Shown piece after piece: positions 1-64,000 of a DNA stretch of 64,000 bases. Origin of the DNA: Pseudonocardia sp. CNS-139 (GTDB lineage: Bacteria > Actinomycetota > Actinomycetes > Mycobacteriales > Pseudonocardiaceae); NCBI GenBank assembly GCA_001942415.1, contig MKJX01000066.1, positions 1 to 64,000 of the forward strand. The letters run 5' to 3'. A program made the position numbers and the translations under genes. The stretch's first letter is position 1. Each line of letters opens with the position of its first letter. The notes beneath the pieces are model-generated. The model made no database searches, was not told the origin of the DNA, and worked only from the letters and a program-made list of their open reading frames with translations.

Positions 1-322
1 GTCGCGTACTCGTCGATGTGCTCCAGGCGGTCGACGTCCAGGCCGTCGAGGCGCTGCATCATCTTCCCGAAGTCGACGCACCACGAGCAGCCCACCACGG
101 TCGCCGTCCGGTAGACGGCCAGCTCGCCCAGCCGCGCCGGCACCGCCTTCGTCGTCGTCCCGTACGCGGCCGCCGCGACCAGCTCGGCCCAGAACGTCCG
201 GCGGTTGTGGCGCAGCACGCCGAAGGCTCGGGCACGTCACCGACGCGCCGCCGCGCGTACGCGTACACCAGCCGCTCGAAGAACCCGGCCTGCGCCTCGG
301 GGACCGCGGGAATCCTCGCCAT
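1..322 (-). CDS. Carboxymuconolactone decarboxylase (AhpD-like) family protein, 3' end cut by window
   Basis: Starts at ATG 322 behind a GGAGGAG ribosome site and runs off the left edge. The N-terminus ([20 protein letters not shown]) is typical of the actinobacterial carboxymuconolactone decarboxylase family. Correcting one missing base near 225 restores a frame with an AhpD-type Cys-X-X-Cys ([10 protein letters not shown]). Family members are small helical thiol proteins acting as hydroperoxide reductases or lactone decarboxylases; the substrate here is unknown. It diverges from the aldo/keto reductase at 505. The frameshift is probably a sequence error because the restored frame is fully family-like. 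Confidence 0.75.
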
Positions 323-382
323 CTCGTCTCCTCCTCGGTTGCTCCTACCGGAAGGACGGGACGGCGGCGGCGGGCGTGACAC

Positions 383-413
383 TTGCCTTCGAGCGCGCTC
401 GAAGTCCTACGGT
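383..413 (+). promoter_or_regulatory. MerR-type promoter/operator with 19-bp spacer
   Basis: A -35 element TTGCCT (383-388) and a -10 element TACGGT (408-413) are separated by 19 bp instead of the usual 17. The spacer holds the perfect 18-bp palindrome CTTCGAGCGCGCTCGAAG (387-404). A long spacer with a central dyad is the signature of promoters activated by MerR-family regulators, which untwist the DNA. It points at the aldo/keto reductase. No merR gene lies in the window, so the regulator would act in trans or sit elsewhere. Confidence 0.65.
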
Positions 414-504
414 CGGGGAGCCGCTGGACCGGCTGCGCCGCCGGCCTCAAGATCACTTCGTACGGTGGGCACTGCGCGCCGTGACCGTTCCCGAGGAGGG
501 ACCC

Positions 505-1505
505 GTGACTGCTCCCACCCCGCCCGCGCGCCGCCTCGGCCCGCTCGGCGTGAGTGCGCTCGGCCTGGGCTGCATGGGCATGAGCTTCGCGTACGGCACC
601 CCGGACCGCGGCGAGGCCGTCGCCACCCTGAACCGGGCGCTCGACATCGGCGTCACGTTCCTCGACACCGCCGACATCTACGGCGGCGGCCACAACGAGG
701 AGCTGCTCGCCGAGGTGCTGCGGCACCGCCGCGACGAGGTCGTGCTCGCGACCAAGTTCGGCATCCAGCTCGGCGCGAACGGGTTCCCGAACGGTGAGGT
801 CGACGCCGGCCCGGCCTACGTCCACAAGGCGTGTGACGCGTCGCTGGCCCGGCTCGGCGTGGACCACGTCGACCTCTACTACGTGCACCGGCCCGACCCG
901 CAGGTGCCGATCGAGGACACCGTCGGCGCGATGGCCGAGCTGGTCGCCGCCGGCAAGGTGCGCCACCTCGGCCTGTGCGAGGCGTCCGGCGCGACGGTCC
1001 GCCGCGCCGCGGCCGTGCACCCCATCGCGGCGGTCCAGTCGGAGTGGTCGCTGTTCAGCCGCGACATCGAGGCCGAGGTGGTGCCCGCGGCCCGCGAGCT
1101 CGGCATCGGGCTCGTGCCCTACAGCCCGCTCGGGCGCGGGATGCTCACCGGCGCGCTCCCCGGCGGGACGTTCGGGGCCGACGACTTCCGCAGCACCCTC
1201 CCCCGCTTCCAGGGCGAGAACCTCGACCGCAACCTCGCGCTCGTCGCGACCGTCCGGGACATCGCCGCCGGGCACCGGGCCACCGCGGGCCAGGTCGCGC
1301 TGGCGTGGCTGCTCGGGCAGGGCGAGGACGTGGTGCCGATCCCCGGCACCAAGCGCGTCCGGTACCTGGAGGAGAACGTCGGCGCGCTCGGCGTCACCCT
1401 CACCGGGCCGGAGGTCGCCGCGCTCGACGCGCTGCGCCCGTCCGCGCCCGGCACGCCAACCCGGCCTGGCTCAACCGCGACACCCCCGAACCCGCCCACC
1501 CCTGA
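505..1505 (+). CDS. Aldo/keto reductase
   Basis: Predicted NADPH-dependent reductase of aldehydes and ketones with a TIM-barrel fold, about 333 residues, normal for the family. The catalytic tetrad is visible: Asp and Tyr in [12 protein letters not shown], Lys in ATKFG, His in YYVHRPD. The cofactor-binding C-terminus is seen as [20 protein letters not shown] 505 was chosen because GAGGAGGG precedes it. One base is missing near 1450, after which the protein ends [16 protein letters not shown] before TGA 1503. The upstream MerR-type promoter suggests induction by a small molecule or redox signal. The same frame stays open to 3561, but that is chance in GC-rich DNA. Confidence 0.88.
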
Positions 1506-1514
1506 CGCACAATC

Positions 1515-1740
1515 CCGCGAGTCGCCGGAAAAGTGCACGCGAGTCGCGGCCTGGGTGACGGCCGCCGGGCGGCCGCACCCCGACTCGCACGCACGAATCC
1601 AGCGACTCGCGCGCACTTTCACAGCGACTCGCGTGCAGTCAGGGCCCGGCTCGCGTGCGCTCAGGGCTCGGCTCGCGTGCATCCAGGCCGCGGCTCGCGT
1701 GGTCTTGCGCACGGACTCGGGTGGGTGGGGTGGTCGCGGC
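1515..1740. repeat. Intergenic short-motif repeat array (family R1), locus 1
   Basis: The gap between the aldo/keto reductase and XdhC genes holds repeated GCGAGTCG / CGACTCGC cores in both orientations, often joined to GTGCACGC or GCGTGCA, for example 1515-1548, 1595-1610, 1625-1640 and 1650-1735. The stretch at 1515-1548 is nearly identical to one at 61199-61230. No coding frame of family character runs through it. Confidence 0.7.
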
Positions 1741-1776
1741 CGTCGGATGTCGGGGCCAGGTCGTACGCTGGCGATC

Positions 1777-2812
1777 GTGGCCGACACGAGCACAGCGGCG
1801 GGACCCAGCCAGGAGAGCACGCTGCGGCAGCTCGGTGCCGCGTTGCGCACGTGGGCGCCCGACGGCGTCGGCGTGGTGCGGGTGCTCGCCCGGCACGGCT
1901 TCGGCACGGTCGAGAGCGGGCAGCTGCTCGCCGGCCGGGGACGGCGCGCTGGCCGGGGTGATCTACCGCGGCACGCTCGACGCCGCGGCGGCCCCGCTCG
2001 CCGCGTCCGCCGTCGGCGCCGTCGCCACCGCGGACGCGCACGTCCCCGAGGCCGTCGCCCTCGACGCCGGGCTCGCGTGCAGCGGCGGCGCCACGCTGCT
2101 CGGCCACCCGCTGCCGGCCGTCCCGGCCGCCGCGCTGGGCGAGGCGCTGGAGCAGGGGGTGCCGGCGGCGCTGGTCTCCACGGTCGCCGGCACGGGCGCG
2201 CTGGTGCTCACCGGCTCCGACCTCACGTCCGCGCACGGCGGGCTGGGCACCCCCGAGCTGGACGACGCCGCGGCCGAGGCGGCCCGCGGGCTGCTGCGCC
2301 GCGGCGCCACGGTCACCGAGCGGGTCGACGCCGGCGGCGCCGAGCTGCTGCTCGACCTGTGGGTGCCGGTGCCGTCCGTGCTGGTCGCGGGGGCGGGCGC
2401 GATCGGGGAGGCGCTGGTGGCGCAGGCCGCGCTGCTCGGCTGGGCGGCCCGCACGGAGACGGAGCTGGAGCCGGTCCGCGCGGCCGTCGCGGCGTTCACC
2501 GACGCCGACGTCCTCGTGCTGCTCGACCACGCGCCGCGGTTCGACGCGGTGCTCGTCGAGGGTGTGCGCCACGGCCGCGGGTTCCTCGGCGCGCTCGGCT
2601 CCCGCCGCACCCAGAACGCCCGCCGCGGCCGGCTGCTCGCCGCCGGGCTCACCGCGGACGAGCTGGCCCGGATCCACGGCCCGGTCGGGCTCGACCTGGG
2701 CGCCCGCACCCCCGCCGAGACCGCCGTGTCGATCGTCGCGCAGGTGATCGCGGCCCGCGCGGGCCGGGCCGGCTCGGCGCTGGGCACCACGGACGGCCGG
2801 ATCGGCGGATGA
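1777..2812 (+). CDS. XdhC/CoxI family protein (molybdenum cofactor insertion/maturation factor)
   Basis: Family members bind and help sulfurate or insert molybdenum cofactor into xanthine-dehydrogenase-type enzymes. The N-terminal XdhC domain follows GTG 1777. The C-terminal Rossmann domain begins near [20 protein letters not shown] and ends with the family-typical [20 protein letters not shown]. One base is missing near 1937. A -10 element TACGCT (1764-1769) lies seven bases before the GTG, implying a leaderless message. The stop overlaps the next start (ATGA), so the two genes are likely co-translated. No molybdenum hydroxylase is in the window. Confidence 0.82.
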
Positions 2813-3561
2813 CCGTACGCCCCGGCTCGCCCCGCACCCGGCCGGGACGGGACGCGCACCCGGACGCGCCCACCGTCCCGCTGTGGAGCGAGCCGCCTGC
2901 CCCGCCCCCGCCCGACCTGCGCGTCCGGCCGCCGCGCCGGCGCCGTGGCTGGGTGTTCCGCGTGCTGGTCGGCGGCATCCTGGTGGGCGCGCTCGTGCTG
3001 GGCGGCACGGCGTTCAGCGTCTGGCAGGTCGCGCGGGTGGACGACCGCCGTCCCGTCGACGCGGTGGTCGTGCTCGGCGCCGCCCAGTACGACGGCGAGC
3101 CCAGCTCGATCTTCGCCTCCCGGCTGCGGCACGCCGAGGCCCTGTACGAGCAGGGCATCGCCCCGCGCATCGTCACCACGGGCGGCGGCCGCGCGGGCGA
3201 CGTCTACACCGAGGCCGAAGCGGGACGGCGGTACCTGATCGGCCGCGGTGTGCCGGCCGACGCCGTGGTCGCCGTCGCGGAGGGCTCCGACACGCTCGGC
3301 AGCCTGCAGGCCGTGGCCGCCCGGGCGAACGCGGACGGCTGGCACAGCGCGCTGCTGGTCAGCGACCCGTGGCACTCGCTGCGCGCCCGCACGATGGCCC
3401 GCGACACCGGCCTCGACGTGTGGACCTCGCCCACCCGCAGCGGGCCGGTCGTGCAGACCCGGGAGACCCAGCTGCGCTACATCGTCCGTGAGACGGCCGC
3501 GCTGCTCTACTACCGGCTCACGCACGCGTCGGTCGACACCGAGACCTCGGGGCTGGGCTGA
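2809..3561 (+). CDS. YdcF/ElyC/SanA-like DUF218 membrane-anchored protein
   Basis: About 250 residues: a Pro/Arg-rich cytoplasmic N-terminus, one transmembrane helix near residues 45-70 ([19 protein letters not shown]), then an extracytoplasmic DUF218 domain. Family markers are [20 protein letters not shown] and the later [22 protein letters not shown]218 proteins (SanA, ElyC, YdcF) are linked to envelope integrity, but their activity is not well defined. The start ATG overlaps the XdhC stop by four bases. The frame is intact. Confidence 0.85.
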
Positions 3562-3562
3562 C

Positions 3563-4839
3563 GTGCCGTCCTCCCGCCCCGAGCCGTACACGGGCCACGA
3601 CCGCGAACGGCTCGCCGCCGAGCCGCCGAAGGGCACGGCCGGCAGCGAGCGGCGCAGCCCGTTCTCCCGCGACCGCGCCCGGGTGCTGCACTCGGCGGCG
3701 CTGCGCCGCCTCGCCGGGAAGACGCAGGTCGTCGGCCCGGGCGAGGGTGCCGAGATCAGCGGGGTGCCGCGCACCCGGCTCACCCACTCGTTGGAGGTCG
3801 CGCAGATCGGCCGCGGCATGGCCGAGGACCTGGGCTGTGACCCGGACGTCGTCGACACCGCGGGTCTCGCCCACGACATCGGCCACCCGCCCTTCGGCCA
3901 CAACGGCGAACGCGCGCTCGACGAGTTCGGCGTCGGCTGCGGCGGCTTCGAGGGCAACGCCCAGACGCTGCGCATCCTGACGAGCCTGGAGCCCAAGATC
4001 GGCGGCGTCGGGCTGAACCTCACCCGCGCCTCCCTCGACGCGTCCTGCAAGTACCCGTGGGTCCGCCGTGCCGGCGACCGCAAGTACGGGGCGTACGCCG
4101 ACGACGCCGCGGTGTTCGCGTGGGTCCGCGAGGGCGCGCCCGCCGCGCACCGCTGCCTGGAGGCCCAGATCATGGACTGGGCCGAGACGTCGCCTACTCC
4201 GTGCACGACGTGGAGGACGGCATCCTCGCCGGCCGCATCGACCTCGCCGCGCTCGGCTCGCCCGCGGAGCGGCACGCGCTCGCGACGCTGGCCGTCAAGC
4301 ACTTCGGCGCCGACGAGGACGCGCTCGCGAGCGCCGGGGAGGGCCTGCTCGCGCTCCCGGTGGTGGCCGCGGTGCGCGACTTCGCCCCCGCCACCGCGGC
4401 GACGGCGGCGCACGTCGCGCTCAAGCGGCTCACGAGCGAGCTGGTCGGCCGGTTCGTGCACGCGGCCACCGACGCCACCCGGGACCGCTACGGCAACGGC
4501 CCGCTGGCCCGCTACACGGCCGACCTCGTCGTCCCGTCGCAGGCGGCGGCCGAGGTCGCGCTGCTGAAGGCCGTGGCCCTGCGCTACGTGATGAGCGACC
4601 CCGGCCACCTCGCGGTGCAGGCCCGGCAGCGGGAGCTCCTGACCGAACTGGCGGGGACGCTGCTCGCCACCGCCCCGGGGCACCTCGACCCGGTGTTCGC
4701 GGAGGCGTGGGCGGACGCGGCCGACGACGCCGCCCGCATGCGGGTGGTGCTCGACCAGGTCGCGATCCTCACCGACCAGCAGGCCGTGGCCCGGCATGCC
4801 GCGCTCGTGAGGTCCGGGGGGAATCCGGGAAGTCCCTGA
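3563..4839 (+). CDS. dgt: Deoxyguanosinetriphosphate triphosphohydrolase-like protein
   Basis: HD-domain hydrolase that splits dNTPs into deoxynucleoside and triphosphate, about 425 residues. The metal-binding His and His-Asp residues are in [15 protein letters not shown] and [14 protein letters not shown]; the substrate-pocket region is seen as [14 protein letters not shown]. One base is missing near 4185 (the restored reading is [16 protein letters not shown]). GTG 3563 lies two bases after the preceding stop. Its place near glyS matches the actinobacterial core order. Actinobacterial members are usually the type 2 or dGTPase-like form. Confidence 0.92.
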
Positions 4840-4873
4840 GGCGCGCCGGGCCGAACAGGAGCACGATGGGCCC

Positions 4874-5296
4874 GTGCGCACCATCGGGAACGTGCTGTGG
4901 TTCGTGCTGGTCGGCTGGTGGCTGGGGCTCGCCTACGCCGTGGCCGGCCTGCTGGCCTGCGTTCTGATCATCACCATCCCGTTCGGCATCGCGGCCTTCC
5001 GGCTGGCCGGCTACTCGGTCTGGCCGTTCGGCCGCCATGTCGTGATCCGGCAGAACGCCGGCATCGCGTCGCTGATCGGCAACGTGATCTGGATCGTGCT
5101 CTTCGGCTGGGAGCTGGCGCTGCTGCACCTGTTCGCCGGCGTCCTGCTGATCATCACGATCATCGGCATCCCGTTCGGGATCGCGTCGATCAAGCTGTCC
5201 GTGCTCGCGCTCGTGCCGCTGGGCACGCGCGTGGTGGACAGCGACGGCGAGTGGACCACCCCGCGGTACGGGCGCGAGCCCGCCTACCAGCAGTAG
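4874..5296 (+). CDS. YccF domain-containing membrane protein
   Basis: 140-residue integral membrane protein with two similar halves, each holding a hydrophobic hairpin and a near-identical motif: [22 protein letters not shown] and the later [18 protein letters not shown]. This doubled architecture defines the YccF family, whose function is unknown. The frame is intact. A -10-like CACGAT (4862-4867) lies six bases before GTG 4874, so the message is probably leaderless. It converges on glyS, whose stop is two bases beyond its own, leaving no room for a separate terminator. Confidence 0.88.
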
Positions 5297-5297
5297 C

Positions 5298-6690
<1,393 letters not shown>

Positions 6691-6792
6691 GGGTGACTCC
6701 AGAACGACGGCGGGTGAATCACCAGCGTAGCGACCCCCGGCGACCGGCTTTCCGAGCGTCCCGGTGTCGGACCGCTCTGGCACCCTGCTCGC

Positions 6793-7987
6793 GTGGTTCG
6801 TCACGTTCCCGTCGCCGAGCGGCGCGCCCGGCTCGCGGTCCGCCACCGGCTGACGCCCGCCACGCGCACCGACGACGTCGTGGCCGTGGCGGCCGACCTG
6901 GCCGGGCTGCACTCCACCGACCCCGTCACCGTGCACCTGTCGGCGGCGGCGCGGATGCGCACGCCCACGCTGCCCGCGGTCGAGCACGCGCTGTACGAGC
7001 GGCGCAGCCTGCTGCGCCACCACGCGATGCGCCGCACGCTGTGGGTGTTCGACCCGGAGCTGGCCCGGGCCGCGCACCATGCCAGCACCGTCACGCTGCT
7101 GGCCCGGCAGCGGAAGCTGCTGCTCGACGCCGTGGCGCGCGAGCCCGCGCTGGGCGACCCGGAGGCGTGGGTCGCCGGCGCGTCCGCGGAGATCCTCGCC
7201 GCGCTCGTCGACAAGGGCCCGCAGAGCGGCCGTGACCTGGGGAGACTCGTGCCGCACCTGGCCGTGCCGCTCACCGTCGGCACCGGTGGGCGCAACTCGC
7301 CGTGCAGTCCGCGCACTCGCGCGTGCTGCTCGTGCTCGGGTTCGAGGGCCGGGTGCTGCGGGCCCGCCCCACCGGCACGTGGATCAACGGCCAGTACCGG
7401 TGGGCCGCGGCGGCGGACTGGGCGCCGGGGTTCGGCGAGCCGCTCGACCCGCAGGCGGCCGCGGCGCTGGTGGCCCGGCGCTGGCTGCGCGCGTCGGACC
7501 GGGCACGCAGGCCGACCTGCAGTGGTGGGCCGGCTGGACGGTCGCCGCCACGAGACGCGCGCTGGCCGACATCGGGGCCGTCGCCGTCACCACCGACGAG
7601 GGTCCGGCGTTCGTGCTGCCCGACGACGTCGACCCGGCCCCGCCCGCGGAGCCGTCCGTCGCGCTGCTGCCGGGCCTCGACCCGTCGACGATGGGCTGGA
7701 GGCAGCGCGCGTTCCACCTCGACCCGGCGTACGTCCCGCTGCTGTTCGACCGCAACGGCAACGGCGGCCCCACCGTCTGGGTGGACGGGCGGGTCGTCGG
7801 CGGCTGGGTGCAGCGCCCGGACGGCGCGCTCGCGCTGCGGCTGCTGGCCGACGTCGGCGCGGAGCGGCGGGCCGAGATCGAGGCGGCCGCGCACCGGCTG
7901 GAGGGCCTGCTCGGCGCCGTGCGGTTCTCGGTCCGGTTCCCGGCGCCGCTGCAGGCGGAGCTGCTCTCTCCGGGAACGTCCGGGTGA
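6793..7987 (+). CDS. Winged-helix DNA-binding domain protein (AlkZ/YcaQ-like superfamily)
   Basis: About 398 residues. The start [16 protein letters not shown] and the central [17 protein letters not shown] and [16 protein letters not shown] are typical of the actinobacterial winged-helix family related to YcaQ/AlkZ DNA glycosylases. Later markers include [19 protein letters not shown] and [11 protein letters not shown]. Frameshifts near 7286 and 7497 break the frame twice. A CACCCT -10 (6781-6786) six bases before GTG 6793 suggests a leaderless message, divergent from glyS. A DNA-repair role is inferred from the superfamily only. Confidence 0.8.
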
Positions 7988-7990
7988 GCG

Positions 7991-8316
7991 TCAGGCGAGC
8001 AGGCTCGGGTGCTCGGTCGCGGCGCCCTCCGCCGCGGTCAGGAGCGTCTCGTACGTCGCGGGCTCGGCCGCGTCGGCCTCCGACAGCAGCGGCACCACGT
8101 GCTCGCGCACGGGGAACGGCGAGAGCGCGCGCCGGTAGGCGTCCACCGACACGAACCGCACGGCGAGCACCCACCGGTCGGGCTCGTCCACCGACCGGCC
8201 CAGCTCGCCGCCGAGACACCCGTCGCCGCGGTGAGCAGCTCCAGCGCCCGCCCGGCCCGCGCGCGGAACTCCGGCGCATCCGCGGGCGGCACCCCGAAAC
8301 GGCAGACCAGCAGCAC
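7991..8316 (-). CDS. Antibiotic biosynthesis monooxygenase (ABM)-fold small protein
   Basis: About 108 residues, starting at GTG 8316 with VLLVCRFGVPPADAPEFRAR and ending HVVPLLSEADAAEPATYETL and a short tail. The dimeric alpha/beta-barrel ABM fold is suggested by the N-terminal strand, the Arg-rich helix and the central WVLAVRFVSVDAYRRALSPF. One base is missing near 8222. It converges on the winged-helix gene with three bases between stops. The substrate is unknown; some family members are heme oxygenases or quinol monooxygenases, but no diagnostic residues were identified. Confidence 0.65.
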
Positions 8317-8413
8317 CGGCCCAGCATCGCAGCACACGCCTACGATGGGAGCTGCGGCCCGTCGGACACCGACCACCGGGAGCGCGGCCGCAGCTCCTGG
8401 GGATGGGACACCG

Positions 8414-8805
8414 ATGTCGATCGTCGCAGGTGCCGCCCCCGCCGGCGCCTCCCCCGAGGAGGCGCACCCCGGGGCGCACCCGACGTCCAGGACGCACGGC
8501 GCCGCGCCCGCACCGGTCCGCACCCCGCACACGCTCGCGGCGGCCGGCGACCTGCTGCGCGCGCTCGCCGCGCCCGTCCGCATCGCCATCGTGCTGCAAC
8601 TGCGCGACTCCGACCGCTGCGTGCACGACCTCGTCGACGCGCTCGGCGTCGCGCAGCCGCTGATCAGCCAGCACCTGCGGGTGCTGAAGTCCGCCGGTGT
8701 GGTGCGGGGTGAGCGGCGCGGCCGCGAGGTGGTGTACTCGCTGGTCGACGACCACCTGGCACACATCGCGTCGATGCCGTGGCGCACGCCGAGGAGGGCC
8801 GATGA
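8414..8805 (+). CDS. ArsR/SmtB-family metal-sensing repressor
   Basis: Winged-helix repressor of about 130 residues. The recognition region is LVDALGVAQPLISQHLRVLKSAGVVRGERRG, quoted in parts: VAQPLISQHLRVLK is the DNA-reading helix. The metal-sensor D/H cluster at the C-terminus (VDDHLAHI) matches SmtB-type alpha-5 sites. One missing base near 8771 hides the natural ending VDAVAHAEEGR; after correction the stop overlaps the zur start by four bases. The ArsR-Zur pairing matches mycobacterial Rv2358-Rv2359, a zinc-controlled operon. A TACGAT -10 lies at 8340-8345. Confidence 0.85.
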
Positions 8806-9224
8806 CGAGCAGCAACGGGCAGGCACCCACCACGAAGGCGCTGCGGGCCACGCGGCAGCGGGCCGCCGTGTCGGCGCTGCTGGACCGGCTCGACGACTTC
8901 CGCTCGGCGCAGGAGATCCACGAGGAGCTGCGCCGGGTCGGCGAGGGCATCGGGCTCACCACCGTCTACCGCACGCTCCAGACGCTCGCCGACGGCGGCG
9001 AGGTCGACGTGCTGCGCACCGGCACGGGCGAGGCCGTGTACCGCCGCTGCACCAGCGTCGACCACCACCACCACCTGGTCTGCCGCCGCTGCGGGCACAC
9101 CGTCGAGATCGAGGGCCCGGCCGTCGAGACGTGGGCGCAGAAGGTGGCCGCGGCACACGGGTTCGTCGAGCTGAGCCACACCGCCGAGATCTTCGGGCTG
9201 TGCAAGGACTGCGGCTCGCGCTGA
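8802..9224 (+). CDS. zur: Fur-family zinc uptake regulator
   Basis: 140-residue Fur-family repressor, intact. The winged helix carries TTVYRTLQTLADGGEVDVL. Metal-binding residues are visible in TSVDHHHHLVCRRCGHTVEI and the C-terminal CKDCG, giving the two Cys-X2-Cys pairs of the structural zinc site. Direct coupling to an upstream SmtB-type sensor (ATGA overlap) is the arrangement of mycobacterial FurB/Zur, in which SmtB releases transcription at high zinc and Zur then represses uptake genes. The Zur assignment rather than Fur rests on this context. Confidence 0.9.
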   Translation: MTSSNGQAPTTKALRATRQRAAVSALLDRLDDFRSAQEIHEELRRVGEGIGLTTVYRTLQTLADGGEVDVLRTGTGEAVYRRCTSVDHHHHLVCRRCGHTVEIEGPAVETWAQKVAAAHGFVELSHTAEIFGLCKDCGSR

Positions 9225-9299
9225 CGCGTCCGGGGGCTCACGCTGGCGCGTCTCAGAACGACACATCCGGCCGCGGCGATCCCGGCTAGCGTGCGCCGG

Positions 9300-9893
9300 G
9301 TGAGCAACGCCGCGAACGGGGCCGTGTCCACGCCGAGCGCCGTCCGCAGGCTCGACGGGCCCGAGGCCGCCGAGCTGGCCGCGCTGTCCGGTGTCTTCGA
9401 GGACCTCCAGTACGTCCTGCGCTGCTGCGAGCACCTCGTCGCCGTACTGGCCCGGCCCGAGCCCGACCCGGCGATGGTCGAGGCACTCTGGACGGGCGCG
9501 CTCGTCGGCTACGTCCGCTGCTTCTCCGGCCGCACCGGGGTGCTCGGCGACGCCGACCTGGGCGAGCTGGAGCTGGAGGGCGACGTCACCGAGTTCCACG
9601 GCATGGTCAAGAAGCTGCGCGACCACTACACGTCGCGGCACGTCAACCCGCGCGAGTCGTTCACGATCGGCGCCGCGCAGGCCAACGACGGCCGCCCGAC
9701 CGGCGTCGCCGTCGTGTCGAGCCCGCGCCCGCTCGTGGACGACACCACGGTCCGGCTGCTCGGTCGCGTCGCCTACGCGCTGAGCGGGCTGCTCGACGCG
9801 CGGATGCAGGAGGCCCAGGCGCGCGTGCAGCAGGCGGCCGAGAAGCTCACGCCGGCGCAGCTGAGCAGGCTGCCGGTGGTGCAGCTCGGGTAA
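9300..9893 (+). CDS. Conserved actinobacterial protein of unknown function
   Basis: 197 residues from GTG 9300, intact and apparently soluble. A TAGCGT -10 (9287-9292) seven bases upstream favours this leaderless start over the in-frame GTG at 9291. Visible features are a helical first half (FEDLQYVLRCCEHLVAVLAR), HGMVKKLRDHYTSRHVNPRE in the centre and an Ala/Gln-rich amphipathic C-terminal helix. I recognise no domain. It converges on the YbjN-like gene with six bases between stops. Confidence 0.75.
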   Translation: MSNAANGAVSTPSAVRRLDGPEAAELAALSGVFEDLQYVLRCCEHLVAVLARPEPDPAMVEALWTGALVGYVRCFSGRTGVLGDADLGELELEGDVTEFHGMVKKLRDHYTSRHVNPRESFTIGAAQANDGRPTGVAVVSSPRPLVDDTTVRLLGRVAYALSGLLDARMQEAQARVQQAAEKLTPAQLSRLPVVQLG

Positions 9894-9899
9894 CCGGTC

Positions 9900-10310
9900 C
9901 TACTGCTCGGGCGTATCGGTCAGCTCGGCCCGCAGGGTGGACGCGTTGCCCACCACCAGCATGAGCAGCGTGCCCATCGCCTTCTCGTCGAGCCCGGCCG
10001 CCGGGAACGCGTAGCGCAGCGTCACGTCCCACCCGGCCGCCCCGCGGATCACGCGGGGCGTGCCGAAGAGCCCCTCCCCCGCGCCCAGTGCGACCCGGAT
10101 CGGGACGTCCGTGTCGACGGGAAGGTCCCACGCGACCACACACGTGAGGTTCAGGACGGCGAGCCCCTCCTCCAGCTCGAAGCCCTGCAGCGCGCAGACC
10201 ACGCCGCCGTGGGCGAAGGTGAGCGCGCCGTCCTCGTCCACGGTGACGTCGTGGAAGCGCTCCAGCGCGGCCTTGGCGATGCCGAGCATCTCGGCGACGC
10301 CGCCGCTCAC
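9900..10310 (-). CDS. YbjN-domain / secretion-chaperone-like protein
   Basis: 136 residues, intact. Alternating strands and helices with [13 protein letters not shown]-like hairpins and the family-like [20 protein letters not shown] and [20 protein letters not shown] suggest the YbjN/type III secretion-chaperone fold, which binds peptides. GTG 10310 overlaps the uppS stop by four bases, so it is the second gene of an uppS operon. Actinobacteria often keep a gene of this type next to uppS, but the cellular role is unknown. Confidence 0.65.
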
Positions 10311-11092
10311 GACGCCTGCCCGGGCTTGTCGAGCGCGCCGCCGAAGCGGCGGTCGCGGCGGGCGTAGATCTCGATCGCCTCCCACAGGTGGCGCCGGTCG
10401 AAGTCCGGGAACAGCGTGTCGAGGAAGACCATCTCGGCGTACGCGGACTGCCACAGCAGGAAGTTCGACGTGCGCTGCTCGCCCGACGAGCGGACGAACA
10501 GGTCGACGTCGGGCATGTCGGGCTCGTCGAGGTACCGCGCGATCGTCCGCTCGTCGATCTTGTCGGGCCGGATCCGGCCGTCCGCGGCGAGCTGCGCGAT
10601 CCGCTTGACGGCGTCGGCGATCTCGGCCCGCCCGCCGTAGTTGACGCACATCGTGAGCGTCAGGACGTCGTTGTGGCGCGTCTTCTGCTCGGCGATCTCC
10701 AGCTCCTTGATCACGCTGCGCCACAGCCGGGGGCGGCGGCCGGCCCACCGGACGCGCACGCCCATCGCGTCCATCTCGTCGACCCGGCGGCGGATGACGT
10801 CGCGGTTGAAGCCCATGAGGAACCGCACCTCGTCGGGGCTGCGCTTCCAGTTCTCCGTGGAGAACGCGTAGGCGGACAGCCACCGGACGCCGATGTCGAT
10901 CGCGCCGCGGGCGACGTCCATCAGCGACGCCTCGCCCCGCCGGTGTCCCTCGATGCGGGGAAGGCCGCGCGCGTTGGCCCACCGGCCGTTGCCGTCCATG
11001 ACCAGTGCGACGTGGTTGGGCACGAGCTCGCGCGGGATCACCGGCGGCCGGGCCCCGGACGGGTGCGGCGGCGGAGGCTGGAATCGGGCCAC
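10307..11092 (-). CDS. uppS: Isoprenyl transferase (long-chain polyprenyl diphosphate synthase)
   Basis: 261 residues, intact. Cis-prenyltransferase motifs are all present: catalytic [30 protein letters not shown], and the C-terminal [20 protein letters not shown] with the substrate-binding Arg residues. It condenses isopentenyl diphosphate units to make the lipid carrier for cell-wall glycans, at the cytoplasmic membrane. Start GTG 11092. It is followed by a YbjN-like gene and lies upstream of recO, as in other actinobacteria, though a DedA gene and a toxin-antitoxin pair separate them here. Confidence 0.95.
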
Positions 11093-11187
11093 GGCAGCGA
11101 GCCTACGGGCGACCCGGGGGACGGCCTCAGGGTGATTCGGGCGATCCCCTCATTCCCCCGTCAGCGTGTATCCCTAACCTCGACAGC

Positions 11188-11958
11188 ATGAGCAGCGCTC
11201 CCGAACTGGACGGGATAGTCGGCTGGGTGGTCGGGCTGATGGACACGCTCGGCGCACCCGGTGTCGGGCTCGCCATCGCCCTCGAGAACGTGTTCCCCCC
11301 GCTCCCCAGCGAGGTCTTCCTCCCGCTCGCCGGTTTCGCGGCGGCCCGCGGCGAGATGAACGTCATCGCGGCCATCGCCTGGACGACGGCCGGGTCGCTC
11401 GTCGGAGCGCTGGTGCTCTACGGGCTCGGCGCCGCGCTCGGCCGCGACCGGCTGCGCGCGATCGCCGACCGGATGCCCCTGGTCAAGGTCAGCGACATCG
11501 ACAAGGCCGAGGAGTGGTTCGCGCGGCACGGCAGCAAGGCCGTGTTCTTCGGGCGCATGGTGCCGCTCGTGCGCAGCGCGATCTCGGTGCCGGCCGGCGT
11601 CGAACGCATGCCGCTCCTGCTGTTCGCGCTGCTCACGACGGCCGGCAGCCTGATCTGGAACACCGTCTTCGTGCTCGCCGGCTACATGCTCGGCGAGAAC
11701 TGGCACGTCGTCGAGCAGTACGCGGGCATCCTCTCGCGGGTGGTGCTCGTGCTGGTCGTGCTCGCGATCGTGTGGTGGATCGTGCGCATGGTGCGCCGGC
11801 GCAACCAGGGCGACGACGAGGGCTCGCCGGACAGCCCCACCGAGGTGATCCCGGCCGTCCGGCCCGAGGGCGGCGCGGAGAGCCCGACCGTGCGGCTCCC
11901 GGCCGCCCCGCCGGGCCGGCCGCAGCGCCCCGGCCCGCCGCCCGGCCCGCGCCGGTAG
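11188..11958 (+). CDS. DedA-family membrane protein
   Basis: 257-residue polytopic membrane protein, intact. The DedA signature is visible: ALENVFPPLPSEVFLPLAGF (re-entrant loop with the essential acidic residue), AALGRDRLRAI, and FFGRMVPLVRSAISVPAG with conserved arginines. The C-terminus is a Pro-rich cytoplasmic tail. DedA proteins act as lipid scramblases or flippases for undecaprenyl phosphate and phosphatidylethanolamine; a neighbouring uppS fits a polyprenyl-carrier role. A TAACCT -10 (11175-11180) lies seven bases before ATG 11188, so the message is probably leaderless. Confidence 0.92.
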   Translation: MSSAPELDGIVGWVVGLMDTLGAPGVGLAIALENVFPPLPSEVFLPLAGFAAARGEMNVIAAIAWTTAGSLVGALVLYGLGAALGRDRLRAIADRMPLVKVSDIDKAEEWFARHGSKAVFFGRMVPLVRSAISVPAGVERMPLLLFALLTTAGSLIWNTVFVLAGYMLGENWHVVEQYAGILSRVVLVLVVLAIVWWIVRMVRRRNQGDDEGSPDSPTEVIPAVRPEGGAESPTVRLPAAPPGRPQRPGPPPGPRR

Positions 11959-12018
11959 CTCCCGCGGCCGTTTCGCGAAACGGCCGTGCCGGACAGGCGC
12001 CGTCGCTACGATGACGGC

Positions 12019-12249
12019 ATGACCGAGGTCACCATCGGCCTCGCGGACGACGTCCGCGACGAGCTGGCGGCGCAGGCGGCGCGGAGCGGCCAGTCGCTGG
12101 AGGACTACATCACGGACGAGCTGAGGTACCTCGCCGGGCGATCCACCTCCGACCACTGGGTGGCGCAGGTCCGTGAGCAGGCAGGGCGGTACGGCGCCGA
12201 GCTGACCGTCGAGGAGCTGCTCGCCGACAAGGACGCTGATCGGCGGTGA
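12019..12249 (+). CDS. FitA/VapB-type ribbon-helix-helix antitoxin
   Basis: 76 residues. The N-terminal strand TEVTIGLADDVRDEL and helix pair SGQSLEDYITDELRYLA form a ribbon-helix-helix DNA-binding motif; the acidic tail GAELTVEELLADKDADRR is the expected toxin-masking segment. TACGAT (12007-12012) lies six bases before ATG 12019, again a leaderless arrangement. The gene overlaps the PIN toxin, the usual translational coupling of type II modules. Such pairs repress their own promoter. Confidence 0.85.
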   Translation: MTEVTIGLADDVRDELAAQAARSGQSLEDYITDELRYLAGRSTSDHWVAQVREQAGRYGAELTVEELLADKDADRR

Positions 12250-12655
12250 GCCAGGCGGGACCGTCGTCATCGACGCGGCGGCGATGGTGGCGCTCCTGGC
12301 CGACCGGGCCGGCGTCGGCACGTGGGTGGCGGACGTGCTCGACGGTCGCCGGGTCGTCGCACCGCGGCTGATGCCCTACGAGGCGGCCAACTCCCTGCGG
12401 CGCCGTGAGCTGGCCGGAAAGCTCGACGGTCGCGGCGCGGATCTGGCCCACATGCAGCTCAGATCGCTCCGGGTCGACCTGTGGCCGGAACACCGCACGG
12501 CCGTGCGGGCATGGGAGCTGCGGCACGCCGTCACCTACTACGACGCCAGCTACGTCGCACTCGCCGAGCTGCTCGACGCCCCGCTCGTCACCCTCGACCG
12601 TCGGCTGGCACGGGCTCCCGGGCCGCGGTGCGCGTTCCTGACCCCTCCGGCCTGA
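12246..12655 (+). CDS. VapC-type PIN-domain toxin
   Basis: About 136 residues; endoribonuclease of the PIN family. Acidic active-site residues are visible: Asp in VVIDAAAMVALL, Glu in YEAANSLRRREL, Asp in YYDASYVALAELL and Asp in TLDRRLARA. The start is probably GTG 12246 overlapping the antitoxin stop (GTGA); one base is missing near 12252, so the uninterrupted frame only begins around 12284. Its 3' end overlaps the predicted end of recO on the other strand. Target RNA unknown. Confidence 0.8.
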
Positions 12656-13394
12656 CGGGGCCGAGCGAGCGCCGCTCCACCAGCGGCAGGGACCGGAGCT
12701 GGCGCTCCATGTGCCACTGCAGGTGCGCGGCGACGAGCCCGCTCGTGTCGCGGCGGGTGGCGGGGGTGGCGCGTCCGCGGTGGGCCAGTCACCGTGCAGC
12801 AGCGCGTCGAGCAGCAGGAACGTCTCCGGCGACGGCATCACCGAGCCGGGCGGGCGGCAGCGCGGGCACACCGCGCCCCCGGCCGCGATGTTGACGCCGG
12901 GTGCGGGCCGGGCTCGGCGCAGCGGGCGCACTCGCTGATGGCCGGCGCCCAGCCGGCGTGCGTCATGGCGCGCAGCAGGAACGCGTCGAGCACGAGCGAC
13001 GGGTCGCGCTCGCGCCCGGCGAGCGCCCGGATCGCGCCCACGACCAGCAGGTAGACCCGCAGCGCCGGCTCGCCCTCCTCGGCGACGAGCCGGTCGCCGT
13101 CTCCAGGATCGCGCAGCCGGCCGTGTAGCGGGGGTAGTCGCCGATGATCCCGGCGCCGAACGCGTCGACGGTCTCTGCCTGCGTCACGATGTCGAGCGAG
13201 CGGCCGGTGTAGCACTGCACGTCCACGTGGTTGAACGGCTCCAGCCGGGCGCCCCAGCGTGACCGCGTGCGCCGCACCCCCTTCGCGACGGCGCGCACCT
13301 TGCCGCGCCGGCGGGTGAGCAGCGTGACGATGCGGTCGGCCTCGCCGAGCTTCTGCACCCGCAGCACCACGCCGGTGTCGCGGTAGAGGGTCAC
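12588..13394 (-). CDS. recO: DNA repair protein RecO
   Basis: RecFOR-pathway mediator loading RecA onto SSB-coated DNA. The OB-fold N-terminus is clear from GTG 13394 ([20 protein letters not shown], then [20 protein letters not shown]). The zinc-finger cysteines follow as [11 protein letters not shown] and CPRCRPPG. Frameshifts near 13098, 12905 and 12765 split the gene; the third restores [20 protein letters not shown]. The 3' end is uncertain: the corrected frame stops at 12588, overlapping the PIN toxin by 68 bases, so the true C-terminus may be shorter if another error exists. Confidence 0.82.
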
Positions 13395-13491
13395 CCGTGC
13401 AGCGTACGGCCCGCACGGCGGCGGGTCCGTTCTTGACACGGCCACCGCCCACCCGCTGAGGTAACCCTAAGTCGCACCCCCGGGAGGATCC

Positions 13492-14287
13492 GTGACCCAC
13501 GCCGTCCCCGAGGCGGACCGCGCCGCCGCCGAGCGCACGCTCGCCGCCACCCCCGGGTGCGCGGCGAGCCGAGCGACGCGGAGCGCTCCCGCACGCTGAT
13601 CGGGCGACCCGCACGGCCGCGCTGGCCACGATCGGCGAGGGCGGGTTCCCGTTCGGCTCGCTGGTGTCGCACGCCGTCGACGCGGCCGGGCGGCCGTTGC
13701 TGCTGCTCTCCGACCTGGCCGAGCACAGCCGCAACCTGCGCACGGACCCGCGGGCGTCGCTGATGGCGAGCGAGTCCGGCGCGGGCGACCCGCTCGCGCT
13801 GGCCCGCGTCACCGTCGTCGGCACGGTCGGCGAGCTGCTCGGCGACGAGCGCGCGGCCGCCCTGGAGGTCTACCGCGCGGCCCAGCCGGGCGCGTTCTAC
13901 GCGGGGTTCGGCGACTTCCGGCTCTACCGGCTGGAGGTCGCCTCCGTCCGGTACGTGGGCGGGTTCGGCCGGATGAGCTGGGTGACGGCGGACGAGTACG
14001 CGGCCGCCGAGCCCGACCCGCTGCGCCCGCACACCCGCCGCATCGTCGACCACATGAACGAGGACCACGCCGACTCCCTGGTGCTGTTCTGCCGCGTGTT
14101 CGGCGGGCGCCCGGACACCGTGCAGGCCCGCATGGTCGGGGTGGACCGCTACGGCTTCGCGGTGCTGGCCCGCGACACCCCCGACGGCGACGAGACGGCG
14201 GTCCGCCTGACGTTCGACAGCCGCACCGACACCCCCGAGGCCGCCCGGGCGGCGATGGTGGCCCTGGTCCGCCGCGCCAGGAGCTGA
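13492..14287 (+). CDS. HugZ-like flavin/heme-binding pyridoxamine-5'-phosphate-oxidase-fold protein
   Basis: About 265 residues with an N-terminal split-barrel ([31 protein letters not shown]) and a C-terminal DUF2470 domain holding [20 protein letters not shown]. This arrangement is seen in HugZ-type heme oxygenases and related proteins. GTG 13492 follows GGGAGG. Two frameshifts near 13555 and 13607 break the first 60 residues. Whether it degrades heme or binds flavin cannot be decided from sequence. The gene converges on the sigma factor, separated by a palindromic repeat. Confidence 0.8.
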
Positions 14288-14289
14288 CC

Positions 14290-14359
14290 ACCGCACACAC
14301 CTCCCGCACTCCGCACACACGTTCTGCCATGTGTGCGAAGTCCGGGAGGTGTGTGCGGT
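14290..14359. repeat. 70-bp palindromic repeat (family R2), copy 1
   Basis: Imperfect inverted repeat with outer arms ACCGCACACACCTCCCG / CGGGAGGTGTGTGCGGT and inner arms CGCACACA / TGTGTGCG around a short loop. It exactly fills the gap between two convergent genes and its last base touches the stop of the sigma factor. Related copies are at 34251-34320 and 45166-45235. A bidirectional terminator or RNA-stability role is possible. Confidence 0.8.
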
Positions 14360-15556
14360 CAGGGCCCGCGGCCGCCGCGGGTCAGGAAGTCGCGCTCCGC
14401 GGCGGTCGGGGCCAGTGCCGCTGCGCGGGCGTAGGCGTCCGCTGCCTCGGCCGCGCGGCCGAGGCGGCGCAGGAGGTCGGCCCGCACGGCGTGGAAGGGG
14501 TGGTAGCCGGCCAGGTCGAGGTCCTCCACCAGGGCCAGCGCGGCTGCCGGGCCCGCCACCTCGCCGACCGCGACGGCGCGGTTGAGCGCGACGACCGGGG
14601 TGGGGGCGAGCGCCAGCAGCTGGTCGTAGAGCGCGACGATCTGGCGCCAGTCGGTGCGGTCGGCGGTGGCGGCGTCCGCGTGCACGGCGTTGATCGCGGC
14701 CTGGAGCTGGTAGTTCCCGGGCCGGTTCCGGCGCAGGCAGCCCCGGACGATCGCCTGGCCCTCCCTCGACCAGCGCCCGGTCCCACCGCCCGCGGTCCTG
14801 GTCGGCGAGCAGCACGAGGGACCCGTCCGGACGCGTCCGGGCGGCCCGCCGGGACTCGGTCAGGAGCACCAGGGCCAGCAGGCCGGCGACCTCCGGCTCG
14901 TCCGGCATGAGCGCCGCGAGCACCCGCGCGAGCCGGACGGCCTCGGCGCTCAGGCCCGGGTCCCCGGCCAGCCCGGAGTTGTGGAGCAGGTAGACGACGG
15001 CCAGCACGGGCCGCAGCCGGTCGGGCAGCTCCCGGTCGGCCGGCACCCGGTACGGGATCCGCGCCGCCTTGATCTTGCGTTTGGCGCGCACCAGCCGCTG
15101 CGCCATCGTCGGCTCGGCCACCAGGAACGCCCGGGCGACCTCCGCCGTGGAGAGCCCGCACAGCAGCCGCAGGGTGAGCGCGACCTGGGCCTCGGTGGAC
15201 AGGGCCGGGTGACAGCAGGTGAAGACGAGCCGGAGCCGGTCGTCGGGCACGGAGCCCACCTCCTCGTCGGGGCCCGTCGACGCGAGCAGCACCGTCTCTT
15301 CGAGCAGCTCGCGGCCGCGCGCCTCCCGGCGCAGGCGGTCGAGGGCGCTGTGCCGGGCCGTCGTCGTGATCCAGCCGCCCGGGTTGGGCGGCAGCCCCTC
15401 GACCGGCCACCTGCGCAGGGCCGTCGTGAACGCGTCCTGCACCGCGTCCTCGGCGACGTCGATGTCGCCGAAGGCCCGGATCAGGGCGGCCACGGACCGG
15501 CCGTGCTCCGCGCGGAAGATCCGGCCGACCGTGCTCTCGTCGGGCCGGTCAGGCAC
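14359..15556 (-). CDS. ECF42-like RNA polymerase sigma factor with C-terminal TPR-like extension
   Basis: About 400 residues. Sigma-2 region: [20 protein letters not shown]. Sigma-4 region: [20 protein letters not shown] and [21 protein letters not shown] helical C-terminal half of about 200 residues ([40 protein letters not shown]) is TPR-like. This architecture plus an adjacent DGPF/YCII gene defines the ECF42 group, which has no classical anti-sigma factor. The extension likely replaces it in control. One base is missing near 14766. GTG 15556 overlaps the upstream gene by eight bases. Confidence 0.85.
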
Positions 15557-15923
15557 TCGGTTCCGTCGCGAAGCCGGCGAACGGGCGCACCTCGATCGGC
15601 GCGCCGATGAGCGCGGTGACCTTCGCGGCCCAGCCGAGCGCGGCGTCGAGGTCCGGGGCCGCGACGACGTAGAAGCCGCCGAGGTGCTCCTTCGCCTCGA
15701 CGAACGGCCCGTCGGTGGTCAGGACGTCGCCGTCGGCCACCCGCACGACGGTGGCCGTGTCGGGCTCGTGCAGCCGGCCGGAGAAGACCCAGGCCCCCGC
15801 CGACTGCATCTCGCGTTCGAGGGCGCCGAGCCGGGCGAACGACCGCCGCCGCTCCTCGTCGCTCATCGGCACGGACGGCTCGGAGGTCTCGGCGGTGTGC
15901 ACGGACAACAGGTAGTGCGGCAT
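15549..15923 (-). CDS. YCII/DGPF-domain protein, partner of the ECF42 sigma factor
   Basis: 124 residues, intact. The ferredoxin-like YCII fold begins [12 protein letters not shown]; the diagnostic motif is [20 protein letters not shown], containing Asp-Gly-Pro-Phe. Genes of this family are characteristic neighbours and often targets of ECF42 sigma factors. The end overlaps the sigma start by eight bases, so the two are co-translated. The biochemical role of DGPF proteins is unknown. The 80 bases between it and era show nothing recognisable beyond ordinary spacer. Confidence 0.85.
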
Positions 15924-16004
15924 GTGGGCGCTCCTCGGGCCGGGCGGGCCGTTCCCGCCGTCACCCCACTACGAACGGGCGGCGCCCGCATCGACAGGGC
16001 GGCG

Positions 16005-16921
16005 TCAGAATCCCAGCTTCCGCAGCTGTCTGGGGTCCCGCTGCCAGTCCTTGGCGATCTTGACGTGCAGGTCGAGGTAGACCTTCGTGCCCAGCAGCGC
16101 CTCGATCTGGCGGCGGCGTCCGTGCCGACCTGGCGCAGCCGCTCGCCGCCGCGGCCGATCACGATGCCCTTCTGGCTGGAGCGCTCGACGTAGATGTTGG
16201 CGTGCACGTCGAGCAGGTCGCGGCGGCCCTTGCGGGGCACCATCTCCTCGATGACCACGGCGATCGAGTGCGGCAGCTCGTCGCGCACGCCCTCCAGCGC
16301 GGCCTCCCGGATCAGCTCGGCGACGAGCGTCTCCTCCGGCTCGTCGGTCAGCTCGCCGTCCGGGTAGAGCGGCGGGCCCTCCGGCAGCCGGGCGACGAGC
16401 AGGTCGGCGAGCAGCCCGACCTGGAACCCGTCGACGGCCGAGCAGGGCACGACCTCCGCGAACTCCATGAGCGCGGCCATCTGCGTGAGCCGCTCGGCGA
16501 CCTGCTCCGGCGGCGCCTTGTCGGTCTTCGTGACGACCCCGAGCACGGGCGTGCGTCCGGCGACCGACCGCAGCTCGCCCGCGATGAACTCGTCGCCCCG
16601 GCCGACGGGCTGGTCGGCCGGGACGCAGAAGCCGATCACGTCGACCTCGGCCCACGTCTCGCGGACGACGTCGTTGAGCCGGCTGCCCAGCAGCGTGCGC
16701 GGCTTGTGCAGGCCCGGGGTGTCGACGACGACCAGCTGCGCGTCGGGCCGGTGCAGGATGCCGCGGATCGCGTGCCGCGTGGTCTGCGGCCGGCTCGACG
16801 TGATCGCGATCTTCGAGCCGACCAGCGCGTTGGTCAGCGTCGACTTCCCGGCATTGGGCCGCCCGACGAAGCAGGCGAACCCCGACCGGAACCCGTCCGG
16901 GACGTCGGCGAAGGGTCTCAC
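16005..16921 (-). CDS. era: GTPase Era
   Basis: Essential GTPase binding 16S rRNA during small-subunit maturation. G motifs: G1 GRPNAGKSTLTNALVG, G3 VVDTPGLHKPRTLLG, G4 TKTD. The C-terminal KH domain carries RKGRRDLLDVHANIYVERSS and KGIVIGRGGERLR. About 305 residues. One base is missing near 16115; correction gives the usual ending VKIAKDWQRDPRQLRKLGF. GTG 16921 overlaps the lhgO stop (GTGA). It is the last gene of a leftward run ybeY-corC-lhgO-era. Confidence 0.94.
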
Positions 16922-18144
16922 GCGGCCAGCGGAGCGAGCTTCTCGCCGGTGAGGCGTTCGAGGATCTCCCGGCCGATGGGCAGCGCGGCCGTGGCGGCGG
17001 GCGACGGCGCGTTGAGCACGTGCAGCACCGAGCCGGGGCCCGACCCCTGGTCCACGAACAGGAAGTCGTCGACGAGCGTGCCGTCGCGCTTGACGGCCTG
17101 GGCGCGCACGCCGGCGCCGGCCGGGTGCAGGTCCTCGGCGCGGACGTCGGGCAGCATCCGCTGGATCTGCTTGACCATCGCCTTCTTGGACAGCGACCGG
17201 TGCATCTCGCCGAAGCCGTACTTCCAGTGCCGCTGGGCGACCTTGAGCATGCCCGGGTAGGTGATCGTCTGCAGGAACTCCCTGGGGTTCACCGCACCCC
17301 ACGAGTACCCCTCGCGCGCGAGCGCCAGCACGGCGTTCGGGCCGGCGTGGACGTGCCCGTCGATGCCGCGGGTGGCGTGCACGCCGAGGAACGGGAACGC
17401 CGGGTCCGGCACCGGGTAGATCAGGCCCTTGACCAGCCCGGCGGCCCGCTCGCTGAACCCGGAGTACTCGCCGCGGAACGGGATGATCCGGATGCCCGGG
17501 TCGGCGCCCGCGGCCCTCGCCATGTCGTCGCAGCGCAGGCCGGCGCAGACCACGACCTGCTTGCCGAGCAGGTCGCCGGCGTCCGTGCGCACGACGACGT
17601 CCTCCGCGCGGCGCGCGATCCCCGTGACGGCGCGGCCGAGGTGGATCTCGCCGCCCTCCTTGGCGACCAGCTCGCCGATCTTCTCGGCGATCGCCTTGTA
17701 GTCCGTGATCCCGGTGGACGGCACGTACAGCGCGGCGATGCCGCGGACGTGCGGCTCGTGCTCGCGCATCCCGGCCTGGTCCAGCTCGTGGTTCTCGACG
17801 CCGTTGGCGTCGCCGCGGCGCCGCAGCTCCGCCATCCGCGGCAGCTCCTCGGGCTCGGTGGCGACGACGAGCTTGCCGGTGACCTCGTGCGGCAGGTCGT
17901 GCTCGCGGCAGAACGCCACCGTCTCGGCGCACCCGGCGACGGCGAGGCGCGCCTTGAACCCGCCCGGGGCGTAGTAGAGCCCCGAGTGGATCACGTTGGA
18001 GTTGTTGCCGGTCTGGTGGCGGGCGAGCTGCTGCTCGCGCTCCACCACGGCGACGGACCGGCCGGTGCGGGCCACGGCGTGCGCGGTGGCCAGGCCGACG
18101 ATGCCGCCGCCGACCACGACGACGTCGAACGAGGGAGTGGTCAT
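16918..18144 (-). CDS. lhgO: L-2-hydroxyglutarate oxidase-like FAD oxidoreductase
   Basis: 408 residues, intact. The N-terminal FAD dinucleotide fold is [20 protein letters not shown]. Family motifs of L-2-hydroxyglutarate oxidase/dehydrogenase follow: [40 protein letters not shown], and [19 protein letters not shown]. It oxidises L-2-hydroxyglutarate to 2-oxoglutarate. Four-base overlaps join it to genes on both sides although it is not part of the era-corC cluster I remember from mycobacteria; it appears inserted into that operon without breaking coupling. Confidence 0.88.
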
Positions 18145-18497
18145 GAAGGCTCCGGGATCAAGGTCTCGACGACGGCGCCGCGGGAGTCGGCGCGCAGAAC
18201 GGGTGCGGTGGGGGCGATGTCGCGGACGGCGGCGAGCGAGGCGTCGTCGACGGCGTCCCCGCCCGTGACGACGGCGGCGGCCTCCAGGCCGGGGGCACCG
18301 CTGGCGACAGCGGCGGCCACGGCCGCCTGGAGCGCGGTGAGCTGCAGCGACGGGAGCGCGACGGTGGCCGCGGCGTAGGTGCGGCCGTCGGTGTCGCGGA
18401 CGGCGGCACCCTCGGCGGACCCGGTGCGGGCCCTGGCCGAACGCGCCAGCGTCACGATCTTGGCGTCCTCGGGGTCGAGCTCACCCTGGCCGGACAT
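18141..18497 (-). CDS. Cytidine-deaminase-like protein lacking catalytic residues
   Basis: 118 residues from ATG 18497, preceded by a strong GGGAGGAG ribosome site. It begins [20 protein letters not shown] and has the deaminase-fold order [20 protein letters not shown] then [14 protein letters not shown]. The zinc-binding His/Cys-Ala-Glu and Pro-Cys-X2-Cys motifs of active deaminases are absent; the helix that should carry HAE reads LTALQAAV. It matches the small gene between corC and era in mycobacteria. The frame is open into corC upstream, so it might also be made as a fusion. It overlaps lhgO by four bases. Confidence 0.6.
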
Positions 18498-19899
18498 CGC
18501 TCTCCTCCCGGCGGCGGGCCCCGTGCCCGTTGCGCCGTTGCCGTTGTTCCTGCCGTTGTTCCTGCTGTCGTGCCGGTCGTCCGCGGGCCGGTCGTCCGCG
18601 GCGTCCGGTGCGGGCTCGACCGGCTCGACGAGCACGGTGTTGATCCGCACCCGGCCCCGGGCGTCCTTGCCCCCCTCGGCGAGCAGCCGCAGCCCGGCGA
18701 CCTCGGTCTCCGCGCCCGGCAGCGGTACCCGCCCGAGCTGCTGGGCCAGCAGGCCGCCGACCGTGTCGACGTCGGCGGCCACCAACACCTCGGCGAGCGC
18801 GCCGTCCGTGCCGTCGACCCCGGAGAAGAGCTCCGCGAGGTCCTCGACCGGCAGCCGCGCCGCGACGCGCAGCCTACGTCCGGAGAGCTCCTGGACCGCG
18901 GGCACCTCCTCCGAGTCGTACTCGTCGGTGATCTCGCCGACGATCTCCTCGAGGATGTCCTCGATCGTCACGACGCCGGCGGTGCCGCCGTACTCGTCCA
19001 CGACGATCGCCATGTGGTTGCGGGCGGCCTGCATCTCCTTGAGCAGCTCGTCCACCCGCTTGGTGTCGGGCACGAACGCCGGCGGCCGCACGACCTCGGT
19101 GAGCGGGGCGTCCGGGCGCTCGGCCTGGGCCCGCACGAGGTCCTTGAGGTAGGCGACGCCGACGACGTCGTCGATGTTCTCGCCGATCACCGGGATGCGC
19201 GAGTAGCCGCTCTTGAGCGCGAGCTTCAGCACCTTGTCGACCGGGGTGTCGCGCTCGGTCCAGACGACGTCCGGGCGCGGCACCATCACCTCGCGCACGA
19301 GCGTGTCGCCCAGCTCGAACACCGAGTGGATCATCTGCCGCTCGTCCTCGTCGACCACACCGCTGGTGCTCGCCATGTCGACGAGCTCGCGCAGCTCCAC
19401 CTCGGACGAGAACGGGCCCTGCCGGAAGCCTGCCCGGGGGTGATCGCGTTGCCGACGAGGATCAGCAGCTTGGTGAGCGGTCCGAGCAGCGTGGCGAGCG
19501 CCCGGATCGGCGCCGCGACGAGCAGCCCGACCCGGTAGGGGTGCTGGCGGCCGAGCGTGCGCGGACCGACGCGACCAGCACGTAGCTGACGACCACCATG
19601 ATCGCGCCGGCGGTGAGCCCGCCGGCCCAGTCCCGGTCGAAGATCAGGATGAGCGCGACGGTGAGCAGCACGGTGGCCGCGGTCTCGGCGGCCAGCCGCA
19701 GCAGCAGGAGCAGGTTGATGTAGCGCGGGCGGTCGGCCACGACGGCGGCGAGCGCGCGCGAGCCGGGGCGCCCGGCGCGGACCAGCGCGTCCACCCGGGC
19801 GCGGGAGACGGACCCGAGTGCGGCGTCCGCGGCGGCGAACACCCCGGCCAGCGGGACCAGCAGGACGGCGAAGACGATGAGCGGAGTGGTGCCGTTCAC
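18498..19899 (-). CDS. CorC/HlyC-family CNNM-CBS transporter-associated protein
   Basis: About 465 residues from GTG 19899: an N-terminal DUF21/CNNM transmembrane domain ([20 protein letters not shown]), a CBS pair starting [20 protein letters not shown] with [20 protein letters not shown], and a CorC_HlyC C-terminal domain. Members take part in Mg2+/Co2+ transport or resistance. Frameshifts near 19563 and 19437 split the membrane domain from the CBS part. No stop codon separates this frame from the downstream deaminase-like segment, so the frame formally runs on to 18141. Placement next to ybeY and era is conserved. Confidence 0.88.
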
Positions 19900-19908
19900 G
19901 ACGACGGC

Positions 19909-20444
19909 TCAGCTCTCCTCGAGGCCGGCGGCGCCCAGCACCGCGGCGTCGCCGCGGCGGCGGGCCTCCTGGGCCGCGGCGGCCTGGCGGTCGGTGCGCC
20001 AGTCGGAGAGCAGCTTGCTCTGCAGCGCGAACATCTCGCGCTCCTGCTCCGGGTCGGCGTGGTCGTAGCCGAGCAGGTGCAGCACGCCGTGGACGGTGAG
20101 CAGGTGCAGCTCGTCGGCCAGGCCGTGGCCGGCCTTCTTCGCCTGCGCCTTCGCGACTCCGGGCACAGCACGATGTCGCCCAGCAGCGCGGGCCCCATCT
20201 CCGGGGCGTCGGGGCGGCGGGACTCCTCCGCGAACTCGTCCATCGGGAACGACATCACGTCGGTGGGGCCGGGCTCGTCCATCCAGCGCTCGTGCAGCTC
20301 GCTCATGGCGTCCAGCCCGACGGCCAGGATGCTGAGCTCCGCCGCCGGGTTCACGTGCATGGCGTCCAGGGCGTAGCGCGCAACGGAGGCGATGAGCGAC
20401 TCGTCCACCGGCACGCCGGACTCGTTGCAGACCTCGATGGACAC
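19909..20444 (-). CDS. ybeY: Endoribonuclease YbeY (rRNA maturation factor)
   Basis: About 178 residues. The zinc-binding signature is [18 protein letters not shown] (H-X3-H-X5-H). The N-terminal half has [20 protein letters not shown], with the typical TDVLSFP-like segment. It acts in 16S rRNA 3'-end processing and ribosome quality control. GTG 20444 begins [15 protein letters not shown]. One base is missing near 20160. It heads the leftward operon toward corC and era; phoH, its usual immediate upstream neighbour, is 5 kb away here because other genes intervene. Confidence 0.93.
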
Positions 20445-20560
20445 CCTGTAACCAGCTCCGTTCGGTGGACTGGAACCAGAGTAACGGGTCGGGGCGGGCG
20501 AACGCGGCGCCGCCACCGGTCCGCCGGACGCGTCCGGCCCGCGGATTGTTGACAACTTTG

Positions 20561-20589
20561 TTGCCACTCCGGTGACCCAGAGCTATGAT
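20561..20589 (+). promoter_or_regulatory. Promoter of the orphan solute-binding lipoprotein gene, followed by a 240-nt leader
   Basis: TTGCCA (20561-20566) and TATGAT (20584-20589) with a 17-bp spacer make one of the best sigma-70-type promoters in the window. A GTTGACAAC dyad (20548-20556) lies just upstream and could bind a repressor. The predicted transcript has an unusually long leader of about 240 nt before ATG 20838. The region 20445-20837 is otherwise non-coding and somewhat less GC-rich; I recognise no known riboswitch in it. Confidence 0.6.
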
Positions 20590-20837
20590 CCGGCTCACAC
20601 GGGCCGCGCCGGATGTTTTCCCGGACAACTGCACGCTGCGTTCGACACAACGGGGTGGACGACGATGCCGCAGCGCTCGCGCACGTCACGAGCAATCGCT
20701 CTGACGGAGGGCCCCACAACCGCGACATTCGTCGCGGTATCCGGTGCACGAGGTCCGACGCACCTCGCGACGTAGTCGCTCCCTCGAATGCGGCCGAACC
20801 GGCCGTCCACACCTCACAGCAAAGGAGCTGTGCGCAT

Positions 20838-22460
20838 ATGGGAATGGGAACGAGAACGCGCTCATCGGTAATGGCGACCGCTCTGGTCGCCTGTCTCGCC
20901 CTGCTGGCGGCCTGCGGGAACACACCCGGGACCGCACCCACCGAGCAGGGCGACCGCATCGCCGCCACGAACCCGTACGGCGGTGACCTCGCGGCCGAGG
21001 GCGACCCCAGGCGCGGAGGGACGCTGGTGATGGGCACCGACCGCGAGGTCGTCAGCTTCGACACGACGGTGCAGAACGCCAACCAGGCCGCGCTGGCCGT
21101 CTACGACTCGCTGCTCAAGCTCACGCCCGAGGGCGAGCCCGAGCCGTACATGGCGGAGTCGATGGAGTCGCCGGACGGCGGGACGACCTGGCTGCTCGGG
21201 CTGCGCGAGGGCGTGGCGTTCTCCGACGGCACCCCGCTCGACGCGAACGCCGTGATCGTCAACGTGCAGCGGCACATCGACAAGGTCGCCTCGCCGGGGC
21301 ACCTCTACACGGTGCCCATCGCGTCGATGCGGGCGGTCGACCCGCTGACCGTCGAGTTCTCGCTGAACGAGCCGTTCGGCCAGTTCCCGGTGGCGTTCGC
21401 GCTCGGCTTCAACGGCGGGCTCGGCGTGATCATCTCGCCGGCCGCATTGCAGCGGTACGGCGCCGACATCGGCAGCAACCCGGTCGGGGCCGGCCCGTTC
21501 GTGCTCAGCGAATGGACGCGCGACTCGCGGATGGTGCTCACCCGCAACCCGAACTACTGGCAGCAGGGAATGCCGTACCTGGACGCCCTGGAGTTCCGGC
21601 CGCTGCCCGACACGGAGACCCGCTTCGCCTCCGTGGAGAACGGCGACGTCGACCTGATCTTCGGCGGCTACCACACGGAGCTGGTGCGCGCGCTGGACAA
21701 CCCCGAGCTGACCGTCTACTACGGGCCCGGCCACGGCGCGGAGTGGATCTACTTCAACCACACCCGCCCGCCGTTCGACGACCACCGGATGCGTGAGGCG
21801 GTCGTGCGCGGCATCGACCTGGACGCGCTCGCGGCCACCCAGTTCCGGTCCCGGATGAGCCGCGCCGACGGCTACTTCGGCTCGGACAGCGAGTACCACA
21901 CGCCGGAGGCCGCGGCGGCCTGGCCGGCGCCCGACCTGGAACGGGCCCGCGCGCTCGTCGAGGAGTACCGGGCCGCGGGCGGGAACACCACGGTCACGTA
22001 CAAGACGACCAACGCGCCGAACCGGGTGGCGTTCGCGGAGTTCCTGCAGGCCCAGATGGCCGCGGTCGGCATCACCCTGCAGCCGGTGTTCTACGACCTC
22101 GCGCAGTACGCCGGCGTGGTCGTGCAGAGCCGCGACTTCGACCTCGCGGGCTTCGTCGGCGGCCCGGTCGACACGCCGTACCCGAGCGCGACCAACGTGT
22201 TCCACTCGGGCGGCAACACCAACTACGGCGGCTACTCCAACCCGCGGATGGACGAGCTGCTCGACCAGGCGGCGATCTCGCCCGACCAGGCCGAGCGCAC
22301 CCGGCTCTACCAGGAGGTGCAGCTGCTGGCCAACCAGGATCTCGTCGACGCCTGGTACAGCCGGGGCTACCTCTCCACCATCGCCGCGTCCGACGTCAAG
22401 GGCGTGGTGCGGTACCTGAACCGGAGCCAGTTCTACGCGACGGCCTGGCTCGACCGCTGA
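20838..22460 (+). CDS. ABC transporter substrate-binding lipoprotein, family 5 (peptide/nickel type)
   Basis: 540 residues, intact. A lipoprotein signal ends at the lipobox LLAAC (Cys26), so it is tethered to the outer face of the membrane. The family 5 fold shows RRGGTLVMGTDREVVSFDTT near residue 55, NPVGAGPFVLSEW, ENGDVDLIFGG and FAEFLQAQMAAVGITLQPVF. AAAGGAG precedes ATG 20838. No permease or ATPase genes are adjacent, so it is an orphan receptor or uses a remote transporter. The ligand could be a peptide, nickel chelate or glycoside. Confidence 0.9.
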   Translation: MGMGTRTRSSVMATALVACLALLAACGNTPGTAPTEQGDRIAATNPYGGDLAAEGDPRRGGTLVMGTDREVVSFDTTVQNANQAALAVYDSLLKLTPEGEPEPYMAESMESPDGGTTWLLGLREGVAFSDGTPLDANAVIVNVQRHIDKVASPGHLYTVPIASMRAVDPLTVEFSLNEPFGQFPVAFALGFNGGLGVIISPAALQRYGADIGSNPVGAGPFVLSEWTRDSRMVLTRNPNYWQQGMPYLDALEFRPLPDTETRFASVENGDVDLIFGGYHTELVRALDNPELTVYYGPGHGAEWIYFNHTRPPFDDHRMREAVVRGIDLDALAATQFRSRMSRADGYFGSDSEYHTPEAAAAWPAPDLERARALVEEYRAAGGNTTVTYKTTNAPNRVAFAEFLQAQMAAVGITLQPVFYDLAQYAGVVVQSRDFDLAGFVGGPVDTPYPSATNVFHSGGNTNYGGYSNPRMDELLDQAAISPDQAERTRLYQEVQLLANQDLVDAWYSRGYLSTIAASDVKGVVRYLNRSQFYATAWLDR

Positions 22461-22464
22461 CGGT

Positions 22465-22501
22465 CCGGGCCCGGGGCGCTCACGGGGCGCCCCGGGCCCG
22501 G
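22465..22501 (+). terminator. Strong hairpin terminator after the solute-binding protein gene
   Basis: Perfect 15-bp inverted repeat: left arm CCGGGCCCGGGGCGC (22465-22479), seven-base loop, right arm 22487-22501. It starts four bases after the stop codon. No U-tract follows, as is common for actinobacterial terminators. Confidence 0.8.
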
Positions 22502-22521
22502 CGACGGGATAGGTTCGGCCG

Positions 22522-23750
22522 GTGCTGACCAACTGGGCGGGCAACGTCGTGTTCGGCGCGCGGCAGCTGCACCGGCCCCGTTCCGTCGGGGAGCTGCAGG
22601 AGCTGGTGGCCGGCACCGGCCGGATCCGGGCGCTCGGCACCGGCCACTCCTTCAGCCGCGTCGCCGACACGACCGGCGACCTGGTCTCGCTCGCCGGCCT
22701 CCCGCCGCTCGTCGAGGTCGACGCCCACTCCGCGACGGCCACCGTCGGCGGTGGGCTGCGGTACGGGGAGTTCACCGGAGCGCTGCAGGCGGCCGGTTTC
22801 GCGCTGCCCAACCTCGGGTCGCTGCCGCACATCGCGCTCGCCGGGGCCGCCGCGACCGGCACCCACGGCTCCGGCGACGGCAACGGCGCGCTCGCCACGG
22901 CCGTCGCGGCCGTCGAGGTGGTCGGTGCCGACGGCGAGCTGCGCACGGTGCGCCGCGGCGACCCGGGTTCGCCGGCTCGGTCGTCGCGCTGGGCGGGCTG
23001 GGCGTCGTCACCGCGCTGACGCTGGACCTGCGGCCCACCTTCGACGTGCGGCAGTGGGTCTACGAGGGACTGGCCCTGGAGGCGGCGCAGGATGCGCTCG
23101 CGGCCGCGTACAGCGTCAGCCTGTTCACGTACTGGGCGGGCGCGGGCTTCGAGCAGGTGTGGGTCAAGCAGCGCGTCGACGACCCGGAGCCGCCGCCGCA
23201 CTGGCTCGGCGCCACCCGGGCCCGGGAACCGAAGCACATGGTGCGCGGCGTCGACCCGGGACACTGCACGCCGCAGCTCGGCGAGCCCGGCCCGTGGCAC
23301 GAGCGGCTGCCGCACTTCCGGCTCGCGTTCACCCCGAGCAACGGGCAGGAGCTCCAGTCGGAGTACTTCGTGCCGCGCGCGGACCTGCCCGCCGCGCTGG
23401 CGGCGCTGGACGCGATCCGCGAGCGCATCGCGTCCGTGCTGCTCGTCTCCGAGATCCGGACGGTCGCCGCCGACGACCTGTGGCTCTCGCTCGCCGAGGG
23501 CCGCGACAGCGCCGCGCTGCACTTCACGTGGGTGCCCGACACCGACGCCGTGCTCCCGGTGGTCGCCGACGTGGAGGCCGCGCTGGCGCCGTTCGCGCCG
23601 CGGCCGCACTGGGGCAAGGTCTCCGGCATCGCGCCGGCCGCCGTGGGCGGGCGCTGGCCGCAGCTGCCCCGCTTCCGCGCGCTGCTCGCCGAGCACGACC
23701 CGGCCGGGAAGTTCCGCAACGCGACGCTGGACCGCTACGTCCCGGCGTAG
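22522..23750 (+). CDS. FAD-binding alditol / sugar-1,4-lactone oxidase family protein
   Basis: About 410 residues with an N-terminal PCMH-type FAD domain: ALGTGHSFSRVADTTGDLVS (the His is the likely covalent FAD attachment site), ATGTHGSGDGNGALATAVAA. The C-terminal ALO domain ends with RPHWGKVSG and GKFRNATLDRYV, typical of D-arabinono-lactone and alditol (xylitol) oxidases. It oxidises sugar alcohols or aldonolactones with oxygen. One base is missing near 22972. TAGGTT (22510-22515) six bases before GTG 22522 indicates a leaderless message. It converges on the peptidase gene. Confidence 0.85.
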
Positions 23751-23760
23751 CGCGGGTGGG

Positions 23761-25363
23761 TCAGGCGCCGGCCGCGCAGGTGGTGTCGGTCGCCGGAAGC
23801 GTGAGGTCCACGAGGTAGCGCGTGGTCGTCTCGTCGGCGCACGGGTTGCCGCCCTGCAGCGCGATCGTGTGCCCGTCGTTCTCGACGGTCAGCAGCCGCG
23901 CCCCCATCTGCTGGGCCAGCGAGACGCCGTCCTCGTACGGGGTGGCCGGGTCGCCGGTGGACGACACGACCAGCACCGTCGGCACGCCCTCGGCCTGCAC
24001 CGGACCCGGCGCCGACGTGGGCGGCACCGGCCAGAACGAGCACAGCTCCAGCACGTCCGACGGGCCGAAGCCGGCGTCGTAGAACGGCGCGATCCGGATC
24101 GACTCCTCGCTGATCCGGCGCGCGACCGCCCGGTCGGTGATCCGGTCGGAGTCGGCGCAGTTGATCACCTGGAAGGCTTCGAGCAGGTTGCTGTAGCTGC
24201 CGTCGTCGGGGTTGCGCTCGTAGTACGAGTCGGCCAGCCGCAGCAGGTTGCTGCCGTCGCCCTGCGTCACCTGGGCCAGCCCCTCCGCCAGGAACGGCCA
24301 CAGCGCCTCGGCGTACATCGCGGTGATCACGCCGTACATGGCGTCGTTGTAGCCCAGCGTGCGGTCCGGGCCGGCCGGGATCGGGGTCTCGACGAGCGGG
24401 CGCAGCAGCTGCTGCAGGCGCGCGGACGCGGCGGCCGGGTCGGCGCCCAGCGGGCAGTCCGGCTGCGCGGCGCACGCGGCGGCGAAGTTGTCGAACGCCC
24501 GCTGGAAGCCGCGCGACTGGGTGAGCCGCGACGCGACGGGGTCCTGCGCCGGGTCGATCGCGCGTCCAGCACGAGCGCGCGCACGGCCTGCGGGAACTGC
24601 TCGGCGAACTCCGCCCCGATCGCCGTGCCGTACGAGTAGCCGACGTAGGTGAGCTTCTCGTCGCCGACGGCCTGGTGCGCGATCCGCAGGTCGCGGGCCA
24701 CGTCGCGGGTGCCGACGTTGGCGAGCACGTCGAGCCCGACCCGGTCGGCGCAGCGCTGGGCGAACTCGCGGTACTCCGCCTCGGTCTGCGCGACGCCGGC
24801 CGGCGACGTGTCGAGGTCGAGGTCGACGCGGTCCGCGTCCACCTCGGCGGTGGTCGAGCAGTCGATCGTCGCTCCGAGACGCCGACGCCGCGCGGGTCGA
24901 ACCCGATCAGGTCGAACCGCCGTGCCACCTCGCCCTCGCCGATCAGCCCGGCGAGTGCCGGCAGGAAGCTCACGCCCGAGCCGCCGGGGCCGCCCGGGTC
25001 GACGAACAGCGACCCGATGCGCGCGGCCGGGTCGAGCGCCTTCTGCCGCAGCATCGCGATGCGCGCGACCGCGCCGTCGGGCTGCGCGTAGTCGAGCGGC
25101 ACATCGAGGTACGCGCAGTCGTAGCGCGGGTCCGCGAACGCCTCCTGCTCCGCGGCCGAGCGGGCGAACCCGCCGCAGGAGCCCCACTGCAGGTCCTGGT
25201 CGGCGAACCGGGCGAGCGCAGCGTCCTCGACGAGGGACGTGTCACCGGCCGGGCCGTCCGCCACCGCGGCGGGCGCGGCGACGGTGACGAGGGCGAGGGC
25301 GAGGGCGAGGCCGGCGAGCAGGGCGAGCGAGCCGGCGACGAGCGCGCGGATGCGGGACGGCAC
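23761..25363 (-). CDS. Secreted alpha/beta-hydrolase, tripeptidyl-aminopeptidase (TAP) type
   Basis: About 535 residues. A signal peptide (SRIRALVAGSLALLAGLALA) ends near VAAPAAVADG. The oxyanion region is FVDPGGPGGSG, nucleophile Ser is in VGYSYGTAIGAEFAEQFP, acid in STGDPATPYEDG and His in ENDGHTIALQG, the latter two in a TAP-like C-terminal domain. Such enzymes remove N-terminal tripeptides or esters outside the cell. GTG 25363 follows GGAAGGA. Frameshifts near 24877 and 24560 split the middle. It lies between phoH and the FAD oxidase. Confidence 0.88.
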
Positions 25364-25442
25364 GACCGGAATCCTTCCGGATGATCCACTGTCCCCACAA
25401 CGGGGCACACCGGCTGGCCGATCGGCGTAACCCGTGCTGCGG

Positions 25443-27360
25443 CTAACGGCGGTTGCGGCGGCGCTGGTCCTGCGGCGGCCCGTTGCGCGGCGCGGCCGCC
25501 CGCAGCTTGGGCCGCTCGCTCTCGGCGTCCCAGCGGGCGTAGGCGTCGACGATGTCGGCCACCAGCCGGTGCCGGACGACGTCGGTGCTGGCCAGCTGCG
25601 CGAAGTGCACGTCGTCGACGTCGCCGAGGATGTCGCGCACCACCATGAGCCCGGAGCGGACGCCGCCCGGCAGGTCGACCTGCGTGACGTCACCGGTGAC
25701 GACGATCTTCGAGCCGAACCCGAGCCGGGTGAGGAACATCTTCATCTGCTCGGGGGTGGTGTTCTGCGCCTCGTCGAGAATGATGAAGGCGTCGTTGAGG
25801 GTGTTGTGCGTCAGCAGGTGGTCCTCGGTGACGTACAGCGAGTCCTCCGCCGCCACCTGGATGCACACCGTCTCCGCCCGGCCCGCGGGCTCGATGCTGT
25901 CGACGAACCGCATCGGACGGCCCCCGCCGCCGGCCGCGAGGTACTCGTCCCGCTTGCGCTCCAGCCGGAAGGGCTCGATCCCCTCGGGCAGCAGCAGGTC
26001 GACCACGTGGGCGTCCCGGACGTACCCGACCCCACCCAACGACCGGACGAGCTCGACCACGCCGTCCCGCAGGTGCGGAGAGAGGGTCGAGTACTCGACG
26101 CGGCAGGTGCGGCCGGCCTGCCGGACCGGCTCGCCGTGGGCGTCGAGCATTCCCTGCAGGAGGGCGAGCCGCACCTCGGCGGTGTTGCGGAGGTACGCCT
26201 CCGGCACGCAGGGGGCGTCCACCCGCTGCCGGACCGCCACAGCGGTCGGCGAGGCGGCGGAGGCGAGTTCCTGGCCTCGGGTCGCATGCGCAGGTGTCGT
26301 CGCACCGTCGCCCAGCAGGAGCCCGAGGGCGTACGGGTCCATCGGCACGGGCTGTCCGGGGTGCTGCACCGGCGCGGTGAGCATCGGCAGCTCGAAGCGC
26401 CGGGCGTGGGCGGCCCGCAGGTCGCCGATCATCTCCTGCGTCTCGAGCACCCGCCACGGCTGGTCGCGCCGGCGGTCCGATGCGGTGCGCACGGTCCAGA
26501 GGTGCTCACCACAGGCGAGGGTCGACGCCCCGTCCTGCGCCGTGACGCGGTAGACGTCCTTCTCGCCCTGCGGGTAGACGCCCAGCACGGGCGTCGGCTC
26601 GCCGTCCGACCCGACGACGAGGTCGCCGACCTCCAGGTCGCGATCGGCGGAGACCCTCCGGCGTGAGGACCTTCGTGGTGAGCGGCTGCGCCCGGCCGCG
26701 CATGTACGCCAGCGGCGCGACCTCGATCGTCCCCGCCGCGATCAGCTTCGGGATCGACTCCGGGTCGATCATGTCGTGCAGCGCGTCGTACAGCGGGCGC
26801 AGGTACGGGTCGATCTTCTCGTAGAGCGTGCCGGGCAGGTAGCCGAGCCGCTCCCCCGCCTCGACCGCCGGGCGCGTGAGGATGATCCGGTTGACCGTCT
26901 TGGCCTGCAGCGCCTGCACGGCCTTGGCCATGGCGAGGTACGTCTTGCCGGTACCGGCCGGGCCGATGCCGAAGACGATCGTGTGCGCGTCGATCGCGTC
27001 GACGTAGCGCTTCTGGTTGAGCGTCTTGGGACGGATCGTCTTGCCGCGCCGGGACAGGATGTCGAGCGAGAGCACCTCGGCCGGCGACTCGCCGATGCGG
27101 GCGCGCTCGTCGGCGTCGCCGTCGCCGAGCATCTCGACGGTGCGGCGCACCGCGTCGGTGGAGACGTGCTGCCCGCGCTCGGCCAGCATGATCAGCTCGG
27201 TGAACACCCGCTCGGCGAACGCGACGTCGGCCGGGGTGCCGGTGAGGGTGAGCTCGTTGCCGCGGACGTGGACGTCGGCGTCGAGGAGGTCCTCGGCAGC
27301 GCGCAGGCTCTCGTCGCGCGAACCCAGCAGCGCGAGCAGAGCGGCGTCCGGAACGGCCAT
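25443..27360 (-). CDS. phoH: PhoH-like ATPase interrupted by an intein
   Basis: The extein is a PhoH-like P-loop ATPase of about 343 residues. N-extein: [40 protein letters not shown] and Walker [15 protein letters not shown]-extein: [20 protein letters not shown] (Walker B) and [20 protein letters not shown]. The intein (25803-26691) lies between YMRGR and TLNDAF, just before Walker B, so ATPase function should need splicing. One frameshift near 26650 is inside the intein. ATG 27360 is the best start. PhoH is usually tied to ybeY; RNA metabolism under stress is the presumed role. Confidence 0.92.
25803..26691 (-). other. Intein in PhoH, class 3 (Ala1, W-C-T triad) with degenerate LAGLIDADG endonuclease
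   Basis: About 296 residues. It starts with Ala ([13 protein letters not shown]), not Cys or Ser, and ends TEDHLLTHN followed by extein Thr. Block B is [12 protein letters not shown] with His and Trp; block F carries Cys in [14 protein letters not shown]; the Thr of LLTHN completes the Trp-Cys-Thr set that defines class 3 splicing, in which the block F Cys attacks first. [12 protein letters not shown] and [13 protein letters not shown] resemble the two LAGLIDADG helices but are close together and the second lacks the acidic pattern, so the endonuclease is probably decayed. One frameshift near 26650 lies in block A. Confidence 0.85.
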
Positions 27361-27507
27361 ACGGGACTGGACGGGATCCGGATGGGACAAGAGGTGTGCC
27401 GCCTGCTTCCTGAGTCTGCTGGTAGGAACGCCGATGATGGTACCGCCCGGCCCGCGGACACGCCCGGGCTTTCCGCGCCGGCACGGGCGTTTCGACGGCC
27501 CCGCCAC

Positions 27508-27537
27508 TTCAATGGGCCCGTGTTCAATGGGGCCGTG
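27508..27537 (+). repeat. 15-bp tandem duplication carrying two start codons
   Basis: TTCAATGGGCCCGTG (27508-27522) is followed directly by TTCAATGGGGCCGTG (27523-27537), 14 of 15 bases identical. Each copy ends in an in-frame GTG for the mannosidase. The remainder of the 174-bp gap between phoH and this gene (27361-27534) shows no other recognisable element. Confidence 0.6.
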
Positions 27538-30500
27538 CACGACGACTCGGCTCTCGTCCTCCCGCGGGTCGCGCGGTTCGTCCGGGAGCGGCTGACCCCC
27601 GCGCTGTACCGGGAACGGGTCCCCGCGCAGGTGACGGCATGGACGGCGCCCGGCGAGCCGGTCCCGTTCGCCGAGGCCGTGCGCCGGGAGTACGCACCGG
27701 TCGCGCCCGGCACGCCGTGGGGCCGGCCGTGGGGCACGGTGTGGTTCCACGTCACCGGATCGGTCCCCGCCGCGTGGACGGACCCCGCGACCCACCCGGA
27801 GCTGGTCGTCGACCTGGGGTTCTCCGGCGCGCAGCCGGGGTTCCAGGCCGAGGGGCTCGCCCACCGGCCGGACGGCTCGGTGGTCGCCGCGGTCGAGCCG
27901 TACAACACGCACGTGCGGCTGGCCGGACCCGGCTCGGCCGTGGACCTGTACGTCGAGGCGGCGTCCAACCCGTCCGTCGCCGGGGACTGGTCGTTCGCGC
28001 CCACCCCGCTCGGCGACCTCCGGACGGCCGGCACCGACCCCGGCTACCGGTTGGGTGCGGTCGACGTCGCGCTGCTCGACGTGCCGGTCTGGGAGCTCAC
28101 GCAGGACGTCCGGGCGCTCGCCGGGCTGGTCCGCGAGCTGCCCGCGGACCTGCCGCGGCGCGCGAGGTGCTGCGGGCGCTGGAACGCGCGGTGGACGCCG
28201 TCGACCCGGAGGACGTCGCCGGCACGGCCGCGGCGGGCCGCGCCGAGCTGGCCGGGGTGCTCGCGAGCCCGGCGTACCCGAGCGCGCACCGGGTGCACGC
28301 GGTCGGGCACGCGCACATCGACTCGGCGTGGCTGTGGCCGGTGCGCGAGACGGTCCGCAAGGTCGCCCGGACGTTCGCCAACGTGCTCGACCTGATGGAC
28401 GCCGACCCCGGCTTCGTCTTCGCGGCGTCCTCCGCACAGCAGTACGCGTGGCTCGCCGAGCACCACCCGGACCTGTTCGAGCGGGTCCGGCAGCGCGTGG
28501 CCGAGGGCCGGTTCGTGCCGGTCGGGGGCATGTGGGTGGAGTCGGACACGAACATGCCCGGCGGCGAGGCGATGGCCCGGCAGTTCGTGGCCGGCAAGCG
28601 GTTCTTCCGGGAACGCCTCGGCGTCGACCCGCTGGAGGTGTGGCTGCCCGACTCGTTCGGCTACTCGGCGGCGCTGCCGCAGATCGTCGCGGCCGCGGGG
28701 TGCCGCTGGTTCCTCACGCAGAAGACCTCGTGGAACGAGACGAACGTGATGCCGCACCACACGTTCCGCTGGGAGGGCATCGACGGCACCCGGGTCCTCA
28801 CGCACTTCCCGCCCGTCGACACCTACAACGCGGAGCTGTCGGCGGCCGAGCTGGCCCGCGCGCAGCGGCAGTACGCGGAGAAGGGCCGGGCCAACACGTC
28901 GCTCGTGCCGTTCGGCTGGGGCGACGGCGGCGGCGGGCCGACCCGGGAGATGCTGGCCGCCGCGGCCCGCACACGGTCGCTGGAGGGCTCGCCGACCGTG
29001 CGCATGACGAGCCCGGCGGAGTTCTTCGCGGTGGCCGAGGCCGAGTACCCGGAGCCGCCGGTGTGGTCGGGTGAGCTGTACCTGGAGCTGCACCGCGGCA
29101 CCTACACCACGCAGGCCCGCACCAAACGCGGCAACCGGCGCAGCGAGCACCTGCTGCGCGAGGCCGAGCTGTGGGCCGCGACGGCCGCCGTGCGCGCGGG
29201 CCTGCCCTACCCCGCCGGGACGCTGGAGCGCTGCTGGCACACCGTGCTGCTGCAGCAGTTCCACGACATCCTTCCCGGCAGCTCGATCGCCTGGGTGCAC
29301 CAGGAGGCCGAGCGCAACTACGCGCGGGTCGCCGCCGAGCTGGAGGACGTCGTCGCGCGCTCGCTCGCCGCGCTGACCGGGCCGGGCGAGCGCGAGATCA
29401 CCGCGAACGCCGGCCCGTACGCCCGCGACGGGGTGCCCGCGCTCGGGGCCGGGTCCGCGGCGCCGGCCGCCGGCACCGTCACCGTCGACGAGACGGGCGA
29501 GGGGCTGGTGCTCGCGAACGGGGCCGTGCGGGTGGTCGTCGACGGGCGCGGGCTGCTGACCTCGGTGTACGACCTCGCGGCCGAACGCGAGCTGGTGGCG
29601 CCCGGCGCCGCGGCGAACCTGCTGCAGCTGCACCGCGACACCCCCACCAAGTGGGACGCGTGGGACGTCGACGAGCACTACCGCCGCCACGGGCGCGACC
29701 TCGTCGACGTCGACGAGCTGACCGTCGTCGAGCGCGGGCCGGGCGCCGCGGCCGTCCGGATCGTGCGCAAGGTGGGCGCGTCCACGATCACGCAGGTCGT
29801 GCGGCTGACCGCGGGCGCGCCGCGGGTCGACGTCGTCACGGACGTGGACTGGCACGAGCGGCAGAAGCTGCTCAAGCTCGCGTTCCCGCTGGACGTGCAC
29901 GCCGACCGGGCGACGTCGGAGATCCAGTTCGGGCACCTGCACCGGCCGATCCACACCAACACCTCGTGGGACGCCGCCCGGTTCGAGACGGTCGCGCACC
30001 GCTGGGTCCACGTCGGCGAGCCGGGCTACGGCGTGGCCGTCGCGAACGACGCCACGTACGGGCACGACGTCGCGCGCACCACCCGGCCCGGCGGCGGCAC
30101 GACCACCACCGTGCGGCTCTCGCTGCTGCGCGCCCCGCTCTTCCCGGACCCGACGGCCGACCAGGGCGGGCACCGGATGGGCGTGTCGCTGCTGGTCGGC
30201 GCCACGGTCGCGGACGCGGTTGCCGAGGGCTACCGGCTCAACCTCCCGCCGCGGACGGTCCGCGGGGGTGCGGACGTCGCGCCGCTGGTGCGCGTCGGCC
30301 ATCCCGCCGTGGTCGTCGAGGCCGTCAAGCTCGCCGAGGACGGCAGCGGCGACGTCGTCGTGCGGCTCTACGAGGCGCACGGCGGGCGGGCACGCACCGA
30401 GGTGACGGCGGACTTCCCGCACACGTCCGTCGTCGAGACCGACCTGCTGGAGACGCCGCTGCCGCAGCCCGTGGCCCTGGACGGCAGCCGGCTCGCCCTG

Positions 30501-30545
30501 CGCCCGTTCCAGATCGTGACCCTCCGCTACCGCAGGAATCGGTAG
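27535..30545 (+). CDS. Alpha-mannosidase, glycoside hydrolase family 38
   Basis: About 1,003 residues, the length of bacterial class II mannosidases. The zinc-site motif is VGHAHIDSAWLWPVRETVRK; the catalytic nucleophile Asp is in VWLPDSFGYSAALPQIVAAA; QQFHDILPGSSIAWVHQEAE is also conserved. N-terminal carbohydrate-binding and C-terminal beta-domains follow the family order. No signal peptide is evident, so it probably trims mannosides inside the cell. One base is missing near 28165. Either GTG 27520 or GTG 27535 could start it; 27535 gives the more usual N-terminus. Confidence 0.93.
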
Positions 30546-30598
30546 AGTCCCCACTCGCTCGCGCCGCGACCCGGCCCGGCGGCGGGCCTGGGGGGACG

Positions 30599-31451
30599 GT
30601 GCGTCGGACGGCGGTCACGGCTGCTCTGCTCCTGTGCGCGGTCGCCGGGTGCGGCGCGGCCGCCACCGGCCGGGGCGCCGCCGGGCCCGACGGCGACCGC
30701 TGCGCCGACCACCGTGCCGACCACGGTGCCGACCACGGTGCCGGCCGGGCCGCCGACCACGGAGCCCGTGCCACCCGCGACGCCCGCCGCGACGCCGCCG
30801 ACCCGGCCCCCGGAGTGGTCCGTGCCGCCCCCGGAGCCGGTCCCGCCACCGCCGCCACCGCAACCCCTGCCACCGCCGCCGCAGCCCACGCAGCCCCCCG
30901 TCACCTCCGAGCCGGAGATCGAACCGCCGGGCCCGGCCGGCGCGGAGCGGCGCGGGAACACCCTCGCGCTCGAACCGGGCGGGCCGCAGCTCGGCCACCC
31001 CAACACGTTCGGCACCGACCACGACTTCGGGGACGTCCCGGTCGGGTCCGCGGGCCCGCCGCTCACGATCGAGCTGGGCAACGACCTCGACCACGACTTC
31101 GAGGTGATCGGCGTCCGGCCGGCCGACCCGAACGGCCCCGGCGACTTCACCCTCACCGAGGACGGCTGCCTCGGCGCGGTGCTCGACCCCGGTGACACCT
31201 GCCCCGTCGGCGTCGCCTTCGTCCCCGCCGGGGCCGGTCCCTCCCAGGTCACGGTCGAGGCGCGGCTGCGGCACACCTGCACCGCCACCGACTACTGGCC
31301 GTGCCGGTGGCAGCCCGATCCGGGGACGGACGGGGGCAACCGCAACTTCGAACGCCTGGAGCAACCGGACGGGAGCGTCGTCTTCGAGTGGACGGCGGCC
31401 CTCACCGACGAGACCGGGATCGTCGCCCTCACCGGGACCGGAACCGCGTGA
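30599..31451 (+). CDS. Lipoprotein with Pro-rich stalk and choice-of-anchor-D-like domain
   Basis: About 284 residues. GTG 30599 starts a lipoprotein signal (RRTAVTAALLLCAVAGC, Cys18). A Thr/Pro-rich stalk follows (PTTVPTTVPAGPPTTEPVPP and long proline runs), then an Ig-like domain with DHDFGDVPVGSAGPPLTIEL and LDPGDTCPVGVAFVPAGAGP, resembling choice-of-anchor D/ASPM-type beta-sandwiches. One base is missing near 30695. It is presumably a surface adhesion or scaffold protein. The stop overlaps the next start (GTGA), which ties it to the membrane protein downstream. Confidence 0.7.
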
Positions 31452-32358
31452 CCGCGCGCCCGACCGGCAGGCCCGTGACGTCGAGGCCGCCGCGACGTCG
31501 AGCCTCGAACGCACGGTGCAGCTGCTCGGCGCGATCGCCGCACCGGCAACGCTCCTCACGGCGCTGCTCTTCTACTTCGGCTGGGTGCGCACGAACAGCT
31601 TCTTCCAGGAGTTCGGCGTGGAGGCGAGCGTGCTGCGGCTGACGCCGCCGGACTACCTCCTGCGCAGCGTCGACGGCCTCTACGTGCCGCTCGGCATCGT
31701 GCTCGTGGCCGGCGTGCTGGCCGTGTGGGGCCACCTGTGGGTCGCGACGGCGCTCGACCGGGAGCCGCTCCCGCGCCTGCTCGCGGCCGAGACGTCCGGC
31801 GTCGGGCTGGTCGTCTTCGGCGCAGGCGTCGCCGGCGTGCTGGACCCCCGGCTGGCCGACGTGTACCCGTTCCTCCTGCCGGTCTGCCTCGCCGTCGGCG
31901 CCGGCCTGACGGCGTACGGGCGTTGGATCTGGCAGCGTGCACAGGCGACCCGCCGCCCGGGGCGTCCCACGCCGCCCCGGTCGGTCTCGGCTGCGGGCGC
32001 CGTGCTCGTCGCGCTGCTGGTCGTGCTCGCCCTGTTCTGGGCGGCCAACGACTTCGCCGGGGCGGTCGGCCGGGGCCGCGCCGCGGCGACGCTGCGCGCC
32101 CTGGACGAACGACCCGGGGTCGTCCTCTACAGCGCCGAGCGGCTGTTCCTGCAGGGGCCGGGTGTGCGGGAACAGTCGCTGCCCGACGACCCGCACGGCC
32201 GCTACCGGTACCGCTACGAGGGCCTGCGCCTGCTGATCGAGTCGGACGAGCGGCTGGTCCTGCTCCCGGCCGGCTGGACGCCCGAGGCCGGACCCGCGTT
32301 CGTCGTCGCGCAGGACGAGGCGCTCCGCGTCGAGTTCCGGCCCGGAACACCCGGTTGA
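31448..32358 (+). CDS. Membrane protein of unknown function
   Basis: About 300 residues with four or so transmembrane helices: LLGAIAAPATLLTALLFYFG, the span after VDGLYVPLGIVLVAGVLAVW, VYPFLLPVCLAVGAGLTAYG and AGAVLVALLVVLALFWAAND, then an extracytoplasmic C-terminal domain of about 90 residues. GTG 31448 overlaps the lipoprotein stop, but a frameshift near 31495 separates it from the long frame. I recognise no family. Coupling to the lipoprotein gene suggests the two form a surface complex. Confidence 0.6.
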
Positions 32359-32530
32359 CCCTGCGGGTGAACCGAACGGAACACGCCTTGCGACGAGTGG
32401 GCCATGCCGAGCGGACGGGTCCTTGCAGGTCGCGGCCGACCGCCTGCCCGCGACCCGTTCGGCGTACGTGGAGGAGGATGGTCGGTGACCGCCCGTCCGC
32501 CCGCGACGCCGTACAACCCCGGAGTCACCG

Positions 32531-33190
32531 TTGACCCACGCCGAGCGAACCCGACCGCTGCGCGCCGACGCCGAACGCAACCGACGCCGGATCCTCACGG
32601 CTGCGCGTGAGGTGTTCGCCCGGCGCGGGCTCGACGCCGGGCTCGACGAGATCGCCCGGCACGCGGGCGTCGGCACCGGCACGATCTACCGGCGCTTCCC
32701 GGAGAAGATCCTGCTCATCGAGGCGCTCTTCGAGGACCGGATCGACCAGCTCGTCGCGCTGGTGGAGAGCGGCGCCACGCACCCCGACCCGTGGGTGGGG
32801 CTCATCGGCGTCATCGAGTCGCTCACCCAGATGCAGATCGAGGACCGCGGGCTCAAGGACGTGATCTTCAGCGAGGTCGGGCACAAGGACGCCTTCCGGG
32901 ACCGCCGCGAGCGGCTCGTCCCCCTGATGGAGAAGGCCGTCGAACGGGCCAAGGAGGCCGGGGCACTGCGCCCGGACGTCACGCTCACCGACCTCGCCGC
33001 GGTGCAGGTGATGCTGACGAAGGCGGCCGAGTTCACCGCGACCACCCGGCCCGAGGCATGGCGGCGCTACCTGCAGATCATGCTCGACGGGCTGCGCGCC
33101 GACGGGCCCTCCGCGGACGGGCTGACGTTCCCGGCGCTGACGCTCCCGGAGTTCGAGCTGGCCTGCAGCCGGCCCGTGGGCCGGGTCTGA
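32531..33190 (+). CDS. TetR-family transcriptional regulator
   Basis: 219 residues, intact. The N-terminal helix-turn-helix is NRRRILTAAREVFARRGLDA with DEIARHAGVGTGTIYRRFPE. The ligand-binding half is helical and unassigned. The frame begins at TTG 32531; no better ATG or GTG fits, though GTG 32485 in another frame lies behind GGAGGATGG and a missing base could link it. The 172 bases upstream contain no other recognised gene. The nearest potential targets are the membrane/lipoprotein pair and the mannosidase; nothing shows which it controls. Confidence 0.85.
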   Translation: MTHAERTRPLRADAERNRRRILTAAREVFARRGLDAGLDEIARHAGVGTGTIYRRFPEKILLIEALFEDRIDQLVALVESGATHPDPWVGLIGVIESLTQMQIEDRGLKDVIFSEVGHKDAFRDRRERLVPLMEKAVERAKEAGALRPDVTLTDLAAVQVMLTKAAEFTATTRPEAWRRYLQIMLDGLRADGPSADGLTFPALTLPEFELACSRPVGRV

Positions 33191-33211
33191 GCGCTCGGCG
33201 AGGGGCCGGTC

Positions 33212-33255
33212 GCCACGTCGCGGTGGACGTGGGGGGACACCCACCGCGACGTGGC
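33212..33255 (+). terminator. Hairpin terminator after the TetR gene
   Basis: Perfect 15-bp stem GCCACGTCGCGGTGG (33212-33226) / CCACCGCGACGTGGC (33241-33255) with a 14-base loop, starting 22 bases past the TetR stop. A second, weaker GC dyad follows near 33257-33285. The rest of the gap to rsmE (33286-33479) shows no feature I can name. Confidence 0.8.
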
Positions 33256-33479
33256 TCCGCCGGCTGAGGGGGACTCCCCGGCGGCCCCGTGGGTGCAAGC
33301 ACCCGCGGCTCTCTCCGATCACGTGCTGCGACCGGAACAGGGGGAACGATAACGCGCCGACCGGCCCGTCGCTCGTCCCTCACCCGTATGACGAGCGTGT
33401 CGGCGGTGAGTCCGGCCGAGCGGGCGACACGAGGGCATCCGACCGGATTACGCTCCGCCACCATCGCGGGCCCGGGTCG

Positions 33480-34228
33480 TTAACGGCCGCCCCAGCGGCC
33501 CGTCAGCACCCCCAGCGCGCCGAGCGCGACGGCCGCCGCCGTCGACGTCCGCAGCACCTCCGGCCCGAGCCGCACCGGCCGGGCCCCGGCCGCCGTCAGC
33601 GCGGCGAGCTCCTCGTCGGCCACGCCGCCCTCCGGCCCGACCACGAGCAGGACGTCCGCGGCGGCCGTCAGCTCCGGGCCGAGCGCGGCCAGCGGGACGT
33701 CCGCGGCCTCGTGCAGCACGAGCGCCACACCGGCGCCGGCGGCCCGGCGGGCGAGCGCGTCCGTCGACACCGGTTCGGTGACCACCGGCAGCCAGGGCCG
33801 GCGCGACTGCTTCGCGGCCTCCCGCGCCGTGCTGCGCCAGCGGGCCAGCGCCTTCTCCCCGCGCGGCCCGTCCTCCCAGCGCGCGATGCTGCGCGCGGCC
33901 CGCCACGGCAGGATCTCGTCGCGCCCGCCTCCGTGGCCAGCTCGACGGCCAGCTCCCCGCGGTCGCCCTTGACCAGCGCCTGCGCCACGAGCACGCGCGG
34001 GGCGGGCGGTTCGAGCGCGACGCGTCCGGTGACGGCCAGCTCCACGGTGTCCCGCCCGGCCGCCTCGACCACGGCCTGCACGAGCCCGCCGCGCCCGTCC
34101 GCGAGCTGCACGGCCTCCCCCGGACGCAACCGGCGCACGGTGGCCGCGTGCCGCCCCTCCGGCCCGTCGAGCACGACACGCGACCCCGGGGGAAGCGAGT
34201 CAACGAGGAAGAGCGGAGGCGTACTCAC
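33480..34228 (-). CDS. rsmE: 16S rRNA (uracil(1498)-N(3))-methyltransferase
   Basis: SPOUT-fold methyltransferase of about 250 residues. The N-terminal PUA-like part is [20 protein letters not shown] with [20 protein letters not shown]. The C-terminal knot holds [20 protein letters not shown] and [20 protein letters not shown], the usual S-adenosylmethionine site. One base is missing near 33928, giving [20 protein letters not shown] on correction. GTG 34228 was chosen because it begins at the first conserved strand. It follows dnaJ, as in other actinobacteria, with a palindromic repeat between. Confidence 0.93.
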
Positions 34229-34250
34229 GGTGGGATCCTCCCCCGCCCCA

Positions 34251-34320
34251 CGGCACACACCTCCGGTACCCGGCACACATGTCCGGACGTGTGTGCGGAG
34301 GCCGGGAGGTGTGTGTGGTC
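34251..34320. repeat. 70-bp palindromic repeat (family R2), copy 2
   Basis: Arms CGGCACACACCTCCGG and CCGGGAGGTGTGTGTGG flank inner arms CGGCACACATGTCC / GGACGTGTGTGCGG. It sits downstream of dnaJ and 23 bases upstream of the rsmE start, so here it lies within a co-directional gene run, unlike copy 1. Confidence 0.75.
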
Positions 34321-34375
34321 GGAGGGCGCCGTCAGCGCGCCCGGACGCCCGCGAGCTGCGGCGCGACCGCCTCGC

Positions 34376-35542
34376 TCATCGGCCGAACGAGTCCCGCAGC
34401 CGGGAGAACAGGCCGTGCCCGTTGCGGTTGCCGCCGACGAGGTCGGGCTGCTCCTCGCCGCGCAGCGCGGCGAGCTGGCGCAGCAGCTCGTTCTGCCGCG
34501 CGTCGAGCTTGGTGGGCACCACGACGTCCACGTGCACCATCAGATCCCCCTGGCCGTCGACGCGCCCGGTGGAGCGCAGCCGCGGCATGCCCTTGCCGCG
34601 CAGCGTGCGCACGCTGCCCGGCTGGGTGCCCGGCTCGATGTGCAGCTCCTCCACCCCGTCGAGGGTGGGCAGCGGGAGCGTGGTGCCCAGCGCGGCCGCC
34701 GTCATCGGCAGCTGCACGGTGCAGTGCAGGTCGGCGCCGTCGCGGGTGAAGAGGTCGTGCGGCTCCTCCTCGACCTCGACGTACAGGTCGCCGGCGGGGC
34801 CGCCGCCGGGGCCGACCTCGCCCTGCCCGGCCAGCCGCACCCGCATGCCGTCGGCGACGCCCGCGGGGATGCGGACGGCGACGGTGCGGCGCGAGCGCAC
34901 CCGGCCGTCGCCGCTGCACTGCCGACACGGGTCGGGGATGACCTCGCCGAAGCCGCGGCAGTTGGGGCACGGCCGGGACGTGACGACCTGGCCGAGGAAC
35001 GACCGCTGCACGCTCTGCACCTCGCCGCGGCCGCCGCAGATCTCGCAGATCGACGGCGACGTGCCCGGGGCGCAGCCCGAGCCGGTGCACTCGGGGCACA
35101 GCACGGCGGTGTCGACCGCGAGGTCGCGCGTGACGCCCTTGGCGCAATCCTCCAGCGTGAGCCGCATGCGGATGAGCGCGTCGGCACCGGGCTGCACGCG
35201 GCTGCGCGGGCCGCGCCCGCGGCCGCCCTGGCCGCCGAAGAAGGCGTCCATGATGTCGCCGAAGCCGAACGCGCTGAACGGGTCGCCGCCCGCGCCCGCG
35301 GCCGCGCCGTTGCCGAGCGGGTCGCCGCCGAGGTCGACGACGCGGCGCTTCTCCGGGTCGGAGAGCACCTCGTACGCCGCACTCACGTCGCGGAAGCGCT
35401 CCTGCGCCGCCGGGTCAGGGTTGACGTCGGGGTGCAGCTCGCGCGCGAGCCTGCGGTAGGCCCGCTTGATCTCGTCGGGTCCGGCGTCGTGGTCGACGCC
35501 CAGGATCCCGTAGTAGTCCCGTGCCACCCTGGCGTTCCCCAT
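34376..35542 (-). CDS. dnaJ: Molecular chaperone DnaJ (second copy, DnaJ2 type)
   Basis: 388 residues, intact. J domain at residues 7-70 with the HPD tripeptide ([20 protein letters not shown]), Gly/Phe-rich linker ([20 protein letters not shown]), four zinc-binding Cys-X2-Cys repeats (CPEC, CEIC, CPNC, CRQC), then two substrate-binding beta-domains. It stimulates DnaK ATPase. Linkage to hrcA marks it as the DnaJ2 paralogue of actinobacteria; the dnaK-grpE-dnaJ1 set is not here. ATG 35542. It is 36 bases downstream of hrcA, so both likely share the hrcA promoter. Confidence 0.95.
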
Positions 35543-35578
35543 GGTCCTTCTCGCTCGGTCGTGCTCACGTAGCTGACG

Positions 35579-36597
35579 TCATCGTCCGGCCAGGATCTCA
35601 CCCACGTAACGCGCGACGGCATGCACCGCCGCCATCGACGCCGGGTAGTCCATCCGGGTCGGGCCGACGACACCCATTCCGCCGAGCACGGTGCCCGGCC
35701 CGTAGCCGATGGAGACGACGGACGTGTCGCGCATCTCCTCGGCCTCGTTCTCCTCGCCGATCCGCACGGTGACGGTGCCCGGGTTCTGCGCCGTGGCCAG
35801 CAGCCGCAGCACCACGACCTGCTCCTCCAGCGCCTCCAGCACCTGGCGCAGCGAGTGCGGGAAGTCGGCCGCGTTGCGCGTGAGGTTGGCGGTGCCGCCC
35901 AGCAGCAGCCGCTCCTCCGGGTGCTCCACGAGCGTCTCGATCAGCACCGTGCACACGCTGATCAGCGCCCCGCGCAGCTCGGCGGGGCCCTTCTCCGGCA
36001 GCTCCGCCACCAGCGCGGACGCATGGCCAGCGGGCGCCCGGCCAGCGCGCCGTTGACGAGCGCGCGCAGCTGGGCGACCTCCTCCTCGGTGAGGACGTCG
36101 CCGAGGTCGACGACCCGCTGGTCGACGCGGCCGCTGTCGGTGATCAGCACGAGCATCAGCCGGGCGGGCGTGAGCGGGACGATCTCGCAGTGGCGCACCG
36201 TGGAGCGGGTGAGCGTGGGGTACTGCACCACGGCGACCTGCCGGGTGATCTGCGCGAGCAGCCGGACGCTGCGCCGGAGCACGTCGTCGAGGTCGACGGC
36301 GCCCTCCAGGAACACGTGGATGGCCCGGCGCTCGGCCCCCGTGAGCGGCTTGACCTGGGCCAGCCGGTCGACGAAGAGCCGGTAGCCCTTGTCGGTGGGC
36401 ACCCGGCCGGCGCTGGTGTGCGGCTGGGCGATGAGCCCGTCCTCCTCCAGCACGGCCATGTCGTTGCGGACGGTGGCGCTGGAGACCCCGAGGTTGTAGC
36501 GGTCCACGATCATCTTCGACCCGACCGGCTCGTGCGTGGCCACGTAGTCGGCCACGATGGCGCGCAGCACGGCGAAGCGTCGCTCCTCGGCGTTCAC
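35579..36597 (-). CDS. hrcA: Heat-inducible transcription repressor HrcA
   Basis: About 340 residues. The winged-helix N-terminus reads [40 protein letters not shown] and [17 protein letters not shown]. The GAF-like C-terminus ends [20 protein letters not shown] and [12 protein letters not shown]. It binds CIRCE operators and represses chaperone genes. GTG 36597 follows GGGGGAG. One base is missing near 36022. A TAGAAT -10 on the minus strand (36640-36635) and a CIRCE element at 36664-36684 show autoregulation. Confidence 0.95.
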
Positions 36598-36663
36598 GAG
36601 CTGCTCCCCCTCCGAAATCCGTGCGTCGGCCACCATTCTAGGTGTTCTCGCCCGGGCGGGCTT

Positions 36664-36684
36664 GCACTCAGAATGACCGAGTGC
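36664..36684. promoter_or_regulatory. CIRCE operator (HrcA binding site)
   Basis: GCACTC (36664-36669), nine bases, GAGTGC (36679-36684): the core of the CIRCE consensus with a perfect dyad. It lies about 70 bp upstream of hrcA near the -35 position of its promoter. It also contains the predicted GTG start (36681) of the divergent ASCH-like gene, so HrcA could control both directions. Confidence 0.85.
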
Positions 36685-37265
36685 TGATTCGACGCCCGGT
36701 GCTGGACGCGATCGCGGCGGGCACCGTCACCGTCCTGTTCCGGCGCTGGGACCGGCCGCGGGTGCGCGCCGGCGGCACCCAGCGCACGGTGGTGGGCGTG
36801 CTGGAGTTCACGTCCGTCGAGCCCGTCGACGAGGGCGGCCTGACCGGCGACGACGCGCTCGCCGGCGGCTTCCCGGACCGCGCCGCGCTGCTCGCGGCCC
36901 AGGTCGGCGACGGGCAGATCTACCGCGTCGGGGTCCGGCTGGCCGGGCCCGACCCGCGGGTCGCGCTGCGCGCCAGGGGCCGGCTCTCGGCCGCCGACCG
37001 GGCCGACCTCGACGCCCGGCTGGAGCGCATGGACCGCTCGGCCAGGTCCGGGCCGTGGACGCGGGCCGTGCTGGACCTCATCGCGGACAGCCCCGGCGTG
37101 CGCGCCCCGGACCTCGCCGCCCGGATGGGCCGGGAGACGCTGCCGTTCAAGCGCGACGTCCGCAAGCTCAAGGAGCTGGGGCTGACCGAGAGCCTGGAGG
37201 TCGGCTACCGGCTCTCACCGCGCGGGCGGGCCTACCGCCGGACGTGGGCGAACGTCGCGCGGTAG
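36681..37265 (+). CDS. ASCH-like / winged-helix protein
   Basis: 194 residues, intact. The N-terminal half ([20 protein letters not shown], then [20 protein letters not shown]) looks like an ASCH domain, an RNA-binding fold related to PUA. The C-terminal half ([36 protein letters not shown]) resembles a winged helix. CAGAAT (36669-36674) six bases before GTG 36681 suggests a leaderless message, and the CIRCE operator covers this promoter. Function unknown; a heat-shock link is inferred from the operator position. Confidence 0.75.
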
Positions 37266-37284
37266 GCGGTGGCCCCCCCAGCAG

Positions 37285-37345
37285 CTCACCCCGCGAGTCG
37301 CGCTGTGAGTGCACGCGAGTCGCGGGCTGGGTGCGCGCGAGTCGC
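37285..37345. repeat. Intergenic short-motif repeat array (family R1), locus 2
   Basis: Three GCGAGTCG cores (about 37301, 37317 and 37337), two of them preceded by GTGCACGC or GTGCGCGC, fill the gap between convergent genes and run up to the hemW stop. Sequence type matches loci at 1515, 59641 and 61198. Confidence 0.7.
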
Positions 37346-38500
37346 TACGCCGGGACGCCGGCCAGGAGGGCCTGGACGACCCGGTCGGCCAGCAGGCGGC
37401 CGGGGCGGGTCAGCACGGCGCGGCCGGCGGCGAGCGCGGCCGGGTCCAGCAGGCCGTCGGCGGCGGCCCGGGCGGTGGCGGCGCGCCCGGCGTCGTCCAG
37501 GAGCGCGAGCGGCAGCCCGGACGCCAGCCGCAGCCGCAGCATCACACGCTCGGTGTGCCGCTCGTCCGCGCCCAGGTCCTCGCGCCCGGCCTCCGGCGAC
37601 TCCCCCGCCGCGAGCAGGGCGGCGTACCGCGCCGGGTGCTTGACGTTCCACCACCGCGCCCCGGCCAGGTGCGAGTGCGCGCCCGGGCCGAGCCCCCACC
37701 AGTCCCCGTCGAGCCAGTAGCCGAGGTTGTGCCGGCACTCCGTCGCAGGTGACGCGGCCCAGTTCGACACCTCGTACCAGCCCAGACCGGCCGCCGACAG
37801 CCGGTCGTCGAGCATCTCGTAGCGGGCCGCGGCGACGTCGTCGTCCGGGGCGGGCAGCTCGCCGCGGGCGATCCGGCGGGCGAGCGCGGTGCCGTCCTCG
37901 ACGATCAGCGCGTACGCCGAGACGTGGTCGACGCCCGCGGCCAGCACGGTGTCGAGCGACGCGCGCAGGTCGTCGTCGGTCTCGCCCGGGGTGGCGTAGA
38001 TGAGGTCGAGGTTGACGTGCGCGAACCCGGCCGCGCGCGCCTCGCGGGCCGCGGCGGCGGCGCGGCCGGGGGTGTGCCGGCGGTCGAGCACCCGCAGCAC
38101 GTGCGGCGCGGCCGACTGCATCCCCAGCGACACCCGCGTGAACCCGGCCGCCACGAGCCCGGCGAAGAACTCCGGCGAGGTCGACTCGGGGTTGGCCTCG
38201 GTGGTCACCTCGGCGCCGGGCGCGAGCCCGAACGTCCCGCGCACGGCGGCGAGCACCTCGCCGAGCCGCTCCGCCCGAGCAGCGACGGCGTGCCGCCGCC
38301 GAAGAACACGGTGTCGACGGCCCGCGGCCCGACGGTCGCCGCGCGCGCGCCAGCTCGCGCCGGACGGCCTCGAACCAGCCCTCCGGCGACGCCCCGGAGC
38401 CGGCGAGGTCGGACGCGGTGTAGGTGTTGAAGTCGCAGTAGCCGCAGCGCGCAGCGCAGAACGGCACGTGCACGTAAAGGCCGAACGGGGGCGCGCTCAC
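37345..38500 (-). CDS. hemW: Radical SAM heme chaperone HemW / coproporphyrinogen III oxidase-like
   Basis: About 385 residues. The radical-SAM cluster motif is FCAARCGYCDFNTYT (Cys-X3-Cys-X2-Cys). Further family markers: EVTTEANPESTSPEFFAGLV, SLGMQSAAPHVLRVLDRRHT, LDLIYATPGETDDDLRASLD and WYEVSNWAASPATECRHNLG. The C-terminal HemN domain is present. Most actinobacterial members are heme chaperones rather than true HemN oxidases, so the HemW name is preferred. Frameshifts near 38343 and 38280 split the N-terminal 80 residues. Confidence 0.9.
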
Positions 38501-38526
38501 CGTTCTACGGTAACGCGCCGAACCTA

Positions 38527-38544
38527 CACATGCTAATGTATGTG
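38527..38544. promoter_or_regulatory. Candidate autoregulatory operator of the second toxin-antitoxin module
   Basis: CACAT (38527-38531), eight bases, ATGTG (38540-38544): an inverted repeat in a locally AT-rich patch that overlaps the antitoxin start codon. Ribbon-helix-helix antitoxins commonly bind such short dyads at their own promoters. Confidence 0.45.
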
Positions 38545-38791
38545 CATGCTCGACCGGCGGCTGCAGATCCTCCTCGACGAGGAGCGCTATCAGCGGATCG
38601 CCGCACTCGCCCGATCACGCGGTGTCTCGGTGGCCGCGGTCGTACGCGAGGCGATCGACCGGGGGTTGCCGGCCGAGCCCGCCCGCCGATCGGCGGCGGC
38701 GCGCGTGCTCCTCGCCGCGGAACCCATGGCCGCTCCCGAACCCGAGGAGCTGCGTGCCGAGCTGGATGACCTGCGGGGGCGGCACCGGTGA
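38540..38791 (+). CDS. Ribbon-helix-helix (CopG-type) antitoxin
   Basis: 83 residues. [20 protein letters not shown] supplies the beta-strand and first helix, [20 protein letters not shown] the second helix of an Arc/CopG fold. The tail ([18 protein letters not shown]) is the likely toxin-binding part. Start could be ATG 38540 or ATG 38546. Overlaps the toxin gene by four bases. Confidence 0.85.
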
Positions 38792-39242
38792 TCGTTCTCG
38801 ACACGACCGTGCTGGTGTACGCCGTCGGTGATGCGCACGCGTACCGGGAGCCGTGCCGGCAGCTGATCTCGGCGATCGACGAAGGCGTCCTCACGGCCAC
38901 GACCACTCCGGAGGTGCTGCAGGAGTTCGCCCACGTCCGGGCCCGTCGTCGGGAACGCGACGACGCCGCCGACCTCGCCGAGGCGTACGCCGACCTCCTG
39001 TCCCCGCTCCTCACGGTCGACGAGTCGGCCTGCGAGCCGGCCTCCGGCTGTTCCGCGGCCATGTCGGCCTGGGTTCGTTCGACGCCGTCCTGTGCGCCGC
39101 CGCGACAGCCGCGGGGGCGACCGCCATCGCGTCGGCCGACGCCGCTTTCGCCAGGGTGCCTGACCTGCGTCACGTCGTACCCGACGCCGGCGGTGTCGCC
39201 GCTCTTCTGGTCGATGTACCCGAGCAGCGCGAGCGCAGCTAG
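38788..39242 (+). CDS. VapC-type PIN-domain toxin
   Basis: About 151 residues. PIN acidic residues: Asp in [20 protein letters not shown], Glu in [20 protein letters not shown], Asp in [20 protein letters not shown] and Asp in [20 protein letters not shown]. One base is missing near 39030; after correction the protein ends at 39242. Together with the upstream antitoxin it forms a second type II module in this window, located between hemW and the sulfur operon. It is different in sequence from the module at 12019-12655. Confidence 0.83.
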
Positions 39243-39285
39243 CGGCGGGGCCGCTGTGAGTCCGCTCCCAGCATGCGGACGCCGA

Positions 39286-39314
39286 TGGATCGTGGACCGG
39301 ACAAGTGGCACCCT
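39286..39314 (+). promoter_or_regulatory. Promoter of the sulfur-operon leader peptide
   Basis: TGGATC (39286-39291) and CACCCT (39309-39314) are 17 bp apart, and the -10 lies seven bases before GTG 39322, so the transcript would start at or next to the leader-peptide start codon. The -35 sequence TGGATC recurs at the minus-strand leader near 50478. Confidence 0.5.
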
Positions 39315-39321
39315 GACCTAC

Positions 39322-39438
39322 GTGACCGCGCCGCTGACCGACCCCGCCGCGGGTTCGGCTGCGCTCTCCCTGCGGCTCGTGGCCCGTCGCCACGTCGACC
39401 TGCACCGGGTGAGCAGCGCGCTCTGTCTGTTCACCTGA
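39322..39438 (+). CDS. Cys-containing leader peptide of the assimilatory sulfate-reduction operon
   Basis: 38 residues, ending [20 protein letters not shown]. The pattern Arg-Arg-His-Val-Asp-Leu-X-Arg-Val-Ser-Ser-Ala-X-Cys is that of actinobacterial leader peptides found upstream of sulfur genes. The start is leaderless (GTG at the predicted transcription start). The single Cys codon is four codons before the stop, and sirA begins 88 bases after the stop. Ribosome stalling at the Cys codon under cysteine shortage would relieve attenuation, as shown for mycobacterial cysteine-rich leaders; here it is inferred. Confidence 0.7.
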
Positions 39439-39526
39439 GCTCTCGCGCCCCCCGACCCACCACTCAGCGTCGAGCCCTGCCGCAGACAGCCGCGGTCCGG
39501 CTCCGCCGCGATCCGGAGGCACAGCT

Positions 39527-41196
39527 TTGCCCCCCACCACACCGACCCCGGCCAAGCGCAAGCGCGGTGAAGGCCAGTGGAAGCTCGGCTACCGCGAACC
39601 GCTCAACCCCAACGAGCGCACCAAGAAGGACGACGACGGGCTCAACGTCCGTGCGCGCATCGAGACGGTCTACTCCCAGCGCGGGTTCGACTCGATCGAC
39701 CCCGCCGACCTGCGCGGCCGGATGCGCTGGTGGGGCCTCTACACGCAGCGCCGTCCCGGCATCGACGGCGGCCGCACGGCCGTGCTGGAGCCGGAGGAGC
39801 TGGACGACCGCTACTTCATGCTCCGCGTGCGCATCGACGGCGGTGCGCTGAGCACCGACCAGCTGCGGCTGCTCGGTGAGATCTCCCAGGACCACGCGCG
39901 CGGCACCGCCGACGTCACCGACCGGCAGAACATCCAGTACCACTGGATCGAGATCGAGGACGTCCCGGCGATCTGGCAGAAGCTGGAGGGCGCGGGCCTG
40001 CTCACCACCGAGGCCTGCGGCGACACGCCCCGCGTGATCCTCAGCTCGCCGGTCAGCGGCATCGCGGCGGACGAGGAGATCGACCCGCGCCCGGCGATCG
40101 ACACGATCATCGAGCGCTGGGTCGGCGACCCGCAGTTCTCCAACCTCCCGCGCAAGTTCAAGAGCGCGATCTCGTGGCAGCAGGACGTCGCCCACGAGGT
40201 CAACGACATCTCGTTCATCGGCTCGGTGCACCCGGAGCACGGGCCGGGCTTCGACCTGTGGGTCGGCGGCGGCCTGTCCACCAACCCGATGATCGCGAAA
40301 CGGCTGGGCGTGTGGGTCCCGCTCGACGAGGTCCCGGACGTGTGGGCGGGCGTCATCTCGGTGTTCCGCGACTACGGCTACCGCCGCTGCGCCACCGCGC
40401 CCGCATCAAGTTCCTCGTGGCCGACTGGGGCGTGGAGAAGTTCCGCCAGGTGCTGGAGGACGAGTACCTCGGCCGCAAGCTCGTCGACGGGCCGGCGCCG
40501 GCCACCCCGGAGCGCCCGGTCGACCACGTCGGCGTCCACAGGCAGAAGGACGGGCGCAACTACGTCGGCGTCGCGCCGGCCGCCGGGCGCGTCACCGGGT
40601 CCACGCTGCTCGCGCTGGCCAAGGCCGCGGAGGACGCCGGGTCGCGGCGCGTGCGGCTGACCGCGCAACAGAAGATCGTCGTGCTCGACGTGCCGGACTC
40701 CCGGGTCCGGTCGCTCACCGCGGAGCTGGCCTCGCTCGGCCTGTACGCCGACCCGTCCCCGTGGCGGCGCTCGACGATGGCCTGCACGGGCATCGAGTTC
40801 TGCAAGCTCGCGATCGTCGAGACGAAGGAACGCGCGATCCGGCTCGTCGACGACCTGGAGAAGCGGCTCGCCGACGTCAGCCCGGACGTCCCGATCTCGA
40901 TCCACCTCAACGGCTGCCCGAACGCGTGCGCCCGCACCCAGGTCGCGGACATCGGGCTCAAGGGCCAGATCGTCGTCGACGCCGAGGGCAAGCAGGTCGA
41001 GGGCTTCCAGGTGCACCTGGGCGGCGGCCTCGGCCTGGACGCCGGGTTCGGCCGCAAGCTGCGCGGGCTCAAGGTCACCAGCGCCGAGCTGGGCGAGTAC
41101 GTCGAGCGGATCGTGCGGCGGTTCGTGGCCCAGCGCGAGGACGGCGAGCGGTTCGCGCAGTGGGTGACACGCGCCGCCGAGGACGACCTCAAATGA
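39527..41196 (+). CDS. sirA: Ferredoxin-dependent assimilatory sulfite reductase
   Basis: Reduces sulfite to sulfide with six electrons from ferredoxin; about 557 residues. The siroheme/[4Fe-4S] ligands are visible as CTGIEFCKLA and NGCPNACA. TDRQNIQYHWIEIEDVPAIW is the conserved substrate-side region. Tyr72 (GLYTQRRPG) and Cys164 (TEACGDTPRV) are spaced exactly like the Tyr69-Cys161 pair that is covalently joined in M. tuberculosis NirA/SirA. The start is TTG 39527 behind GGAGG. One base is missing near 40398. The stop overlaps the next gene (ATGA). Confidence 0.95.
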
Positions 41197-41359
41197 GTGA
41201 GCGCGCCGTCCCGTTCTACTGCCCGTACTGCGGGGAGGAGGACCTGCGGCCGGCCGAGCAGACCGACAGGGTGCCGCACGGCGCCTGGTACTGCGCGTCC
41301 TGCCTGCGCACGTTCGCACTGAAGATGATCGGAATCGGGGTTCGGAGGTGGCGCGGTGA
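41193..41359 (+). CDS. Small zinc-ribbon protein of the cys operon
   Basis: About 55 residues, beginning MSERAVPFYCPYCGEEDLRP and containing AWYCASCLRTFALKMIG. Two Cys-X2-Cys knuckles 27 residues apart suggest a zinc ribbon or rubredoxin-like metal site. It overlaps sirA by four bases and, after correcting one missing base near 41340, overlaps cysH by four bases, so it is translationally coupled to both. Small genes of this kind occur between sirA and cysH in other actinobacteria. A role in electron transfer or metal delivery is plausible but unproven. Confidence 0.75.
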
Positions 41360-42056
41360 GTGTTGCAACCGAAGTCGATCTGCGTGCGCTCGCCGAGCGC
41401 GGCGCCGCCGAGCTGGGTCCGGACGCCACCGCACAGCAGGTGCTGGCCTGGGCCGCGGAGACGTTCGGCGACCGGCTGGTCGTGGCGTCGAACATGCAGG
41501 ACGCCGTGCTGGTGGACCTGGCCGCGAAGGCACAGCCGGGCGTCGAGGTGCTGTTCCTCGACACCGGCTACCACTTCGCCGAGACGATCGCACCCGCGAC
41601 GCCGTCGAGACCGTGCACGACGTGCGGATCGTCAACGCGACGCCGGAGCACACCGTGGCGGAGCAGGACACGCTGCTCGGCAAGGACCTCTTCGCGCGCG
41701 ACCCCAACCGGTGCTGCGCGCTGCGCAAGGTCGAGCCGCTGCAGCGCACGCTGTCCGGCTACGACGCCTGGGTCACGGGCGTGCGCCGCGTCGAGGCCCC
41801 GACCAGGGCGAACACGCCGCTCGTCACCTACGACGACAAGTTCGGGCTGGTCAAGGTCAACCCGATCGCGGCGTGGAGCGACGAGGAGATGGACACCTAC
41901 ATCGGCGAGCACGGGATCCTGGTGAACCCGCTGGTCGCCGAGGGCTACCCGTCGATCGGCTGCGCCCCGTGCACCGCGAGGCCGGCTCCGGGCGCCGACA
42001 AGCGCTCGGGCCGCTGGGCGGGCACGGGCAAGATCGAGTGCGGGCTGCACGAATGA
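41356..42056 (+). CDS. cysH: Adenylyl-sulfate (APS) reductase, iron-sulfur type
   Basis: About 234 residues. Reduces APS to sulfite with thioredoxin. The nucleotide-binding region is FGDRLVVASNMQDAVLVDLA with LFLDTGYHFAET. The [4Fe-4S] cysteines are in PNRCCALRKVEPL and IGCAPCTARPA, and the catalytic Cys in KIECGLHE at the end. The two Cys pairs mean APS, not PAPS, is the substrate, which agrees with the lack of cysC in the operon. One base is missing near 41592. Four-base overlaps on both sides. Confidence 0.93.
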
Positions 42057-42968
42057 CCGCCACGCTGCCGGTCGCCCGGCGCTCGACGCACTGGACGCGC
42101 TGGAGAGCGAGTCGATCCACGTCTTCCGCGAGGTCGCGGGCGAGTTCGACCGGCCGGTGATCCTGTTCTCCGGCGGCAAGGACTCCACGGTGCTCGTGCA
42201 CCTGGCCGTCAAGGCGTTCGCGCCCGCGCCGGTGCCGTTCCCCCTGCTGCACGTCGACACCGGGCACAACTACCCGGAGGTCATCGACTTCCGGGACCGG
42301 CTGGCGCAGCGGCTGGGCCTGCGGCTGGAGGTCGCGCACGTCCAGGACTGGATCGACGACGGCCGCCTGGCCGAGCGCCCGGACGGCACGCGCAACCCGC
42401 TGCAGACCGTCCCGCTGCTCGACTCGATCAACGAGCACCGGTTCGACGCCGTGTTCGGCGGCGGACGCCGCGACGAGGAGCGGTCGCGCGCGAAGGAGCG
42501 GATCATCTCGCTGCGCGACGCGTTCGGCCGGTGGGACCCGCGCAAGCAGCGGCCCGAGCTGTGGAACCTCTACAACGGCCGGCACGCGCCCGGCGAGCAC
42601 GTCCGGGTGTTCCCGATCTCCAACTGGACCGAGCTCGACGTCTGGCGTTACATCCAGCGCGAGGGCATCGAGCTGCCGTCGATCTACTTCGCGCACGACC
42701 GCCCGGTGTTCCGCCGCGACGGGATGTGGCTGGCGGAGGGGCCGTGGGGCGGGCCGCGCGGCGCCGAGGCCATGGAGACGCGGTCGGTGCGCTACCGCAC
42801 CGTCGGCGACGGCTCGTGCACCGGCGCGTCGAGTCCACCGCGACCTCCCTGGACGAGGTGATCGCCGAGGTCATGGCGTCGCGGCTGACCGAGCGCGGCG
42901 CCACACGCGCCGACGACCGCCTCTCCGAGGCGGCCATGGAGGACCGGAAGCGCGAGGGCTACTTCTGA
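42053..42968 (+). CDS. cysD: Sulfate adenylyltransferase subunit 2
   Basis: About 305 residues. PP-loop ATP pyrophosphatase: [20 protein letters not shown], then [20 protein letters not shown] and [20 protein letters not shown]. The C-terminal [20 protein letters not shown] and [20 protein letters not shown] are standard. With CysN it makes APS from sulfate and ATP. Frameshifts near 42077 and 42828 interrupt the ends. It overlaps cysH by four bases and cysN starts three bases after its stop. Confidence 0.94.
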
Positions 42969-42970
42969 GC

Positions 42971-44239
42971 ATGGGCAAGGACCTTCTGCGCTTCGCCACC
43001 GCCGGCAGCGTCGACGACGGGAAGTCGACGCTGGTCGGGCGGCTGCTCTACGACACGAAGTCGGTGCTCGCCGACCAGATCGAGGCCGTGCAGCGCGCGT
43101 CCGTCGACAAGGGCTCGCGACGCCGGACCTGTCGCTGCTGGTCGACGGCCTGCGCGCCGAACGCGAGCAGGGCATCACGATCGACGTCGCGTACCGCTAC
43201 TTCGGCACGCCGACGCGCGAGTTCGTGCTGGCCGACACCCCCGGGCACGTCCAGTACACGCGCAACACGGTCACCGGGGCGTCCACAGCGGAGCTGGCCG
43301 TGCTGCTCGTCGCGCCCGCGCCGGCGTCGTCGAGCAGACCCGGCGGCACGCGGCGGTGCTCGCGCTGCTGCGCGTGCCGCGGCTGGTGCTCGCGATCAAC
43401 AAGATCGACCTGGTCGACTACGACGAGGCCGTGGTCACCGCGATCGCCAAGGACTTCGCCGGGCTCACCCGCTCGCTGGGGTTCGCCGACGAGGCCGTGG
43501 TGACGATCCCGCTGTCCGCGCTGGTCGGCGACAACGTCGTCGAGCGCTCGGAGCGCACGCCCTGGTACACCGGGCCGACGCTGCTCGGACACCTCGAGTC
43601 GGTGCCCGTCACGGGGCCGGAGGTCGCCGCGCCGTTCCGGATGGCCGTGCAGTACGTCATCCGCGAGCACGGCCAGGAGTACCGCGCTACGCCGGGCAGA
43701 TCGCGGCCGGCACCGTCGCACCGGGCGACGAGGTCGTCGTGCTCCCGGGCGGGGCGCGCACCACCGTGTCCGGCGTCGAGACGGCGGACGGGCCGCTCGA
43801 CGCGGCCACCGCGGGACGCAGCGTCACCGTGCTGCTGGCCGACGACATCGACATCTCCCGCGGCGACGTGCTCGCGTCGGCCGCGCAGCCGCCGCAGGTC
43901 ACCGACGAGGTCGAGGCCACGCTCTGCTGGCTGGCGGAGAAGCCGCTGCGGCCAGGGGCCCGGCTGCTGCTCAAGCACGGGACGCGCACCACGCAGGTGA
44001 TCGTCGGGGCGCTCGGCGAGCGGCTCTCGCTCGACGGCGACACGCCCGCGTTCACCGACCCGCCGGAGCAGCTCGGGATCAACGACATCGCGCACGCGAC
44101 GCTGCGCACCGCCGACCCGCTGCCCGTCGACCCCTACGCGCAGGTACGCGCCACCGGGAGCTTCCTGCTGATCGACCCGCCGACCGGCAACACGCTGGCC
44201 GCCGGGCTCGTGGGCGCCCCGCTGGCGCTGCCCGGATAG
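42971..44239 (+). CDS. cysN: Sulfate adenylyltransferase subunit 1 (GTPase)
   Basis: About 423 residues. EF-Tu-like GTPase that drives APS formation. G1 is [21 protein letters not shown]3 [14 protein letters not shown]4 [13 protein letters not shown]. Later domains include [20 protein letters not shown] and [20 protein letters not shown]. No APS-kinase (CysC) domain is fused to the C-terminus, which fits an APS reductase pathway. Three frameshifts near 43120, 43320 and 43688 make this one of the most damaged genes in the window. Confidence 0.93.
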
Positions 44240-44244
44240 CCCTC

Positions 44245-45002
44245 ATGGAACCCGTTCTCGTCGCCGTCGCGCACGGCAGCCGGGACCCGCGTTCGGCGGC
44301 GGCCGTCGCCGGGCTGGTGGCGGAGGTCCGCCGCCAGCGTCCGGGGCTCGACGTGCGCCTGAGCTTCCTCGACCTGTCCGCGCCGCGGCTGCCCGACGTG
44401 CTGGGCGCCGTCGCCGCGGACGGACACCGGCGGGCGGTCGTGGTGCCGCTTCTGCTGGGTCGCGCCTACCACGCCCGGGTCGACGTGCCCGGCGAGGTGA
44501 GCCGCGCCGCCCGCCGGCACCCCCACCTCGACATCGCCGTCGCCGACGTGCTCGGCCCGCGCAGCGCGCTGCTGGAGCGCGCGGCGCTGGACCGGCTCGC
44601 CGCCGCCGCCGGCCCGCTCGCCGACCCCGGACTCGGAGTCGTGCTCGCCGGCGTCGGCTCGTCGCACGCCCCGGCCAACGCGGCCGTCGCCCGGGTGGCC
44701 GCCCGCTGGGCGCGGCGGTTCGGCTGGGCAGGGGCCAGCGCGGCGTTCGCCACGGCGGCACCGGGCGTGCCCGACGCCGTCGCGCGGCTGCGGGAGGCGG
44801 GGGCGCGGCGGGTCGCCGTGGCGCAGTGGGTCCTCGCCCCCGGGCTCCTGCCCGACCGGATCGAGCACGCGCCCGCACCGCGGGCCCCGACGTGCAGGTC
44901 GCGGCCCCCCTGGCCGCCCATCCCGCCGTCGCGGCCCTGGTGGCCGACCGCTACGCAGCGGCCACCGTGCCGGCCACCGAGGAGCGCGCCGCCGCCGGCT
45001 GA
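44245..45002 (+). CDS. Sirohydrochlorin chelatase (CbiX/SirB type)
   Basis: About 253 residues with two CbiX half-domains. The N-terminal half begins VLVAVAHGSRDPRSAAAVAG with the metal-binding His, then VVVPLLLGRAYHARVDVPGE. The second half has VLAGVGSSHAPANAAVARVA. It inserts ferrous iron (or cobalt) into sirohydrochlorin, supplying siroheme for SirA. One base is missing near 44875, restoring VQVAAPLAAHPAVAALVADR and a stop at 45002. The position matches mycobacterial che1 after cysH. Confidence 0.9.
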
Positions 45003-45112
45003 CCTGCCCCCGCTGACCTCGCCCCCGCCGACCTGCCCCCGCCCTCCCAGGGGGGCGACCCCGGGTCCAGCCTATCGGCGCCCGGCCTTCGCGCGGGGGT
45101 GCCGGCGAAAGC

Positions 45113-45140
45113 TGTGGACAACCGTGCGCGACGTGGACAA
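45113..45140. other. Pair of DnaA-box-like motifs
   Basis: TGTGGACAA (45113-45121), the reverse complement of the high-GC DnaA box TTGTCCACA, is followed by CGTGGACAA (45132-45140), one mismatch away, 19 bp later in the same orientation. No AT-rich unwinding region or dnaA/dnaN gene is near, so this is not an origin. Between 45003 and 45112 there is only Pro-coding-like CCCCCGCCGACCT repetition. Confidence 0.3.
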
Positions 45141-45165
45141 CTCCGTGCGTACGGGTCACGGGCGC

Positions 45166-45235
45166 ACCGCACACACGTCCCGGACTCGGCACACATGGCA
45201 GAACATGTGTGCGGGGTCCGGGAGGTGTGTGCGGT
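45166..45235. repeat. 70-bp palindromic repeat (family R2), copy 3
   Basis: Outer arms ACCGCACACACGTCCCGGA / TCCGGGAGGTGTGTGCGGT and a perfect inner dyad CACACATG / CATGTGTG around GCAGAA. It follows the sirohydrochlorin chelatase gene in the 594-bp gap before the TauE gene. It is close in sequence to copy 1 (14290-14359). Confidence 0.8.
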
Positions 45236-45310
45236 CGTTTGTCTCCGCAACGGACGCCATTCGCGAGAAGTCCGGACATTTCGCCGCCGTCCCGTAGCGC
45301 GGACACCCCG

Positions 45311-45339
45311 TTGTCCTGCGGGAACGCGCGTACCACGAT
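45311..45339 (+). promoter_or_regulatory. Promoter of a leaderless small ORF before the sulfite exporter
   Basis: TTGTCC (45311-45316) and CACGAT (45334-45339) are 17 bp apart. The -10 ends six bases before GTG 45346, so translation would begin at the transcript's 5' end. Confidence 0.5.
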
Positions 45340-45345
45340 GGGGTG

Positions 45346-45483
45346 GTGACCGCGACCGCGCCGCTGCCCGCCGATTCCCGGCGTGCCCCCGGCGGGTCGA
45401 TGCGGGCCTTCCTGGGCGTCGACCTCGAGTGGTTCTGGCCGTCGCGCCGCTACCACGCCTACGACGAACTCTGTCGCCGCTGA
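45346..45483 (+). CDS. Small ORF (45 residues), possible leader peptide upstream of TauE gene
   Basis: Starts VTATAPLPADSRRAPGG and ends FWPSRRYHAYDELCRR. It has a good promoter in leaderless spacing and a Cys codon three codons before its TGA. It does not match the Arg-X-His-X-Asp-Leu leader pattern seen at 39322 and 50443, so a regulatory role is a guess. It ends 113 bases before the exporter start. The intervening 45484-45596 shows only the GGAG site before ATG 45597. Confidence 0.4.
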   Translation: MTATAPLPADSRRAPGGSMRAFLGVDLEWFWPSRRYHAYDELCRR

Positions 45484-45596
45484 CGTTCCGACCGCCCCAC
45501 CGGGCGGGATCTCGCTGACGCACGACCTCTCGCGTTGACGCGCGCCCCGGGTGCGCGCAGGTCCCGCACGTCCTCCCCCACCACCGGAGCATCCCC

Positions 45597-46515
45597 ATGC
45601 AAGCACTGATCATCTTCGCCCTCGTGGGCTTCGGCGCCCAGCTCGTCGACGGCGCGCTGGGCATGGCCTACGGCGTCACGTCGACGTCGCTGCTGCTGCT
45701 CGCCGGCGTCAACCCGGCGGCGGCCAGCGCGTCGGTGCACCTGGCCGAGGTCGGCACCACGCTCGTCGCGGGCGCGTCGCACTGGCGGTTCGGCAACGTC
45801 GACTGGAAGCTCGTGCTCCGCCTCGGCGTGCCCGGCGCGGTCGGCGCGTTCCTCGGCGCGACCGTGCTGTCGGCCCTGTCCACCGAGGACGCCGCCCCGT
45901 ACATGGCCGGGGTGCTGCTCGCGCTGGGCGTCTACATCCTGTGGCGGTTCTCGGTGCGCCCGCCGCGGGTGTCGGCGGCGCGCGTCTCGCCGCACCGCTC
46001 GAAGTTCCTGTCGCCGCTCGGTCTGGTCGCCGGGTTCGTCGACGCGTCCGGCGGTGGCGGCTGGGGCCCGGTGGCGACGCCCGCGCTGCTGACCGCCGGC
46101 CGCACCGCCCCGCGCACGGTCGTCGGATCCGTCGACACGTCCGAGTTCCTGGTCGCGCTCGCGGCGAGCATCGGCTTCCTGATCGGGCTCGGCACCGAGG
46201 TGCTCGACCCGTGGACCAGTCGGCGGGCTGCTGCTCGGCGGTGTGCTCGCCGCGCCGCTCGCCGCCTGGCTGGTCACGAAGATCCCGGCGCCGCTGCTCG
46301 GCACGCTGGTCGGCGGCCTGATCATCATCACCAACGCGCGCACCATCATGCGGGCGCTGGACATCAGCGGCGGCGCCAGCACCACCGTCTACCTGGTGAT
46401 CGTGGGCGTCTGGGCGGCGGCGGTCGCCATCGCGGTCGCGAAGCTGCGCCAGCGCGCGTCGGCGCCCGCGGAGGAGCCGGAGCAGGAGCCGGTCGCGGCG
46501 GCCAAGGAGGACTGA
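45597..46515 (+). CDS. TauE/SafE family sulfite or sulfonate exporter
   Basis: About 306 residues with seven or eight hydrophobic spans. The family repeat is visible: GFGAQLVDGALGMAYGVTST at the start and GLVAGFVDASGGGGWGPVAT in the centre, each with the conserved Gly-rich re-entrant motif. One base is missing near 46217, restoring GLLLGGVLAAPLAAWLVTKI. Placed after the sulfate-reduction genes, it probably exports excess sulfite or imports/exports sulfonates or thiosulfate. Confidence 0.9.
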
Positions 46516-46559
46516 GGAGGGGATCCGGGCCCGGTCGTCGACTGCCTACCGTGAACGCC

Positions 46560-47396
46560 ATGACCACGCTGACGATCGGGCTGTTCCTGCACCACCGCAC
46601 CCTCCAGAGCGACCCGGCCGTGGCGGCCCGGGTCGCCGAGCGCGCCGAGGAGCTGGGCTACGACTCGCTCTGGGCCGGCGAGCACGTCGTGCTGCCGAGC
46701 CCGCGCGTCGCCGCGTCGCCGATGGAGCCCGGCGACCCGATCCTCGACCCCGTCGTGCTGCTCTCGCACCTCGCCGCGCGCACCCGGCGGGTCCGGCTCG
46801 GCACCGGCGTGATCGTGCTGCCGCAGCGCAACCCGCTCGTGCTCGCCAAGCAGCTCGCGACGCTCGACGTGCTGTCCGGCGGGCGGCTCGTCGTCGGCGT
46901 CGGCGCCGGGTACCTGGAGCCGGAGCTGACGGCGATCGGCGTCCCCATGGACGAGCGCGGCGCGCGCACCGACGAGTACCTCGCGGCCATGCGCGCCCTC
47001 TGGACGCAGGACGCCCCCGAGTACGCCGGCAAGCACGTGCGGTTCGCCGGGGTGGACGCGCACCCGCGGCCGGTGCAGCAGCCGCTGCCGGTGGTGATCG
47101 GCGGCCACACCCCGGCCGCGCACCGGCGCGCGGCCCGCGACGCCGACGGCTGGTACGGCTTCCGGCTCTCCCCCGCGGCGACCGCCGAGCACGTCGCCGG
47201 GCTGCGCGCCGCGGCGGAGGCGGCCGGGCGCGAGCGCCCGCTGCACGTCACGGTCACGCCGGAACGGCCGCTCGACGCCGCCGCGGCGGCCGAGTACGCG
47301 GCGGCCGGCGCCGACCGGCTGGTCGTCGCCCCGTACCCGGACGACGAGCTGGACCGCCTCCTGGACCGCAACGCGCCCGCCGCGCTCGGTCTCTGA
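46560..47396 (+). CDS. LLM class F420/flavin-dependent oxidoreductase
   Basis: 278 residues, intact. Luciferase-like barrel: ERAEELGYDSLWAGEHVVLP, RTRRVRLGTGVIVLPQRNPL, KQLATLDVLSGGRLVVGVGA with YLEPELTAIGVPMDERGART, and VVIGGHTPAAHRRAARDADG. These are typical of the actinobacterial TIGR03619-like F420-dependent group. The substrate is unknown. TACCGT (46547-46552) seven bases before ATG 46560 gives a leaderless message. It lies just after the TauE gene but has its own promoter. Confidence 0.88.
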   Translation: MTTLTIGLFLHHRTLQSDPAVAARVAERAEELGYDSLWAGEHVVLPSPRVAASPMEPGDPILDPVVLLSHLAARTRRVRLGTGVIVLPQRNPLVLAKQLATLDVLSGGRLVVGVGAGYLEPELTAIGVPMDERGARTDEYLAAMRALWTQDAPEYAGKHVRFAGVDAHPRPVQQPLPVVIGGHTPAAHRRAARDADGWYGFRLSPAATAEHVAGLRAAAEAAGRERPLHVTVTPERPLDAAAAAEYAAAGADRLVVAPYPDDELDRLLDRNAPAALGL

Positions 47397-47488
47397 GGCC
47401 CGCCGCGAACACAGCGGGGCTTCAGGAATCGCGTGCTTCCATGGCCGTCCCAACTCGTGGACGAGCACGCGGACGATCGGAGTGACCC

Positions 47489-48399
47489 GTGGCAGGAGGC
47501 GGCCGGCCTTGGTCGACCGGCAGGGCGGTGGCGGTGGCCGTGGTGGTCACCGCCGTCGTGGTCGCGGGGGGTGTGCTCATGTTCCGGTTCGTGACGGCGC
47601 CGACGACCGTCCCCGGCCAGGCCCAGTCCCCGTCCGCCACGGCGACGAGCCGGCCGGCCGGGCCGACCGAGGAGGGCCGGCCGGAGCTGGGCCCGCCCGG
47701 CCGGATCGCGCTGTCGTCCGACGGCAACCAGCACGACCCCGACGACTGGGCGGGCGCGGCGACGGAGCTGGCGATCCTCGCGCACGCCGGCCTGCAGCCC
47801 AACGTCGTGCACTACACCTACGACGACCACATCTGGGACACCGACGAGTCGATGCGCGCGAACATGCGCGACACCGTCCTGGGCGGGGGCGAGCAGCTCG
47901 GGTTCGACATGTCCCGCTTCTACGACGCCGCCGTCCCGTCCGAGCTCGACGCGGGCGTGCGGAACCTGACGGCCGAGATCGACGCCTCCACCGCGGACGA
48001 CCAGCTGTGGCTCGTGATGGCCGGGCCGATGGAGGTCGCGTGGATGGCGCTCGACGCGGCCGAACCCGAGGCCCGCCAGCACGTCAAGTGCGTGACGCAC
48101 GGCGACTGGAACATGGAGCACGGGCGCGACGACCACGGCGGCCACGACTTCGACGACCTGATCGAGATGGGCTGCCAGGACCGGCACCTGGAGGACCAGA
48201 ACAGCAACCTCGGCGAGACCGACATGTCCGACTGGGACTACCTGCTCGACGGCGACGACGACCAGCACTGGCTGCACTCGCGCATCGAGCTGCTCGGCAA
48301 CGGCGACGTCTCGGACGCGGGATGGTCTACTACGTGATCACCGGCGAGGAGGCGGTCACCCGCCCGGAGCTGCGGTCCTTCCTCCAGTCCGACCAGTAG
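47489..48399 (+). CDS. Membrane-anchored protein with nucleoside-hydrolase-like domain
   Basis: About 303 residues. One N-terminal transmembrane helix (AVAVAVVVTAVVVAGGVLMF), a short Ser/Thr/Pro linker, then an extracytoplasmic domain beginning GRIALSSDGNQHDPDDWAGA. The early Asp-rich strand and WLVMAGPMEVAWMALDA resemble the nucleoside-hydrolase-like fold of secreted sugar-acting proteins. It is rich in Asp and His (ELGRDDHGGHDFDDL-type region near 48125-48160), so metal binding is likely. One base is missing near 48318. Function unassigned. Confidence 0.6.
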
Positions 48400-48414
48400 A
48401 TCGGTAGCGGGGTG

Positions 48415-50332
48415 CTACGCCGCCTCCGCCGCGGCGGCGTGCAGGGTGCGCAGCACCGCACGGGCCACGGCGCGTTGTAGCGCAGGCTCTGTGCGTTCAT
48501 GCCGGGCCGGGTGAACGCGCCCGCGACCTTCACCGTGGTGTGCGGGCCCACGGCGAACCGGCGCGGGTGCACCCGCCCGGCCGCGTCGACCAGCGCCCCG
48601 TCCGCCGGGCGCACGCGGATCAGGCCGGTGTTGCGCAGCGGGGTGCCGTCGCTGTCGGTGAGGACCTCCTCGGTCACCGCCCCGTCCCGGACGAGCGACG
48701 CGAGCAGCGGGTCGCCCGTGCGCGACGCACTCGGGTCGGGCAGCCGCGCGTCCACGAGCACCCGTGCGGTGACGGGCGGCGCCCCGGCGAGCGTCTCGCT
48801 GCCGGCCCGGAACCCGTCCGCGCCGGCCTCGACCCACATGCCGGCGCCGAGGAAGTCGACGAGCCCGGCCCGCGACAGCGCGAGCAGCTCGCGCACGCGG
48901 AAGCCGGGCGGCCCGCTCGCGACCGCGTTGAAGAAGCCCTGCCACCACCTCAGGTCGAACGCCCGCGACCGCGGCGAGAGCACCCCGGCCCCGTTCAGCC
49001 GGCTGACCTCGGTGTAGACCGACAGCATCGCGACGAACGCGCCGAGGTGCGCGGTGTGCGCGGGGTCCACGTGCTGGCGCAGGTCCTCGGCGATCCGCTC
49101 GCGCACGAGCGGCTGCAGCGCGGCGAGGTCTCCTGCTCGCAGGCCGTCGAGCGGGCGGTCGAGGGCGCCGAAATCGATGCGGTCCACCGGGTCCGGCACG
49201 GCCGTGACCAGCAGGTCCGTCATCGCCGGGGAGTCCCAGTCGAGCGCGGCGTACCGGGTGGCGAACTCCTCCCACGCCACCGTCACGCGGCCGGGGTGGC
49301 CGCGGAACAGCTCGTGGTACCAGCCCCAGGCGATCTCCTTGGCCATCAGCGGCCAGACCTGCTCCCGCAGCTCCACCGGCCCGCCCGCGGCGATCAGCGG
49401 GTCGATCGCGGCGGGGCCGAGGAACCGCGGCAGCGGCGGGCGTCCGGCGCGCAGCGCGTAGTGCGTCTTGGAGTGGTAGATCGAGCCGCGCCGCGACCCC
49501 GCGACCAGCCGCGGCTCCGCCCCGGACGGCACGTAGCGCAGTCCGTCCCGGCCCGAGCCGTCGGGCTCGAAGCGGCCGCCGCGGCCCTCGAAGAGCAGCA
49601 CCACGAGATCGACGAACGCCAGCCCCAGACCGCGGACCAGCACCGTCTCCCCGGGCTCGATCACCGAGAGGTCCGAGTCGGACGTCTGCTCGGGCGGCAG
49701 GTAGCGCAGGCCGAGCGCTCCGGCCCGCTCGACGAGGTCCCGCTCGTCGGGCGTCGGGGCGGCGTCGAGGTGCCCGGACGCCAGCACGACCGCGTCGACG
49801 TGCAGCGTGGGCTCCCCGGCCAGGTGCACCGCCTGCAGCGGGCCGTCCTCGCTCAGCCCGGTGGCGCGTGTCGGGTGGACGTGCACGCGGACGCCGGCCG
49901 GCAGCCCGGCGACCACCTCGCGCAGCACCCACGTCAGGTACGCGCTCTGCAGCCGCCGCGACGGGAACGTGGACGCGGTGACCGCACGCAGCTCGGGCGC
50001 CAGCTCCGGCCCGACGCCGAGCGGGGCCGGCGCCTCCGGGTGGCCGTCCTGCTGAAGCCGCTGCGCCCAGTCCCAGAACGACGGGCCGGGCTGCACCGGG
50101 CCCTCGCAGACCACCGAGTCGTCGGTGAACATCGTGACGTCGGCGGCCATCGAGTTCATCGCCAGCAGCGGCGACTGCGCGTGCCGCCACACCCGCCCGG
50201 CGCGGCCGGGTAGGGGTCGACCAGGTGCACGTCGAGCCGGGTGCCGGGCAGCAGCTCCGGCGCGCTGGCCCCGATGCGCTCCAGGATGCCGACGCCGCGG
50301 GGACCGGCGCCGACGATCGCGATGGCAGGCAT
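48415..50332 (-). CDS. FAD/NAD(P)-binding protein (HpyO/COG4529-like)
   Basis: About 640 residues. The dinucleotide fold is AIAIVGAGPRGVGILERIGA at the N-terminus. Other family markers are LLAMNSMAADVTMFTDDSVV, FPSRRLQSAYLTWVLREVVA, VDAVVLASGHLDAAPTPDER and ETVLVRGLGLAFVDLVVLLF. The C-terminus reads TVKVAGAFTRPGMNAQSLRY. Frameshifts near 50205 and 48470. Related proteins include N-hydroxylating monooxygenase-like enzymes; the substrate is unknown. A Cys-containing leader peptide lies 48 bases upstream, linking the gene to sulfur or cysteine status. Confidence 0.82.
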
Positions 50333-50380
50333 GACGGAGGGACTCCTCTCGCAGGCGGCGGACGGGAAGCGGTCCGGGCC

Positions 50381-50443
50381 TCAGAGAGCGGCGCACGTGC
50401 GGCACAGGTCCACGTGCCACCGGCGCGTGAGCTGCGTCCCCAC
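50381..50443 (-). CDS. Cys-containing leader peptide of the FAD/NAD(P)-binding gene
   Basis: 20 residues: VGTQLTRRWHVDLCRTCAAL. Same pattern as the sulfur-operon leader (Arg-Arg-X-His-Val-Asp-Leu) and with two Cys codons near the end. TACAGT (50456-50451, minus) lies seven bases before GTG 50443, so it is read from the 5' end of the transcript. Its stop is 48 bases before ATG 50332. The match of peptide pattern and promoter spacing makes a chance ORF unlikely. Confidence 0.72.
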   Translation of the reverse strand: MGTQLTRRWHVDLCRTCAAL

Positions 50444-50450
50444 GCGCTCG

Positions 50451-50478
50451 ACTGTACGAGCGCGATCCGCCACGATCC
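50451..50478 (-). promoter_or_regulatory. Promoter of the minus-strand leader peptide
   Basis: On the minus strand TGGATC (50478-50473), 16-bp spacer, TACAGT (50456-50451), then seven bases to the leader GTG. The rest of the divergent gap, 50479-50685, carries a GGGGCGGAG site for the plus-strand LamG gene but no other element I can name. Confidence 0.55.
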
Positions 50479-50685
50479 ACCGATCAGGGCGCACGGCACA
50501 CCCGACCGCGCCCGCCGTGCCCCGATCGGGGGTCATCCGAGCCGGGCGAACCGCTCCCCGATCGGCTTGGAATTGACCGTGACCCGACGCGACCAAGGTC
50601 GTTGGGACGTTTGCGGGCCCGGCTCTATCCCGAGCCCGGGCGACCAGAACTTCGAGGGGCGGAGATCACACTGCGTAGCGGCCTG

Positions 50686-52090
50686 ATGCGGCAGGCCGTC
50701 ACCGTGGCCACTCTGGCGTGCGCGCTGGGCGTGGCGACGGCGACCCCTGCCGCCGCCGTCGAGAACCTGTCCCCGCGGTACTACACCGCCGAGGACACCT
50801 CCGACGAGTACGGAGGACCAGGGCTCTCGTGGTCCGGTCCGGCCGACTACGGAGCCGGGCGCACCGGTGACGGGGACGACGACGCGTTCGCGCTCGGCGG
50901 GGACGGCCACCTGGCCGCGACCGACCCGAGCGAGGGCAACTTCGGGACCGGCCCGTTCACCCTGCGGTTCGCCGCGCGGTTCGGCGGCGACGGCGGCCCG
51001 GTCGAACAGGTACTGAGCAAACGCGAGACGTGCGGCGACGGCAGCGGGCTCGACGTCCGCACCCGCGACGGGCACGTGTTCGCGCAGCTGCAGGGCGGCG
51101 GCCACCGGGCCGAGGTGCGGCACCCGGCGGTCGTCCACGACGGCGACTGGCACGTCGTCACCGTGGGCCGCAGCGGTGGCACGCTGACGGTCACGGTCGA
51201 CGGCGAGACGGTCACCGACCGCGCCGGCGGGCTGGTCGACCTCGACAACGGGGCACCGCTGGCGTTCGGCGCCGGCCCGTGCGACGTGCCCGCCGCCCAG
51301 GTGCTGCTCGACGACGTCTCGTACGGGCCGGGCCTGATCCCGGTGGAGCGGCCGCTGGTGCCGGGCCTGCCGATCGGGCAGCCGTCGCTCGGCTCGCTGC
51401 TCGGGACGCCGGGCTCGATCCTCGCCCCGCTCGCGCCCGACGCCGACGACCTGGCGCGCGCCGCCGGGGAGGAGCGCGCGAGGAGGCCGGGCACACCGAG
51501 GAGGCCGTCGCCGACGAGCCGGCCGCCGCGGCCGAGCCCGCCGAGCAGATCGTCGCGGCGGCGCCGCGCGGCCCGGCCGTCGCGCCGCGCCGGCGCCCGC
51601 CGGGTTCCCGGCCGACTCCGGCGCCGCCACGGGGATCGCGGCCGCCGTGTTCCCGGGCGCCGGGGACGCCGCCGAGCGCTCGGCGTACAGCGGGCTGGAC
51701 TGGACCGGCGCGCTCACCAAGCCCGTGCAGCCGGGCCGGCCGGAGGCGCCGGCCGAGCCGGCCCTGCCCGAGGCGGCCGCGGCCCCGCCGGTGCCGCTCA
51801 CGCTGCCCCCGCCGGCGGCCGGGTTCATCACGCCGACGCCGCCCGCGCCGCTCTCCACGCCGGGCGAGCAGGCCGCGCACGACCGCGGCGTCGCGGCCGT
51901 CGCGTTCGCGGACGCGCTGCGCTCCCCCGGCGAGGTGCGCTGGGACCTCGCGGCGATCGCGCAGAGCCTGCTGATCACGCTGGTGCTGCTGGCCCTGCTG
52001 GCGCTGCCGGCCGGGATCGTGAACGGCACGGCCGAGGCCAACGCCGGCCGGATCGGCGCGGCGCTGGCCCGGCTGCGGGTGCGGCCGTGA
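50686..52090 (+). CDS. Secreted LamG-domain protein with C-terminal membrane helix
   Basis: About 468 residues. A signal peptide (RQAVTVATLACALGVATATP) is cut near PAAAVE. A LamG/concanavalin-like domain spans roughly residues 50-200 (GTGPFTLRFAARFGGDGGPV, VVHDGDWHVVTVGRSGGTLT). A Pro/Ala-rich stretch follows, then a transmembrane helix (AIAQSLLITLVLLALLALPA) with NGTAEANAGRIGAAL after it. Frameshifts near 51480 and 51605. The stop overlaps the next gene (GTGA). The helix plus Asn-rich tail looks like the first part of the actinobacterial FGLLP-motif membrane proteins. Confidence 0.7.
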
Positions 52091-52881
52091 TCGCGTGGAG
52101 CGAACGGCTCCCGCTGGCCGGCGCGGTGTCGGCGGTGGCGGTCCTCGGCGCGGTCGTCTACGGCTTCCTGGAGCCCGCGTTCCGGCCGGACGAGTCGTCG
52201 CTCGCGCTGGTGGTCGGGCTCGCGGTCGCGTTCCTGGTCGTGACGGTCGCGCAGCAGGCGCCGCGGTCGGCGTACATCGAGCAGTGGTGGGGCATCCGCA
52301 GCCGGCTGACGCTCTTCCCGGGGTTCCTGCTGCTCGGGCCGGCGTGCGTGGTGCTGTCGCGGCTGTTCGGCGTCGAGCCGGGGCTGATCCTGGGCACGCT
52401 CGTGGCGTTCGGCACCGCGAAGGTGCTGCGCGCCGACGAGAAGGGCCCGGCGGTCGCCGTCTCGGCGGCGTGCCTCGCGACGGTGGGGCTGCTCGCGTGG
52501 CTCTTCCGCGACCCGATCGTGACGGCCTCCGGGGCGGAGGGCGCGTTCCTGCCGGAGGCGCTCGACGCCGGGCTGACCGCGATCGCGGTGGGCGCGGCCG
52601 GCAACCTCGCGCTGATGCTCGTGCCACTCGGGTTCATGGACGGCGCCGCGCTCTTCCGCTGGTCGAAGGTGGTGTGGGTGGCGCTGGCCGGGGTGGGCGC
52701 GTTCGCCGTCGTGCACGTGCTGCTCGGCGCCTCGGCCGACGCCGGGGCGCTCGCCGGGCGCGGCACGTTCCTGGCCGTGGTGATGGGCGGCTACCTGGTG
52801 GGGGCGGCGGCCTTCTGGGCGTGGTGCCGGTACACCGAGCCCGTGGCCGCGCGCGGGCGCACGCTCACCCGCACGCGTTGA
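52087..52881 (+). CDS. Polytopic membrane protein resembling the C-terminal half of FGLLP-motif proteins
   Basis: 264 residues with about six transmembrane helices, intact. GTG 52087 overlaps the LamG gene stop. LALMLVPLGFMDGAALFRWS resembles the FGLLP-type signature in which a Phe-Gly/Leu-Leu-Pro core is followed by a Asp-Gly-X3-Phe-X-Trp-Ser. In the family I know, this half and the upstream helix are one polypeptide; here they are two coupled genes. The function of the family is unknown. Its 3' end overlaps the convergent N-formylglutamate amidohydrolase-like gene by 17 bases. Confidence 0.65.
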   Translation: MIAWSERLPLAGAVSAVAVLGAVVYGFLEPAFRPDESSLALVVGLAVAFLVVTVAQQAPRSAYIEQWWGIRSRLTLFPGFLLLGPACVVLSRLFGVEPGLILGTLVAFGTAKVLRADEKGPAVAVSAACLATVGLLAWLFRDPIVTASGAEGAFLPEALDAGLTAIAVGAAGNLALMLVPLGFMDGAALFRWSKVVWVALAGVGAFAVVHVLLGASADAGALAGRGTFLAVVMGGYLVGAAAFWAWCRYTEPVAARGRTLTRTR

Positions 52882-53637
52882 CCAGCGCCGTCAACGCGGC
52901 CACGACCTGCGCGAACCCGGCGGTGACCGGGCCGTCCGGCTCGGTCAGGTAGGTGTCGCGGCGCAGCTCGACCATCAGGGAGAGCACGCGCGGGTCGCGG
53001 CGGAAGTGCGCGAGCGGGACGTACGTACCGGCGAACGGCGCGTCCAGCCCGACGGTCCCGACCGGCGCGAAGGCCTCCCGGGCGGCGGCCACCAGCCGCC
53101 CGGGCGTGTGCACCGGGTCGGTGCCGAGGCAGACGGCCGGGCGCGGGCCGTCGGCGTGCAGTTCGTAGGGCAGCGGCGCCGACGGGTACGAGTGCACGTC
53201 CAGCAGCACGGCCCGGCCGGTCGCGGCCAGCCGCGCGTCCACGGCGTCGCGCACGGCCCGGCCCCACGGCGCGTAGAACGCGGCGAGCAGCGCGTCCCGG
53301 TGCGCGGGGTCGTCGGCCCGGATCGGCTGGCCGCGCGTCCCCCGGGTGTAGACGGCCGGCATCCCGACGGCGGCCATCTCCTCGCGCTCGTCCGGGAACC
53401 GCTCGGGGTCGACGGCGAACCGGGACACCGGGTTGACCAGCGTCCACGGCCGCAGCGCCGCCCGCTCCGCGGCCGCGGCGGCGATCGCGTCGGTGCGGTG
53501 GTCGGTGAGCGCGGCGACCTCGGCGGCCAGCGCGGCGTCGTCGAGGAGCAGGTGCCGGCGCACCCAGTCCGGGATCGCCGTCCCCGCGTGCGGGACGTGC
53601 AGCAGCACCGGGCTGGCGGGTCGCCGGGCGTGATCAC
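52865..53637 (-). CDS. N-formylglutamate amidohydrolase-like protein
   Basis: About 257 residues. Zinc-peptidase-like fold: VLLHVPHAGTAIPDWVRRHL, LTDHRTDAIAAAAA, NPVSRFAVDPERFPDEREEM and the metal-binding VLLDVHSYPSAPLPYELH. Closely related proteins release glutamate from N-formylglutamate in histidine breakdown, but many homologues have unknown substrates and no hut genes are here. The start is probably GTG 53637 with one base missing near 53612; the intact frame begins at GTG 53608. Confidence 0.8.
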
Positions 53638-53650
53638 GGCACCAGTCTGG

Positions 53651-53679
53651 TTGACGGTCCCCGGAGCCGGTGCTGGAGT
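53651..53679 (+). promoter_or_regulatory. Promoter of the leader peptide before the SsuD-like gene
   Basis: TTGACG (53651-53656), 17-bp spacer, TGGAGT (53674-53679), then seven bases to GTG 53687. The near-consensus -35 and the leaderless spacing support this as the start of a leader-peptide transcript. Confidence 0.6.
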
Positions 53680-53686
53680 GGAGGCC

Positions 53687-53767
53687 GTGACCATCCGGGT
53701 CCCGCTGGTGACGCGCGCGTACCTCGACCTCGGTCGCGTGTGGTCGGCGAGCTGTCCGGGCTCCTGA
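53687..53767 (+). CDS. Cys-containing leader peptide of the SsuD-like monooxygenase gene
   Basis: 26 residues, ending LVTRAYLDLGRVWSASCPGS. It keeps the Arg-X2-X-Asp-Leu-X-Arg-Val-X-Ser-Ala-X-Cys pattern of the leader at 39322 with a Cys codon four codons before the stop. The stop is 35 bases upstream of ATG 53803. A third gene of sulfur metabolism under the same type of leader supports a shared attenuation mechanism. Confidence 0.65.
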   Translation: MTIRVPLVTRAYLDLGRVWSASCPGS

Positions 53768-53802
53768 GCCCGCCCACCACCGACCCCTGGAAGGACCCCG
53801 TC

Positions 53803-54899
53803 ATGCCCGTCGAGTTCCTCGGCATCGGCGCCACCAACAACGGCACGGAGACCACCCCGCGCTCCGGCCCCGCGTTCGACAAGGAGTACACACTCGCCCT
53901 CGCCCGCGCGCACGAGGAGACCGGCTGGGACCGCGTGCTCACCGCGTACGGGTCGGGCAGCCCGGACCCCGCGCAGGCCGCCGCGCTGATCGCGCTGGGC
54001 ACCGAGCGGCTGCAGCTGCTGCTCGCGCACCGGCCGAACGTCTCCTACCCGACGTTCGCGGCGAAGACCGTCGCAACGCTCGACCAGATCAGCGACGGAC
54101 GGCTCACGCTGCACGTCATCACCGGCGGCAACGACCACGAGCAGCAGCGCGAGGGCGACACGCTCACCAAGGACCGCCGCTACGACCGCACCCGCGAGGC
54201 CATCCGGATCCTCAAGAAGGCGTGGACGTCGCGGGAGCGTTCGACTTCCACGGCGAGCACTACGACTTCGCCGACTTCGTGCTCGACGTCGAGCCGGCCC
54301 AGAAGCCGCGCCCGCGCATCTCGTTCGGCGGGTCGTCGCCGGCCGCGTACAAGGTGGGCGCGGAGGAGGCCGACATCTACGCGCTGTGGGGCGAGCCGCT
54401 CGCCGGCACGGCCGAGCAGATCGCCGCGATCACCGGGATCGCCGCCGCGGCCGGGCGCCCGGCGCCGACGTTCCAGGTGGCGTTCCGCCCGATCCTCGGC
54501 CGCACCGAGGAGGAGGCCTGGGAGAAGGCGTACGCCACCGTGGCGCGCATCCAGGACCGGACGCAGGGCGGCACCACGCAGATCTCCCGCCGGCACAGGC
54601 TCAGCGACCCGGAGAACTCCGGCTCGCAGCGGCTGCTCGCCGTCGCCGCGCAGGGCGAGCGCTACGACCGGGCGCTGTGGACCGTCACGGCGAAGGCGAC
54701 GGGCGGGGCCGGCAACTCCACCGCGCTCGTCGGCACGCCGGAGACGGTCGCGGCCGCGCTGATGGACTACTACGACATCGGCGTCCGGATCATGTCCGCC
54801 CGCGGCTACGACCTGCTGGCGGACGCCGAGGAGTTCGGGCGCGAGGTGATCCCGCTGGTCCGGGCCGAGGTGGCGCGCCGGGACGCGGCCGCAGCCTGA
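53803..54899 (+). CDS. LLM flavin-dependent monooxygenase, alkanesulfonate monooxygenase (SsuD)-like
   Basis: About 365 residues. Barrel motifs: PVEFLGIGATNNGTETTPRS, AHEETGWDRVLTAYGSGSPD, FAAKTVATLDQISDGRLTLH and VITGGNDHEQQREGDTLTKD, the last typical of the SsuD/DszA-like group. RISFGGSSPAAYKVGAEEAD follows. SsuD enzymes cleave alkanesulfonates to aldehyde and sulfite. One base is missing near 54232. No SsuABC transporter or SsuE reductase is adjacent. The Cys-containing leader upstream fits induction under sulfur limitation. Confidence 0.86.
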
Positions 54900-54909
54900 C
54901 CCGTCGAGC

Positions 54910-55283
54910 TCAGTCGGGGACGGCGGTGAAGAACTCGTAGCTGTGCCCGTCGGGGTCGCCGACGTACACGCCGCGGCCCCCGGCGACGCGGTTCACCCGC
55001 CGGTCCCAGCCGTGCTCCGGCCCCGACCCGTACGGCACGTCGGGCCGGGCCGCGAGCACGGCCAGCAGCCGGTCCAGCTCGGCGTCGTCGACGAGGAAGC
55101 CGAAGTGCGCTGCGCCAGCGGGGCCGCGGTCGTCGAAGTCGAGCGTGAGGTCCGCGTTCACACGCACGGGGACGAACGGGCCGGCCGGGGCGCCGACCTC
55201 CAGGCCGAGCAACCCGGCGAGGAACCGCGCGGACGCGTGCCTGTCGCGGCCCGGACGATCGTGTGGTTCAGCGTGAGTGCCAT
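54910..55283 (-). CDS. VOC (glyoxalase/bleomycin-resistance fold) family protein
   Basis: About 124 residues from ATG 55283: MALTLNHTIV, then RHASARFLAGLLGLEVGAPA, AAHFGFLVDDAELDRLLAVL and GVYVGDPDGHSYEFFTAV, the paired beta-alpha-beta modules with His/Glu metal ligands of the superfamily. One base is missing near 55245. It is divergent from a MarR regulator across a highly symmetrical operator, so it is the likely target of that regulator. Substrate unknown. Confidence 0.85.
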
Positions 55284-55300
55284 GTCCGCCTCCGAATCGT

Positions 55301-55335
55301 GTGCGATACGCACCGATAATAGGTGCGTATCGCAC
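55301..55335. promoter_or_regulatory. Symmetrical double operator between VOC and MarR genes
   Basis: GTGCGATACGCACC (55301-55314), seven bases, GGTGCGTATCGCAC (55322-55335): a perfect 14-bp inverted repeat. Each arm is itself a 13-bp palindrome (GTGCG-ATA-CGCAC and GTGCG-TAT-CGCAC), so there are two stacked dimer sites about two helical turns apart. It overlaps the predicted promoters of both divergent genes. Confidence 0.85.
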
Positions 55336-55355
55336 GTGTTCGCTAGAGTGCCGCC

Positions 55356-55772
55356 ATGCCCGATGCGGACGGCGGCCCGGCCCTCTTCCGGCTGGTGCGG
55401 TTCTGGTCGCGGCGCTGGCCGCGCGGGGTGGCCGGAGAGCCGGCGGCCACGCCGCAGCACGTGCTGACGCTGGACGCCGTCGGCTCCGGCGCGACCGTCG
55501 GCGAGGTCGCCCGCCGGCTCGGCCTCGACCACTCCGGCGCGAGCCGGATGGTGGCCGCCGCGAGCGCCGAGGGCTACCTGCTGCGCGCCCGGTCACCGGA
55601 GGACGCCCGGCGCAGCGTCGTCACCCCGACCGACGCCGGGCGGGAGCTGACCGCCGCGGCCCGCGCGTGGCAGCGCACGACGTTCACCGAGCTCACCGCG
55701 CACTGGGACGCCGCGGACCGCGAACGGTTCGCCGGCTACCTCGCCCGGCTCGCCACCGAGGTCGGCGCCTGA
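55356..55772 (+). CDS. MarR-family transcriptional regulator
   Basis: 138 residues, intact. Winged helix: PQHVLTLDAVGSGATVGEVA, RRLGLDHSGASRMVAAASAE and the wing RARSPEDARRSVVTPTDAGR. TAGAGT (55344-55349) six bases before ATG 55356 predicts a leaderless message. The double operator directly upstream is the probable binding site, controlling itself and the divergent VOC gene. The effector is unknown. Confidence 0.9.
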   Translation: MPDADGGPALFRLVRFWSRRWPRGVAGEPAATPQHVLTLDAVGSGATVGEVARRLGLDHSGASRMVAAASAEGYLLRARSPEDARRSVVTPTDAGRELTAAARAWQRTTFTELTAHWDAADRERFAGYLARLATEVGA

Positions 55773-55794
55773 GCGGGGCTACCGGAGCACGGGG

Positions 55795-56195
55795 CTACCG
55801 GAGCACGGCCTGGGTCTGCGTCACCTTCGCGACGAGCCTGCCGTCACGTCGCGCACCTCGGTGTCGAGCACGATCACGGATCGGCCCGCGCTGAGCGGGC
55901 GGGCGACGGCGTCCACGTGCCCGGCCGTGACGGGCCGCAGGAAGTGCGTGGTCGAGGCGGTCGTCGCGGTGCCGGTGGCGCCGTCGGGCAGGTTGAGGAA
56001 CGCGCACCAGCCGCCCGCGGCGTCGGCGAGCGACATCAGCGCGCCGCCGTGCAGGAGCCCCCCGGAGGTGCAGCGGGTGGGGTCCCAGGCCAGCCGCAGC
56101 GCGACCTCGTCGCGGTCGGCCCGGGTCGCCGTGGCGCCGAGCAGCGCGGTGAACGGCATGACGGCGTGCATCTGCGCGGTCAGCTCGTCGCTCAT
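55795..56195 (-). CDS. PaaI-like hotdog thioesterase
   Basis: About 133 residues. Hotdog-fold motif GLLHGGALMSLADAAGGWCA, with the catalytic Asp, and TASTTHFLRPVTAGHVDAVA. It hydrolyses acyl-CoA thioesters, probably aromatic or medium-chain. ATG 56195. One base is missing near 55843, which restores the end VAKVTQTQAVLR. It converges on the MarR gene. Confidence 0.88.
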
Positions 56196-56319
56196 GTGAT
56201 CACCCTGACCCACGGAACCGATTCAGCAGAACCGCCCACCGGGGCGCCGGCCGGGGACCGACTCCGGAGGTTCGGGCGGCTCACCGCGCGCAGCGCGGCA
56301 TCGGCACAGGGGGAACGGG

Positions 56320-58248
56320 TTGGGCGAGCGGTCGGCACCTCTGATCGGGACGGACGACATCACCACACCGCCGTGGGCGGCCAGCTACGAGGAGACCGCC
56401 AAGGCGGGCGTCGTGGCGGTGGCGCGCACGCTGCCGCGCACGGTCGGGTTCGCGGTGGCGTGGGCGTGGCAGACCTCGCGGACGCTGACGCTGCTCACCG
56501 CCGCCGTGCAGCTGGCGGCCGGCGCGGCGACGGCGTTCGGGCTGCTGGCCACGGCAGCCGTGTTCACCCAGCTCCTGGAAGAGGGGCCGACGCCGGAACG
56601 GGTGGTGGCCGCGCTGCCCTCGATCGCGCTGGTGGTCGCGGCAGGTGCGGCCCGCGGCCTGCTGGACGCCGCGGTGGCCGCCGTCGACGGGGTGCTGCTG
56701 CCCCGGGTCGAGCAGCGCGTCGAGCACACCCTGCACGCCGCGGTGCTGCAGGTCGACCTCGCGGCGTTCGACGACGCCGACTTCGCCGAGCTCGTCGAAC
56801 GCGCGGGCAGCATGGCCCCGATGCGCGTACGCGGGGTCGTGGACGACACCGGCGCGCTGGTGGCCTCGCTGGTGTCGGTCGGCGCCGCGGTTGTCACCGC
56901 GGCGATCCTGCACCCGCTGCTCGCCCCCGTGGTGCTGTTCGCCGCCATCCCGCACGGGTGGGCGTCCGCGCGCAGCGCCCGGCTGATGTTCGACTGGATC
57001 GTCCGCACCAACTCGCGCCGCCGGCGCTCGGCGTCACCAGCCGGCTGATCACGGGCCGCGACGCGGCGGCGGAGGTCCGCGCGTTCACCACGCAGGACGT
57101 GCTCATCGGGGAGCACCGCCGCATCACCGACGACCTCACCGACGACCAGATCCGCGTCGGCCGGCAGCGCACGGTCGTCCAGACGATCGGCCGGGCGCTC
57201 GGTGGGGCCGGCACCGGGATGGCCTACCTCGTGCTGGGCCTGCTGCTCTTCTTCGGCCTGCTGCCGCTCGCGCTGGCCGGAGCCGCCGCCGTCGCCATGC
57301 GCACCGCGGCGAGCGCCCTGACCAACGCGATCTTCCAGTCCAACCAGCTCTACGAGGGCAGCTTCTTCGCGGAGCTGCTGCGCAACGCGCTCGACGACGC
57401 GGCGGGCCGGCGCCGGCCCGCCCCCACCGCGCACCTGGCCGGCGACCCCGCCGAGATCACGCTCTCCGGCGTCACGTTCCGCTACCCGGGCCAGGACGAG
57501 CCGGCGGTCGACGACGTGTCGGTCACGCTCCGCCGGGGTGAGGTCGTCGCGCTCGTCGGGGAGAACGGGTCGGGCAAGTCGACGCTCGCGAAGCTGGTCA
57601 CGGGCCTCTACCTGCCGAGCGCGGGTCACGTCACGTGGGACGGCGTCGACACCGCCGCGGTGCCCGCCGAGGAGCTGCACAGCCGCGTCGCCGTCGTGAT
57701 GCAGGACCCGCTGCGCTGGCCGATGACCGCCGAGAACAACGTCCGCATCGGCCGGCTGGAGGCCGCGGACCCGGACGGTGCCCGGCTCGCCGACCGCGGC
57801 CGCCCGGTCCGAGGCCGACGCGGTGGTCGCCGAGCTGCCGAACGGGTGGGCCACGGTGCTGTCGCGGCAGTTCCAGGCCGGACGCGACCTGTCCGGCGGG
57901 CAGTGGCAGCGCGTCTCCGTGGCCCGCGGGCTCTACAGGGACGCGCCGGTGGTCGTCGCCGACGAGCCGACCGCCGCGCTGGACGCCCGCGCCGAGCACG
58001 CCGTCTTCCGCACGCTGCGCGGGCTGGCCGCGCCCGGGGCGGGCGAGCGGATCACGGTGCTGGTCACGCACCGGCTCGCCAACGTCAGGCACGCCGACCA
58101 GATCCTCGTGCTGGAGCGCGGGCGGCTGATCGAACGCGGCCGTCACGACCAGCTCATGGCGCTGCGCGGCACCTACCACGAGCTGTTCACGCTGCAGGCC
58201 CGTGCGTACGCGGAACGGGGGGAGGAACCGGATACGGTCCGCGTATGA
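56320..58248 (+). CDS. ABC transporter, fused permease and ATP-binding exporter
   Basis: About 643 residues. The membrane half begins about residue 40 (FAVAWAWQTSRTLTLLTAAV) with six predicted helices. The ATPase half has Walker A ALVGENGSGKSTLAKLV, Q-loop VAVVMQDPLRWPMTAENNVR, signature GRDLSGGQWQRVSVARGLYR, Walker B VVVADEPTAALDA and H-loop VLVTHRLANVRHADQIL. It looks like a homodimeric type IV exporter for a drug, peptide or lipid. TTG 56320 follows GGGGGAAC. Frameshifts near 57025 and 57795. Overlaps the enoyl-CoA hydratase gene by four bases. Confidence 0.9.
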
Positions 58249-59005
58249 CCGAGCTGGTGCACCTCGACGTGGCGGACGGCATCGCGACGCTCACGCTGGA
58301 CTCCCCCGGCAACCGCAACGCCCTGTCCGCGCAGCTGCGTCGCGAGCTGCTGGCCGGGCTGGAGCGGGCGATCGCCGACGACGCGTCCGGGTGGTGCTGC
58401 TGAGCCACACCGGCCGGGTGTTCTGCTCGGGCATGGACCTGCGGGAAGCCCGCGGCGCGGACGCGTCCGGCCAGGGCGTCCAGGAGTTCCCGGCGATCCT
58501 GGAGCGGATCTGGACGTCGCCGAAGCCGGTCGTCGCGCGGGTCGCGGGGCCGGCGCGGGCGGGCGGGGTCGGGCTGATGGCGGCGTGCGACATCGCGGTG
58601 GCCGCCGAGGACGCGACGTTCGCGTTCAGCGAGGTGCGGCTCGGGCTCGTCCCGGCGGTGATCTCGGTGACGGTGCTCCCGCGGCTGCTGCCGTCCGCCG
58701 CACACGAGCTGTTCCTCACCGGCGAGACGTTCGACGGCACCCGGGCCGCGCAGATCGGGCTGGTCAACAGCGCGGTCCCGGGCTTCGACCTGGACACCGA
58801 GGTGCGCCGCTACACCGACGCGCTGCGGCTGGGCGGCCCCGCCGCGCTCGCCGCGACGAAGGCGCTGCTGCGCGGCGGGCGCACCGGCACCATGGCGGAC
58901 CGCTTCGCCGCGCTGCAGGAGCTCTCCGCGGGCTTCTTCGCGAGCGAGGAGGGCCAGGAGGGCATCGCCGCGTTCGCGCAGAAGCGCCCTCCGGCCTGGG
59001 CCTAG
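58245..59005 (+). CDS. Enoyl-CoA hydratase/isomerase family protein
   Basis: About 254 residues, crotonase fold. TLTLDSPGNRNALSAQLRRE begins the acyl-CoA site, SHTGRVFCSGMDLREA carries the oxyanion strand, and ARAGGVGLMAACDIAVAAED the second oxyanion loop. A Glu in AFSEVRLGLVPAVISVTVLP may be catalytic. One base is missing near 58388. ATG 58245 overlaps the exporter stop. The specific substrate is not evident; several actinobacterial paralogues differ in specificity. Confidence 0.88.
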
Positions 59006-59597
59006 ACGCAGGTCCAGGCGGGGTTGCGGCCGGACGCCGCCAGCGCCCGGTCGAAGGCCGGCGCGTCGGTGCCGACCGGCACCTCGGGTGCGAACCAGCC
59101 GCCCTCACGGCCCATCGGGGCGATCGCCAGCACGCCCTCCAGCACCCGCTCGCCAAGCGGCCCGGGCACGGCCGGCGGCCGCTGCCCGGACCCGACGGCG
59201 ACGTCCCACGCGTGCACGGCGAACTCGGCCGTCATCATCGATCCGACGTCCGCGGCGGGCATCTCGGCGCCGCCGAAGACCGTGCTGCCCTCCCAGGCCC
59301 GCGGGTCGGCCCACGCCGCGGCGGTGGCCTCGGCCTGCGCGGCGACCAGCCCGGCCCACGCCTGCGGCGGCTGCCCGACCAGGTAGGGCGCGACGTCGGT
59401 GCCGGCCCAGCCGGGGTCCCACTCCTGCCGGTCGGCGGCCGCTGGGCCAGCAGCAGCCCGAACGCGAGGTGGCTCGCGGCCTGCTCGACCGTGTACTCGG
59501 TGCACGGCGACGGGTCGCCGAAGCGGGCCGGGTCGGCGCCGCGGATCGCGGCGACCGCCAGCGCGATGCTGCTGCTCATGTGGTCTGCGGAGTCCAT
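59002..59597 (-). CDS. TIGR03086-type DinB/mycothiol-dependent-enzyme-like metal-binding protein
   Basis: About 198 residues. Four-helix bundle of the DinB/MDMPI superfamily: PSPCTEYTVEQAASHLAFGL at the N-terminus with metal-ligand His, and TAEFAVHAWDVAVGSGQRPP carrying the second His. The C-terminal FAPEVPVGTDAPAFDRALAA and SGRNPAW are characteristic of the TIGR03086 group. Mycothiol-dependent isomerase or transferase activity is possible. One base is missing near 59440. ATG 59597. Confidence 0.82.
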
Positions 59598-59640
59598 GCC
59601 CCGAGCCTCCCGGCGCAGGTCCGGCCGGGATTGCACGAAC

Positions 59641-59825
59641 GCGACACGCGCGCACTCACACCCCGACTCGCGTGCACTGAAACCGCGACTCGCGTGCACT
59701 GAAACCGCGACTCGCGTGCACTGAAACCGCGACTCGCGGGGGCGAGCCCGCGAGCTCCGCGAGTCGGGCCCTGAGTGCACGCGAGTCGGGCCCTGGCTGC
59801 GCGCGAGTCGGGCTGGGTGCACGCG
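59641..59825. repeat. Intergenic short-motif repeat array (family R1), locus 3, with three 22-bp tandem units
   Basis: Three tandem copies of a 22-bp unit, CCGCGACTCGCGTGCACTGAAA or one-base variant, at 59661-59682, 59683-59704 and 59705-59726, plus a partial fourth. They are followed by GTGCACGCGAGTCGGGCCCTG-like cores in the opposite orientation to about 59825. The whole 277-bp gap between genes is made of this array; I see no promoter in it. Confidence 0.85.
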
Positions 59826-59874
59826 CCCCCGGGTTCGTCCCGGGACGCACATGAACCGAGCTGGACGCGATCAC

Positions 59875-60288
59875 CTAACCGCGGTTCAGCGCGACCACCG
59901 GGATCTCCCGGGAGGTCCGCGTCTCGTGGTCGGCGAAGAACGGGTAGGTGCTCTTGAGCGTCTCCCAGGTCTTCGCGCGGTCGTCGCCGGTGAGCGGCGC
60001 GGCGACGCCCGCGTAGGTCTCGTCGGGCAGCTCGACGGTGACGTGCGGGTCGGCCACCAGGTTGAGGTACCAGTCGGGGTGTCGCGGCGCCCCGATGTTC
60101 GACGCGATGACGAGCACCCGGTCGCCGTCGCGGTGGAACATCATCGGCGCCGTGTACGGCCGTCCGGACCGGCGGCCCGTGGTCGTCAGCAGCACGATCC
60201 CCTCGCGCCGCATGCCGTCCACGGCCCCGCCCGTGCGGAACTGCGCGATCACCCTGCGGTTGGTCTCCTCGACTGTCGTGCGGTCCAT
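59875..60288 (-). CDS. Nitroreductase family deazaflavin (F420)-dependent oxidoreductase
   Basis: 137 residues, intact. Split beta-barrel with GIVLLTTTGRRSGRPYTAPM, FHRDGDRVLVIASNIGAPRH and PDWYLNLVADPHVTVELPDE, the signature of the Ddn/FDOR-A family that uses F420. ATG 60288. Substrates in mycobacteria include quinones and nitroimidazoles. It is divergent from the sirtuin gene with 65 bases between starts. Confidence 0.92.
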   Translation of the reverse strand: MDRTTVEETNRRVIAQFRTGGAVDGMRREGIVLLTTTGRRSGRPYTAPMMFHRDGDRVLVIASNIGAPRHPDWYLNLVADPHVTVELPDETYAGVAAPLTGDDRAKTWETLKSTYPFFADHETRTSREIPVVALNRG

Positions 60289-60353
60289 GCCGGGCAGTAT
60301 CGACCCCGCCGCAGACCGTCGGATTGCAGGAACGCGACAGCTAACCTGGAGCC

Positions 60354-61186
60354 GTGGACGTGGTGGAGACGCGCGGCGCGCTCGACCGGGCGCTCGACCT
60401 GCTCGCGCGCGCCCGGTCGTCGCCCTCACCGGGGCGGGCCTGTCCACCGACTCCGGCATCCCGGACTACCGCGGCCCCGGCTCCCCGCGCCGCACCCCGA
60501 TGACCTACCAGCAGTTCCTCTCGGGCGTGCCTGCGCAGCGCCGCTACTGGGCGCGCAGCCACGTCGGGTGGGCGCGCATGGCCCACGCCGAGCCCAACGC
60601 GGGCCACCGCGCCGTCGCCGAGCTGGAGCGGGCGGGCGCGCTGCACGGGCTCGTCACGCAGAACGTCGACGGGCTGCACCAGGCGGCCGGCAGCCGCGCC
60701 GTGGTGGACCTGCACGGCCGCATCGACGGGGTGGTCTGCGTCGGCTGCGGGCAGCGCACGTCCCGGGCGACGCTGCAGGCCCGGCTCGCCGCGCTCAACC
60801 CCGGTTTCGTCGCGGCCGCGGGCGACGCGGTGGAGGCCGCCCCGGACGGCGACGCCGAGCTGGCCGCCGTCGACGGCTTCGAGCTCGCGTGGTGCACGGG
60901 CTGCGGCGGCGTGCTCAAGCCGGACGTCGTGTTCTTCGGGGAGAGCGTGCCCCGCGACCGGGTCGCGGAGGCGTACGCGATGGTCGACGCGGCGGGTGTG
61001 CTGCTCGTCGCCGGCTCGTCGTTGACGGTGATGTCCGGGCTCCGGTTCGTCCGGCACGCGCACAGGCACGGCATCCCCGTGGTGATCGTCAACCGCGGCC
61101 CGACCCGCGGCGACGACCTCGCCGACGTCCGGGTGGACGGCGGCTGCTCCGAGGTGCTCACCACGATCGCCCGCGCCTGCGCGTGA
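60354..61186 (+). CDS. Sir2-family NAD-dependent protein deacylase
   Basis: About 277 residues. NAD-binding ALTGAGLSTDSGIPDYRGPG, catalytic His in TQNVDGLHQAAGSRAVVDLH, zinc cysteines in CVGCGQR and CTGCGG, then LKPDVVFFGESVPRDRVAEA and LLVAGSSLTVMSGLRFVRHA. It removes acyl groups from lysines using NAD. One base is missing near 60415. TAACCT (60342-60347) six bases before GTG 60354 indicates a leaderless message. Confidence 0.93.
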
Positions 61187-61197
61187 GCCCCAACGGC

Positions 61198-61258
61198 CCG
61201 CGAGTCGCCGGAAAAGTGCGCGCGAGTCGCTGAAACAGTGCGCGCGAGTCGCGCCGCT
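61198..61258. repeat. Intergenic short-motif repeat array (family R1), locus 4
   Basis: Three GCGAGTCG cores separated by CCGGAAAAGTGCGC and TGAAACAGTGCGC spacers, between the convergent sirtuin and DUF402 genes. The first 32 bases match 1515-1548 almost exactly. Confidence 0.75.
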
Positions 61259-61781
61259 CAGGCGCGCCCGGCGAGCACGTCGAGCCAGCCCTGGGCGGTC
61301 GGCCCGTCGAACGGCGGGCGGCCGTCGGTCACGCCCGCAGCACGTCCGCGCACGTCCGCTCGGCCAGCGCGACGATCTCGGCCGGGTAGCCGTAGCGCAC
61401 GCGGTGCTCGGCGAACTCGTCCTCGTCGTCGACGAACGTGCGGCCGCCGCGCTCGCGCACGACGTCCAGGTCGAGGTCGACGGCCCGCACCGTTGGCCCG
61501 TCCCACTCGCCGGGCGTGGCGATGTCGACGTAGATCGGCACACGCGCGGTCGACAGGTACGAGTAGAAGGACGCGAGGTACCCGACGCCGTCGGGCACCA
61601 GCACGACGTGGTCGTAGTCGTTGACGAACCTGGCACCGGGACGGGCGATCTCCGTGCCGCGCGGGGAGCCGAGCCAGGTGCCGTGCTCGTCCGCGCCGAG
61701 CCGGAACGCGTCGTACTCCCAGTGCGGGCTGCCGTCCCACTTGCGGAACGCGATGCGCACCGCGCCGTCCGCGCCGCTCAC
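61258..61781 (-). CDS. DUF402 domain protein
   Basis: About 175 residues. RIAFRKWDGSPHWEYDAFRL starts the barrel; PGARFVNDYDHVVLVPDG, PIYVDIATPGEWDGPTVRAV, VDLDLDVVRERGGRTFVDDE carry the acidic metal-binding residues of DUF402 nucleoside-diphosphate phosphatases. One base missing near 61332 separates the last 25 residues (GRPPFDGPTAQGWLDVLAGR), a typical family C-terminus. GTG 61781 overlaps the upstream small gene (GTGA). Confidence 0.8.
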
Positions 61782-61975
61782 CGCCGGCCGGACCGCCGGG
61801 CCGTCCGGGCCTCGACGACGGCGACCACGCGGTCCACGAGCCGGTCGACGCCCACCGCGGCGCCCCAGCAGAGCGGCACGACCACGAGTGCGGCCAGCAC
61901 GACCTGGAAGACGAACGGGAGCTGGGTGAGCCACAGCTCCACGGCGTCCCACCAGTCTGCGACGGCCCTCACCAC
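61778..61975 (-). CDS. Small single-span membrane protein
   Basis: About 65 residues: a Trp-rich start (ADWWDAVELWLTQLPFVFQV), one transmembrane helix (VVLAALVVVPLCWGAAVGVD) and a basic C-terminus. GTG 61975 or 61972 fits; longer in-frame starts up to 62034 exist but run through non-family-like sequence. It overlaps the DUF402 gene by four bases. Short actinobacterial proteins of this layout are conserved hypotheticals. Confidence 0.6.
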   Translation of the reverse strand: MVRAVADWWDAVELWLTQLPFVFQVVLAALVVVPLCWGAAVGVDRLVDRVVAVVEARTARRSGRR

Positions 61976-62072
61976 TTTTATCCACCCCGCCGGCTCCGCA
62001 AGCTCCGCCGGCTGCCATCCCCCGGCGAGCTTCACACAGTAGCCCGACTCGATGTTGACTAGGTTTCGAGGC

Positions 62073-63036
62073 ATGTTCGCCGTCTACGCCGCCGAGCCCA
62101 ACGCCGAAGCCCCGCTCGACTCGCTGACGGCCGGCGAGCGGCCGGATCCCGAGGCCCCCGAGGGCTGGGTCGAGGTCGCCGTCACGGCGGCGAGCCTCAA
62201 CATGCACGACATCTGGACGCTGCGCGGCGTCGGGATCAAGCCGGAGCAGTTCCCGATGATCCTCGGCTGCGACGGCGCCGGCACGCTTCCGGACGGCACC
62301 GAGGTCGTCCTCCACTCCGTGATCGGCGACCCGGACTGGCGCGGCGACGAGACGCTCGACCCGCGGCGCACGCTGCTGACCGAGAGGCACCAGGCACGTT
62401 CGCGGAGAAGGTCGTGGTCCCGCGGCGCAACGTGGTGCCGAAGCCGGCCGGGCTCACCGCCGTGCAGGCGTCCGTCATGGGCACGGCGTGGCTCACGGCC
62501 TACCGGATGCTGTTCACGAAGTCCGGGCTGCGGCCGGGGCAGACGATGCTCGTGCAGGGCGCGTCGGGCGGCGTGTCGACGGCCCTCGTCCAGCTCGGAC
62601 GGGCGGCCGGGCTGCGCGTCTGGGTGACGGGACGAAGTGAAGCCAAACGGGCGATAGCCGACAAGCTGGGCGCACACGCGACGTTCGCGTCCGGCGATCG
62701 GCTCCCGGAGCGCGTCGACGCGGTGTTCGAGACGGTCGGCGACGCCACCTGGGCGCACTCGATGCGGTCGCTCAAGCCGGGCGGCACGATCGTCGTCTCC
62801 GGGGCGACGAGCGGCCCGAACCCCACCGCTGACCTGCAACGACTCTTCTTCCTGCAGCTGCGCGTGGTGGGCTCGATGATGGCACGCGCGGCGAGCTGGC
62901 CGATCTACTGGAGTTCGTCGCGGAGGCCGGGATCGTGCCCGAGGTCGGGCTGGAGCTGCCCCTGCGGCAGGCCGAGGAAGGTTTCCGTGCAATGCTCGAC
63001 GGCGAGACGCCGGGGAAGATCGTATTCACGCTCTGA
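62073..63036 (+). CDS. Zinc-binding-dehydrogenase (quinone oxidoreductase-like) family protein
   Basis: About 322 residues, medium-chain dehydrogenase fold. GroES-like part: EVAVTAASLNMHDIWTLRGV, PMILGCDGAGTLPDGTEVVL. Rossmann part: GQTMLVQGASGGVSTALVQL, GRAAGLRVWVTGRSEAKRAI, SLKPGGTIVVSGATSGPNPT. Catalytic-zinc residues are not evident, so it resembles quinone/enoyl reductases. Frameshifts near 62395 and 62880. TAGGTT (62060-62065) seven bases before ATG 62073 gives a leaderless message. It is followed by a MarR gene. Confidence 0.88.
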
Positions 63037-63127
63037 AACCGTCCATCGCGCTGTATGCGCCGTTCGTCGAGCGTTCCCGGTTCCTGAGAGCCACCTACGC
63101 CCTTCTCAGCACGTACAGTGTGTGACC

Positions 63128-63599
63128 GTGTCTGAGCCATCAAGTCGTACGGCGCTGGCGGGCCCCCGACCCGCGGCGCCGCGAGTCACAGGACTGGTCG
63201 AGCTTCTCGACCGGTTGGACCGCGCGGTCGCGGCCGCTTGTCCCCGGTCACCTCGGCGGAGGGAGTCAGCCGCGACGGCTGGCGGGTGCTGCTGATGCTC
63301 GCCCGCGGCGGCGGTCGCAGCATGGGCGAGATCGCCGCGCACACCGCGCTTCCCGCGCCGACGGCCACCCGCGTGGTCGACCGGCTGGTCGCCGCGCAGC
63401 TCGCCTACCGGCGCACCGACCCCGTCGACCGGCGCCGGGTCCTCGTCCACCTCGCGGCGCGGGCCGGGCCGTCGTCGAGCGCGTCTGCGGACGCGTGGAG
63501 CGCCGGGCCGGCGAAGCCCTCGGTTCCCCCCACACCCCCGAACGCGCGCAGCTCGCCGAGCTGCTCGAAGCGCTGGCGCGCCACCCCACCGCCAGCTGA
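63128..63599 (+). CDS. MarR-family transcriptional regulator
   Basis: About 158 residues. WRVLLMLARGGGRSMGEIAA, HTALPAPTATRVVDRLVAAQ and the wing YRRTDPVDRRRVLVHL give the winged helix; the flanking dimerisation helices are present. Frameshifts near 63240 and 63468. TACAGT (63114-63119) lies eight bases before GTG 63128. It may regulate the oxidoreductase upstream. Confidence 0.83.
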
Positions 63600-63662
63600 A
63601 CCAACTCTCCCCCGACAACCCCCCGACAACCCCGATACCGACTCCCCGCCCCCGACTCCCCG

Positions 63663-64000
63663 TCAGCCGCGCGCGAGTGCGCGGTCCAGCCGTTCCCGGT
63701 CCCGCACCCCGAGGTGTTCACGGGCCGCCGCCATCCCCGGCAGGCGGTCGCGCGCCACGGTCGTGGCCGCCATGACGTCCGCGACGGTGATGCCGTGTGC
63801 GGGGCGGTCGAGCACCGTGACCGGGTCGCCGGCCAGCACGGGTCCGGGCGTCTCGACGGAGAGGTACGCGCCGGGCAGACCGGCGTCGAGGAACCGCTTG
63901 ATCAGGTCGGGCACGCCGCGGAACCCGGCGAACACCCGGCACGGGGTGCGCGGCCCGCGCACCCGCAGCACGGCGGCGCCGACCTGCCAGCGCTCGCCGA
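63663..64000 (-). CDS. MOSC-domain protein, 5' end cut by window
   Basis: The visible part, about 112 residues, holds RWQVGAAVLRVRGPRTPCRV and FAGFRGVPDLIKRFLDAGLP, then GAYLSVETPGPVLAGDPVTV. The Cys in PRTPCR is the invariant MOSC residue thought to carry sulfur or bind molybdenum cofactor. Upstream part lies beyond 64000. It converges on the MarR gene. The 63 bases between them contain CCCCGACTC/CCCCCGACAACCC repetition without obvious function. Confidence 0.8.
   Translation of the reverse strand, partial: GERWQVGAAVLRVRGPRTPCRVFAGFRGVPDLIKRFLDAGLPGAYLSVETPGPVLAGDPVTVLDRPAHGITVADVMAATTVARDRLPGMAAAREHLGVRDRERLDRALARG

Follow-up and report, generated by a model that had tools for sequence, protein, structure and literature searches.

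The phoH gene of the window, by which we mean the whole 64,000-nucleotide stretch of DNA analysed here, very probably carries a LAGLIDADG-type class 3 intein at RGR^TLN. In this reading, which we hold with high confidence, the intein has homed in the past, its endonuclease is decaying, splicing is still under selection, and the change of frame inside the insert is an error. The insert is a typical representative of an intein group already known, rather than a novel type of element. Its interest lies in the site: among related bacteria, alleles that lack the class 3 intein, have it in full or have it in decayed form all occur at one conserved ATPase position. Because these alleles share one site, the decay of the endonuclease with the splicing residues kept can be traced many times. 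The comparison also links the PhoH inteins of bacteria with a large family lying in the Walker A loops of phage ATPases.

The insert in phoH and its change of frame

The gene lies on the reverse strand, and PF02562 matches it in two pieces, one on either side of an insert of 889 bases with exact boundaries (Table 1). The insert separates YMRGR from TLNDAF, ahead of Walker B, which follows a few residues past the +1 Thr. A preliminary description of this DNA had proposed an interruption of about 296 residues between these same peptides, and this is borne out. The other features that it named (Ala at the start, His-Asn at the end before a Thr, and the HLW, VCIQV and LLTHN blocks) are all present at their sites. 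A chance resemblance was considered and is excluded by the PF02562 matches on both sides of the insert, together with homologues at the same point. The draft genome holding the window is 7.1 Mb long, in 250 contigs and 78.5% complete; no further intein of the PhoH-site family was found in it.

Table 1. Parts of the interrupted phoH gene, with positions in the window.
Feature	Position	Strand	Match or basis
phoH N-extein, assumed start MAVPD to YMRGR	26692..27360	-	PF02562 match 2-117/205, E 2.5e-51
Walker A GPAGTGKT, inside phoH N-extein	26941-26964	-	
Whole intein, 889 bases, about 296 codons, one frame change inside	25803..26691	-	homologues and intein-free alleles of the genus
Block A start [13 protein letters not shown], Ala1, frame shared with N-extein	26653..26691	-	
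Place of frame change: 13 bases against 15 (5 codons) in genus relatives	26640..26652	-	
Intein remainder DLEVGD...LLTHN, other frame, no stop before C-extein	25803-26639	-	
Block B CGEHLWTV: His (B:10), class 3 Trp (B:12)	26490..26513	-	
First LAGLIDADG motif LGLLLGDG, catalytic Asp retained	26304..26327	-	
Second LAGLIDADG motif [10 protein letters not shown], His replaces catalytic Asp	26133..26162	-	
Block F ETVCIQV, class 3 Cys (F:4)	25854..25874	-	
Block G LLTHN: class 3 Thr (G:5), penultimate His, terminal Asn	25803..25817	-	
phoH C-extein, +1 Thr ([14 protein letters not shown], Walker B) to stop	25443..25802	-	PF02562 about 103-204/205

The frame is broken in block A as sequenced, and the window as given could therefore not yield an intact precursor. 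We aligned the open frames of three relatives to the 64-kb window, taking all those of at least 150 codons (some perhaps not genes) from 12 of 20 fetched loci (L213-L220 left out), and found frame changes in 29 of the 37 matched window genes, with 46 changes in 14,653 aligned codons. Controls chosen by the same length rule and treated by the same method gave 2 of 13 rows in a P. nigra contig, where overlapping loci show one gene twice, 1 of 30 across 160 kb of genome G024 and none of 27 across 40 kb of genome G029. Since frame changes run through the genes of the window and are rare in the controls, the one in block A most probably reflects an error of assembly. The preliminary description had assumed an artefact at this place, and assembly noise is indeed the best reading. 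An assembly rich in indels would also fit the low completeness of the genome. One of the frame-changed window genes is hydrolase-like (23776-25216).

The frame is open in all seven genus relatives read and broken in the window only, which speaks for a real change, that is, for a dead phoH in this strain with the intein a pseudogene inside it. Against this stand the abundance of frame changes in the other window genes and the state of the sequence downstream of the break. There, dN/dS relative to L017, the P. nigra gene, is low in the splicing parts (0.13 and 0.18), and the C-extein has a dN of 0.027 and a dS of 0.23. We rank the pseudogene low because frame changes pervade the window genes, and consider it improbable.

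Class 3 residues and the proposed splicing route

Class 3 inteins are marked by Trp at B:12, Cys at F:4 and Thr at G:5 (PMC5050341), and the same positions appear under other names in PMC7891396. We compiled 130 distinct PhoH-site inteins, from L015-L021, L025-L124, L225-L270 and the window. Every one of the 130 has the Trp, the Cys, the Thr, both His and the Asn, in a sample drawn by two scans seeded with short conserved peptides, one of which contains block B CGEHLW and so biases the sample towards rows having this Trp and this Cys. Residue 1 is Ala in 114 and Ser in 16, where THN and Ala or Ser at position 1 belonged to the first reading pattern, fitted by all 107 loci of the first set. The window has Ala, and hence no required nucleophile at this position. 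It also has the block B His, the penultimate His, the terminal Asn and a Thr at +1; the latter is found in 146 of 147 tabulated loci, the remaining one having Ser. The Trp-Cys-Thr set of the preliminary description is therefore present, with one point of precision: its Thr is that of THN, in block G:5, and not the +1 Thr (PMC5050341).

A profile of the splicing part, built from ten relatives (five PhoH-site and five viral, the window excluded), was searched against the PDB. It matched the class 3 structures of MchDnaB1 (6rix, 1.8e-14; 6riy, 7.2e-14) and MsmDnaB1 (6bs8, 8.8e-14) over nearly the full length, about the whole splicing part. Its best matches were to gp41-1, in an engineered form (6riz, 1.2e-19) and in the natural type (6qaz, 5.2e-16), and other class 1 inteins scored far worse (0.002 or worse for Mxe GyrA). 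The class has to be set by residues and not by overall likeness, because gp41-1, of class 1 according to PMC7664689, outscores the class 3 DnaB1 inteins. Gp41-1 resembles the PhoH-site family in ending with THN, but has Phe and Asp at the places of the class 3 Trp and Cys, and its viral homologues, such as L275, have Cys at position 1, unlike PhoH-site inteins. The DnaB1 inteins of both structures share with the window the Trp-Cys-Thr set and the HN end, although their host is DnaB. Msm DnaBi1 also has Ala1, but it is without an endonuclease, and its residue at the TxxH position of block B is Asp instead of the Cys of the window (PMC6195587).

By its sequence, then, the PhoH insert is a class 3 intein, as first proposed, and the class 3 residues of the window and of its relatives support this. 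It is a new member of an already known type, since class 3 inteins have already been published for mycobacterial PhoH. Those of M. fortuitum and M. xenopi are described as class 3 in PMC6195587, and PMC7360933 reports an intein in M. smegmatis PhoH; these share the host protein with the window and are compared here by description only. In the same order, four loci of another family (L231, L232, L233 and L238) carry an intein at MRGR^TLN. A count from 2020 gave 1701 class 3 inteins, 82.5% of them with endonuclease motifs (PMC7891396). No paper on a PhoH intein of Pseudonocardia came up among the open-licence papers searched. The higher scores of gp41-1 over DnaB1 inteins are also relevant to the question of a separate origin of class 3 from class 1.

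By analogy with the experimentally tested class 3 inteins of PMC5222942 and PMC7664689, the block F Cys (F:4) would first accept the N-extein by attacking the Arg-Ala bond and then hand it on to the +1 Thr. Cyclisation of the terminal Asn, assisted by His, would free the intein, and the joining of the exteins would reunite the half of PhoH that has Walker A with the half that has Walker B. In the past, the endonuclease would have moved the intein into empty phoH alleles; in the lineage of the window it would be decaying, with selection still acting on splicing. Splicing by the block F Cys, and a PhoH that depends on it, are reasonable on this analogy. Unspliced PhoH would be unlikely to be a working ATPase because the insert parts Walker A from Walker B. 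We give next to no credence to a class 2 route, in which the +1 Thr would attack the N-junction directly without the block F Cys: Ala1 alone does not separate the two classes, which takes a mutation of the F:4 Cys, but the Trp-Cys-Thr set is invariant at the PhoH site and three class 3 mini-inteins neither spliced nor cleaved after substitution of that Cys (PMC5222942).

Decay of the endonuclease

The window intein lacks alignment positions 131-134, 151-182, 193-198 and 269-289 relative to L017, i.e. 63 of 360. Its second motif reads LDAHG where seven relatives of the genus have LD[TS]DG, and its catalytic positions are 57 residues apart, against 99 in L017. The two motifs thus do not both hold Asp, as the second has His, and the domain is shorter than full length. 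The Pfam profile LAGLIDADG_3 gives the window 16.0-18.0 bits, below the cut-off of 22.5, and four relatives 32.5-37.4. No loss is visible by Hom_end, with 19.1 bits in the window against 14.0-19.5 in four relatives, all below the cut-off.

The rates of change differ along the intein. Between the window and L017, dN is 0.221 and dS 0.67 in the endonuclease, compared with 0.057 and 0.45 in the N-terminal splicing part and 0.042 and 0.24 in the C-terminal one. Relative-rate counts with L021 as outgroup were 32 to 5 for the endonuclease (p = 7.4e-06) and 9 to 3 for the splicing parts (p = 0.15). When we varied sister and outgroup over 14 overlapping choices, the endonuclease was significant in 13 and the splicing part in none. 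The direct contrast between them had a Fisher p under 0.05 in 3 of these 14 non-independent choices, the lowest being 0.0345.

Deletions, a lost catalytic Asp and faster amino-acid change support a window endonuclease that has decayed, as judged from these alignments. The preliminary description had suspected as much from the closeness of the motifs and the degenerate second one, and the suspicion is strengthened by these three lines of evidence. It is highly improbable that the endonuclease is still active and the intein still mobile in this lineage. The first LAGLIDADG motif keeps its Asp and the Hom_end score falls inside the range of the four relatives, but the second catalytic Asp has become His, the 63 aligned positions are gone, and LAGLIDADG_3 stays under a cut-off that four relatives clear.

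Decay of this kind is found elsewhere at the same site. Of the 130 inteins, ten are shortened, to 257-337 aa (292 in the window when the break is set aside), and Trp, Cys and THN are kept in all ten. Both catalytic Asp are present in 115 of the 120 full-length inteins and in only one of the shortened ones, the window being among the ten (Fisher p = 8.8e-10, kinship ignored). The gaps fall within or across positions 147-182 in 10/10 and 269-292 in 8/10. The fewest changes of length state that the trees allow are nine on the splicing-part tree and ten on the extein tree of 74 rows. Wear of the endonuclease with the splicing parts kept is a common fate of the PhoH-site intein.

The frequent survival of the intein past the loss of its endonuclease might also mean that the host uses splicing as a switch on PhoH. 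The block B Cys should sit beside the bond that the Cys of block F attacks. Under oxidative stress, a disulfide joining these two Cys could restrain splicing, on the model of Cys48-Cys118 in Msm DnaBi1 (PMC6195587). We regard such a switch as an unlikely, speculative extension of the main reading. The Thr position of TxxH in block B is Cys in 113 of the 130 inteins, Ser in 16 and Thr in one, with a scan peptide that favours Cys. We rejected the block B Cys as a fixed trait of the family, given Ser or Thr in 17/130.

Distribution, horizontal movement and phage relatives

Across 62 genomes of Pseudonocardia, the PhoH match is split in 8, unsplit in 53 and missing in one. Among the unsplit matches, 51 of 53 span positions 2-204 and those of G035 and G053 are partial; G049 has only a second, weaker-scoring PhoH copy. 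Intein-free alleles, which the preliminary description proposed to seek in related species, exist within the genus: the 12 unsplit phoH genes that we read all lack the intein. In each of the seven other split genes, a single uninterrupted frame encodes an intein of 359-360 aa at the insertion point found in the window, and the identity of these inteins to that of the window is 65-77%.

More widely, we sampled genome loci (the best 80 of 293) and viral loci (the best 80 of 128). An intein is present at the PhoH site in 148 of the 157 actinobacterial loci read (L015-L021, L025-L124 and L225-L274, several being one gene under two identifiers). The reading pattern was fitted by 147 of these, 107/107 in the first set and 40/50 in the second. 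The other ten comprise L242, with an intein at the same site but outside the 130; L248, which is the window; L249, L250, L271 and L273, which are inteins in other hosts; and L251, L253, L272 and L274, which were not counted. In a draw from the class, 29 of 394 genomes match at 1e-40 or better, only part of them having been read for the site; in a family-wide search, 151 of 249 match at 1e-3, a figure that counts other inteins too.

The trees of inteins and exteins disagree in places. The loci L019 and L020 have ordinary Pseudonocardia exteins, placed beside intein-free species (support 96), but their inteins do not join the six other Pseudonocardia inteins. They group instead with L267, a locus from a different genus in the family (99/96), and on a broader scale with families f11, f13 and f30 (94/91). 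A single Pseudonocardia intein clade is rejected (p-AU 0.00094), in a test picked after the FastTree intein tree was known. Since the inteins of L019 and L020 fall outside the other Pseudonocardia inteins and their exteins do not, the intein has crossed genus lines. It has probably crossed family lines too. For the window, the extein tree gives L017 as sister (support 96). Its intein does not group with that of L017 in the intein trees, pairing with L261 in the FastTree tree and with L258 in the other, and a grouping of window and L017 is not rejected (p-AU 0.27).

The PhoH-site inteins fall on one side of a branch of the FastTree tree and the 64 viral sequences on the other, with support 100, in a set of 73 PhoH-site relatives (most Streptomyces rows omitted) and 64 distinct viral rows that holds no bacterial RecG-like intein. 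The viral Walker A class 3 inteins, although outside the PhoH-site clade, show 30-44% identity over the whole intein (best 80 of 128 viral loci). In all 64 distinct viral relatives the intein terminates in THN, and the +1 residue is Thr or Ser. Unlike the window intein, which follows RGR, 62 of the 64 begin after the Gly-Lys or Ala-Lys of a Walker A loop, with starts re-set by script to the nearest such Lys-Ala. By tblastn, 517 phage records match. Mycobacteriophage class 3 inteins and Walker A terminase inteins are described in PMC5050341.

We examined ten viral loci with their exteins, and eight are PhoH-like by reading (L133, L136, L139, L141, L146, L156, L169 and L201). Each of these eight proteins has a class 3 intein in Walker A and its own RGR-like site unbroken. 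RecG-like actinobacterial proteins (L250 and L271) also have, by reading, a related class 3 intein in Walker A. Phage GX15bay (L355, MK557849.1, 1020-3842) was considered as a further insertion into PhoH and rejected, as its PhoH-labelled gene is unlike PhoH outside the intein (by reading); the label may derive from the likeness of the intein to PhoH inteins. In Lactococcus phage LW81 (L354, KY554777.1, 2393-4501), an intein follows the Walker A Lys and, by reading, mixes the features of classes 1 and 3: Cys1 occurs together with THN and a Cys in block F, and block B lacks the Trp.
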